Source: a virus
Direction: 5' to 3' (one strand)
DNA length: 37,567 nucleotides
IMG/VR virus record: IMGVR_UViG_3300044987_001483
Coordinates: 1 to 37,567 of that record
The position numbers and the translations under genes were made by a program. Every line of letters begins with the position of its first letter. Within the stretch, counting starts at the first letter, position 1. The notes below the pieces were generated by a model. The model ran no database searches and had not been told where the DNA came from. It saw nothing but the letters and a program-made list of their open reading frames with translations. Shown here piece by piece: positions 1-37,567 of this stretch.

Positions 1-127
1 AGCAGGATCCCGCCGTCCTCCCCGAACAGGACACGCTCGGTCAGCGCGTCCGCCGCGCTCACGACTGAGAACACCAACATGCGACGGTTCGTTTCGCGGC
101 CCCAGTTTATCGACGCGACATCGGCCA
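1..127. repeat. Terminal direct repeat, left copy
   Basis: These 127 bases are identical to 37441-37567. A contig that begins and ends with the same stretch is normally a circular or circularly permuted genome opened inside a gene, and 127 is also a common assembler k-mer size. The repeat lies inside the tail-fibre reading frame, which continues across it without a stop. An assembly overlap is therefore more likely than a biological terminal repeat. Confidence 0.9.
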
Positions 128-464
128 GCGTCGTGCCCGTCACGAGGCGGCGCATCAGCATCCGGTCGTGCTTTGTGGCGCTGTACTGCTTCGCGGTGCC
201 GCCGTCAAGCGTCAACTGGCTGGCGATGTCGGCGCCGGTCGCCTGGAGCACAAGCGCGCCGGTGGAGTCGGTCGCCGTCACGTGCGCGCCGGTAATGGCC
301 GCGCCGGGGTGCGGCGTCGACGGGTAGGCATGCAGCAGGTCTACCGTGTCGCCGTTGCTGCTCGGCTCCCACGTTTCGCCCACGCTCATGCGCCGTTCGA
401 TGGCGATGATGCGCCGGACGATCTCGCCCATCCCGCCATCGTTGGTTGTCGCAGTCGCGCTCAC
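1..464 (-). CDS. Tail fibre, N-terminal part (continues at 37440 and below)
   Basis: This is the 5' part of the tail-fibre gene cut by the contig ends. From a GTG at 464-462 the frame is open to base 1 and continues in phase at 37440 down to 35835, giving about 689 residues in all. The start lies one base after the stop of the preceding tail gene at 466. An in-frame ATG at 431-429 is the alternative start. The first ~35 residues look like a short helical trimerisation segment (EIVRRIIAIERR) that would attach the fibre to the tail tip. A beta-rich region follows, with many Thr, Gly and Ser. No enzymatic motif is visible. The fibre assignment rests on position after the Gp37-like gene and on composition. 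Confidence 0.8.
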   Translation of the reverse strand, partial: MSATATTNDGGMGEIVRRIIAIERRMSVGETWEPSSNGDTVDLLHAYPSTPHPGAAITGAHVTATDSTGALVLQATGADIASQLTLDGGTAKQYSATKHDRMLMRRLVTGTTLADVASINWGRETNRRMLVFSVVSAADALTERVLFGEDGGIL

Positions 465-465
465 G

Positions 466-1593
466 TCACGCCGCCTTCAAGACGGCCGCGATCCGCTCGC
501 CGCCGCTGCTCACGTCGATGGTCACCTGTGACACGTAGCAATCGATGAGCGTGCCGTCAAACGTCGCGGTCACCTTGTCGCCCCAGGCCCAGTGCACACC
601 GTAGATGTATTGCGGCGTGTCGATGAGCGTGCCGGCGAACACCCGGCGCGGGCGCTGCGAGCGCAGGTAGGTTTCCGCCTCGTAGGCGCAGCCGGTCGTC
701 GTGGTGTAGCCGTTGCGCGCGTCCTGGAACGCCTCGCGCCGGTTGAACGGCGACGCCCGCAGCCGCGCCACCTCGCTGCTGGTCGCCGATGGCGCCGTGC
801 CGATGACGCGCGCGGTGCCGACGCCGTTGCCAGCCGCGTAGCAGTACGTCACCTCGTTCGAGTAGTCCTCGCGCAAGGCCGGGTCGCTCAGCATGCCGGA
901 CTCCTCAGACACGATGAGCGGGGATGGACCGGCAGTGGTTCTGTCCACGCCGCGCTGCCCGGCGTAGGTCTGGAACACCCACGCCGCGGATGACGCCGCG
1001 TAGATGTCGAAGTAGATCGGCTTGCCCAGCGCCGTCGATGCGTCGCACAGTTCCTGTGCGCATTGCAGCACGTTGCGGTAAGCCATGCTCTTCGTCACCG
1101 TGGCCCCGCGCCCGACATCCGCCGCGACGCTCAGCCACGTGGTAAGCCCGCGCGCCGCCTCGCCTACGCTGGCGCCCATGTTCTCGCGCACAATGGCCTT
1201 GATTACATCGTCGGCGCTGTCGGTCTTGTCGGCGCCAGCGGTGCCCGTGGACGCGTACACGATGCGCCGCGACAGCAGTTCCACAAGCGGGACAGCGCCG
1301 ATGGTGTAGCGCAGCGCGCCGTCCGCGCGCGTCTTGCCCCAGTCGCGCACCAGCCACACGGTATCGGTCAGCAGGCTGGACACGCCGTCGCCCGGCTTGC
1401 GGATCACTTCAATCTGCATGTCGGGACGCAGCCATGAGTAGGGGAATGAGTCCGGCGTCGCAATGTCCAGCGCGCCGATTTCGTTGGTGATGCGGACGGC
1501 GCGCAGGGACGTGAACGCGTCGATGCACGCGACGTGCGAGCCGTCCGGCGTGTTCAGCCACACCTGGTACTCGGTCGCCACGTCACACCCCAT
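466..1593 (-). CDS. Gp37-like tail-tip protein
   Basis: A 375-residue tail protein that resembles the ReqiPepy6 Gp37-like/Tal family, which lies below the distal tail protein and forms the tail-tip hub. It starts with a compact beta domain (YQVWLNTPDG, then a segment around LRAVRITNEIGALDI) and ends with a typical hub beta domain (WGDKVTATFDGTLIDCYVSQVTIDV). These are features of hub proteins that bind the fibre. The ATG at 1593 overlaps the preceding stop by 11 bases, and a GTG at 1581 is an alternative. It lies between the Dit-like gene and the fibre, the usual place for this family. No peptidase motif is visible. Confidence 0.75.
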   Translation of the reverse strand: MGCDVATEYQVWLNTPDGSHVACIDAFTSLRAVRITNEIGALDIATPDSFPYSWLRPDMQIEVIRKPGDGVSSLLTDTVWLVRDWGKTRADGALRYTIGAVPLVELLSRRIVYASTGTAGADKTDSADDVIKAIVRENMGASVGEAARGLTTWLSVAADVGRGATVTKSMAYRNVLQCAQELCDASTALGKPIYFDIYAASSAAWVFQTYAGQRGVDRTTAGPSPLIVSEESGMLSDPALREDYSNEVTYCYAAGNGVGTARVIGTAPSATSSEVARLRASPFNRREAFQDARNGYTTTTGCAYEAETYLRSQRPRRVFAGTLIDTPQYIYGVHWAWGDKVTATFDGTLIDCYVSQVTIDVSSGGERIAAVLKAA

Positions 1594-3580
1594 CCGCCGA
1601 CCAGTACCGGTCGCGCCACTCGATCTGCGCCGTGATGGTCGGCGCGCCGGCCGTCGTCACCAGCACCGCGATTTTGTTGGCGCCGGGCGCAAGCGCGAAG
1701 GTTTGCAGCCCGGTGCCAGCGACCACCTTGCTCAGCAGGTTGCCCTTGTAGTCGCTGGTAATCGACTTCACGCCCGGCGTCAGGTCAATCGTGACCGTCT
1801 CGCCGTCGCCCAGGCCATACGGCAAGATGATTTCCTTGCCCGTTGTCCAGTTGACGACGCTTTGGATCGTGGCGCTTGTGCCTCCCGCGCGCTTGATGGT
1901 GATGGTCGGGTAGGCGTTGGCGGTGCCGCCGTTGGTGACAGTCGTCACCGCTGGCGCGACAGCAGTCCCCGCCGTGTTGAAGCCGACGTACACCCGGCCG
2001 TAGGTGTCGACCGCCACCGCGCGCGACGCCGCGCTGCCGGGCATGTCGATGTCCAGCGAGTGCCACGCGCCATCACTGAACACGGAGAACTGGTCAAGCA
2101 GCGTGACGCGCCCCGATGTGGTGATGTTCTGGCACGCCGCGTACAGGCGCCCATCGTCGCCTGCCGCGATGTCGTAGACAACTTCGCCCGGCGTCGTCCC
2201 TCCCAGGCCGGCCCCGACCGGCGCCCAGCCTGAGCCGTTCCATTGCGCCACGCGCCTGGCCGTTGCGCTGTCGGCCAGCGTAAAGCCGCCGCCCGCATAC
2301 AGCATCTGGTCGGCGCCGTACTCCAGCGCGTACACCGAAGCCCCCACCGATGTCGACTCGTACATGCCGGCGCCCATCGCCGTCCAGGTAGCGCCGCTTT
2401 TCTGAGCGACGGATGCAGCCGCCACACCGTTGATGGCCCCAAAGGCCCCGCCGACCACGGGAGTTTCGCCGTCCGGCGCGATGCGCACCGCAGTCACCCA
2501 CGATGTCGGCGCGGTCGTGTAGTCGCTGGTACTCCAGTCGCCTACGTCATAGTCCCACTTCACGAGATACTTTTGTAGCGCGTTCGTCGTCCCTCCAATC
2601 GCGCGCGTCGCCGTGAACGTCCCGCCCACCCAAACGTCGTTGTTGTCGGCGCGCGCAATCGAGTACACGACGCCGCCCCAAACGCCCTCAGACCATGACC
2701 AGTGCGTCGAATCGAACCATGTGCCGGTGACGGTCTGAAACGATGCGATGGAATCGAACGTGTACGGGCCGGCAGTCGTGAATCGCCCCCCGACGAACAT
2801 CTCGCCATTCGCCCCAAACTCAATTGCCGCAACCGCTGCCTGCGTTGATGTCGTGTACGCGACACCCTCGCCGCACGTCCCCCACTTTGAACCGTCCCAG
2901 TACGTGACGCAGTTCACCGTCAGCGCAGTCCCGCCGCCCGTGCCGTTGTACGCCGTGGCGAACGCGCCGCCGACGTACACGTTGCCGGTCATCGGGTGGA
3001 CGTTGATGTCGACAACCTCGCCCGACAGCCCGCCCGCCATCGATTGCCACGTGCCATCCGTCCCGCGCATCATGATGTAGTTGGCGTCGGTGACATCGCG
3101 CGAAGTCAGCAGCGCCGCCGTAGTCACGCCGCCCGCCGTCGTCTCGTACACACACCAGGTCGGGTCTACAGCCGCCAGCCGCAGCGCGAATGGATGCAGC
3201 GACTCGGCCGCGGTGTAGTCCATCTCCAGCCCGCCATCGTAGCGGACGGGTATCTCCAGGCACTCCGTCCCCGATGTCGAGCCGTAGTAGCGCAGCAGGA
3301 ACGTCTCGCCGTCGAGCGCGTCCCGGTTGATGGCATCGATGAGCGACTTGCGCGCCGCGTGAAACTGGTACTGCGTCTTCTGCTCATAGACGCAGGCAAG
3401 CTGTATCACGCGCTCGCGGGCGATGGTGCGCTGATGCGCCGCGCCGTCGCTGAGCGAGTAGCGCGTGATGATGTTGTCGGTCGGCGGCATGCCGGCCCCG
3501 GTGACGCCCGTTACGCGGATGCCGTAGGTCGAGTACAGGTCGTGCTCGGCTGTCCCGATGACCAGCTTCCAGTCGCTCAC
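1583..3580 (-). CDS. Distal tail protein (Dit-like) with an inserted seven-repeat beta-propeller
   Basis: This 665-residue protein starts at a GTG (3580-3578), just after the tape-measure stop. Residues 1 to ~150 read as a Dit N-terminal beta domain. Residues ~550-665 read as the C-terminal galectin-like part (ITIKRAGGTSATIQ, then ANKIAVLVTTAG and IEWRDRYWSADG). Between them are seven repeats with a YVGGxF core at residues 200-207, 260-267, 315-322, 373-380, 427-433, 478-484 and 529-534. They are spaced about 50-60 residues apart, and the last two are degenerate. This period fits a seven-bladed propeller. Ordinary Dit proteins are ~250-350 residues, so the insert roughly doubles the protein. 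It could add a sugar- or receptor-binding ring to the tail tip. Dit is inferred from order and fold pattern; the repeats are seen directly. Confidence 0.75.
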   Translation of the reverse strand: MSDWKLVIGTAEHDLYSTYGIRVTGVTGAGMPPTDNIITRYSLSDGAAHQRTIARERVIQLACVYEQKTQYQFHAARKSLIDAINRDALDGETFLLRYYGSTSGTECLEIPVRYDGGLEMDYTAAESLHPFALRLAAVDPTWCVYETTAGGVTTAALLTSRDVTDANYIMMRGTDGTWQSMAGGLSGEVVDINVHPMTGNVYVGGAFATAYNGTGGGTALTVNCVTYWDGSKWGTCGEGVAYTTSTQAAVAAIEFGANGEMFVGGRFTTAGPYTFDSIASFQTVTGTWFDSTHWSWSEGVWGGVVYSIARADNNDVWVGGTFTATRAIGGTTNALQKYLVKWDYDVGDWSTSDYTTAPTSWVTAVRIAPDGETPVVGGAFGAINGVAAASVAQKSGATWTAMGAGMYESTSVGASVYALEYGADQMLYAGGGFTLADSATARRVAQWNGSGWAPVGAGLGGTTPGEVVYDIAAGDDGRLYAACQNITTSGRVTLLDQFSVFSDGAWHSLDIDMPGSAASRAVAVDTYGRVYVGFNTAGTAVAPAVTTVTNGGTANAYPTITIKRAGGTSATIQSVVNWTTGKEIILPYGLGDGETVTIDLTPGVKSITSDYKGNLLSKVVAGTGLQTFALAPGANKIAVLVTTAGAPTITAQIEWRDRYWSADGV

Positions 3581-3581
3581 A

Positions 3582-5525
3582 TCACACCCCCGCCATAGCG
3601 CGCATGAGCGCAAAGGACGATTGCGGCTCGTTGGTCGGCCCCGCGCCGTAGGTCGGCGAGTAGTTCCACGTGTTCGTGATGGTTCCGCCCTGCCGTGGCG
3701 TGAATAGCTCCGGCCCGCGCTCGCCGACGATGTAGGGCATGCCGGACTCGACCGGGCCACCCCATGCGCGACCGTTACCCGGCAGGCCGGGGATGATTGA
3801 CTCTTCGGCCGCTTTGCGCTTCTCCATGAATTGCTGCGGGGTATATTTCCCAGGCGCCCAACCAAATATGTCCTCGTTGAGCTTCTTACTAAGTTCGTTC
3901 TGCCGCGTCCAATCGCCTGTTTCTATGCCTTGCACGAGCGACTGCCAGTATTGCCCAATCGAGATGGCCGTCCCGCCCGCCGCAAGCTCGCGCTTCTTTT
4001 CGTTGTCGATGAACTGCTGTGTTGCCTTCGCGTGATCTGGCCCGATGGTACGGTTGTACTTCTCGGCCGCGGCAGTCAGTCCGCCCCAGCCTTCCTTTTC
4101 CACGATGCGGATATTGTCCAGCCACTCGCCCGCGCTGAAGCGCCCAAACAGATCCATTGCCGCCTTCGACTTTTCGGTCTCGCCTTGCGACAATATCATC
4201 GCCTGCTTCATTGAATCCGGCCAGGCGTTCTGCGTCATGTTGCGCTGCAAGTCGTCATTCGCCACGCCCACGTTGTTTAGCGCGTCTACCAGCATGACGT
4301 ACTTTTCCAGTGGCGTAGACCGGTTGTACTTATCCATGTCGATGCCCAGCCGTTGCATTGCCGCGCTCGTGCTGTTCACCGCGTCAGTAGTCGCCGATGC
4401 CGCTGCCGCACCAGCCGCCGCCAAGTCCTGCATCTGCCGCGCGTACTGCTTCGCCTCGCGCGCCGATGCCTTCTCGGCCGCGGCTTCCATGCGCGTCTGC
4501 GCCTTGTCGAAGGCCGCGACACGTTCGGCGTTGGCCTCACGCTCCAGCGCGATGCGCTCCTGTAGCGCCTCGCGTTCCATCGCAATCTGCTCGCGCACCG
4601 CCTGCTCGCGCGCGTTGTACTCGCGCTCGGCAATCTCCGCGCGCCGCTGTTCGTCCGTGGTGATGGCGTCCTTGCGCGCCTGCGTCCGTCCGCTCAGCGC
4701 GGCAAGCTCAGCCGCCAGCGCGCGTTTGCCAAGCTCGGTATCGGCGTTGGCGAACTGCGATTCGATGGCGGCGCGTTCGTCGGCGCTCTCGCCGTCAATC
4801 TCGGCGAACTGGTCGGCGATCTCGCGCATGCGGTCAAGGCGCGACAGGTCGTAGTCGCGCCGCATCATGTAGATGTCGCGCTCGTAGCCGGCGACCTTGC
4901 GGGACGAATCGCGCTCGAAGTCGGCGATCTTGCGCGTCACATCCCGCGCCGCGTCGACGCGCTGCTCGCCCAGGTCGCCCAGGCGCTCGGCCAGGCTCTC
5001 GGCCGCGTCGCCGACGCGTTGGGCGTGGTCTTCCTCAAGCCGCGCGAGTTGGTTACCAAACTTGCCAGTTGCCGCGCCGGCCGCAGTCGCCGCGCGCGCC
5101 TCGTCGTCAAGCCGCTGGTTGAGCATGGCGAACGATGTGCCGACACGCTGAACGCTCGCGCCCGCCATCTCGATGCCGGTGGCGAACACGGACGACGCCT
5201 CCATGCCGACGCCGGTGATGTCCGAGAACTGGTCGACGATCAGAAACCAGTCTTTAGCCGCGCCCGATGCCGCGCCAATGGCTGCGATGGCCGCGGCGGC
5301 GGCGCCCGCGATTGGTACGATGCCGACGAGGCTGGCCGCGAGGCCCTCGAAGTTGATCTTCCCGGTACTCGCAGCCGTGAGCGCAGTTTGGCCCAGCGAC
5401 GATAGGCCCTGCTTCGTTTTGCCGGCTTCGTTGTCGATCTTCTTGACCGACTCGGCCACCTGGCCCATAGTGCGGCTGGCGTTGTCGGTCGCGTTGACTT
5501 CAAGCTCTACTTTCTTCTTTGCCAC
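3582..5525 (-). CDS. Tail tape measure protein
   Basis: A 647-residue tape measure that sets tail length and chaperones tail assembly. It starts at a GTG (5525) with GAGG six bases upstream. The N-terminus has the typical coiled pattern MAKKKVELEVNATDNASRT. Residues ~60-100 are a hydrophobic Ala/Gly-rich segment that could cross a membrane during DNA entry. A very long charged coiled coil rich in Glu, Arg and Ala follows (residues ~160-370). The C-terminus ends in Gly- and Pro-rich sequence with a VGERGPELFTP motif common in tape measures. Using the usual ~0.15 nm per residue, the tail would be roughly 95-100 nm. It follows the frameshifted chaperone pair, as is standard in siphophages. Confidence 0.9.
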   Translation of the reverse strand: MAKKKVELEVNATDNASRTMGQVAESVKKIDNEAGKTKQGLSSLGQTALTAASTGKINFEGLAASLVGIVPIAGAAAAAIAAIGAASGAAKDWFLIVDQFSDITGVGMEASSVFATGIEMAGASVQRVGTSFAMLNQRLDDEARAATAAGAATGKFGNQLARLEEDHAQRVGDAAESLAERLGDLGEQRVDAARDVTRKIADFERDSSRKVAGYERDIYMMRRDYDLSRLDRMREIADQFAEIDGESADERAAIESQFANADTELGKRALAAELAALSGRTQARKDAITTDEQRRAEIAEREYNAREQAVREQIAMEREALQERIALEREANAERVAAFDKAQTRMEAAAEKASAREAKQYARQMQDLAAAGAAAASATTDAVNSTSAAMQRLGIDMDKYNRSTPLEKYVMLVDALNNVGVANDDLQRNMTQNAWPDSMKQAMILSQGETEKSKAAMDLFGRFSAGEWLDNIRIVEKEGWGGLTAAAEKYNRTIGPDHAKATQQFIDNEKKRELAAGGTAISIGQYWQSLVQGIETGDWTRQNELSKKLNEDIFGWAPGKYTPQQFMEKRKAAEESIIPGLPGNGRAWGGPVESGMPYIVGERGPELFTPRQGGTITNTWNYSPTYGAGPTNEPQSSFALMRAMAGV

Positions 5526-5540
5526 GTCAGCCTCGCCGCT

Positions 5541-5962
5541 TTAGCCACGTCTCTTTAGCCTCGCCTCAATCCCCAAACACGTCAGATGCCGGTTGACTGT
5601 CCGCGCGTCCGGCAGTTGCGCGGGCGGGCAGTGGTACACGTCCCGGCACAGCACCAGCTCCAGGTACTCTGGCGGCATCGGCCACCCCGCCGCCAGATGC
5701 GCGGTCATGCGCTCCTTGAGGGTGTGGCCTCCGCTTTTGGGTTGGCATCTTCCGACAGCGCGTCGTAGATGGCCGAGAGACACTCCGTCCACCTGCGCCA
5801 CGGCACCGCCGCGCCGGCCGGCCCCATCAGGCGCACGATGAGGTCGGCGATCTCGGCGCGCGTCGCCTTGCCTTGCCCGACGCGCGCCAACAGCGACCAG
5901 TCGCCGATGGCGAGCGCGTCCAAGTTGACCGCTGGGAGTGCTGGCTTCTGGGTATCGTCCAT
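5541..5962 (-). CDS. Tail assembly chaperone GT fusion, by -1 frameshift
   Basis: This is the frameshift product joining the 85-residue G protein to the downstream frame. Ribosomes reading C CCA AAA at 5741-5735 can slip back one base. Translation then continues through SGGHTLKERM to a stop at 5541, giving about 140 residues (76 from the G frame and 64 from the T frame). The T frame has no good start of its own and lies directly before the tape measure gene. The layout matches the lambda G/GT pair, whose products bind the tape measure and the tail-tube protein during assembly. The G/GT assignment is from position and the slippery site; sequence similarity to known chaperones is low. Confidence 0.75.
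5705..5962 (-). CDS. Tail assembly chaperone G, zero-frame product
   Basis: An 85-residue acidic to neutral, helical protein that begins one base after the stop of the major tail gene and ends in TPSRSA. It is the unshifted product of the chaperone pair. In phages of this kind the G protein is made in large excess over the fused GT form. Residues 35-75 (TRAEIADLIVRLMGPAG, then WTECLSAIYDALSED) form amphipathic helices. No other domain can be recognised. Its role is assigned from its position between the tube gene and the tape measure, and from the slippery site near its 3' end. Confidence 0.75.
   Translation of the reverse strand: MDDTQKPALPAVNLDALAIGDWSLLARVGQGKATRAEIADLIVRLMGPAGAAVPWRRWTECLSAIYDALSEDANPKAEATPSRSA
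5735..5741 (-). promoter_or_regulatory. Programmed -1 frameshift site CCCAAAA
   Basis: On the minus strand the heptamer reads C CCA AAA in the G frame, an exact X XXY YYZ slippery site. The two frames overlap from 5801 to 5705. Switching frame here keeps an open frame down to 5541. GC-rich sequence that could pair follows, but I did not resolve a clear pseudoknot by eye. Confidence 0.8.
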
Positions 5963-5963
5963 C

Positions 5964-6434
5964 CTATGCCTGCGTGCTGGTGGCGATGGACGCCGTGAGC
6001 AGAACCATTTCCACCGCGACCGGGTCGGCGCTGTTCGCGGCCCCGGCCGGGTAGGCGAGGTTCTTAAACACGCTGTTGCTGTACAGCGTCGTGTACACCC
6101 ACTCGTTTGTTGCCAGGCCCGACACGCCCTTCGGAACCCACTTCAAGCCGACCGCCGTGCCGGCCAGGTAGTAGGGCAGCAGCGCGACATACGGCGCGGT
6201 CGTCGACTCCTCGGTGTAGATGGCGACCATCGTTACTGTCAAGGGCGCGCGCTTGCCTTTGCCCAGGATGGCCGTGTCGCCGTCAAAGGTGTACGCCTCG
6301 CCCGATGCGCGCTCGCCGCCCGTCACGGCGATGGAGTTGGCGAAGCCGGAGCAGTCCGTCCATGTGGTGCTGCCGTCCGTGGTGTAGGCCACGGTGCAAT
6401 CCTTAAACGTCATCGCGTTGGCTGTCTGTGCCAT
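5964..6434 (-). CDS. Major tail (tube) protein
   Basis: A 156-residue beta-rich protein that would polymerise into the tail tube. It begins MAQTANAMTFKDCTVAYTTDG and has the segments TFDGDTAILGKGKRAPLTVTMVAIYTEE and LLTASIATSTQA, as in tube proteins of the lambda gpV/HK97 type. It is short but within the range for that family. It lies between the tail terminator and the frameshifted chaperones, its usual place. The assignment rests on position, length and beta-rich composition. Confidence 0.8.
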   Translation of the reverse strand: MAQTANAMTFKDCTVAYTTDGSTTWTDCSGFANSIAVTGGERASGEAYTFDGDTAILGKGKRAPLTVTMVAIYTEESTTAPYVALLPYYLAGTAVGLKWVPKGVSGLATNEWVYTTLYSNSVFKNLAYPAGAANSADPVAVEMVLLTASIATSTQA

Positions 6435-6445
6435 GTCTGTTTACC

Positions 6446-6895
6446 TCAGTTGAACTCTTGCACCCAGAACGACAAGCGCGCCCCGTGGTACGTCACTCCC
6501 GTTTCATCCTGCACCGGCCCGACTGTCGGCGTGCCATACGGCCGGATGTCGTATGCGCCGGTTGGCGTTTCGTTCGCCATGATCGCTGCCTGAATCGCAG
6601 CGACTGCCGTCAACATGCCGCGGTACCCGGTGAACAGCGACACGCCCTCAGCCACCGGCGCGTAGTAGAGAATGTAGCTCAGCACGTACTCCACGCTGTA
6701 GGCCCGCGCCGTCAGCACGCGCCCGGACAGTCGCTCGACTGTCACGTCTGAAACGAAGTTCACCGGGTCCGGCGCCAGCATCGGCGCGCGCATCGGCTGC
6801 ACCGCTTCGGGTATGGCGTTCGTTGAGCGCACCGTCACACCCGCGATGGACAGTCCCGCGATCCAGTCGGCGACCGAGTTGTATCCGAATGCCAT
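6446..6895 (-). CDS. Tail terminator / tail completion protein
   Basis: A 149-residue protein starting MAFGYNSVADWIAGLSI. Its ATG overlaps the upstream TAA as TAATG, so the two genes are translationally coupled. Tail terminators cap the tail tube and join it to the head. They are alpha/beta proteins of about 130-160 residues encoded between the connector and the tube protein, as here. The N-terminal helix, the central strands (VNFVSDVTVERLSGRV) and the C-terminal strand (YHGARLSFWVQEFN) fit that fold. No specific motif proves it. Confidence 0.65.
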   Translation of the reverse strand: MAFGYNSVADWIAGLSIAGVTVRSTNAIPEAVQPMRAPMLAPDPVNFVSDVTVERLSGRVLTARAYSVEYVLSYILYYAPVAEGVSLFTGYRGMLTAVAAIQAAIMANETPTGAYDIRPYGTPTVGPVQDETGVTYHGARLSFWVQEFN

Positions 6896-7713
6896 TATCC
6901 GAAGCTCACCTTCACCAACTCAAGCGCGCTCACCTGCCGCGCGATGTGCTGGCGAACATCCTTCGGCGTGCTGAATGCCACGCCCCCGACGTTGACCGAC
7001 TCGCCCACCGGGTTGTTTCGCAGCCGGTAGTAGGCCACCGCGCTCTCTTTGCACACCTGTTCTACTTCCTCGAACGTCCACCGGTACACGATGGCGCTGG
7101 TCGTGTGCGTCGTGGCTGTCGCGCCGTTGACGGCCCGGACGACGGTCGCCGAGCCGGCCACCACGGACGCGTACAGGTATTCACTGTCGATCTTCAGCAG
7201 GTCGCCGGAGTGCAACACGCTCGGCGTCACGCTCAGGCTGGTGCCGGTCGTCGTCGTGACTGCCGCCGTCAGCACCGCGCCGACATTGGCCCAGGCGCTG
7301 CCGTAGCGCACGTGGTAGCCCCAGATGCCCGTCACCGCGATGGCGCCCTCGCTGTTGCCGCTCGAGTCCGTTTCCCAGGTGTCGCCGCTCGAAGGCAACA
7401 GCCGCACCTCGTTTTTTACGTCCTCGTTGAGCGGGTAGAGCTTGTAGTCCGCCGACGCTATCGCCACGCCGTCGCCGTTGGTGATGGTCGTGAGCGCCAG
7501 CAGATCGGCGTCAAGGCGCAGGGATGCGCCAACCGGCGTGTCGTAGTAGCGCGTTTCGATGCGCGGGTAGCACTCCCGACTCGCGGCCGCGTCGATGTCG
7601 CGCGACGCCGCGCGGATCAGCGAGCGCAGCAGGTCGTCCTGCGTCGTTTCGCTGGCCGCCAGGTAGTCGGCGCGCAGTGCGTCGATGGTCGTGTAGTCGG
7701 CGTAGATGGCCAC
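6895..7713 (-). CDS. Head-tail connector (gp6-like) with a middle insertion
   Basis: A 272-residue protein with a GTG start preceded by GGAGG. The first ~60 residues (YTTIDALRADYLAAS, LLRSLIRAASRDIDAAASR) are the alpha-helical pattern of the HK97 gp6/DUF3199-like connector that sits on the portal. Residues ~85-215 are an inserted beta-rich part with Thr/Ser-rich strands. The last 50 residues return to helix (EEVEQVCKESAVAYYRLRNN). The family is usually 100-200 residues, so the insertion is extra. It is encoded between the head genes and the tail terminator, as expected. Confidence 0.65.
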   Translation of the reverse strand: MAIYADYTTIDALRADYLAASETTQDDLLRSLIRAASRDIDAAASRECYPRIETRYYDTPVGASLRLDADLLALTTITNGDGVAIASADYKLYPLNEDVKNEVRLLPSSGDTWETDSSGNSEGAIAVTGIWGYHVRYGSAWANVGAVLTAAVTTTTGTSLSVTPSVLHSGDLLKIDSEYLYASVVAGSATVVRAVNGATATTHTTSAIVYRWTFEEVEQVCKESAVAYYRLRNNPVGESVNVGGVAFSTPKDVRQHIARQVSALELVKVSFG

Positions 7714-7715
7714 GA

Positions 7716-8225
7716 CTACACCTCCACCTCGTAGAACGTAGCGGAGACCAGGATGTCGCCAGTCGTTCCGGCGTTGTTCGTCGCCACGAGCAGGTACTTG
7801 GCCCCGGCTTCAGCCACCCACTCAGGCCCGCGCACCGGGTCGCCCAGCGTCATCAGCGCGCCGATGGCGGTGCCGGCTGTCGTGATCGTCGGCGTGTGCT
7901 TGATGGCCGTGGTCGGCGTCAGTGCCTTCAACGTCCGGTTCAGGTTGTACGCCACGCACGCCGTGCCGAGCGTTGTCGTTGTGCCCTCGTAGAGCACCGC
8001 GGTCACCTTGCCTTCCGCCGCCACCTCAAACGCCATGTGCGCGATGATTGCGGAACCCGCTGTTACCGCGATGGACGCAGTGCCGGCGTCTGCGATGTCG
8101 GCGGCGAGGTACTCGACATGGAACATCGCGCCGTCATGCGCCAGCGCCAGATCGCGCGCGATGGTCTTCATCTCGCCGACCGGCCCCGGCGTGAAGGCGC
8201 TAAGGTTGCTCTTGCTTACTGCCAT
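7716..8225 (-). CDS. Structural protein, possible head decoration
   Basis: A 169-residue protein rich in Ala and Thr with alternating beta strands, for example GTASIAVTAGSAIIAHMAFEV. Its ATG has GGAGG seven bases upstream and overlaps the end of the glycosyltransferase gene by 26 bases. It lies between the head genes and the connector. A second beta-rich small protein sits just after the capsid gene (9024-9404). The composition and place suggest an accessory head or decoration protein. I recognise no named domain. Confidence 0.45.
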   Translation of the reverse strand: MAVSKSNLSAFTPGPVGEMKTIARDLALAHDGAMFHVEYLAADIADAGTASIAVTAGSAIIAHMAFEVAAEGKVTAVLYEGTTTTLGTACVAYNLNRTLKALTPTTAIKHTPTITTAGTAIGALMTLGDPVRGPEWVAEAGAKYLLVATNNAGTTGDILVSATFYEVEV

Positions 8226-8943
8226 CGCTGGCCTCCGTTGCAGGCGCTGTTGCCGTGCCCGCCGTTGTTTCGCGCATCGGCCCGACGCTGCCGGGATGGT
8301 CGTTCACCCAGGCGCGCCATGAGCTGTCGTCGATGAAGCCGGTCGTCAGGTGCGGCGCGATCAGGCCCGTGTCGACGTACTGCGGCACGCCCGCCTTTTC
8401 GCACAGGCCACAGAAGTACATGTCCTCGCTGGGAGCCACCAGCGCGCTGCCGTCCGTGTAGACATAGCGCCACCACGGCGGCTGGTAGCCCTCGGCCTGG
8501 AGATGCAGGAACACGCGCCGTTGAATGGCGATGGCCGCGTGGCCCAGCACCTGCACTTTGTACACCTGGCCCGCCTGCCATTCGGCCATGCTGTGAAGGT
8601 GGCCGTCGCCCATCCGCACGAACGCGCAGGCGTCGTATGGCTCGCCGCGCCGGAACGCCAGCGCGCCGACAAACGGGTAGTTGCACTCCACAAGGCGCAC
8701 AAGGGTGTCGATCTTGTGGTCGTGGTCGTTGTCCAACATCAGCAGCGTGTCGTCTGGCTCGGTGGACAACTGCATGAACCGCTCGGCCAATGCGTTGCGC
8801 GCGAAGTCCGTGCGCGCGTAGGGCATCGCCAGGTAGTTGTACCCCAACTTGCCGGCGACGTGCGCCATGCGAATCGCCGACGTTGCGCCGATGAGCGGCA
8901 CGTTGCGCTCCATCAGCATCGCCCAGAAGACTTTCTTCGCCAT
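8200..8943 (-). CDS. Glycosyltransferase (GT-A fold, family 2-like)
   Basis: A 247-residue enzyme likely to transfer a sugar from a nucleotide sugar. Residues 67-76 read LLMLDNDHDH, with a DxD-type metal-binding triad at 71-73. The motif TDFARNALAERF before it and VGALAFRRGEPYDA after it are typical of phage GT2-like proteins. The acidic SEDMYFCGLCEKAG near residue 170 would hold the catalytic or acceptor site. The C-terminal ~25 residues are low-complexity Thr/Ala. The gene interrupts the head cluster, between the accessory head protein and the next structural gene. Glycosylation of a virion protein is therefore the simplest idea, but a host surface target cannot be excluded. Confidence 0.7.
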   Translation of the reverse strand: MAKKVFWAMLMERNVPLIGATSAIRMAHVAGKLGYNYLAMPYARTDFARNALAERFMQLSTEPDDTLLMLDNDHDHKIDTLVRLVECNYPFVGALAFRRGEPYDACAFVRMGDGHLHSMAEWQAGQVYKVQVLGHAAIAIQRRVFLHLQAEGYQPPWWRYVYTDGSALVAPSEDMYFCGLCEKAGVPQYVDTGLIAPHLTTGFIDDSSWRAWVNDHPGSVGPMRETTAGTATAPATEASDGSKQEQP

Positions 8944-8957
8944 GTTTATCGGCGGCT

Positions 8958-9014
8958 GTAGCTGGCGAGCGGGCCGGTCGGGGGAATAGGCACCGGCCCG
9001 CCGCCATCAGCTAC
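8958..9014 (-). other. Nested intercistronic hairpin
   Basis: Between the small head protein and the glycosyltransferase, GCGGGCCGGT (8969-8978) pairs with ACCGGCCCGC (8992-9001). An outer GTAGCTG (8958-8964) pairs with CAGCTAC (9008-9014). No U-tract follows. It may be an RNA-processing or stability element that sets the level of the glycosyltransferase relative to the capsid genes. Confidence 0.5.
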
Positions 9015-9023
9015 GGCCCTCCG

Positions 9024-9404
9024 TTAGCTGTTCGCCTCGCGCTTCATCGCCAGCACGCACGCCGCAATCGGGATGCTGCCGTCCGTGTTGAACGATACCG
9101 CCAGCTTGACGTACCTGTAGTTGGCGCGGAAGTTCAACTCCGTGATGTTGCCGGTCGTGTTCGTCACGACGGCGCTGGTCGTGCCGTGCAGGCAGGCGGT
9201 GTATGCGCCGCCCGTCGTCTCGCACTCGGTCGCCGCGAAGGTGGCGGTCGTGACGGTCGTGAAGTTCCCGTTCATGATCACCATCTTGATTTCGCGCTTC
9301 GCCAAGTCCGCATACGTCGCCAAGTCGACGACATCACCGACCGCGGTCGTGGTGACTGCCGCAGCTTCCCACGCCTGAATCGCTCCATAAGCCCGTGCCC
9401 ACAT
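9024..9404 (-). CDS. Accessory head protein after the capsid gene
   Basis: A 126-residue protein encoded directly after the major capsid gene. It begins MWARAYGAIQAWEAAAVTTTAV and has beta-strand segments rich in Thr and Val. SD-like GGAG precedes its ATG. A small gene at this place often encodes a head decoration, spike or head-completion protein. There is no recognisable motif, so the role is from position only. Confidence 0.45.
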   Translation of the reverse strand: MWARAYGAIQAWEAAAVTTTAVGDVVDLATYADLAKREIKMVIMNGNFTTVTTATFAATECETTGGAYTACLHGTTSAVVTNTTGNITELNFRANYRYVKLAVSFNTDGSIPIAACVLAMKREANS

Positions 9405-9461
9405 GTCTGTAACTCCTCGGATGGGCCGGCATGTTTCATCCGGCCCTGTCCATATGCGACG

Positions 9462-10853
9462 CTAGCTCGTCGCCAGCTTCATCGACTTCAGCCGCCAGTC
9501 GTGGACCAACTGCGCGCCCACCCGCTTGCGCGAGTAGATGACCACCTTGTCTTGCAATGCCTTCAACTCGCGCAGGACTTCGATGCTCATGCCCACCCGG
9601 TCGGCGATGTAGTACCCGCGCATGTCGCCGTAGAGAACGGCGTAAGCGTCCGCCGCTTGCACCGGCATGAAGTTGGACACCTCAATCTGGTCGCCCAGGA
9701 TGGAGAACGCCGGCTTCTCGGTCGCGTTGGAGAACGTCCCCGGCGTGATGACGATGGGCCGTCCGGTCGTGTCCACCAGGCCCAACGTCGCGCCCACCGT
9801 GCCGCGGTGCATGTACCACTTGGCATTCGCCTGGTACTGCGCCGGCAGCGCCGACCACACGCCGACGTAGCCTTCGGTCGGCTCAGGCGTGCCGACCGCC
9901 GTGCCGAGCCAGGTCACCTTCGCGCTCACGCCCGACGGGACGTACATGCCGCCCGCCCAGGTCGTGAACGAATGCGCCACCGATGCATTGGCATGCGCGA
10001 GGATGCCCTGCGGCTTCCCGACGCCGGTGCCGTCGATGAACGCGTCTTCCTCGCCCAGCGCGTTGGCCTCGCCCAACAATTCGCTGATGTAGCCCATCAC
10101 GTCAAACTGCGCGTCCTCGATGAGCGCGCGCGTGAGAACGACCGCGCAGGTGGCGGTATGCACCGGGATGGTGACGAGTCCGGCGACCGGGTTGGTGGCC
10201 TCGCTGATGTCGCTAGCCGGCGCCTCGGCCGTCCAGGAGAACGTCGTGCCCGCGGTGTAGTCGTTGTCGGTCGTGTACACCGACTTCGGGAAGCCCACCA
10301 TGTCGGAACTGGTCGTGAACACGAAGGCGTTGCGCCGGATGACCGACAGGCCCGCCATCTTTTTGATGACCTCGTTCCGCATGTCCATAGGCACCCAGAA
10401 GCCGCCCGCCGTGTCGACGCCCTCTTGCAGTACCTTCATCGCCGCGCCGGACAGCTTGTACTGGATCTTGCCGGTCGCCAGCCCGCGCAGGTACTGCGCA
10501 TACGCGTCCTTGTACGCGCCGGACTTGAGCACCTTGAGCTTGGCTGCGCCGACGCGCCCCGTGGCGTACAGGCTGGCCGGGTCGCTGGCGTCCATCGTGA
10601 CTTCGGGGATGTCGCCCTCGCCGCCGATGGCCTCGCCCGACCAGCCGGTCTTGACCGCGCTCTGTCCGTCCGGGCTGTTCGCCCAGCCCTTCAGCGCATC
10701 GGCCATTTGTTCGTCTTCCATGCGCGCCTTGAGCGCCTGGGCCGTTTCCAACTTCGCCTTGAACGCGACGCCTTCCTCAGCCGTCAGCGTGCCCTTCGCG
10801 CGCAGGGCATCCAACTCGCCCATCGCCGCGCGGAACTGTGCTTGTGTAGTCAT
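9462..10853 (-). CDS. Major capsid protein, HK97 fold, with N-terminal scaffolding domain
   Basis: A 463-residue HK97-type capsid protein. The first ~75 residues are a charged helical delta/scaffold segment (RAAMGELDALRAKGTL, FKAKLETAQALKARMEDEQ) that the upstream protease is expected to remove. The remaining part has the family pattern, with GFWVPMDMRNEVIKKMAG near residue 190, then FSWTAEAPASDISE. LTRALIEDAQFDVMGYI is a typical P-domain helix and EEDAFIDGTGVGKPQGIL is a hallmark of the family. It ends with a segment including VVIYSRKRVGAQLVHDWRLK. The gene follows the protease by four bases. Confidence 0.93.
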   Translation of the reverse strand: MTTQAQFRAAMGELDALRAKGTLTAEEGVAFKAKLETAQALKARMEDEQMADALKGWANSPDGQSAVKTGWSGEAIGGEGDIPEVTMDASDPASLYATGRVGAAKLKVLKSGAYKDAYAQYLRGLATGKIQYKLSGAAMKVLQEGVDTAGGFWVPMDMRNEVIKKMAGLSVIRRNAFVFTTSSDMVGFPKSVYTTDNDYTAGTTFSWTAEAPASDISEATNPVAGLVTIPVHTATCAVVLTRALIEDAQFDVMGYISELLGEANALGEEDAFIDGTGVGKPQGILAHANASVAHSFTTWAGGMYVPSGVSAKVTWLGTAVGTPEPTEGYVGVWSALPAQYQANAKWYMHRGTVGATLGLVDTTGRPIVITPGTFSNATEKPAFSILGDQIEVSNFMPVQAADAYAVLYGDMRGYYIADRVGMSIEVLRELKALQDKVVIYSRKRVGAQLVHDWRLKSMKLATS

Positions 10854-10857
10854 GTCG

Positions 10858-11592
10858 TCACCTCAGAATGTTGAGAGTTTCGTACCATCGAATCAGGGCG
10901 GCAGCCGTCGCGCTGTCCAGCGCGTTCCCGTCCGGGAGTGTCACGCCATCCGGCGCGACTGTCGGCAGTTCCAAACTGATTGACTTCCAGTAAACGGTAT
11001 CCAGCATGCGCGGCTCAGCCGGCGACGGCGTGAGCGCGGCCGCAAACAACGGCCACCGCTTCAGCCACGTCGCGCCCGACTTCGCCCGCTCGCGCGCGAC
11101 GTATTGCGGCGCCGAATCGGACGACGTGCCAACGCCGCGCGCCTCGATGAGCTTGTCGATTGCGCGCCGGTACTGGTGATTGCGCTTCAGGGTGGCCGCG
11201 TACCACCTGCCGGTGTCGTCGTCGCCAAGCTCGGTGATTTCGCCTACCACCGGGTCGGCCTTCATGCCAGCGTCCTGCGCGTGATCCCACGTGAGCGGCC
11301 GCGGCATTGGCAAGCGGCCGTCCCAGAAGTCGGTCTTCGCCGTGAAGAATTCGTGATCCACGTCGACGCGCTCAGGGTCGCCCCACAGCGCAACGTAGCC
11401 GCGGATCGTGTCCGGCCCGTCAGCCTTGACTGCCAGCAGGTCGCGCAGCCCTTCGTCGGTGTGGGCCAGGTGCAACGACTTGGCGTAGACGATGGACAGC
11501 GGGAAAGGCTCGCCCGATGGCGCGCCAGCCTGCGCCGCAAGCCAGGCGATTTGGGCGGCGAGTTCCTTGATCTGACTCAGGCTTGTGTCCAT
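10858..11592 (-). CDS. Prohead maturation protease
   Basis: A 244-residue HK97-like prohead protease that would cleave the capsid scaffold domain. I place the start at the ATG at 11592, which follows AAGGGG upstream. Residues ~60-90 (IRGYVALWGDPERVDVDHEFF) match the family beta strand. The WDHAQD segment offers the catalytic His, and the TSSDSAPQYV segment offers a Ser nucleophile. The end (SLELPTVAPDG) is usual. Its place between the gp10-like gene and the capsid gene supports the call, although many phages put the protease directly after the portal. Confidence 0.8.
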   Translation of the reverse strand: MDTSLSQIKELAAQIAWLAAQAGAPSGEPFPLSIVYAKSLHLAHTDEGLRDLLAVKADGPDTIRGYVALWGDPERVDVDHEFFTAKTDFWDGRLPMPRPLTWDHAQDAGMKADPVVGEITELGDDDTGRWYAATLKRNHQYRRAIDKLIEARGVGTSSDSAPQYVARERAKSGATWLKRWPLFAAALTPSPAEPRMLDTVYWKSISLELPTVAPDGVTLPDGNALDSATAAALIRWYETLNILR

Positions 11593-11615
11593 CTTTGCAC
11601 CCCTTGCGACGCGCC

Positions 11616-11709
11616 TGCGATACGGAAGGCGCCTAGCGCGACAGGCTTGTTGCGCCACCATTCGCGGTTTGGAACACACTTCCGTATCGCAGCGCCTGTA
11701 TCCATTGTA
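11616..11709 (-). promoter_or_regulatory. Leader with inverted repeat and promoter-like -10
   Basis: The 138-base gap before the protease gene holds a 13-base inverted repeat, TGCGATACGGAAG at 11616-11628 and its complement at 11679-11691, with a 50-base loop. A TACAAT hexamer lies at 11709-11704 on the minus strand. The 9-mer GGCTAAATC (11726-11718) sits just upstream, but no good -35 does. It may be an internal late promoter followed by a long leader hairpin before the protease and capsid genes. Confidence 0.45.
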
Positions 11710-11730
11710 GCCTTTCTGATTTAGCCTTGC

Positions 11731-12297
11731 CTACAAGTCCAACTCTTTGAGCATCTTGTCGATCCACGACTCATAGATGCGCGTCAGCTTCGGCAGCTTT
11801 TCGACGGCGACGTCGTACAACTTGCGCCACCCGCGCGCAGCCATCAGCCGCGACTGGTCGGCGTCGTCCGTCAAGTAGCGCGCGTAACTGGCGCTGTTGC
11901 CTATGATCGTCGTGTAGCCTTCGCTTTTCACGTAGTACTTCGTCCCATACCTCTCCGACGTGTACGGCACGACTGCGCGATACCCGGCCACGCCCGTCAT
12001 CTTGCGCATGCGCGCCTTCGACTTCGTGTCCTTCGCCGCCAGCACGCCCATGATCGGGTAGTACGACGTTCGCCCGCGCACGTAGTAGCCCATCGGCCGG
12101 CGCGTCCGCATGTTGAAGCGCCCCGGCTGGTTGCCTTCGTTGGCGGGCGGGTAGCGGCGGATGCCCTCGGTGTTGAGTATCTCCAGCGCGGCTTCTTTGC
12201 CCGCCTCGGCAATGATGCGCTTAAAAGCCGATGGAACTTTCAGCAGCGCCGCTGCCAGCTTGTCGGCGTTGCGCACGGTGATGCGAATGTTAGCCAT
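11731..12297 (-). CDS. HK97 gp10-like minor head/connector protein
   Basis: A 188-residue basic protein starting MANIRITVRNADKLAAALLKV. The region LEILNTEGIRRYPPANEGNQPGR and the GYYVRGRTS segment fit the HK97 gp10/tail-component family, where an initial alpha helix and strand are followed by a basic loop. Its ATG overlaps the MuF-like gene by 8 bases. It may act at the head-tail joint. In many phages gp10-like genes sit after the connector, so here it is placed earlier than usual, before the protease. Confidence 0.6.
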   Translation of the reverse strand: MANIRITVRNADKLAAALLKVPSAFKRIIAEAGKEAALEILNTEGIRRYPPANEGNQPGRFNMRTRRPMGYYVRGRTSYYPIMGVLAAKDTKSKARMRKMTGVAGYRAVVPYTSERYGTKYYVKSEGYTTIIGNSASYARYLTDDADQSRLMAARGWRKLYDVAVEKLPKLTRIYESWIDKMLKELDL

Positions 12298-13102
12298 CGA
12301 TGCGCGTCCTCGCCTGCGACCAGCACCTGCAATTTACGTGAGCGGGCGGCGCATAGATGGCGTCCTCGCCTTCGCCCGTGAAGGCTTCGCCCTCGTTGAC
12401 TTCCTTCCCGTTGAGCGGCCCGCACACGCCGCACACCTTGTCGTCGTTGTTCGTGAACCACTCGAGCGTCACCCTTACGCCGGGATTCTCTCGCGCCAGT
12501 TCGGTCGCCACCGCCATCTCGCTCTGCCCGTAGGCGCGCGTGATTTCAGTCACCGCGATGCGCTCGGCCCTTCCCGCATCGAACGGCAGCGCCTGCATCA
12601 CGTCGCCGATGGTCATGCCCGGCGTTTCGATGAACCCGGCGATGGCCTCGCGCGTCGCCTGTAGCGTCGTGTCCTCCACGTTCTTGATGAGCGTCCCGAC
12701 GTACTGCCGGGCCCACTTCGCCGCCTCGGTGTTGGTGAGCGTGTAGTCGATGCCGATGCCGGTTTGCGCGCCGGCCAGCGCCACGCCGTCGCGCGTCACC
12801 TCCTGGTACAGCCGTAGCAGCGACATCTCCAGGTCGTCGTCATACTCCAGGGCTTCGTCAAGCGACAAGGGTAGTACGGCCTTCGCGCCCTTGCCGGGCG
12901 TCGCCTTCTGTGGCGGGTTGAGCGTCAGCCAGTCGGCGATGCGCTTCGCCTGCCTGCGGAAGTGGCGTTCGATGATGGCCTGGTAGCGCGCCTCATAGCG
13001 CGTCTTCGCGCGCCGGCCAGGCTCGCGCGCGTCGCGCAAGCCCTTCGCCCCGGCAGCGCGGGCGATGTCCTCGGCCGCGTCAAGCGCATCACGCAGAACC
13101 AC
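12290..13102 (-). CDS. MuF-like minor head protein
   Basis: A 270-residue phage Mu gpF-like protein that is injected or bound inside the head. I place the start at a GTG (13102) with GGAGG six bases upstream, overlapping the portal gene end by 14 bases; longer versions read into portal sequence. The C-terminal ~90 residues are the MuF domain, with ITRAYGQSEM, then FTNNDDKVCGVCGPLNGKEV (a CxxC pair) and PPAHVNCRCW, the family's closing His-Asn-Cys-Arg-Cys motif. The N-terminal half is helical and includes RYQAIIERHFRRQAKRIADW. It follows the portal, as normal. Confidence 0.85.
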   Translation of the reverse strand: MVLRDALDAAEDIARAAGAKGLRDAREPGRRAKTRYEARYQAIIERHFRRQAKRIADWLTLNPPQKATPGKGAKAVLPLSLDEALEYDDDLEMSLLRLYQEVTRDGVALAGAQTGIGIDYTLTNTEAAKWARQYVGTLIKNVEDTTLQATREAIAGFIETPGMTIGDVMQALPFDAGRAERIAVTEITRAYGQSEMAVATELARENPGVRVTLEWFTNNDDKVCGVCGPLNGKEVNEGEAFTGEGEDAIYAPPAHVNCRCWSQARTRIDG

Positions 13103-14690
13103 GGTCCGCCTCCAGCGCCACGCGCGCGGCGCGAATCTCGGCGACCAGCGCGTCAAGGCTGGCGCCCTTCGCCTTCGGCCATGCCGCATCGAAGGCCGCG
13201 CGCACTTCGCCCGCGCTCTTCGCCCCGGCCAGTGCAACATCAAGGCCGGGGACGCCAAACACCGGGATGGCCTGGCCAGCGCGCCGCGCGTCAAGCGCCT
13301 GGCGCCGCCATGCCTTCATGCGCTCCTCATCGGGTTCGTCCTCTGGTTCGGGTTCTTCCGCCGCTTCGCCTTCAGCCTGGATCACCTCCCCGGCTGCGGC
13401 GGGTTCCTGTTGCGCCTGCGCCTGCGCGAGCGCGGGCGGCATCTCCTCAGCCTCTTCCGTCTCTTCCCCGACTGCCGGCGCGGTCATCGACACGAACACA
13501 GGCACCTCGTCTATTTCGTCCAGCCCCATCTCCGCGCGTGCTTCATCCCGCGTAATGACACCTGCGCTCGCCGCTTGCAGCGCTCGTGTCCATGCGGCCG
13601 TGCGATCCTCTTGCAGCGCTTTGATTCCCGACGTGTCAAAGCCGCACCACAGGCCAGGCACGTCGCCCTGGATTCCATCCGCAAAGTGCGGCACCAACTG
13701 CGACTCAATCTCCCCGGCGAGATACTGCCAGCGCGGTGTGATGGCCTCTTCATAAAATGCTTTGCGCGCCTCCTGGTAGTTGCTGTACGTCGACGCCGAT
13801 AGCCCCACCTTCGCGCCGATGAGCATGGGTGGGACGCCGAACACGGCGCACATGCGCGCTTCGTCGCGGCCGTCCAGGTTCGTGAAGTCCATCTCCCTGA
13901 AACTCATCTGCGTGTTCTGGTACTGCACGCCGGCGCCCAGGACGGCGATGTCGCCCCAGTTGGCGGTGCCGCCGTGCAACTCGCGCCAGCGGTCGCGGAT
14001 GCGCTTGGCTTCGGCGTCGTTGACGTTCGCGGTCGTGCTGAGGATGCCCGACACCTGCGCGCCGCGCTGGAAGAACGATGTGAGGAAGTCGGTCGCCGCG
14101 TTGTCGGTCGCAGCCACGCGCATCGCAACGGCGCTCTTCGACAAGCCCTTGAGCATCGGGTACAGCGGGTCGAACTCCTGGAACACGATGCACCGCGAGA
14201 TGTCGATGTCGACGTAGGGCAGTCCCTGCGGCTGGTAGCGCACGGTCGCCAGCGGGCGATCTGGACCGCGCAGAAACGAACACCAGTCCGGCCGCATCGG
14301 CCACAGCGCCAGCGGGTCGCCGCCACGCGAGAACTCAATCTCCCACACCGAGTAGCCGGCGACGCACAGGTAAATCTCGACGGCTTGCCAGAACTCGGCT
14401 TCGCTCATCATGCTGTTTGGCTTGGCGATCAACTCGCGCGCCGGGCTGTCATCGAGCACGTCCCCGTCGCTGTCGTACACCGCGAGCGGCGCGGCCGCGA
14501 CTGCCACGGCGCGCTTCTGGATGCAGGCGTAAATGATCTCGTTGCGCCTGTAGCCGCTGACTGCCAGCGCGTAGGGCGAGGGTTGCGGGTACTGCGGGCT
14601 TGTCTGCTCCCACACCGGCCAGGTGTTCGCCGCCGCCTGCGTCGTGGCCTTCGGCCTGATGGCCCCCATGATGCGATCCCATACTGCCAT
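13089..14690 (-). CDS. Portal protein
   Basis: A 533-residue HK97-type portal, the dodecamer through which DNA enters and leaves the head. It begins with MAVWDRIMGAIRPK and has IIYACIQKRAVAVAAAPLAVYD near residue 55, VFQEFDPLYPMLKGLSKSA near 190, and ERSA-type helices after that (EARKAFYEEAITPRWQYLAGE). Residues ~425-470 are an extended Glu/Ala/Pro-rich acidic tail, followed by a helix-rich C-terminus. The tail makes it longer than most relatives (~400-450). It sits directly after TerL. Confidence 0.92.
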   Translation of the reverse strand: MAVWDRIMGAIRPKATTQAAANTWPVWEQTSPQYPQPSPYALAVSGYRRNEIIYACIQKRAVAVAAAPLAVYDSDGDVLDDSPARELIAKPNSMMSEAEFWQAVEIYLCVAGYSVWEIEFSRGGDPLALWPMRPDWCSFLRGPDRPLATVRYQPQGLPYVDIDISRCIVFQEFDPLYPMLKGLSKSAVAMRVAATDNAATDFLTSFFQRGAQVSGILSTTANVNDAEAKRIRDRWRELHGGTANWGDIAVLGAGVQYQNTQMSFREMDFTNLDGRDEARMCAVFGVPPMLIGAKVGLSASTYSNYQEARKAFYEEAITPRWQYLAGEIESQLVPHFADGIQGDVPGLWCGFDTSGIKALQEDRTAAWTRALQAASAGVITRDEARAEMGLDEIDEVPVFVSMTAPAVGEETEEAEEMPPALAQAQAQQEPAAAGEVIQAEGEAAEEPEPEDEPDEERMKAWRRQALDARRAGQAIPVFGVPGLDVALAGAKSAGEVRAAFDAAWPKAKGASLDALVAEIRAARVALEADRGSA

Positions 14691-14700
14691 GCGTCACCGC

Positions 14701-15954
14701 CTACAGATAGACTTGCGCCGCTTGGGTCGCCCCATGCCACGCGAGAGCCAGAGCCATCACCGTATCGTCGTGCATGCCGGCAGGCGCGCCGTAGCGCATC
14801 ATCCCTCCCGGTAGTCGTTCCTGCTCGTATGCCTCAAGCTCCCCGATGACGACAGGATCATTGGTAATAGTAACACCCCCCGATTCGGGCGGCGTTTCAA
14901 ACGCCAGCGCCAGCGCGTCTATCACCATCGCCTTGCTGGCGTTCGTGGTCGTGAAGCCGCGCACCGGCAGGTCGGCGGCTTGCAAGCGTTCGACCAGCGG
15001 CCCGCCCATGCTGTTCTCCTCGGCGATGATGGTATCGGGCTTGAAGCGGTCGTACATGGCGCGCAGCCGGCCCAGTTGCAACTCGTACCCGATGCCACTG
15101 AATCTGTCGATAGACGCCGCCGCCCGCATCGTGGCGTCTACCACATATATCACCGTGAAGTCGTTCGACCTGGCCCAGTCGACGCCGAACACGTACTGAT
15201 GCCCGGCGATGGCCTGGGGCTGCGGCTCGGCAGTCGCCCGCGCGCGGACGTTGCGAAACACGCCGCCGCCGTCGTCGACGAACTCGGCAAGCCATTCCTG
15301 CCGGTAGGTGCGGTCGCTCACCAGCCCCCGCGCACGCTCAGCCGCGGCGCGGATGTTGGGGTTCGGGTTGGCCGATGACGGCGCCGTGAAGGACGCGCAC
15401 TCGTCGGTCATGGCGAGGCCGCGCTGGTACTCGCGCCAGAACCAGTTGCGGCCCTTCGGCGTGCTGATGAGCATGGCGCGCCCGTTGCGGTCGGCGAGTG
15501 TCGGCATGATGGCGTCCGAGTGTGCCTCCTCGCTGATGCGGCTGGCTTCGTCTTCAATCACCAGGTCGAAGGCTTCGCCGCGGATTGAGTCCGGCGCGTC
15601 GGCTGAGTAGATGCCCAGCCAGCCGCCGCGCGGAAACTCCACGACACGCTCAGCGCGCCGCACGTCGACGCGCCCGGCGACAGGCGCCACCATGCGCTCA
15701 GCGAAGCGCCACAGCGGGCGTGAATTGCGATACGTCGGCGCGATCCACGCAACGGCAGCGCCTGCGCTCGCGCACGCCAGCGCGACGCTACCCGCCATCA
15801 TCGTCTTCCCCCAGCGCCGGCCGCAACTGATGATCTTGATTCGCGCCGGGTGCAAGGCTATCGCGCTCTGGTCGGGCCGCAATTCGGGCAACCGCATCGT
15901 CGTAACGGAACGGCTGGATTTGGACTGGCCCGCCGTCGCGCCCTGAGATTTCAT
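14701..15954 (-). CDS. Terminase large subunit
   Basis: A 417-residue DNA-packaging motor with ATPase and nuclease domains. Walker A is CGRRWGKT at residues 44-51. Walker B is LVIEDEAS around 131-138. The coupling motif ISTPKG is near 163. The nuclease domain has D259 in GVDWARSNDFTV, E312/E313 in AEENSMG and D396/D397 in GMHDDTVMALALAW, as expected for the RNase H-like site. The start at 15954 has GGGAGGAGC just before ATG. It overlaps the small-subunit frame by 167 bases, so an ATG at 15897 is a possible but less supported start. Confidence 0.94.
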   Translation of the reverse strand: MKSQGATAGQSKSSRSVTTMRLPELRPDQSAIALHPARIKIISCGRRWGKTMMAGSVALACASAGAAVAWIAPTYRNSRPLWRFAERMVAPVAGRVDVRRAERVVEFPRGGWLGIYSADAPDSIRGEAFDLVIEDEASRISEEAHSDAIMPTLADRNGRAMLISTPKGRNWFWREYQRGLAMTDECASFTAPSSANPNPNIRAAAERARGLVSDRTYRQEWLAEFVDDGGGVFRNVRARATAEPQPQAIAGHQYVFGVDWARSNDFTVIYVVDATMRAAASIDRFSGIGYELQLGRLRAMYDRFKPDTIIAEENSMGGPLVERLQAADLPVRGFTTTNASKAMVIDALALAFETPPESGGVTITNDPVVIGELEAYEQERLPGGMMRYGAPAGMHDDTVMALALAWHGATQAAQVYL

Positions 15955-16246
15955 GCTCCTCCCTCACCACATAGCCGCGATCCTTGCCCAGCGTCTTTGT
16001 TACCCAGATCATCGCCGTCACGTCGCCGCCGATCATGGCCTTTCGCAAGCCGGCCTCGGCGATGTCCACCATCTCGCCGCGGATGTCGGTGACGATGTCG
16101 CGCAGGCCCTCGTCCTTTTCCAGCCGCTTGTAGAGCGTGCCCGGCGCGCAGTTGAGCTGACGCGCCGCGAGGTACACGCCGCCGCCGCATGCCTTGAGCG
16201 CCGCCACGATGTCGGCTCGCTTCACGCGGGTCTTGGGTGTGGTCAT
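15788..16246 (-). CDS. Terminase small subunit
   Basis: A 152-residue DNA-binding packaging protein that would recognise the phage DNA. I choose the ATG at 16246, which overlaps the methyltransferase stop as ATGA. Residues ~8-50 form an HTH (RADIVAALKACGGGVYLAAR, then NCAPGTLYKRLEKDEGLRD). Helices follow, then a charged C-terminal tail containing HEISGRDGG, a segment commonly seen in TerS. Its 3' end lies within the first 167 bases of TerL in another frame, which is a longer overlap than usual. Confidence 0.8.
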   Translation of the reverse strand: MTTPKTRVKRADIVAALKACGGGVYLAARQLNCAPGTLYKRLEKDEGLRDIVTDIRGEMVDIAEAGLRKAMIGGDVTAMIWVTKTLGKDRGYVVREEHEISGRDGGPVQIQPFRYDDAVARIAARPERDSLAPGANQDHQLRPALGEDDDGG

Positions 16247-17451
16247 GGCACACGCTCCGGCGTCCGGCCCGTGGCCTGATGCCATCTCTCAAGCGCGACC
16301 GCGACATAGCCCGGCGATATTTCCACGGCCCGGCAGCGCCGCCCAAGATTCTCGCAGGCGATGATGGTCGTGCCGCTGCCGGCGAAGGCGTCGTATACAT
16401 CGCCGGTCGTGCAGTCGCCTATCAGCAGCCTAAACCAATCGGCGGGCTTGCTGTGACTGTGCTCTGATTCCGCGTGCAGTTTCGTGATGGGCGCGCTAAA
16501 CACGTCCGCTAGATGCTTCCCTCGCGGGTCCGGTTTGAATGTGTACTCGCCCCGCGTATTGAATACGTCGCGCTGTTCGCCCGCGTCCCCGTAGTGCGCA
16601 CCGTCGAATTGATAATCGCTCACGTCGCCATACCATAGGCACAACTTGCCGCGCTTCAATGGGCGGCTGGGTGTGTACCAACACGACACGCAGTCCCACG
16701 TAAACACCCACGCGGGAGCGCCGAACATGCGCACCACGTCGCCGCATCGCTGCCCGTCCGTGAACGCGAGAACATGCGCGTAGGGCGTGGCGTCGAATTG
16801 CGGCGCGCTGTCCCACTCGGGGTCAAACACGACAGACTTACAGCGAATGTCCATCACCCGCGCCACTACAGCCGCGTCGGTGCAATCGCCGCACACCAGC
16901 CGATGGTCGCCCAACTGCCACAACTGCCCCGGCTCCACGCCCCACTTGACGCGCAACTCCTCGGCCTTGTCGATTTGCGGCTCGGCGTCCAACTCCTCGG
17001 CGGGATGGAACACCCCGGCCTCCTTCGCCAAGTCCTCAAGCATCCGCGTCACGCTGGCGTCCTGCGATTGCACGCTCGCCAGCAGCGCGTCAAGCGCCGC
17101 CGCGTCCGCCTGCGCCATCGCCGAAAGTGGGTCGTGCGTGACAAGCACGTAGTCCGCCTCCGCGTCGCTCAGGTCGGTCACCGCCACCATGTACTCATGG
17201 TCTGGCGCGATGCCGCGCCGCAGGTGGCCGTCGATAAGCGTGAGCTTGCCTCCGTTGCGCTCGCTGTGCCAGGCCAGCAGGACGCCCACGTCGCCGACCT
17301 CGCGCATGACGCCGGCCATCGCCTCGGCTTGCGCGTCGGGATGATCGCGCCAGTTGCCGGGGTGCGGCTCCAGGTCGCCCGCCCGCACGCGCCGCACTTC
17401 GACGATGCGGTCGCGCACGTTCACCAAGCCCGGCTTTACCTTGCGGCTCAT
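16243..17451 (-). CDS. ParB-like/DNA methyltransferase fusion with altered catalytic motif
   Basis: A 402-residue fusion. Residues ~15-110 are ParB/sulfiredoxin-like, with RAGDLEPHPGNWRDHP and the KLTLIDGHLRRG motif. The rest is a beta-class amino-methyltransferase with motif IV first and the SAM motif last (DAFAGSGTT at 354-362, then GRRCRAVEISPGYVAVALERW). The usual catalytic [DSN]PP[YFW] appears as DPEW (210-213). The middle Pro is replaced by Glu, so the enzyme may be weakened, inactive or different in substrate. Adenine or cytosine specificity cannot be read. It lies just before TerS, so it may mark DNA ahead of packaging. ATGA and GTGA overlaps bind it to its neighbours. Confidence 0.75.
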   Translation of the reverse strand: MSRKVKPGLVNVRDRIVEVRRVRAGDLEPHPGNWRDHPDAQAEAMAGVMREVGDVGVLLAWHSERNGGKLTLIDGHLRRGIAPDHEYMVAVTDLSDAEADYVLVTHDPLSAMAQADAAALDALLASVQSQDASVTRMLEDLAKEAGVFHPAEELDAEPQIDKAEELRVKWGVEPGQLWQLGDHRLVCGDCTDAAVVARVMDIRCKSVVFDPEWDSAPQFDATPYAHVLAFTDGQRCGDVVRMFGAPAWVFTWDCVSCWYTPSRPLKRGKLCLWYGDVSDYQFDGAHYGDAGEQRDVFNTRGEYTFKPDPRGKHLADVFSAPITKLHAESEHSHSKPADWFRLLIGDCTTGDVYDAFAGSGTTIIACENLGRRCRAVEISPGYVAVALERWHQATGRTPERVP

Positions 17452-18506
17452 GGTCGCCTCGCAAACAACTCAGCGGATTCCCTGAACGCATCGGCCGCGC
17501 CCGGCTCCACCGTGTCGCGCAGGCTGAACGGATGCAGCGGCGCCGTGAGCAGCCCGCGCAGGCCCATCGCTATCGCCTTCGGCGTGTTGGGGCGCAAGCC
17601 GGCCGGCCAGTCGCTGCCCGCGATGACCTGGACTGCCATCTCGCTCAGCGCCGACAGCAGCGGCGGGAACTCCTCCGCGAAACGATGGCGCGGGAAGAAA
17701 TCAAACGCGATGTGAAACGCGGCGTCCGGGTTGACCGCCCGCAGTATCACGCTCCACAGGCCGGGGATGTCAACGACGCCCGACGCGCCCCAGGCCGGGC
17801 CGTAGTACACCGGATGCAGCGCCGACCAGCACTCGTGCCACTGCGTGTCGGCATACACCGCGTGCAAGCCGACCAGCGCCTGCGCCAGCGTTGAGTACAT
17901 CCACTCGAACGTCGTGCGCGCGCCGAAGTTGGGCAACGCGCGCGGGTTGCCGACGTGGTCGCGGTAGCTGGCGATTGCGGCCGGGTCGTAGATGCAAGGG
18001 ATGGCCGGTGGCAGTATCGACTCGCCCTCCTGGCTGAAACACTGGATCACCTGCACGTCGTCGGCGCGGTAGCGCGCTTGCAAGGCCCGCACGAAGCCCA
18101 GGTAGCAGTCCATCGCATCGGCATTCCACGGCGACAGACAGCCCCAGGTCTGCTGGCTGTTGCGCTGGTCGTTGGTGCGCATCGGCCGGCCGTCGATGTC
18201 CCACACGTAGAACTCGTCGGGAAGGTGCGTCGGCACGGACGACGGCCCCATGAGCAGCACGCGCATGCCAGCGGCCCGGCAGCGCGTGACCTGTTCGTCG
18301 GTCAGCGACCAGTCCACCTGGCCCGGCTCGCGCTCCATCAGGTGCCACGGCGCGAACTCAAGCGCCACGGTCGCGCCCGCGTCGCGGAACCGCTTCAGGT
18401 CGTCGAGCGGGATGGCGCGGGAGATCCACTTGGGATTCCACGGCGACACGCCGGTCGCCGGGCAGTCCATCACGATGTTGTGGCAGTCGTCGGGTATAAA
18501 ACTCAC
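17448..18506 (-). CDS. TIM-barrel glycoside-hydrolase-like protein
   Basis: A 352-residue protein with a GTG start overlapping the previous stop. The N-terminal half resembles the GH42/GH5-type TIM barrel, with LKRFRDAGATVALEFAPWHLMEREPGQVDWS near residues 38-67, GMRVLLMGPSSVP near 80-92, and IQCFSQEGESILPP at 154-167. E160 or E162 lies where a general acid would sit. The second half contains HIAFDFFPRHRF and QVIAGSDWPAGL. I cannot name the substrate. It sits between the GluRS-like gene and the methyltransferase, close to the lysin. A role in modifying cell-wall or surface sugar is possible but unproven. Confidence 0.6.
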   Translation of the reverse strand: MSFIPDDCHNIVMDCPATGVSPWNPKWISRAIPLDDLKRFRDAGATVALEFAPWHLMEREPGQVDWSLTDEQVTRCRAAGMRVLLMGPSSVPTHLPDEFYVWDIDGRPMRTNDQRNSQQTWGCLSPWNADAMDCYLGFVRALQARYRADDVQVIQCFSQEGESILPPAIPCIYDPAAIASYRDHVGNPRALPNFGARTTFEWMYSTLAQALVGLHAVYADTQWHECWSALHPVYYGPAWGASGVVDIPGLWSVILRAVNPDAAFHIAFDFFPRHRFAEEFPPLLSALSEMAVQVIAGSDWPAGLRPNTPKAIAMGLRGLLTAPLHPFSLRDTVEPGAADAFRESAELFARRP

Positions 18507-19219
18507 AGCATCTCCTCATCGATCACAGGCTGGTCGAGGATGTTATCCAGCGCCCAGCCCGCGCGCGCGTCAATCAGGCACGCATGCGCCAGCGCGTCAA
18601 TCACCCGCTCAGGCGGCACGCCCGCGTCGCGCAGGGTCGCCACCTTCCACGCGCCGCCCGTCTTGGATACCGTGTCGATCTCGCCGTCGCGTTCGGTGGC
18701 CAGCCGTGGCATGAAGGTATGGCGCGGGATGGGCAGGCCCATCACCTCGCAGCAATAGCAGTACAGGCTGAAGCGCGGCAGTAGGTCGATGCCAGTCACC
18801 ACATGGTCGACGCCCTGCTTGGCGTCCATCCATGCCACGCGCGCGGTCAGGTAGACGGTGTACGGATACCACGCATTCGACATGCCGCGCACTTCGGGGA
18901 AGTGCGCGAACTCGCCGGGGTCGTGCGCGTTGGGCCAGTGCGCGTGGACGGCGGCGCCGGCCTCATCGGCCAGCGTCGACTCGAAACAGAACTCGTCAAA
19001 GCGGATGCCGAGCCACGTCATATCACGCAGCCACTCGCGCCCGAAGCCCTGCATGGCCTGCATGGTGTGAAGCGCGAGCCACGCGGTCTGGTCGTCCTCG
19101 CACCTGAGAATGAAGCGCCCGCCCGTCGTCTGCGCGATGTGCTGATTCACCAGCGCGAGGTAGACGTGGCCCAGGTGCGGCAGGCCGTTGGCTGTTGGAT
19201 TCAATCTGACGTTGCTCAC
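18503..19219 (-). CDS. Stand-alone glutamyl-tRNA-synthetase-like catalytic domain
   Basis: A 238-residue class I synthetase core. RLNPTANGLPHLGHVYLAL (residues 5-23) carries the HIGH motif as HLGH (15-18). FILRCEDDQ (37-44) matches the GluRS/GlnRS FxLRxEDT segment. GVDHVVTGIDLLPR (136-149) matches the GxDHVxRGEDLL block, and TVSKTGG (183-189) stands for KMSKS. The GTG start (19219) overlaps the lysin stop as GTGA and follows AGGAG. No anticodon-binding domain is present, so it resembles GluQRS-type truncated enzymes. Ile in GID replaces the usual Glu. It could aminoacylate a tRNA, another molecule, or nothing. It sits between two glycosidase-like genes. Confidence 0.75.
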   Translation of the reverse strand: MSNVRLNPTANGLPHLGHVYLALVNQHIAQTTGGRFILRCEDDQTAWLALHTMQAMQGFGREWLRDMTWLGIRFDEFCFESTLADEAGAAVHAHWPNAHDPGEFAHFPEVRGMSNAWYPYTVYLTARVAWMDAKQGVDHVVTGIDLLPRFSLYCYCCEVMGLPIPRHTFMPRLATERDGEIDTVSKTGGAWKVATLRDAGVPPERVIDALAHACLIDARAGWALDNILDQPVIDEEML

Positions 19220-20778
19220 TTCCAAAACTCCTGCATGAGTGGCATGTACTGGTCCACCCGGTACCCTGCCCAGTCGTTGTCATTGCCGGATTGGAACAAC
19301 GCGCCGCCAAGTATCTGCGTGGGCCAGCCGAGCGACTCTTGCGCCTGGCACGCCAGCCAGTCGCGGCACCACTGCGAGAACTGCGCGCCGGTGTAGCCGT
19401 GCGCCGGGAACCCGCCCACCCCGCCTTCGTCCACGCCGGTCTCTGAGCACAACACCTTGCGCAGCTTCGGGTCGAAGCCGCAGCGCGAGAACAGTTGAGC
19501 CCACCGGCGCGCATACCAGACGTCGAAGTCCTGCCCGATCTTGCGTGTGTACAAATGGAAGCCGATGTAGATGCCGGGGTCGTTGTTGTACAGCCCGGCC
19601 ACCCGGCGCCTGAAGATGTCGGCCAGCTCGTCGTTCCAGAAGTCCGGCGTGCCCATGCTGTACGCGCCCAAGCTCACGCGGTAGCCGCGCTGCCGCACGA
19701 TGGCGGCGGCGCTCAGCTCAGCGTCCAGGCGGTCGTTCAACTCCTTCGCGTTGCCGTAGCCCTGCCCGTTGTCGCTCTCGTTGAGCGTCTCGTAAATGCA
19801 GTTCGGGTGCAGCTCGCCGGCCAGCATGTGCGCAGCCAGGCCAGCACCGCCCCACGGCCCGCTCACGTAGTGGCGATGGACAACGACTGCATCGGGGTAC
19901 TGCCGGGCCAGTTGCGCGGCAACCGGGAAGTTGTCCAGCACCTGGAAGTAGCGGCAGCCCTGCGCCGCGTAGTCGAAGGCGATGCGGTGATTGCCGATGA
20001 CGTTCACGCCGATGAGCACCTTGCCCGGCACGATGGGCGGTGGCACCACGATGGGCGGCTCGACTGCGTACTGCCGAAACTCCAGCGTCGTCGGGATGGA
20101 CGGCGCCGAGTAGTAGCGCGACACGAAGTCGCGGTACGCCTGCTGTTGGTCCGGCGCGATCCCCCAGAACACAATGCGCCGCGAGCGCAGGCCGGTGATG
20201 GGCAGGCAGGCGTCGTCGACGCTGAAGCACACCGACTGCTTGCGCAGGTACGCCTCGCCGGCCACGATGTCGTACTGCGCGCGCGTCGCGGTCTGCGTCG
20301 GCACGTGCACTACGCGGTCGTAAGGCTCGCGCGCCACGTAGGGTGCGTCGCCGGCTGTCGTCATCGATACCCCCAGCTTGGCGCGCGTCATGGCGTCAAG
20401 CGACGTGCGCGGCGCGAGGATGTTGGCTCCGCGCGAGTCCGGCCAAAGCGGGTCATGGAAGTGCGTGTCGTCGAGGCGCACGATCCAATGCAGCCCGGTG
20501 TAGTTCGGGTCGTAGCGGTGCGGCAAGTCGGTGTAGCGGATGAGCGCGGCGTGCGGGTAGCCGTCGCCCGCAGTTGCCATCAGCCCCAGGTGGGCCCACA
20601 TGGCGCGCAGGTCGGCGGCGGTCGTGCCATCGGCAGGCGGGTCGAATCGTTCGGCCAGCGACTGGACTGTCTCAGCGTTGCCCTTGCCGAGAGCGCGGGC
20701 CAGCATGAGCGCGACGGCCGGCCCGCAGTCGTTGCGCGCCGCGTTGCCCATCTGCGAAATCCAGGGGATGCTCGTCAT
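19216..20778 (-). CDS. Lysin: C39-like peptidase plus glycosidase
   Basis: A 520-residue, two-part enzyme likely to open the cell wall. I place the start at the ATG at 20778, which overlaps the previous stop as ATGA; longer versions enter that gene. Residues ~4-125 are a C39-like cysteine peptidase with DCGPA (C18), LHWIV (H97) and FHDP (D109). A linker follows (~130-235), then a TIM-barrel glycosidase from about residue 250. YETLNESDNG carries acid/base candidate E334, and CSETGVDEGG carries nucleophile candidate E446. It has no signal peptide and follows two holin-like genes, so holin-dependent release is the simplest model. Confidence 0.75.
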   Translation of the reverse strand: MTSIPWISQMGNAARNDCGPAVALMLARALGKGNAETVQSLAERFDPPADGTTAADLRAMWAHLGLMATAGDGYPHAALIRYTDLPHRYDPNYTGLHWIVRLDDTHFHDPLWPDSRGANILAPRTSLDAMTRAKLGVSMTTAGDAPYVAREPYDRVVHVPTQTATRAQYDIVAGEAYLRKQSVCFSVDDACLPITGLRSRRIVFWGIAPDQQQAYRDFVSRYYSAPSIPTTLEFRQYAVEPPIVVPPPIVPGKVLIGVNVIGNHRIAFDYAAQGCRYFQVLDNFPVAAQLARQYPDAVVVHRHYVSGPWGGAGLAAHMLAGELHPNCIYETLNESDNGQGYGNAKELNDRLDAELSAAAIVRQRGYRVSLGAYSMGTPDFWNDELADIFRRRVAGLYNNDPGIYIGFHLYTRKIGQDFDVWYARRWAQLFSRCGFDPKLRKVLCSETGVDEGGVGGFPAHGYTGAQFSQWCRDWLACQAQESLGWPTQILGGALFQSGNDNDWAGYRVDQYMPLMQEFWK

Positions 20779-21314
20779 AGCGCCGCCCCCGGCCGCGCCT
20801 TGTGCGCCGCGTCGCCCAGTTGTGACAACCTCCCCATGCGCTCGGCGTACTCGTACAGATGCAGCGCCGCGGCTGGTTGCGGCAGTCCAGCCGCGCCGGA
20901 CTGCTCCCACTGCAAGCCGGCGTCATGCGAAAGCGTCTCAAGCTCCAGCACTGTGAACCGCGTGCGCAGCAGGTCATACAGGCCATCCATCATCACAATC
21001 GCCGGGTACATGTGCGGGCGCGGCGCCGGTGTGGCGCCCAAGGAGATCACCTGTTGCGTCAGGTCGACCACCCAGGCGCGGAGTTCGTCGTTCTCTCTGC
21101 GGATGCCGACGATCTCGCGGCGCAGCGCGTCGATCTCGGACTGTAGCCGCGCGCCTTGTTCCACCGCGCGTTGCCAGATTCGGCCCTCAAGCTCAGCCGC
21201 CGCGCTTGGCGTAGGCGTTGCGCGAAAGCGCACAGCCAGCCACCCGACCACTGCCAAGAACGCGACTAGCGATGCGACTTGAATCGCGTCCGCGATAGTG
21301 ATGACATCAGCCAC
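20775..21314 (-). CDS. Membrane/coiled-coil protein with a death-like (EAD) C-terminal domain
   Basis: A 179-residue protein. I choose the GTG at 21314, which has GGGGGA five bases upstream and overlaps the previous stop by 8 bases. Residues ~10-28 are one transmembrane helix. Residues ~38-92 are a coiled coil (LQSEIDALRREIVGIRRENDEL). Residues 111-167 match the effector-associated/bacterial death-like pattern: LYDLLRTRFTVLELETLSHDAGLQWE, then a loop with Gly and Pro, then ALHLYEYAERMGRLSQL. Such domains recruit partners in bacterial immune and stress systems. Its place is where a spanin or lysis regulator normally lies. The fold call is by pattern only, so a spanin-like function without that domain remains possible. 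Confidence 0.55.
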   Translation of the reverse strand: MADVITIADAIQVASLVAFLAVVGWLAVRFRATPTPSAAAELEGRIWQRAVEQGARLQSEIDALRREIVGIRRENDELRAWVVDLTQQVISLGATPAPRPHMYPAIVMMDGLYDLLRTRFTVLELETLSHDAGLQWEQSGAAGLPQPAAALHLYEYAERMGRLSQLGDAAHKARPGAAL

Positions 21315-21603
21315 GAGTCCCCCGGTCGCGCCCCACCCATGCATTGAGTGTGAGCGTAGCCGCGAGCGCCATCGTCGCCATCTCGTACCATCCATTCGTG
21401 AGCCGGAACCCGGCGATGTAGATAGCCTGGATGACGACGACGTAGCCCAGTCCCACGGCTGCGACGACGCGCAGGGCGCGCCCCACTGCGTCGCTGCCGT
21501 GGCGAATCGTGTGCACGTTGAGCACCACGCCAGCGGCACAGATGACGACGAGTAGCACGTTGTCGCCGTAGCGGGCGATCCAGGTGATGACATCGGCCAC
21601 CAT
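21307..21603 (-). CDS. Holin-like membrane protein
   Basis: A 98-residue protein starting at the ATG at 21603, one base after the preceding stop. It has about three hydrophobic helices (DNVLLVVICAAGVVLNV, RVVAAVGLGYVVVIQAIYIAG, YEMATMALAATLTLN) and a short basic tail ending VGRDRGTRG. Such proteins form holes in the inner membrane at the end of infection. It lies just before the lysin, which supports holin function. Which of the two adjacent small membrane proteins is the main holin cannot be told. Confidence 0.65.
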   Translation of the reverse strand: MVADVITWIARYGDNVLLVVICAAGVVLNVHTIRHGSDAVGRALRVVAAVGLGYVVVIQAIYIAGFRLTNGWYEMATMALAATLTLNAWVGRDRGTRG

Positions 21604-21604
21604 G

Positions 21605-21880
21605 TCACCCGTGCGGCGGCGGGTTGGTGGCGCGGCGGATGGCGTCGGCATCGCGTAGTCGCTGCGTGTTGTCAGCCAGGCGCACAGCCCGCACGCGCTG
21701 TACCTCGGCCTTCACGCCGACCACGCCGGACGCGCCCAGGATGACGACCACCAGCCCCACCACCGCGGCCAGCACATCCGGCGACAGGTCGGGGAACGCG
21801 TAGCGCGCGACGATGGACGCCAGCAGAATGACGGCGCTCCACACCTTCGGGTCTTTGAGGATCGCGCGGATGATGTCCAT
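21605..21880 (-). CDS. Holin-like small membrane protein, first late gene
   Basis: A 91-residue protein with its ATG at 21880 and GAGG just before it. It has two hydrophobic helices, VWSAVILLASIVARYAF and VLAAVVGLVVVILGASGVVGV, with a basic, Arg-rich C-terminal tail. A pair of hydrophobic helices with a charged cytoplasmic tail is typical of phage holins. It is the first gene of the late transcript, about 15 bases after the U-tract of the leader terminator. Confidence 0.65.
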   Translation of the reverse strand: MDIIRAILKDPKVWSAVILLASIVARYAFPDLSPDVLAAVVGLVVVILGASGVVGVKAEVQRVRAVRLADNTQRLRDADAIRRATNPPPHG

Positions 21881-21894
21881 AGCACCTCGCAAAC

Positions 21895-21925
21895 AAAAAC
21901 GCCCCACCCGGCAATGAGTGAGGCA
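21895..21925 (-). terminator. Intrinsic terminator inside the late leader
   Basis: On the minus strand TGCCTCACTC (21925-21916) pairs with GGGTGGGGCG (21909-21900), with some G-U pairs, around a 6-base loop. Five T follow at 21899-21895. No minus-strand gene lies upstream; the next gene there is on the plus strand. The terminator therefore acts on the late transcript itself, which suggests control by anti-termination or attenuation. Confidence 0.65.
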
Positions 21926-21945
21926 CGCCATCGGGCGATGACGTA

Positions 21946-21970
21946 AGTATACGCTTGCGCAGATTTAGCC
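21946..21970 (-). promoter_or_regulatory. Possible late promoter
   Basis: TATACT (21951-21946) would be a -10 for the late block, with a start site near 21939. No -35 like TTGACA lies 16-18 bases upstream. Instead GGCTAAATC (21970-21962) is found. The same 9-mer precedes the TACAAT near 11704, so it may be an activator site. Confidence 0.4.
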
Positions 21971-22002
21971 CCGCCCAAACTGTGTAGGTTTCCCGTCACC
22001 CG

Positions 22003-22030
22003 TTGACAAGCGCAGAATATGTGCTACAAT
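22003..22030 (+). promoter_or_regulatory. Sigma70-type promoter of the small plus-strand island
   Basis: TTGACA (22003-22008) and TACAAT (22025-22030) are separated by 16 bases, and TGC stands directly before the -10 as an extended -10. The predicted start is near 22037. It drives the four small plus-strand genes beginning at 22071. Confidence 0.75.
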
Positions 22031-22070
22031 TCTGTGCATACCACGGGGTAAGGGAAACAGGAGACACAAA

Positions 22071-22295
22071 ATGGAAACCGAAACCAAAAACTACAAGATC
22101 GCGACCGAGGGAATGGAAAGCGAGCCGATGACCTGCGCCGAAGCCGATGAGGCCATCGCCAAACTGCCGGAAGGGTACTACGTGACGGCGGCTACAACGG
22201 AGCGGCGCATGGTCAGCGATGGGGCGGGCGGATGGACGTTCGACTGGTGCATCGGCGATGTCCCCGGCAACAAGCCCGCTCTTCTGTGGCGGTAA
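22071..22295 (+). CDS. Small hypothetical protein
   Basis: A 74-residue protein starting METETKNYKIATEGMESEP with AGGAGA seven bases upstream. It has an acidic N-terminal helix (CAEADEAIAKLPEGYYV) and a C-terminal strand region with Trp (GWTFDWCIGDV). It is the first gene after the promoter at 22003-22030. Nothing in the sequence shows a function. Confidence 0.75.
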   Translation: METETKNYKIATEGMESEPMTCAEADEAIAKLPEGYYVTAATTERRMVSDGAGGWTFDWCIGDVPGNKPALLWR

Positions 22296-22349
22296 GCCAC
22301 CACCACACGATTGCCGCCGAGGTGACTAAGGCGGCGGGAGAATACAGAC

Positions 22350-22571
22350 ATGGCAAAGTTCAACATCACCAGCGAAACGAAACTCACCAACGCGAGCATG
22401 CGCGATCACAGCGCCGACTCGTTCTACATGGCGGTCGCCGCCTACATCACCGAGCACAGCCGCACTGGCGACCCGGAGCAGTCGCTCCAGGACTGGCTCG
22501 CGGCCGGCGACTACCAGGACGTGCCGACCGTCGCCAGCGTCATCGCCGAATGGGACAGCGACCGCGAGTAG
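22350..22571 (+). CDS. Small acidic hypothetical protein
   Basis: A 73-residue protein starting MAKFNITSETKLTNASMRD, with GGGAG upstream. It is acidic and helical, with DSFYMAVAAYITEHSR and a C-terminal stretch ending SVIAEWDSDRE. A short acidic protein of this type could mimic DNA or bind a partner, but no motif shows it. It is second in the small plus-strand unit. Confidence 0.7.
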   Translation: MAKFNITSETKLTNASMRDHSADSFYMAVAAYITEHSRTGDPEQSLQDWLAAGDYQDVPTVASVIAEWDSDRE

Positions 22572-22576
22572 CACCC

Positions 22577-22891
22577 ATGAACACCCGCATCACCAAAGCC
22601 GCCCGCGCCGAACGCCTGGCGCGGGCGCAGGCGCTGCTCGAAGCGTCAGGCTGGACCGTGCGCCGCCCGCTGCCGACCGCCGCGGCTGAGCACGCCGTCA
22701 CCGCGCTGGTGGCCGAGTTCAACTGCCAGCGTCGCACCGCGCTGCGGATCGTGGCGCAAGCCGAGCGCAGGCTGCGCGGCGAGGTCGTGGACACGTGGGC
22801 GCGCGGCGCAGGCCGGCCGCGCAAGTGGGTGCGCGTGCAGGTTGAGGATGCCGTCAAGGCCGGGCTGGCTCAGCCACCGGCGAGGGGATAG
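22577..22891 (+). CDS. Small basic protein with HTH-like and AT-hook-like sequence
   Basis: A 104-residue, Arg/Ala-rich protein starting MNTRITKAARAERLARAQ, with the ATG six bases after the previous stop. Helices at ~45-70 (TALVAEFNCQRRTALRIVAQAERRL) resemble a helix-turn-helix. RGAGRPRKW near residue 80 contains a GRP core like an AT-hook. It may bind DNA and regulate other genes. The frame is open further upstream, but that part overlaps the neighbouring gene and is not used here. Confidence 0.6.
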   Translation: MNTRITKAARAERLARAQALLEASGWTVRRPLPTAAAEHAVTALVAEFNCQRRTALRIVAQAERRLRGEVVDTWARGAGRPRKWVRVQVEDAVKAGLAQPPARG

Positions 22892-22893
22892 AC

Positions 22894-23124
22894 ATGGATT
22901 ACGTTCTCAAGTGCGAGGGTAAGAACCGGCGTGGAGAAACCGTCAACGTCCTGACAGCGGGCGGGGTATTCGTGCACAAGGGCAGCTACGGCGAGGCTTA
23001 CCGGATCGTTCGGCGCAGGATCAAGCCGGGCGACACGTACACCGAAGGCGGCGCCGTGTTGTCATACGAGCAGATGCAGAAGCAGTATGCGGATGGCGAC
23101 GCATTCGACCGCGGCGAGTTCTGA
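22894..23124 (+). CDS. Small hypothetical protein
   Basis: A 76-residue protein starting MDYVLKCEGKNRRGETVNV, two bases after the previous stop. It is mixed alpha/beta (VFVHKGSYGEAYRIVRRRI) with an acidic tail (YADGDAFDRGEF). It is the last gene of the plus-strand unit and is followed by a terminator. The family is not recognised. Confidence 0.7.
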   Translation: MDYVLKCEGKNRRGETVNVLTAGGVFVHKGSYGEAYRIVRRRIKPGDTYTEGGAVLSYEQMQKQYADGDAFDRGEF

Positions 23125-23146
23125 CGCGCCGCGCCCGGCAAACAGA

Positions 23147-23173
23147 AGCGCCCCGGTGATTGGCCGGGGCGCT
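23147..23173. terminator. Bidirectional terminator
   Basis: AGCGCCCCGG (23147-23156) pairs with CCGGGGCGCT (23164-23173) around a 7-base loop. It lies between converging genes: the plus-strand unit ends at 23124 and the minus-strand gene ends at 23189. Short T-rich tails follow in both directions, so it can end both transcripts. Confidence 0.65.
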
Positions 23174-23188
23174 TGCGTGCGGGGGATG

Positions 23189-23680
23189 TTACTTGCTTCG
23201 CGCCACGATGAATCCAGGCGGCAAGGCCGACAGCTTGAATGCGTGGAACGTTGAAGAGTTGTCGCCGTTCGCGCGCTCTTGCCACTCATGCTTTTTTGAG
23301 TAGAGACACCTGTTGAACCAAAGCCGGAACACCTTCAGGTCGCACAGAGACCACGCGCGCAAGCCAACCTCGCGCTCATCGCTGAAGCCGTAGAAGAAAT
23401 AATCGCCCCACCCCGCAACGACTTTTGTCAGTTCTGTTTCAACCCCGCTCGGTCTCCCGCTGCGAATGGTGAACTCATCCGGGTACCTGTCGAAGTATTC
23501 ATGGCGGCGAATCCGGCAGGCGATCCGAACCGCTTCGAGCTTCAACACAATCAAGTCGGTGTTGTGGCGCCCGTCCTCTTCTTCCGTCGACTCGCCTATT
23601 AGGTGCTCGCCAAGAATCCGCTTTATCTCAGGTATGAATCTGTCCGACCACCTCTTGTCATCTTGCCATGTCGCCGTCAC
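23189..23680 (-). CDS. Possible PD-(D/E)XK-like nuclease
   Basis: A 163-residue protein. I choose the GTG at 23680, which overlaps the previous stop as GTGA and follows GAGGTGG. It starts VTATWQDDKRWSDRFIPEI. Residues ~40-60 read HNTDLIVLKLEAVRIACRIRR, like the D...(E/x)xK core of that superfamily with R in place of K. GVETELTKVVAGWGDYFFYGF follows and is a segment seen in uncharacterised phage proteins of this kind. Function is uncertain. It is last in the RHH/methyltransferase operon, so a partner in DNA modification or defence evasion is possible. Confidence 0.45.
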   Translation of the reverse strand: MTATWQDDKRWSDRFIPEIKRILGEHLIGESTEEEDGRHNTDLIVLKLEAVRIACRIRRHEYFDRYPDEFTIRSGRPSGVETELTKVVAGWGDYFFYGFSDEREVGLRAWSLCDLKVFRLWFNRCLYSKKHEWQERANGDNSSTFHAFKLSALPPGFIVARSK

Positions 23681-24768
23681 TTGCCCACCTCGTTCCCCCA
23701 TGAATCGAAACCGTCGCGCCTCTTCCGTGCGAACATGTCCAGGCGCGGCGATGGCGACGCCTGAATCACGCGGTCATAGAACACGTCAGGCTTTACAGAA
23801 TGCCCATTGGCCGGCGCATCAAACGACAGCTTCAACCCCAACCGCTCCAACCTCAACCCGCCCCGGTGGGCATAGATAACGTGCTCGGTGTTGTACATCC
23901 ACGAGAACGGCGTAATGCCGGATGGCTTTACCCACGTCATCATGCACTGGTAGTCAAAGCCCCACGCCCGCACAAGGTCTATTCCTTCCGGCATGAACTT
24001 TTGCGTCACCCAAAGATACAGGTGGCAGGCGGGCGCGGCAATGTCCCCGACCGGGATGGCGCGGATCTCCTCAAGCGTCATCGTCGGGTAGTCCAGACTC
24101 GCCCCCTGATTCGGTCTTACCTCGCGCTCTATCTTTGCCATAGGCCACGGCGGATCGATGACGATGCACTTGTACGCCTGCCCTGGATAGTCCGGCGTGA
24201 TGGCAGGCTCTGGGACGTGGAGGCGAGCAACGCTTTGCTTTGCCTGTGCGATGGTCATGCCCCCTGCCTTGACCTGCTCAAACAGTTCTGGCGCGTCCGC
24301 CTTGAGGCGCTTGGCATCGCTCACGTAGTGCGCGTTTGTGCCGACAAGCGCGGCGGCTTGCTCGCGTGACTCAGGCTCAATCACTTCCGGAAAAAATTCC
24401 GGAAGTGATTTCGACTTGCCCGGCGCGGTGCCGCCGTGCTCGCGCTGCCGCCGCTTCGCCTCTTCCTCAAGCATCGGCAGCATGTCCACCCCGACCGCCG
24501 CGCGCTGCGATGGCGTAAGGTGGCGGCGGTGCAAGTTGAGCGACACGACGAACGCAACCAGCGACCCGGCCCCGTTCCATTCGCGCATCACCGGCGCAAT
24601 GCCCAACTCGCTACACGCCCGGTACCTGTTGCGCCCGTCAATGATCTGGCCGTCGCAGGTGTAGATCGGCTCGCGCTGCCCGTTGGCGGCGATGTCCGCC
24701 TTGAGTGACTCGTACTCGTCGCCGGTCATCATGGGGAACAGCGCGGCGATTGGATGCGGCTCTATCAC
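23677..24768 (-). CDS. ParB-like/MT-A70 adenine methyltransferase fusion
   Basis: A 363-residue fusion with a GTG start (24768) overlapping the previous stop. Residues ~15-90 are ParB-like, with KADIAANGQREPIYTCDG and IIDGRNRYRACSELG. The C-terminal half is an MT-A70 type N6-adenine methyltransferase with VIDPPW (DPPW at 205-208), HLYLWVTQKF near 250 and MMTWVKPSG near 278. It differs from the other ParB-methyltransferase (16243-17451), which has DPEW. It may protect phage DNA from host restriction. A 14-base palindrome inside its gene is listed separately. Confidence 0.85.
   Translation of the reverse strand: MIEPHPIAALFPMMTGDEYESLKADIAANGQREPIYTCDGQIIDGRNRYRACSELGIAPVMREWNGAGSLVAFVVSLNLHRRHLTPSQRAAVGVDMLPMLEEEAKRRQREHGGTAPGKSKSLPEFFPEVIEPESREQAAALVGTNAHYVSDAKRLKADAPELFEQVKAGGMTIAQAKQSVARLHVPEPAITPDYPGQAYKCIVIDPPWPMAKIEREVRPNQGASLDYPTMTLEEIRAIPVGDIAAPACHLYLWVTQKFMPEGIDLVRAWGFDYQCMMTWVKPSGITPFSWMYNTEHVIYAHRGGLRLERLGLKLSFDAPANGHSVKPDVFYDRVIQASPSPRLDMFARKRRDGFDSWGNEVGK
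24379..24410. other. 14-base perfect palindrome in the MT-A70 gene
   Basis: AATCACTTCCGGAA (24379-24392) is followed by AAAA and by its exact complement (24397-24410). It lies within the coding region, where the protein reads SLPEFFPEVI. The arm length is far above what chance would give. It may be a binding site for a ParB-like or other dimeric protein, or an RNA hairpin within the transcript. Confidence 0.55.
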
Positions 24769-24974
24769 TTCGCCTTCCCCACGCGCGGCTCTGGCGCGTC
24801 CTTCTCGGCCTCTGTGCTCAGCCCGTTCTGGTAGCCCAGGTAGTGAACGCTCATCTCAACAACGCCCGTTGCGCTCAGGCCCAGGCGCGTTTGCAGCGCC
24901 TCAAGCATGGCGACCGTCGACGGCCGAAAGCGGAAACTGACGCGCGCCCGTGGAATCCTTCGCTGCTGTTTCAT
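24765..24974 (-). CDS. Ribbon-helix-helix regulator, leaderless
   Basis: A 69-residue basic protein starting MKQQRRIPRARVSFRFRPST. RVSFRF could be the DNA-contacting strand, followed by a helix (TVAMLEALQTRLGLSATGVVEMSVHYLGYQ) as in the CopG/Arc family. The C-terminus is acidic and basic mixed. Its ATG lies 8 bases after the end of the -10 (24982), so the mRNA would begin at or beside the start codon. It is first in an operon with the ParB-MT-A70 gene and may autoregulate it. Confidence 0.65.
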   Translation of the reverse strand: MKQQRRIPRARVSFRFRPSTVAMLEALQTRLGLSATGVVEMSVHYLGYQNGLSTEAEKDAPEPRVGKAK

Positions 24975-24981
24975 ATCCCAG

Positions 24982-25010
24982 ATGTTAGCACTGCGTCATG
25001 CACCCGTCAA
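24982..25010 (-). promoter_or_regulatory. Promoter of the RHH/methyltransferase operon
   Basis: On the minus strand TTGACG (25010-25005), 17 bases, then TAACAT (24987-24982), with TGC directly before the -10. The predicted start falls near the ATG at 24974. It gives the RHH/ParB-MT unit a promoter separate from the upstream early genes. Confidence 0.7.
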
Positions 25011-25066
25011 GCACCCGGCATAACGTTAACTTGCCTGCCCGCCTGCCTGCCCTGGGCAAGATCGTT

Positions 25067-25654
25067 TTACGGCGACTGCCGCGCCGGGAGAGAAGGGGCG
25101 CCGTCCTCGCGTTGCACCCACTTCCACGCGCCACCCTGCCCGGCACTGTCAGCCACCCCGCGCTCGCGCAACACGTTCATGCAAGCGGTGATGTAGCCGT
25201 GCGACGTGATGCCCGGAACAGTCGCGGTGATGTTGTCGCGCGTCGGCGCGGTGTGCGGATACAGCCGGCAGTAAATCTTGATGGCCGTTCGCTCGATCTG
25301 CTCGCGCCTCACAAATTCGTCATCGGTGACGCGCTGTAGATCGATGCCCGGTGGCAGCAGCGCCTGCGGCTGCGCGCCAGGCCCGACCATGCGCCACTGC
25401 CCATCGACCGGCGCTTCATCGCCACGCGGCGCAGGTGACACGGCCTTGCGCGCAGCCTCGCCGGGGTTGGCCGTCGCCATCCATCGGCCTATGCTCTGGC
25501 TGATAAACACAATCGCCAGAATCACGAGCACCGCGGCCGCGGCCTTCTCGCCGACCAGCACGGCCAGCCCCAGGTAGAGCGCGAACACGAACAGGATCGC
25601 GCCGACCAACAGCGGCCACCACGGGCTTTCAGTCCTCGCTTTGTTGCCTTCCAT
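25067..25654 (-). CDS. Two-helix membrane protein with a winged-helix-like tail
   Basis: A 195-residue protein starting MEGNKARTESPWWPLLVGAI. Two hydrophobic helices (~12-33, ~37-55) end before a cytoplasmic part. After a Pro/Gln-rich linker (~85-105), residues ~110-180 resemble a winged helix, with REQIERTAIKIYCRLYPH, TRDNITATVPGITSHGYITA and CMNVLRERGVADSAGQGGAWKW. A phage protein that ties a DNA-binding domain to the membrane could anchor phage DNA or sense the membrane state. The link to DNA is only inferred. Confidence 0.5.
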   Translation of the reverse strand: MEGNKARTESPWWPLLVGAILFVFALYLGLAVLVGEKAAAAVLVILAIVFISQSIGRWMATANPGEAARKAVSPAPRGDEAPVDGQWRMVGPGAQPQALLPPGIDLQRVTDDEFVRREQIERTAIKIYCRLYPHTAPTRDNITATVPGITSHGYITACMNVLRERGVADSAGQGGAWKWVQREDGAPSLPARQSP

Positions 25655-26123
25655 TCCTCACCCTCACGAATACCAAACGCGCGCCGACCAGGACGCACAG
25701 GAGCGCAGCCGCGACCATGATGCTATACCCGCCCGGTGGCATGTCGCCGCCCGATGGCGCCGTAACGACCGTGACGACTATGACGCGCGCCGTGGCGACA
25801 GGTGCCGGCGTGACAGTCGGCGCCGCAGTCGGCGCGCTGGTCGCCGTTGCGCGCGGCGTGCTGGTGGCTGTCGCTTGTGGCGTCATCGTCGGCGCCCATG
25901 TCGGATCAATCACGGTCGGCAGCGCGGTCGGGCGCACGGTCGGCGATGGTGTCGCCAACAGCCGGGCGCCCTCAGTCGCGCGCGCCCGGCCTTGAAGCGC
26001 AGCCGCGCCACTCTGCGCCGCCGCTATCGTCGCCTGTGCGAAGTAGTCCACCGCGGCCGGAGTGCCCGGCGCGCAAGCGGACAGTAGCGACGCCAGCATT
26101 ACGACAGCCATACAGTTTTTCAT
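25629..26123 (-). CDS. Lipoprotein with a Thr/Pro/Ala stalk and C-terminal membrane helix
   Basis: A 164-residue protein. The signal peptide has a lipobox LSAC (residues 14-17, C17). A helical part follows (AQATIAAAQSGAAALQGRAR), then a long stalk rich in Thr, Pro and Ala (~55-115), then a hydrophobic helix near the end (YSIMVAAALLCVLVGARLVFV) and a basic tail. It would be held at the outer face of the membrane by lipid and helix. TPxAT stalks are common in Chloroflexota surface proteins. It could block superinfection, but nothing proves it. Its ATG overlaps the previous stop. Confidence 0.65.
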   Translation of the reverse strand: MKNCMAVVMLASLLSACAPGTPAAVDYFAQATIAAAQSGAAALQGRARATEGARLLATPSPTVRPTALPTVIDPTWAPTMTPQATATSTPRATATSAPTAAPTVTPAPVATARVIVVTVVTAPSGGDMPPGGYSIMVAAALLCVLVGARLVFVRVRNGRQQSED

Positions 26124-26521
26124 CGTGCGATTTTCGCGCCTTCACGCGCCGCCAGTTCGCTGTAAACCCATTCCTCTTTGCCCGCCCCCAAACGCAATGG
26201 CGGGCCGTTTCCGTGCGCTACAGGGCATGCTAGGCCCGATACCCCAACTCCCGGCAAACTCGCCGGCGCCCCGATGCCCACCCGCGCGTGCCGGGCGTCG
26301 ACGCGCTCCACGACCGCCAGCAGGTGCGGACGCCGCCACTCCCCGGTGACGGCGTACACCAGGTCCTCCTCGCACCGCTCAAGCCGGTCCAGGTTGGACA
26401 CGTCGCCGCGCACGGTCCACACGATGCAACCCGGCCGCAAGTCGACGGCGACCGGCTGCACGTTGACGCCGAGGTGGCGATCCCACCAGTCGAGCATGGC
26501 GTGCGTCATGTGTTGGAGCAT
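26120..26521 (-). CDS. Hypothetical protein with weak FtsK-like pattern
   Basis: A 133-residue protein. I choose the ATG at 26521, which has GGAGGG just upstream; an ATG at 26509 overlapping the previous stop is the alternative. RPGCIVWTVRGDVSNLDRLE and EEDLVYAVTG, then HARVGIGAPASLPG, faintly recall the alpha/beta segment that precedes the motor in FtsK-like proteins. No Walker motif is present. The call is tentative. Confidence 0.4.
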   Translation of the reverse strand: MLQHMTHAMLDWWDRHLGVNVQPVAVDLRPGCIVWTVRGDVSNLDRLERCEEDLVYAVTGEWRRPHLLAVVERVDARHARVGIGAPASLPGVGVSGLACPVAHGNGPPLRLGAGKEEWVYSELAAREGAKIAR

Positions 26522-26745
26522 GTGCCCTCCGCCCCAAGTTGCACCGGCTTGACTTGCCGATGCCACACGAGGGCGCGGTACACCATCCCGACTAGGTAGT
26601 CGATGGCGTACTCGTGGCGTTCCACGCTGTAGATCGTCACGATAGCATCCTTCGGGATGACGATGGTTGCCCCGCTATCGTGATAGCCAACCGTGCTGCA
26701 CGTCAGCGCGCCGATGTCGCCCGGCTTCAATAGGTCGCTGTTCAT
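26506..26745 (-). CDS. Small hypothetical protein
   Basis: A 79-residue protein starting MNSDLLKPGDIGALTCSTVG. The segment KPGDIGALTCSTVGYHDSG and IVIPKDAIVTIYSVER suggests a small beta barrel. Its ATG overlaps the previous stop as ATGA. No function can be assigned. Confidence 0.6.
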   Translation of the reverse strand: MNSDLLKPGDIGALTCSTVGYHDSGATIVIPKDAIVTIYSVERHEYAIDYLVGMVYRALVWHRQVKPVQLGAEGTCSNT

Positions 26746-27005
26746 GTCGTTGTCTCCTTCGGCGCCTCATGGACCATCACCACCAGGCACGCGGCGCGCA
26801 GGTGCTCGCTCGCCTTGTCGGCCTCCAGCATCAGCCGGCGCAGTTCGCGCTGGTCGCCGCGCGGCGCATCCTCCCACGCCGTCTGAGCCACGGCCCAGGC
26901 CAGCGCCAACTCGCCAACGTGCTGGACTTCGACCGCGCGCGCGACGGCCGCTTGCGAGCGCAGCCAGGATTCGGGTACCGCATAGGTCGGCGCTTCCTCA
27001 CTCAT
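26742..27005 (-). CDS. Small helical hypothetical protein
   Basis: An 87-residue protein starting MSEEAPTYAVPESWLRSQA at the ATG at 27005. It is almost all helix, with AAVARAVEVQHVGELALAW and ELRRLMLEADKASEHLRAA. I chose this start because the longer frame lies inside the upstream gene. No function is recognised. Confidence 0.6.
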   Translation of the reverse strand: MSEEAPTYAVPESWLRSQAAVARAVEVQHVGELALAWAVAQTAWEDAPRGDQRELRRLMLEADKASEHLRAACLVVMVHEAPKETTT

Positions 27006-27288
27006 CGCTTTGCCCCATCGCCAGCCGCGACGCCTCGGATGGAATCCGCAGCGCGCGCACGCGATCCAGTTCGTCGCGCGCGGCCTGGCCGGCCTCCAGC
27101 GCCTGCGCCAGTTGCGCGGCCATGATGGACGCGCCCATCGCCTGCTCGCGCAGGCCGGCAATCCCCGCCACTGCTGCCTCCAGCACCCGCAGCGCAGCCA
27201 GCGCGTAGTCGCCGTGTATCGGCTCTTTCGTCGGCCCCGGCCCGATGATGTAAAGCTCTACGATGTCGACTGCCTCTTGCGTAGTCAT
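26998..27288 (-). CDS. Small helical hypothetical protein
   Basis: A 96-residue protein starting MTTQEAVDIVELYIIGPG. It has a long helical part (LAALRVLEAAVAGIAGLREQAMGASIMAAQLAQALEAGQ). It overlaps the next gene by 8 bases. No function is recognised; it may oligomerise by coiled coil. Confidence 0.6.
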   Translation of the reverse strand: MTTQEAVDIVELYIIGPGPTKEPIHGDYALAALRVLEAAVAGIAGLREQAMGASIMAAQLAQALEAGQAARDELDRVRALRIPSEASRLAMGQSDE

Positions 27289-27515
27289 CGTGTCACCCCG
27301 TCCTGAATCGCCAGGCGCACCAGGCCGACGATGGCGTGCATGAAGTCCGGGTGCGCCAGTTCATAGCGCTTCATGTTCGCCGCCTCGCGCCCCGGCACCT
27401 TCGCCCACACATAGAGCGTCCACGTGTCGCCGTCGCGATTGATGGTCAGCGACTTGTGCGCTGCCATCCACTCCGACACTGCCTCGTCGATCGTCACGAA
27501 GTCCGGTACCATCAT
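27285..27515 (-). CDS. Small hypothetical protein
   Basis: A 76-residue protein starting MMVPDFVTIDEAVSEWMAAH at 27515, overlapping the preceding micro-gene stop. DTWTLYVWAKVPGREAANMK and FMHAIVGLVRLAIQDGVTR give a mixed alpha/beta pattern. Upstream in-frame sequence belongs to the micro-gene. No function can be assigned. Confidence 0.6.
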   Translation of the reverse strand: MMVPDFVTIDEAVSEWMAAHKSLTINRDGDTWTLYVWAKVPGREAANMKRYELAHPDFMHAIVGLVRLAIQDGVTR

Positions 27516-27589
27516 GCACCGCCTTTCGCGTCGTGCAGTCCCCAGTACAGCACGAGCGCAATGCCAACGAGAATCACCAGCGCCCACAT
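27512..27589 (-). CDS. Micro membrane protein (25 residues)
   Basis: A very short gene. MWALVILVGIALVLYWGLHD is a single hydrophobic helix, followed by AKGGA and a TGA that overlaps the next gene's ATG. AGGAG lies ten bases upstream of its ATG. Its place in a tightly joined gene chain and the consistent hydrophobic frame support it. It may form a small membrane complex with the 35-residue neighbour. Confidence 0.5.
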   Translation of the reverse strand: MWALVILVGIALVLYWGLHDAKGGA

Positions 27590-27592
27590 GCG

Positions 27593-27700
27593 TTACCAGC
27601 TCCTGTTGTTTCTGTTGGCCCACGCCACCAGGCCGTACACGCCGGCCAGCGCCAGCGCCACCGCGATGGCGACGACGACAAGCTGAAGCCCGGCGTCCAT
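27593..27700 (-). CDS. Micro membrane protein (35 residues)
   Basis: A 35-residue protein, MDAGLQLVVVAIAVALALAG and on to YGLVAWANRNNRSW. It has a single transmembrane helix and a basic C-terminus. Its ATG overlaps the nuclease stop as TGATG, which supports translational coupling. Function is unknown. Confidence 0.5.
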   Translation of the reverse strand: MDAGLQLVVVAIAVALALAGVYGLVAWANRNNRSW

Positions 27701-28041
27701 CAGCGCGCCTCGCGGATACGATCCGCCGTCAGCACGCGCTCCAGTTGGATGATGGCCTCGTCGGCCAGCACCAGCCCCGTCGTGTACGTGAGCACGCGCC
27801 AGCCAAGTTCAACCGCCATGTTTTTCTTGAGACAGTCGTCCTCGAAGCCCTTGCCCGTGACGTGCCGGCCGCCGCTCCACGTGCCGCCGTCGATTTCCAC
27901 CGCCACCTTGGCCGATAAAAAGGCGACGTCGAAGCGCCAGCGCCGCGGCGGCGCGAACTGGAATTCCGTCACCGGCTCCGGCAGGCCGGTCTGGCGGATG
28001 CGCGTCAGCAGGTGGCGCACCGCTTCAGGTTGCGCGCTCAT
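27700..28041 (-). CDS. DUF559/VSR-like endonuclease
   Basis: A 113-residue PD-(D/E)XK nuclease. RRWRFDVAFLSAKVAVEIDG places D38, E49 and D51 in the expected order. GRHVTGKGFEDDCLKKNMAVELGWRVLTYT is the continuation seen in small phage and mobile-element nucleases. It may cut or repair DNA during replication or recombination. It lies among small replication-region genes and overlaps the next gene. Confidence 0.75.
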   Translation of the reverse strand: MSAQPEAVRHLLTRIRQTGLPEPVTEFQFAPPRRWRFDVAFLSAKVAVEIDGGTWSGGRHVTGKGFEDDCLKKNMAVELGWRVLTYTTGLVLADEAIIQLERVLTADRIREAR

Positions 28042-28244
28042 GGCGCCACCGCCTCGAGTCCGTCAGGCGGGACGACAGTCTGGTACCCGTCGCACTCCAC
28101 GACGTACGCGCCGTACGTCGTCCGCACGATCACGCCAAGCGAGCCGGCCGGCAGCCCGACGCGTGGCAGGCCCGGCGCGTAGCCGAAGAAGCTGTACACC
28201 AGCCGCACCTTGTCGCCCACGTTGAAACCTTTTATGTGTGTCAT
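28038..28244 (-). CDS. SH3-like small beta protein, copy 1
   Basis: A 68-residue protein starting MTHIKGFNVGDKVRLVYSFF. VGDKVRL, then LGVIVRTTYGAYVVECDGY and PPDGLEAVAP, give a small beta-barrel pattern of the KOW/SH3 type. The next gene (28241-28456) shares AG, VxIVRxT, G, YxV and GLEAV at matching places, so the two look like tandem paralogues. They may bind nucleic acid or another protein. Confidence 0.6.
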   Translation of the reverse strand: MTHIKGFNVGDKVRLVYSFFGYAPGLPRVGLPAGSLGVIVRTTYGAYVVECDGYQTVVPPDGLEAVAP

Positions 28245-28456
28245 ACGTCCACCGCCTCAAGCCCGCCGATGTCGCTGGCGAAGGCCTGGTGTTCACCGTC
28301 CGAAACGATGTAGCCGCCGAGCGTCGGCCGCACGATGTAGACGACGTCGCCGGCCGGGATCACGCGCGGCGGGTCGCCCGGCACATGGGCTGGCGCGTCG
28401 CGCAGAAGCTTCACGAGCGTATCGTTTTCGAACTTCGTTGGTTCCGTGGTGTTCAC
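28241..28456 (-). CDS. SH3-like small beta protein, copy 2
   Basis: A 71-residue protein starting MNTTEPTKFENDTLVKLLRD. VIPAGDVVYIVRPTLGGYIVSD and DIGGLEAVDV match copy 1 at the same places, although the N-terminal part differs. It precedes copy 1 on the minus strand by an ATGA-type overlap. Shared function is inferred from the similarity. Confidence 0.6.
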   Translation of the reverse strand: MNTTEPTKFENDTLVKLLRDAPAHVPGDPPRVIPAGDVVYIVRPTLGGYIVSDGEHQAFASDIGGLEAVDV

Positions 28457-28659
28457 TTCCGCCCCTTGCGCCCGGTCGCCGCCTGCCGGATGGCGTCATC
28501 CGTGATGCGCCGAAACTCGCCAGGCTTGCACCGCTTGCCGTTGCGCGGGAGCTTGGCGACTGCCAGCGTAGCCGCGCGCCGCGCGTCGTCACCAGTCAAC
28601 CCGACCACCGGCGCCGTCGTGTTGCGCGCCCGCCCGAACCACCGACTAAAAATGCTCAC
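28453..28659 (-). CDS. Small basic hypothetical protein
   Basis: A 68-residue basic protein. I choose the GTG at 28659, which has AGGAGG upstream and overlaps the helicase stop as GTGA. It begins VSIFSRWFGRARNTTAPVVG and ends ITDDAIRQAATGRKGRK. The high Arg/Lys content suggests nucleic-acid contact. Its place directly after the helicase suggests a replication accessory role, but no motif confirms it. Confidence 0.55.
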   Translation of the reverse strand: MSIFSRWFGRARNTTAPVVGLTGDDARRAATLAVAKLPRNGKRCKPGEFRRITDDAIRQAATGRKGRK

Positions 28660-29987
28660 GAAAGCCTCCTGACTTCGGCCGGCTTGAACCGCATGGTAGG
28701 CCGGTCGAAGTAGCATTTAATGACACCAGTTTCGCCGTCCCGGTTCTTTCGCAGGATCACGTCGATCAGGTTCGGGACGTTCTCGTCAGGCACGTTCAGG
28801 ATCACCACCTTGTCGGCCGGGTTTTCGATGGCGCCCTCGCGCATGTGCTCCAGGCCGGGCGAGCGTGTCTGCGTGCTGGCCCGGTTCAATTGCGAGCCGA
28901 CCATGACCGGCACGTCGAAGCCGCCGTCATCCGCGCTGGCGAGCGCCTTGAGTTCACCGCCGATCACGTCAATCTCCCGGCTGCGCGTCTCTGTGCCGCC
29001 GTCGCCTTCCATAAGCTGAAGGTAGTCAGTGACCACCAGGTCGAACGGCGCGCGCGATGCCTCACGTTCCACGCAGGCGATCATGCGCGAAGGGGTAAGC
29101 CCGCCCACGTGTTTCCACACGATGTCAGCCTCGCCCATCGCCGAAGCCGAGCGCGTGACGCGCGCCAGTTCGTCTTCGTTGAGCGCGCCGCGCCGAATGC
29201 GCCGGCTGTCGATGCCGGTGTCGACGGCGACCAGGCGGTTGTAGAGACGCTCTGAGCGCATCTCCAAACTGAAGACGCCCACCCGCTTGCGGTCGCGTAT
29301 CGCGGCCTGGTAGATGCTGTTGAGCATGAAGGCGGTTTTCCCGGCGCCCGGCCGGCCGGCGATGACGATCAGGTCGCCGCGCTCCCAGCCCAGCGTCATG
29401 TCGTCAAGCCGAACGTCTGTTCCGCCCCACGGGACGCCGGTCTTGATACCGGGCAGCGCGCCGCCCGCCTCGACTGCCCGCTCGACTGCCGCCGCAAAGC
29501 CGGCAGCTACTTCGCCGTTCTGCGCCATCATGGTATCGGCGCGCGCGCCGCTCACGCCGCGCATGGCCGCATGAGCGCACTCCACGACTTTCGCCACCGG
29601 CCGGCGCGTGTCGTAGCCCAGGCGCAGAATCTGCTGCGCCGCGTCTACCATCTGGCGCCGGACGGCGTAGTCCTTGACGGTCTGCGCCACGGACTCGAAG
29701 GCAAGCGACGGCCACACCTCAGACAGAAGGCGCGCCGTGCAGCCGGCGCCGCCGCATTCGTCCAGGACGTTCATCCGCGCCAGTTCCGCCTCGATCATGT
29801 TCGGGTCGGGCTGCGGGATGGCGACGATAGCCTCGAACATCCAACGCCACCGCATTTCCCAGAAGTCGGTACCCTTGACGATGGCGCGGATTCTCGGCGT
29901 GCACGACCAGTCGGCCATCATGGTGGCGATGAGCGTCGCCTCTGCGTTTTCGTCGTGCGGCGGTAAAACAATCGTTGGATCACCCAT
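28656..29987 (-). CDS. dnaB: Replicative DNA helicase, DnaB-type
   Basis: A 443-residue hexameric helicase. Residues ~10-150 form the N-terminal DnaB domain (HDENAEATLIATMMADWSC, AMRGV). The RecA-like ATPase has Walker A GRPGAGKT (211-218), Walker B LVVTDYLQLM (317-326) and SQLNR (365-369). EGAIENPADKVVILNV and VILRKNRDGETGVIKCYFD match the family end. It opens the phage origin and recruits the host polymerase, as there is no polymerase gene here. It follows the initiator by an 8-base overlap. Confidence 0.93.
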   Translation of the reverse strand: MGDPTIVLPPHDENAEATLIATMMADWSCTPRIRAIVKGTDFWEMRWRWMFEAIVAIPQPDPNMIEAELARMNVLDECGGAGCTARLLSEVWPSLAFESVAQTVKDYAVRRQMVDAAQQILRLGYDTRRPVAKVVECAHAAMRGVSGARADTMMAQNGEVAAGFAAAVERAVEAGGALPGIKTGVPWGGTDVRLDDMTLGWERGDLIVIAGRPGAGKTAFMLNSIYQAAIRDRKRVGVFSLEMRSERLYNRLVAVDTGIDSRRIRRGALNEDELARVTRSASAMGEADIVWKHVGGLTPSRMIACVEREASRAPFDLVVTDYLQLMEGDGGTETRSREIDVIGGELKALASADDGGFDVPVMVGSQLNRASTQTRSPGLEHMREGAIENPADKVVILNVPDENVPNLIDVILRKNRDGETGVIKCYFDRPTMRFKPAEVRRLS

Positions 29988-30813
29988 AAGTTATCGTGAC
30001 GCTTCCGTCCCTCCCCTCTGATACCGTTGCCTGTTTGCCGGATGGCTGCGTGCCGTTCGTGCCTGGCGCGTCGCGCCACCCGTGTTCGTACACTTCGAGC
30101 ATCTTGTCGACGCTGCCGGGCTTGTATCCCTTGACTGCCCATCGTTGGCACACCGCGCCCCACTTGGGAACGTCTGTGACCTGGCGCAGGATGGCCAGGC
30201 GCTGCGCCGCGTTCGGCTGCTGCCTGAAAGTCTGCGCGTACACCAGGATGGCCGGCTCGCGTTTCTGCGCGTCCTCTACCCTCTCGGCCTGGCGTTCGGT
30301 CTTCGGCTTCGGTTGAGACTTGATGCCAGCGGGCGCGCCCTGCGGCGCAACTGCCACCCGTGCCTTCATCGGCTCGCCGTCCTCTCTCTCTCTTACTGAC
30401 GGATCAGATGACGGATTGGCGGAAGCCGGTTGCACTATGGGTGGTGCAACCGGTTGCACTATGGGTGGTGCAAACTTTGCACCATGGGTGGCTTTTGTTG
30501 ATGGTGCAAACTTTGCACTATCCCCGGCTTCTTTCAGCATCTTGATGTTGATCGTGTAGCAGTTGGTGTAACCGCCATTCTTGCAAGCGTGCCTCTTTGA
30601 CTCTACCGATAGTTCGCCGGACTCGACCAGCGTGTCGACGATGTACTTTGTGGCGCGCACGCTTAACCTCACCTTGCGCGCAATGGATGCAAACGACGGG
30701 TAGATGCTTGTGCCGTCATCCGCTGCCCAATCTGCCAAAGCCAGCAATGTAAGCAAGTTGCTTCCTTTGTGGCGCGAGCGTTTCCAGATCAAGTCTGATA
30801 CTGCTATGCTCAC
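29980..30813 (-). CDS. Replication initiator-like protein with helix-turn-helix domain
   Basis: A 277-residue protein with a GTG start (30813) and GGAGA upstream. Residues ~1-95 (VSDLIWKRSRHKGSNLLTLL, FASIARKVRLSVRATKYIVD, LVESGELSVESKRH) form a winged helix like phage initiator N-termini. A Pro-rich linker follows, then a helical C-terminal domain (AQTFRQQPNAAQRLAILRQV, WGAVCQRWAVKGYKPGSVDKM) that resembles a DnaD-like helicase loader. Its gene holds the iteron-like repeats, as in lambda O, and it lies directly before the helicase gene. Initiator function is inferred. Confidence 0.75.
   Translation of the reverse strand: MSIAVSDLIWKRSRHKGSNLLTLLALADWAADDGTSIYPSFASIARKVRLSVRATKYIVDTLVESGELSVESKRHACKNGGYTNCYTINIKMLKEAGDSAKFAPSTKATHGAKFAPPIVQPVAPPIVQPASANPSSDPSVREREDGEPMKARVAVAPQGAPAGIKSQPKPKTERQAERVEDAQKREPAILVYAQTFRQQPNAAQRLAILRQVTDVPKWGAVCQRWAVKGYKPGSVDKMLEVYEHGWRDAPGTNGTQPSGKQATVSEGRDGSVTITYG
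30426..30518. repeat. Iteron-like repeats; candidate replication origin
   Basis: Seven copies of TTGCAC or its complement GTGCAA lie within 93 bases, starting at 30430, 30444, 30454, 30468, 30477, 30504 and 30513. Two exact 24-base units (30426-30449, 30450-30473) each hold a TTGCAC-N8-GTGCAA dyad, and a third, degenerate unit follows. The block lies inside the initiator gene, where it encodes the APPIVQP linker. Placement in the initiator gene and dyad symmetry are as expected for initiator-binding iterons. A purely protein repeat is the alternative. Confidence 0.6.
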
Positions 30814-30830
30814 GTGCGTCTCCGTGCTGC

Positions 30831-30836
30831 TACAAT
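30831..30836 (+). promoter_or_regulatory. Weak extended -10 candidate before the terminator hairpin
   Basis: TGC precedes TACAAT (30831-30836), but there is no good -35. A transcript from here would run only about 65 bases to the hairpin at 30873-30905. It is noted as a possible short RNA and is poorly supported. Confidence 0.25.
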
Positions 30837-30872
30837 GGTGGCATCCCCGCGCGACTCCTGCCGCGCAAACGA

Positions 30873-30907
30873 AGCGCCACCGGAATTAGTACACCCGGTG
30901 GCGCTTT
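30873..30907. terminator. Terminator hairpin after the RHH repressor
   Basis: AGCGCCACCGG (30873-30883) pairs with CCGGTGGCGCT (30895-30905) around an 11-base loop, with a T-rich tail in the plus direction. It lies between the end of the RHH repressor gene (30906) and the start of the initiator gene. In the minus direction it would separate repressor from initiator transcription. Confidence 0.6.
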
Positions 30908-31145
30908 ACTTTGCCTGTTCGGCTTCAACTGCGGCGGCGATAGTGTCCGCTGCCCGGCGCCCGGCACGCTTGCGCTTCGCCTCGCGCTCCTGAGATGTCA
31001 CCTCTTCGGGGTAGTGCTCGGCCAGGTACAGGTGCACTGCGTAGCGGATCACGGCGGCTACTGTGCGCCGCTCGGCTGCGGCAGCGGTCGAAAGACGCGC
31101 CGCCAAATCGTCTTCCATCCTGAGCATGAATCGTCTGTTGTCCAT
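30906..31145 (-). CDS. Ribbon-helix-helix repressor, leaderless
   Basis: A 79-residue Arc/CopG-like DNA-binding protein. I choose the ATG at 31145. The -10 ends at 31153, so transcription starts at or beside this codon, and an ATG at 31154 overlaps the -10 itself. RRFMLRME (4-11) is the binding strand, then DDLAARLSTAAAAERRTVA and VIRYAVHLYLAEHY form the two helices. A charged, Lys/Arg-rich tail follows. It faces the plus-strand operon across a palindromic control region and likely represses both promoters. Confidence 0.75.
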   Translation of the reverse strand: MDNRRFMLRMEDDLAARLSTAAAAERRTVAAVIRYAVHLYLAEHYPEEVTSQEREAKRKRAGRRAADTIAAAVEAEQAK

Positions 31146-31152
31146 GCTCATC

Positions 31153-31216
31153 ATAGTAGCACCTCGTTGCCAACTTGTCAACTGCTATTGACAATTCGCC
31201 ACCGACGTGCTACTAT
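31153..31216. promoter_or_regulatory. Back-to-back promoters and operator
   Basis: Minus promoter: TTGACA (31181-31176), 17 bases, TACTAT (31158-31153). Plus promoter: TTGACA (31188-31193), 17 bases, TACTAT (31211-31216). The two -35 boxes form TTGTCAA-N6-TTGACAA (31175-31194). The 10-mer GTGCTACTAT occurs at both -10 ends as an inverted repeat. The symmetry fits control by one dimeric RHH repressor, here its own gene product. The promoter match is seen directly; the operator role is inferred. Confidence 0.8.
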
Positions 31217-31268
31217 CACCAGCGTACCAGAACGCCCACCGGGGCGACAGACAAGCAGGAGAACCACC

Positions 31269-32132
31269 ATGCAGTTTCACAAACTTCCGAGCGGCACCAT
31301 CATCGACATCGACAGCGTAAACCGCATCGCGCAACCGCACACAACCGAGCAGGTCGGCACATCGTGTGACTACGTGCTGGCCGGTACGTTCACCGTGGCG
31401 CGCGGCACCGACGCCGGCGCGCTGTACGCGGCAGTCGACGCGCTGGTGTGCAACCCGACGCCGGCCGAAGTGTGCTCCGGCTGCAAAGCCCTGTGCGCCA
31501 GTATGGATGACATCATGTACCGGCTGGGCGCCGCCGTCGACGCCTTCGAGACCGTGCAGCCGGTCAGCGCGCGCCAGCTTCTGACATCCATCCTGGAAGA
31601 CTACGGCGATCCGTATGCCGACGCCGACGAACCCGCCACCGTGGACGCGCGCGAACTGGTGGCGATTGACACGACGAAGCCGGCCGCCGATCACCGGTGC
31701 GAGGGATTCGACGCGCTCGCCGACGTGCTGGCCCAGGTCGCCAAAGTGCGCGACACCATGACAGCCTACTCGCACACGTGGATCAAGGGCGAGTTGTCCC
31801 GCATCCTGAGCGAAGCAGGGTGGGACGAGATTGAGGTCGACGACCGTCCCGCCCGCCTGCGGGTGTCGGTCGAAGATCGCATGATGGCCGATGGGCTGCG
31901 CTCCTTCGGCCAGTACACAGATGCGGAGATGCTGGCGCAGGCAGGGATCACCCCGCGCCACGAGTTCACGGGCGAGCCGCCCGTGAATATGGTGATAAGC
32001 ATCCTGAGCCGCGTGCGCGGCGCGCTGGTGGCGATGAACGAGGGCGTCCCGGTGGCCGCCGCCGACGCGCTCGAAGCCATTCTCAACGACTACGCGAGCG
32101 ACTACACGAAAGAACGGGAGGCGCAATCGTGA
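31269..32132 (+). CDS. Hypothetical protein, first gene of the plus operon
   Basis: A 287-residue protein starting MQFHKLPSGTIIDIDSVNRI, with GGAG eight bases upstream. It has a CSGCKALC cysteine cluster near residue 75. RGTDAGALYAAVDALVCNP precedes it, and a helical C-terminal part follows (ILSRVRGALVAMNEGVPVA). It is acidic. The family is not recognised. Its place as first gene after the repressed promoter suggests a role early in infection. Confidence 0.7.
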   Translation: MQFHKLPSGTIIDIDSVNRIAQPHTTEQVGTSCDYVLAGTFTVARGTDAGALYAAVDALVCNPTPAEVCSGCKALCASMDDIMYRLGAAVDAFETVQPVSARQLLTSILEDYGDPYADADEPATVDARELVAIDTTKPAADHRCEGFDALADVLAQVAKVRDTMTAYSHTWIKGELSRILSEAGWDEIEVDDRPARLRVSVEDRMMADGLRSFGQYTDAEMLAQAGITPRHEFTGEPPVNMVISILSRVRGALVAMNEGVPVAAADALEAILNDYASDYTKEREAQS

Positions 32133-32416
32133 CGCACTACCACCTGTCGCTCGATCCCCGTGAGAGCCAGGCCATGTACGCGGCGCGCTTCCGCCGCATC
32201 CGCGCCGCACGGCGCCGCGCCATCCGGCGCGCGGTGTGGCTGGCGCTCATCGCCACCGTGGCCGCGCTCGTCATCGTGCTGGCCGGCGCGCTGCCGGCCG
32301 CAGGTGCCACCGACAACCCGCCGCGGCGCCCAGGTGTGGTGTGCGTCACCAGGCTCGCCCGCGTGACGACGCGCGAGACGACTTACCGCACGGTGTGCGC
32401 GTGGAGGGTGAAGTGA
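32129..32416 (+). CDS. Small basic membrane protein
   Basis: A 95-residue protein with a GTG start overlapping the previous stop. After an Arg-rich N-terminus (YAARFRRIRAARRRAIRRAV), it has one hydrophobic helix (WLALIATVAALVIVLAGALPAAG), then an extracellular-side tail with two Cys (GVVCVTRLAR, TVCAWRVK). The basic N-terminus would stay inside the cell. Function is unknown; superinfection exclusion is one idea. Confidence 0.55.
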   Translation: MTHYHLSLDPRESQAMYAARFRRIRAARRRAIRRAVWLALIATVAALVIVLAGALPAAGATDNPPRRPGVVCVTRLARVTTRETTYRTVCAWRVK

Positions 32417-32676
32417 TGGGAACTGATGTGCATCTGTGCGTGGTCTGCGCCACCGCCCTGGGCTGCGAGTCGCAGCGGGTAGGGTTCTCGTCATGCTCGA
32501 TTTACTGGGAGGACACCGACCCTATCGTGTGCGACATGTGCGGGTTCGAGGCAGGTTCGATGGACTGCTACCCGCCAGACGTAATGCCGCCGCCCGCCGC
32601 AGACGACGCGCTGGCGCCCGATGAGGACGCCGCAATCGCCGAAGCCGCCATCGCGGCCGAAGTTTGGAGCAAGTGA
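32416..32676 (+). CDS. Small zinc-ribbon-like protein
   Basis: An 86-residue acidic protein with its ATG overlapping the previous stop as TGATG. C8/C11 (CVVC) and C39/C42 (CDMC) could bind one zinc ion. The rest is acidic, including APDEDAAIAEAAIAAEVW. It may bind nucleic acid or a protein. Longer forms would begin inside the previous gene and are not used. Confidence 0.6.
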   Translation: MGTDVHLCVVCATALGCESQRVGFSSCSIYWEDTDPIVCDMCGFEAGSMDCYPPDVMPPPAADDALAPDEDAAIAEAAIAAEVWSK

Positions 32677-32678
32677 AC

Positions 32679-33533
32679 ATGAGCCAGTCAATCGTAAAAT
32701 CCGACGTGCGCGACATCACCAGCCGCGTCGACGAGTTCAGCCAGGTCGCCAAGCTCTTCGCCGACTCCGGCATGTTCGCCGACGTGAAGGGCGCCGCTCA
32801 GTGCTTCGTCAAGATCATGGCTGGTGCCGAGATGGGCATCCCGCCATTTACGGCGATGAATTCCTTTCACGTGATCCAGGGCAAAGCCACGATGGCCGCG
32901 ACCGCCATCGCCGCCCGCGTGAAGGGCAGCGGCCGCTACAACTACGAGATCGTCAAGAAGACGGCCGAGGTGTGCGAACTCAAGTTCTTCGAGGGTGGGC
33001 GCCACGTGCACACCGAGGTGTGGGACGTGAAGCGCGCCGCGAAGGCCGGCACGAAGAACATGGACAAGTACCCCGACGCCATGCTGTTCGCCCGCGCCAT
33101 CACCGCAGGCGCGCGCGCCGTGTGCCCCGACGTGATCGGGCAGTTCTACTCGCCGGAAGAGATGGGCGCCACGGTGGACGAGTCCGGCGTGATCCTGGAC
33201 GCGACGGTCCAGCCATCCGGCAATGGCAAGGCGCCCGCCACGACTGAGCCGCCCGCCGACACCGGCGACGCGCCGCCGACCATCGACGCGCTGGTCGAAC
33301 ACGCCCAGGCCATGATCGACACGCCGCCGACCGACTTTAAGCGCAGCCAGTTCGACGCGCTCAAGGCCATGTGGCGCGAGGTGTGGGGCGCGGCCAGCGA
33401 AGCCGGGATGAACCCGGAGCCGGTCAGCGACCCGAATAAGCCGAGCGCCTACTACGCCGCAATCGTGCGGGTGGGGCAGGCCATCATCGCCGCCCGCGCC
33501 GAAGCCAAGCAGGCCGACGCGCTCCCGTTCTGA
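32679..33533 (+). CDS. RecT-like single-strand annealing protein
   Basis: A 284-residue protein starting MSQSIVKSDVRDITSR. AAQCFVKIMAGAEMGIPPFT, then FHVIQGKATMAATAIAARVK, YNYEIVKKTAEVCELKFF and PDAMLFARAITAGARAVCPDVIG are the pattern of RecT/Sak-type annealing proteins. The C-terminal ~90 residues are a Pro/Ala-rich linker plus a helical part. It would pair homologous single strands in phage recombination. The nearest nuclease genes are the small ones at 27700 and 34442; no exonuclease partner lies next to it. Confidence 0.8.
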   Translation: MSQSIVKSDVRDITSRVDEFSQVAKLFADSGMFADVKGAAQCFVKIMAGAEMGIPPFTAMNSFHVIQGKATMAATAIAARVKGSGRYNYEIVKKTAEVCELKFFEGGRHVHTEVWDVKRAAKAGTKNMDKYPDAMLFARAITAGARAVCPDVIGQFYSPEEMGATVDESGVILDATVQPSGNGKAPATTEPPADTGDAPPTIDALVEHAQAMIDTPPTDFKRSQFDALKAMWREVWGAASEAGMNPEPVSDPNKPSAYYAAIVRVGQAIIAARAEAKQADALPF

Positions 33534-33557
33534 CACTACCCGGTGATCTCCTGGCAG

Positions 33558-33584
33558 CCGGGCGGCGATCGACGAGCCGCCCGG
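33558..33584 (+). other. Strong intercistronic hairpin
   Basis: CCGGGCGGC (33558-33566) pairs with GCCGCCCGG (33576-33584) around a 9-base loop, between the RecT-like gene and the next gene. There is no clear U-tract. It may act as an attenuator, an RNA-processing site or a partial terminator. Confidence 0.45.
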
Positions 33585-33601
33585 CGAGTGAAGGCGACAA
33601 C

Positions 33602-33811
33602 ATGGACAACGACCTGAAGCTTTTTGTTTGGACTGACGTTCTGCACGACTACACGTCCGGCATGATGGTGGCGCTCGCTCACGATGTCGAAGAGGCGCGC
33701 CGCCTGATTCTCGAGTACAACGGCGGCGGCTTCCTGCCTGATGACGACTTGGCGAAAGAGCCGCAAGTCATCACGCAGCCGGCCGGGTTCTGGGTTTACG
33801 GTGGGGGATAA
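33602..33811 (+). CDS. Small hypothetical protein
   Basis: A 69-residue acidic protein starting MDNDLKLFVWTDVLHDYTSG. It is mixed alpha/beta, with VALAHDVEEARRLILEYNGG and a Trp-containing C-terminal strand (PAGFWVYGGG). Families of such small proteins are frequent in phages, and this one is unassigned. Confidence 0.65.
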   Translation: MDNDLKLFVWTDVLHDYTSGMMVALAHDVEEARRLILEYNGGGFLPDDDLAKEPQVITQPAGFWVYGGG

Positions 33812-33812
33812 C

Positions 33813-34052
33813 ATGGCGCGCTACACCTACACCTGCTTGTCGTGCGGACGCCGTGAGACGGTGTATCCGATCCTCAACATGGGGGATGGGTACAACGATC
33901 TGGCGATGCTCGGCTGGAACATCGAAACCGGCGAGTGCGATCTGTGCCAGGCAGACGACGCGCGCGCGGATGAGGCGGCGCGCGAGCGGGACGCCATGAA
34001 GCGCGCGGTGCGGGAAGTCGAAACGCCGATGGGCGAGGAGATGGGCGGATGA
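33813..34052 (+). CDS. Small zinc-ribbon protein
   Basis: A 79-residue protein starting MARYTYTCLSCGRRETVYPI. C8/C11 and C42/C45 (CDLC) make a zinc-ribbon pattern. The C-terminal half is a charged helix (DEAARERDAMKRAVREVE). It may bind DNA or a protein partner. It starts one base after the previous stop and overlaps the next gene as ATGA. Confidence 0.65.
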   Translation: MARYTYTCLSCGRRETVYPILNMGDGYNDLAMLGWNIETGECDLCQADDARADEAARERDAMKRAVREVETPMGEEMGG

Positions 34053-34438
34053 GCAATTTCAGCATCCCCCAAACGCGCATCCCGGCCTTCCGCCACCGCG
34101 ACTGCAAGGGCATCTCGCGCAAGCCAAAGACGCGCGAGCAGCTATCGGACGAAGAGGCGCGCGCGTACCATCGCCCCAACGCCACATGCAAGCCGCGCGT
34201 CGACGTGCCGGTTCCGATGCCGCAGGCGCACGTCGCGCCCGGCAAGGTCGTCTACTTGCGGTGGAGCGAGGTAGACGACGAGCACCGGCAGACCGCACAG
34301 TCCCGCAGGCTTGCGCGCGGTGTTGTCACGTCGTGGCCCGGCGACTGGGAGCGCGACATGGTGATGGTCTCGTGGGATTTCGACAGCGGCGAATTGTGGC
34401 CGGCCGCCTGGCTGGCCGATGCGCCGGAGTGGGGATAG
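34049..34438 (+). CDS. Hypothetical protein
   Basis: A 129-residue protein starting MSNFSIPQTRIPAFRHRDCK. HVAPGKVVYLRWSEVDDEHR and VVTSWPGDWERDMVMVSWDF suggest a small beta-barrel region. Function is unknown. Its ATG overlaps the previous stop. Confidence 0.65.
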   Translation: MSNFSIPQTRIPAFRHRDCKGISRKPKTREQLSDEEARAYHRPNATCKPRVDVPVPMPQAHVAPGKVVYLRWSEVDDEHRQTAQSRRLARGVVTSWPGDWERDMVMVSWDFDSGELWPAAWLADAPEWG

Positions 34439-34441
34439 GCG

Positions 34442-34720
34442 ATGGACAAGGACACTTGTTGGGCATGTGGCGATCCGCTGCTGAATAACAACCGCGAGAT
34501 GCATCACGTAAGGCCGAAAGTCGCCGGTGGGGAAGGCGGTATCGTCGTCCCGCTGTGCACCACTTGCCACAACATGGTAGACCGGACGCCGCTTGACAAG
34601 TGGCCGATGGACTGGATAGCCGTGGCCGCTGAGTCTGTCCCGCGCGAAACGCGGCTGCTCATGCTGAAGGTGGTTTCGTTCGCGTACTGGCTGGCGCGAG
34701 AGCAGGGCGACACGCCATGA
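34442..34720 (+). CDS. HNH endonuclease
   Basis: A 92-residue HNH nuclease. C6/C9 and C39/C42 bind a structural zinc. MHHVRPKVAGGEGGIVVPLC and TTCHNMVDR hold the His pair (H21, H22) and the Asn/His pair of the family. Phage HNH proteins commonly work with terminase or recombination, but others are mobile. It lies in the plus operon with RecT-like and zinc-ribbon proteins. Confidence 0.75.
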   Translation: MDKDTCWACGDPLLNNNREMHHVRPKVAGGEGGIVVPLCTTCHNMVDRTPLDKWPMDWIAVAAESVPRETRLLMLKVVSFAYWLAREQGDTP

Positions 34721-34911
34721 CGACGCGCATGTCCGCCGCCATCGCCCGGCGCGCTGCCCGCATCGCCGCTGGCGTCGACGTAGCCGGCGACGACCAGGCC
34801 GAGCGCCAGCGCCTGCGCAAGACAGCGCGCCTGCGGCAGTCGCCAGCCGACAAGCGCGGGCGGATGCGCGACAGGTTGGGGCGCTTCGTCAAGCTCAGCC
34901 AAGAACCATAG
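34717..34911 (+). CDS. Small basic hypothetical protein
   Basis: A 64-residue very basic, Arg/Ala-rich protein starting MTTRMSAAIARRAARIAAGV. The C-terminal half is highly charged (ERQRLRKTARLRQSPADKRG). It may bind nucleic acid. Its ATG overlaps the HNH stop as ATGA. It is the last gene of the plus operon. Confidence 0.6.
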   Translation: MTTRMSAAIARRAARIAAGVDVAGDDQAERQRLRKTARLRQSPADKRGRMRDRLGRFVKLSQEP

Positions 34912-34914
34912 CCG

Positions 34915-34958
34915 AGGGCCGGACTCAGCGGCTAAGCGCCGATGCGTCCGGCTCTTTT
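34915..34958 (+). terminator. Terminator of the plus operon
   Basis: AGGGCCGGAC (34915-34924) pairs with GTCCGGCTCT (34946-34955) with one G-U pair, followed by TTT. It overlaps the end of the convergent late gene at 34925, so it would stop plus-strand transcription before it enters the late block. Confidence 0.65.
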
Positions 34959-35116
34959 GTTGCGTCGCCCTCAGCCTGCGCCGGCTGCTCCGGCACCTCG
35001 ATGACCGCCCCCGCGTCCCGCAGCGCCGCGAGTAGCTCTCGCTTGCCGACGAGCCGGTTGATCTGTGCGTCGATGTCCACGATGACCGCCGCGTAGTCCA
35101 ACGGTTTCGTGTTCAT
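34925..35116 (-). CDS. Small hypothetical protein, end of late block
   Basis: A 63-residue protein starting MNTKPLDYAAVIVDIDAQIN. The first 35 residues form a helix (QINRLVGKRELLAALRDAGA), followed by an acidic, Pro/Glu-rich tail. It is the last gene of the late transcript, after two other small genes, so it may be a tail-fibre accessory protein. Nothing specific is seen. Confidence 0.6.
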   Translation of the reverse strand: MNTKPLDYAAVIVDIDAQINRLVGKRELLAALRDAGAVIEVPEQPAQAEGDATKEPDASALSR

Positions 35117-35118
35117 CG

Positions 35119-35385
35119 CTACGCCTTCACCGTGTACAGGTTGGTGCTATGGCCCGCAGCCATGAGCGCCTCGAGCGCCGCGAGCGTCGTCCCGGTCACC
35201 GCGGTGATGTCCGCCGCGTCGAGATGCGCGTTGCTGCCGGCGAAGTCCTCGGTCGTCAGCGCATTGCCCAGGTCGAGTGCATCGCTTTCCTTCTTCAGCG
35301 CCCGCAGTTGGTCGAGCGCCACGATCAGCGCCGTAGACGCCTGCCGCACTTTCGTAATGTGGTCGCTGTGGATCGGGTTTGCCAT
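35119..35385 (-). CDS. Small late hypothetical protein
   Basis: An 88-residue protein starting MANPIHSDHITKVRQASTAL, with AGGAGAGGT before the ATG. It is mainly helical, with STALIVALDQLRALKKESDAL and TLAALEALMAAGHSTNLYTV. It lies after the fibre and lectin-like genes, so it may assist fibre assembly. Not recognised. Confidence 0.65.
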   Translation of the reverse strand: MANPIHSDHITKVRQASTALIVALDQLRALKKESDALDLGNALTTEDFAGSNAHLDAADITAVTGTTLAALEALMAAGHSTNLYTVKA

Positions 35386-35393
35386 ACCTCTCC

Positions 35394-35825
35394 TTACGGG
35401 TTGTAATGGCGGGTAGCCAGCCAGGACACAGTTACACCGCCTATCGTGTTGCCCTGCCGAACGTCGCGGGTTGTGATGTTAAAGCCGGTCGGCGCGATAC
35501 TTGAATAATACGCAATGCAACCCCGGTCGTTGCCCCACGATTGCTCTCGCACCGTCAGAGCTATGCCGTAGTCGGAACTGATAAACGGCGTAGTGAATGC
35601 AACGGAATACGTGCCATTCGCCGCCGTGACGATTGAGCCGGACTTTGTGGCCTTGATGAACGATAACCCCAAATTGATAAAGTGCCACGTTCCAAACCTG
35701 CGTATGTAGCTCTCGCCGGTGTCAAGCTCCTTGTAAAACTGCCCATCCCTCGCGCCTTCCGCGACAGTCGGGCGCGGCTCAGTTGATAGCCCCTCCCACA
35801 CCGAATCCGCAAGCAGTATCGCCAT
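35394..35825 (-). CDS. H-type-lectin-like tail protein, possible receptor binder
   Basis: A 143-residue protein starting MAILLADSVWEGLSTEPRPT. The N-terminal part (GQFYKELDTGESYIRRFGTWHFINL) resembles a fibre-linking piece. The rest (GTYSVAFTTPFISSDYGIALTV and GFNITTRDVRQGNTIGGVTVSWLA) has the six-strand lectin look, ending in ATRHY. H-type lectins in phage tails bind sugars of the host surface. It follows the fibre gene in the late block, which fits an adhesin. Confidence 0.65.
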   Translation of the reverse strand: MAILLADSVWEGLSTEPRPTVAEGARDGQFYKELDTGESYIRRFGTWHFINLGLSFIKATKSGSIVTAANGTYSVAFTTPFISSDYGIALTVREQSWGNDRGCIAYYSSIAPTGFNITTRDVRQGNTIGGVTVSWLATRHYNP

Positions 35826-35834
35826 CGTTCTACC

Positions 35835-37567
35835 TCACGTCGCAATCAGCCCGACAGCACGCGCCGCCGCCAGCAGGGAATTGAGTTGCGCGGTGGCGCT
35901 GGCCAGCGTGCCGTCCGCCGCCGCAATCGCCGCCGCCTGAGCCGCAGCCGCGTGGCCGTAGAACCCCAGCATCGGCGCTGTCCCGCTGGCCTCGATGCGC
36001 AGCCCTTCCCGCGCCGCCGTGTCATACACCGATAGCACCATGCGCGCCGCGCGGCTGGCGTGCGTGGCCGTGGCCCATAGCGTCTCAATCAGCCCGGCGC
36101 TTTGGTCGGCAGTCGTAGACGATTCCAGCGTGAACAACTGCCCAGCACCGAAGCCAGCCGCCGCCGTCCCGCTCGTGTTGTGCGCCAGCGTCAGCACGTT
36201 GGCGACCGTGTTGGTTCCTGCATCGTTGCGCGTGAGGATCAGGCGATTGCCCCACGACAACAGCGATGTTGACTCGCCCAAGACGTGCAGCCCCGCGTTG
36301 CCGGCCTCGACGGCCTGATCGGCGCTGTAGATGCGCGTAACGTCTGCTATTGCGGTTGGAGTCGCGCTGGGGGTGTGAAGTGACACATCTCCCGCTTGTG
36401 TGATTTTCATCCTCAGCGATGGGGTTGCGGCCCCGGTGGCCGTCGTGTAGAACCACATCTCCGCACCGTGCGCCGTGGATGTCCAGTTCTCCGTTGCGTA
36501 GCCCATAAACTGAATCCCACCGTTCCAGCCCGACCGCCACGCCGTCCCATCGTACCCACCAGACTGGAATGCAAATAGGCCGTTTCCAGACTGTATGGTT
36601 GTGGGGCTTGCCAATGTCCCGCGCCCGCGCTGGAACGTGAAAAATGGCGTCGGGTCTGTGGCGGCGTCCCCGGCGTTGCGCTGGCGTATCCCGCCTGCCC
36701 CGAACATGGTTTGCATCTCGCCGTCAGCCGTTGACCACCTCACATGCAGCGGTATTTCTGGCGCAGTCGTCCCGATGCCGACGTAGCCCCCCGTTGGTTG
36801 CAGGATGACATACGATGTTGTCTTGGTGGCGTTGCTCGTGCCTTCAAGCGTCAAATCATCGTTCGCCGCCGTGCCGCCATACGCCACCTGCCCGCCCGCG
36901 CGGCCGGCCAGCAGCAGGTACTGCGTCAGGTCGGGCACGTCCGCAGCCACCAGCGCGCGGAACGTCGGCACCGCAGGCGCACCCGCAGCCGGCCCCATAA
37001 AGCCCGTATTCGCCGCCTGCACTCCCAGCGTCAGCGCGCTTGCTACGACCGTGCCGGTAAAGCGTGCGTCGCCCGCCACGTCCAGGTGGTATACGTCGTC
37101 CGTCGTCGTGCCTATCAGCAGGTGGCCCTGGTAGGTGATGCGCGCCCGCTCAGCGACGGCGCTCCCGTCGCTGCCGCGCGTCCCGAAGCCGATGTAGCCG
37201 TAAATGCTGCTGGCGTCCGTCTCGCGCTTGCCCACGATTGCGGCGTACTCGACCATCGTGCCGGGCGCGCCAGCGGTAAAGCTGCCCTTGAAGCACACGC
37301 CGCCCCCGGTTCCGGCACCCGGCGTCGTGGTGTACTCCAGGATGTTTAGCTGCTGCCGGCTGGCGCTGATGGGCTGGCCAGTGCCGCCGATGTGCACCGC
37401 ATCCCCCGGCGCACCGACGCGCGTTACCGCCATGTTACCGAGCAGGATCCCGCCGTCCTCCCCGAACAGGACACGCTCGGTCAGCGCGTCCGCCGCGCTC
37501 ACGACTGAGAACACCAACATGCGACGGTTCGTTTCGCGGCCCCAGTTTATCGACGCGACATCGGCCA
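35835..37567 (-). CDS. Tail fibre, main part (continues at 464)
   Basis: This is the main part of a ~689-residue fibre gene. Its frame stays open to the contig end and continues at 1-464, where a GTG start lies. It is rich in Gly, Thr and Ala with repeated short strands, as in trimeric phage fibres. GHLLIGTTTDDVYHLDVAGD and GGYVGIGTTAPEIPLHVRWS are the GIGTT-type repeats typical of fibre shafts. The C-terminal ~50 residues are Ala-rich helices (HAAAAQAAAIAAADGTLASA) that could be a trimerisation tip. No intramolecular chaperone motif is visible. It is followed by a lectin-like gene. Confidence 0.85.
   Translation of the reverse strand, partial: ADVASINWGRETNRRMLVFSVVSAADALTERVLFGEDGGILLGNMAVTRVGAPGDAVHIGGTGQPISASRQQLNILEYTTTPGAGTGGGVCFKGSFTAGAPGTMVEYAAIVGKRETDASSIYGYIGFGTRGSDGSAVAERARITYQGHLLIGTTTDDVYHLDVAGDARFTGTVVASALTLGVQAANTGFMGPAAGAPAVPTFRALVAADVPDLTQYLLLAGRAGGQVAYGGTAANDDLTLEGTSNATKTTSYVILQPTGGYVGIGTTAPEIPLHVRWSTADGEMQTMFGAGGIRQRNAGDAATDPTPFFTFQRGRGTLASPTTIQSGNGLFAFQSGGYDGTAWRSGWNGGIQFMGYATENWTSTAHGAEMWFYTTATGAATPSLRMKITQAGDVSLHTPSATPTAIADVTRIYSADQAVEAGNAGLHVLGESTSLLSWGNRLILTRNDAGTNTVANVLTLAHNTSGTAAAGFGAGQLFTLESSTTADQSAGLIETLWATATHASRAARMVLSVYDTAAREGLRIEASGTAPMLGFYGHAAAAQAAAIAAADGTLASATAQLNSLLAAARAVGLIAT
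37441..37567. repeat. Terminal direct repeat, right copy
   Basis: Exact copy of 1-127. The last 127 bases of the window repeat its beginning, so the unique circular length is 37,440 bases. The fibre frame passes through this copy as it does through the left one. Confidence 0.9.

Follow-up and report, generated by a model that had tools for sequence, protein, structure and literature searches.

What does a complete beta-propeller do when it sits between the two halves of a phage distal tail (Dit) protein? The question is raised by a gene in the window, an IMG/VR virus record of 37,567 bases analysed at its full length, which also encodes a major head protein, portal, large terminase and DnaB helicase. 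The reading that we regard as fairly probable is that the gene product is the Dit of an uncultured siphovirus, whose inserted seven-bladed propeller most likely binds the host surface and is exchanged as a cassette. The first-pass annotation placed the protein at 1583-3580, which is correct, and gave no strand; the gene lies on the minus strand, and stops are present when the interval is read in the first plus-strand frame. Its start context, MSDW, is common to relatives such as L026, L077 and L081. The gene, its neighbours and its predicted domains are as follows.

3582..5525, minus strand: tape-measure-like gene, directly upstream of the dit-like gene; weak match to the phrog_1538 tape measure (E 0.013)
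1583..3580, minus strand: dit-like gene with inserted propeller, 665 aa; GTG start at 3580, stop at 1583-1585, from the translation
3143..3580, minus strand: Dit N-terminal (ring/belt) domain, residues 1-146; AF2 model, Foldseek matches to Dits, Sipho_tail PF05709 in relatives
3041..3079, minus strand: residues 168-180, YIMMRGTDGTWQS, probable outer strands closing blade 7 from the N-terminal side
1958..3085, minus strand: seven-bladed beta-propeller insert, residues 166-541; Pfam Rax2, AF2 strands, Foldseek matches 7bif and 7big
1586..1957, minus strand: Dit C-terminal galectin-like domain, residues 542-665; PF22768 SPP1_Dit, profile match to SPP1 Dit 2X8K
466..1593, minus strand: downstream hub gene of the Sipho_Gp37 family; PF14594 (E 4e-23), phrog_538 minor tail protein

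The gene lies between tape measure and hub/Tal, as a Dit gene does, the tape measure being the weaker of the two neighbouring assignments. The ATG listed for the hub gene at 1593 overlaps the dit-like gene by 11 bases; translation more probably begins at a GTG at 1581, which reads MATEY as in the aligned hub (A4) of L088. Beyond the hub, at 3-464, lies another gene that may encode a fibre; the end of the window truncates it. Pfam detects the C-terminal Dit domain PF22768 at residues 551-659 (28.9 bits, cut-off 25) and the propeller family PF12768 Rax2 (31.0 bits, cut-off 28.8) in the same protein. The N-terminal half of the window protein has no Pfam match and matches the PDB weakly by profile. 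Its assignment as a Dit half, weak by sequence, draws on the structure model and on relatives: among the 42 aligned members, Sipho_tail PF05709 is found in 7, PF22768 in 30, and PF12768 Rax2 in all 42 at E 0.01.

Structure prediction gives the domains their order. With a 42-protein alignment (A1), AF2 produces a model with a pLDDT of 90.1 and a pTM of 0.88; the single sequence without alignment yields no usable model (pLDDT 32). The predicted fold runs from a Dit ring domain through a seven-bladed propeller to a Dit galectin-like domain. Foldseek searches of the PDB match this model to SPP1 Dit 2x8k (E 6.5e-7), the TP901-1 baseplate 4v96 (E 1.5e-6) and seven-bladed propellers such as 7bif (TMt 0.75), as well as to a monocin tip protein and a xyloglucanase, 3a0f. 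In BFVD, plain tail proteins of 274-277 aa align end to end over 668-675 columns (TMt 0.70-0.79), so that the propeller appears as a gap in the alignment. Similarly, PHROG 106, a minor tail family of 329 positions, spans residues 64-626 of the relative L045 across the insert; it is too short to hold a propeller as well, and its alignment to L045 is interrupted by the insert. Profile searches of the PDB find designed and natural propellers down to E 6e-10 and SPP1 Dit at 0.0038. The ring/belt domain (RIFT-related or split-barrel fold) is thus recognised in the predicted structure and weakly by sequence, and the galectin-like domain through PF22768. The propeller had been proposed as a claim that structure prediction could overturn, and the predicted fold contains it; the Dit assignment, likewise, survives structural comparison, profile comparison and synteny.

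The N-terminal half, lacking a Pfam match and weak in its PDB profile match, might also suit another minor tail protein, or a fibre, that carries a propeller. However, Foldseek and profile matches to Dits lie on both sides of the insert, a propeller-less homologue occupies the same gene position, and the gene adjoins the hub. This alternative identity is largely refuted and retains very little weight. Two plain forms, L170 (see below) and PHROG 106, define the propeller as an extra domain of the kind that distinguishes "evolved Dits".

The propeller repeats number seven, spaced 50-60 aa apart over residues 178-541, with cores at residues 202, 262, 317, 375, 428, 480 and 531.

2960..2974, minus strand: repeat 1 core, VGGAF
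2780..2794, minus strand: repeat 2 core, VGGRF
2615..2629, minus strand: repeat 3 core, VGGTF
2441..2455, minus strand: repeat 4 core, VGGAF
2282..2296, minus strand: repeat 5 core, AGGGF
2126..2143, minus strand: repeat 6 core, YAACQN, degenerate
1973..1990, minus strand: repeat 7 core, YVGFNT, degenerate

The first-pass annotation described seven YVGGxF repeats at near-equal spacing. The number and the spacing hold, but YVGGxF is a family consensus that not all seven repeats carry here: a [VA]GGxF core is present in five, and repeats 6 and 7 are degenerate. Strict-core matches nevertheless number 4 in the window protein, against a maximum of 2 and a mean of 0.018 over 20,000 shuffles. The count of seven blades is based on the strand pattern of the model and on matches to 7bif, 7bid, 7bie and 7big. 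Model strands at 169-172 and 178-180, in sequence resembling the W-N-G-x-x-W repeat end, suggest that strands from the N-terminal side (168-180) close blade 7, and the strand order predicts seven blades in a closed circle.

Some propellers are glycosidases, and with a xyloglucanase in the fold list the insert could be imagined as an enzyme, perhaps one that cleaves glycans, instead of a binder. No catalytic family is matched, though; matches among members are mainly to Rax2, DUF5122, Reg_prop and kelch, and most of the invariant and nearly invariant columns of the propeller region hold Gly, Phe or Trp at repeat positions. An enzymatic role is accordingly very improbable.

Queries with the window's own proteins retrieve one near relative, L002/L003. 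The wider family was reached through the repeat end W-N-G-x-x-W-x-x-x-G-x-G, written as a degenerate DNA pattern, which picks out 92 stretches in viral contigs, many encoding the whole architecture. With a second pattern added, 67 full-length ORFs were recovered, forming 59 clusters at 90% identity and 41 at 50%. Hub homologues occur in about 42 loci of this first set. Most relatives have an N-terminal extension of ~200 aa that is absent from the window protein, and CBM_4_9 scores above cut-off in three of seven tested. Two loci, L018:738-4597 and L081:2009-7312, carry a tandem pair of Dit-propeller genes within one phage locus. Elsewhere (L008:1447-2654 and L035:1581-4284) it takes two or three overlapping frames to encode the Dit-propeller, which may reflect a frameshift, a sequencing error or a real split.

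Among deposited phages the architecture is elusive. A tblastn search with the window Dit found none in 50,697 deposited phage records, and L062 gave no match at E 0.01 against the same records. L045 gave no convincing match to deposited phages; its weak matches (E 0.1 or worse) mostly pair the Dit C domain with minor tail or Dit-like proteins of Streptomyces phages. The best BFVD match, A0A6J5MW16 from an uncultured Caudovirales phage (E 2.6e-36, 681 columns, 25% identity), is uncharacterised; judged by the structural alignment it probably has the same Dit-propeller architecture, and differs in being unannotated.

The same repeat type is also found in cellular-type proteins, where a search for the propeller outside Dit had been advised: in an SLH-domain protein in L080 and in secreted-looking proteins in genomes of the phylum of an Armatimonadota MAG. 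These Rax2/DUF5122-type propellers of bacterial surface proteins share the repeat type and the HMM matches, but are free surface or secreted proteins without Dit halves, some with more repeats. Another genome of that phylum encodes a divergent Dit-propeller-Dit protein of 635 aa (L131:1471-3375), which suggests a range wider than the main propeller-Dit family. A host assignment through L097/L098 was dropped, as these lie on short contigs of one Armatimonadota MAG and may be contamination, and a genome match in an Acidimicrobiaceae sequence (L096) proved to be a chance match in arginine-biosynthesis-like genes.

How regular is the insertion? Because a frequency taken from the propeller-pattern loci is biased, loci were instead sampled through an alignment of the neighbouring hub gene (A4), so that propellers were not selected for. 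Of 142 hub loci, the best 80 were analysed, some on contigs also in the first set. Dit-N, propeller and Dit-C stand in one ORF in 69 of these 80, and four more have propeller and Dit-C only. In L219 (2281-5970) a 1110-aa ORF combines Dit-N with an enlarged propeller of about 650 aa, roughly double, and Dit-C is a separate 117-aa ORF; L108 likewise has a separate Dit-C ORF. In L147 (151-4605) the tape measure adjoins the hub with no Dit gene between. Four loci cut too near the hub (L153, L171, L181 and L204) were left out of the judgeable set. A propeller is present in 74 of the 75 judgeable Dits among the best 80 of 142 hub-fetched loci, a frequency that holds for the propeller-phage lineage from which the hub query came, not for all siphoviruses. 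The exception, L170, encodes a plain 258-aa Dit in which the ring domain ends in DPRW and the C domain follows directly: an empty insertion site. The propeller-Dit is near-universal within the sampled lineage of uncultured phages. Propellers inside Dit had been called uncommon; this stands for deposited phage genomes, from which they are apparently absent at tblastn sensitivity, but in the hub-defined lineage they are the rule.

Insert length varies little. Among 107 distinct proteins, the window protein included, it is 294-403 aa, and at least 324 in 106, consistent with seven blades in nearly all. Such tightness (324-403 aa in 106 of 107) is as for a fitted part, and would suit a structural or docking platform that holds a separate receptor-binding protein or fibre without touching the host.

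Sequence divergence, on the other hand, sets the propeller apart from its surroundings. In close relatives from three identity bands, propeller identity is 85% against 97% in the flanking Dit parts, 74% against 84-88%, and 56% against 69-74%. Pairwise profiles show similarity falling abruptly over the propeller and returning in the C domain; one pair is reversed, with diverged Dits and a shared propeller. Across close relatives with exchange, dS rises from 0.2-0.7 in the core to 1.5-2.1 in the propeller; in pairs such as L208/L201, L201/L197 and L163/L158 it is 0.2-0.6 in the core and 1.65-2.1 in the propeller. In L163/L158 divergence changes no more than about 10 residues from either domain border, and in L208/L201 it begins to change inside the ring domain. 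Other pairs have similar dS and similar dN in propeller and core. The compared pairs are not independent. Positive selection on the propeller was rejected, with dN/dS near 0.1 in both parts (median 0.11 in the propeller, 0.075 in the core). Hypermutation was also rejected: pairs with equal dS have a dN ratio close to 1, and the faster divergence of the propeller thus comes from exchange. The propeller is replaced by recombination, not accelerated mutation. This exchange is seen among the relatives rather than in the window protein, because the nearest relative of the latter, L003, ends inside the gene.

Exchange bears directly on the docking platform. Propellers often bind proteins, and the Dit arms of phage p2 reportedly space or anchor a separate receptor-binding protein. 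The window offers a possible client in the putative fibre gene after the hub, some Dit extensions are known to hold other baseplate proteins (PMC7291167), and recombination could equally swap a structural domain that has no binding role. Repeated exchange with breakpoints at or near domain borders is, however, more typical of host-contact modules. Docking without host contact is therefore unlikely, and we lean clearly toward host binding, for which exchangeable tail-tip modules, saccharide-binding Dit inserts and baseplate propellers provide precedents. Exchangeable modules of the tail tip are usually the parts that contact the host.

The protein may work as follows. The N-terminal domain would form the ring joining the tail tube to the hub, with the C-terminal galectin-like domain at the ring edge. 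The predicted propeller is inserted just past the DPxW segment at the end of the ring domain and stops just ahead of the C domain. Known Dits are hexameric. Six copies per virion would by analogy place six propellers, facing outward, round the tail tip, and the wide ring foreseen in the first-pass annotation follows only if this Dit is hexameric too. Each propeller would bind a ligand in some host surface structure, in the manner of the carbohydrate-binding inserts found in evolved Dits, and the cassette may be swapped between related phages when hosts or surface structures change. Only tentatively can one go further and propose that the lineage uses the Dit ring as its main receptor-binding organ, with six cassette-exchanged propellers of host-surface-protein type, possibly acquired from hosts.

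Several known systems resemble parts of this arrangement. SPP1 Dit gp19.1 (2X8K) has the same ring and galectin-like C domains but no insert. In evolved Dits of lactococcal, streptococcal and Lactobacillus phages a host-binding domain is added to a standard Dit (PMC7291167; PMC10688798), and the known Dit inserts bind saccharides (PMC7291167). The present protein likewise adds an extra domain to standard Dit parts and would likewise bind; in theirs, loops of the galectin domain carry carbohydrate-binding modules, whereas here a propeller lies between the ring and galectin domains. The closest precedent for this insertion site is the Corndog mycobacteriophage DTP gp58, in which a whole Rossmann-like domain stands between Dit domain I and the C-terminal domain (PMC13252515). 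Baseplate propellers of the staphylococcal phages phi11 and 80alpha are suggested to bind GlcNAc on wall teichoic acid (PMC4901313; PMC7048315), but these have five blades (80alpha) and belong to a separate trimeric receptor-binding protein, not a Dit. No Dit with an inserted propeller was found in searches of the open-access literature. Our inference is that the propeller, as an exchangeable module for host binding, is a new kind of evolved-Dit insert; the evolved-Dit idea would then cover a complete propeller as well as small carbohydrate-binding domains.

In uncultured phages it is difficult to spot the modules that bind receptors. A propeller between Dit halves beside a Sipho_Gp37 hub is an easily searched signature that would mark a likely host-binding module in scores of environmental phages that lack annotation, and the propeller-Dit shows clearly how, in nature, a cassette is exchanged within a single gene at the tail tip.

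Elsewhere in the window, all on the minus strand, the C-terminal stretch of the product of 20775-21608 resembles the effector-associated domain EAD7 (30.3 bits, Pfam cut-off 32), and 19216-20910 and 17448-18506 have sub-threshold matches to Peptidase C39 and Glyco_hydro_42. Two further genes, 16243-17451 and 23677-24768, each combine DNA methyltransferase and ParB-like matches.
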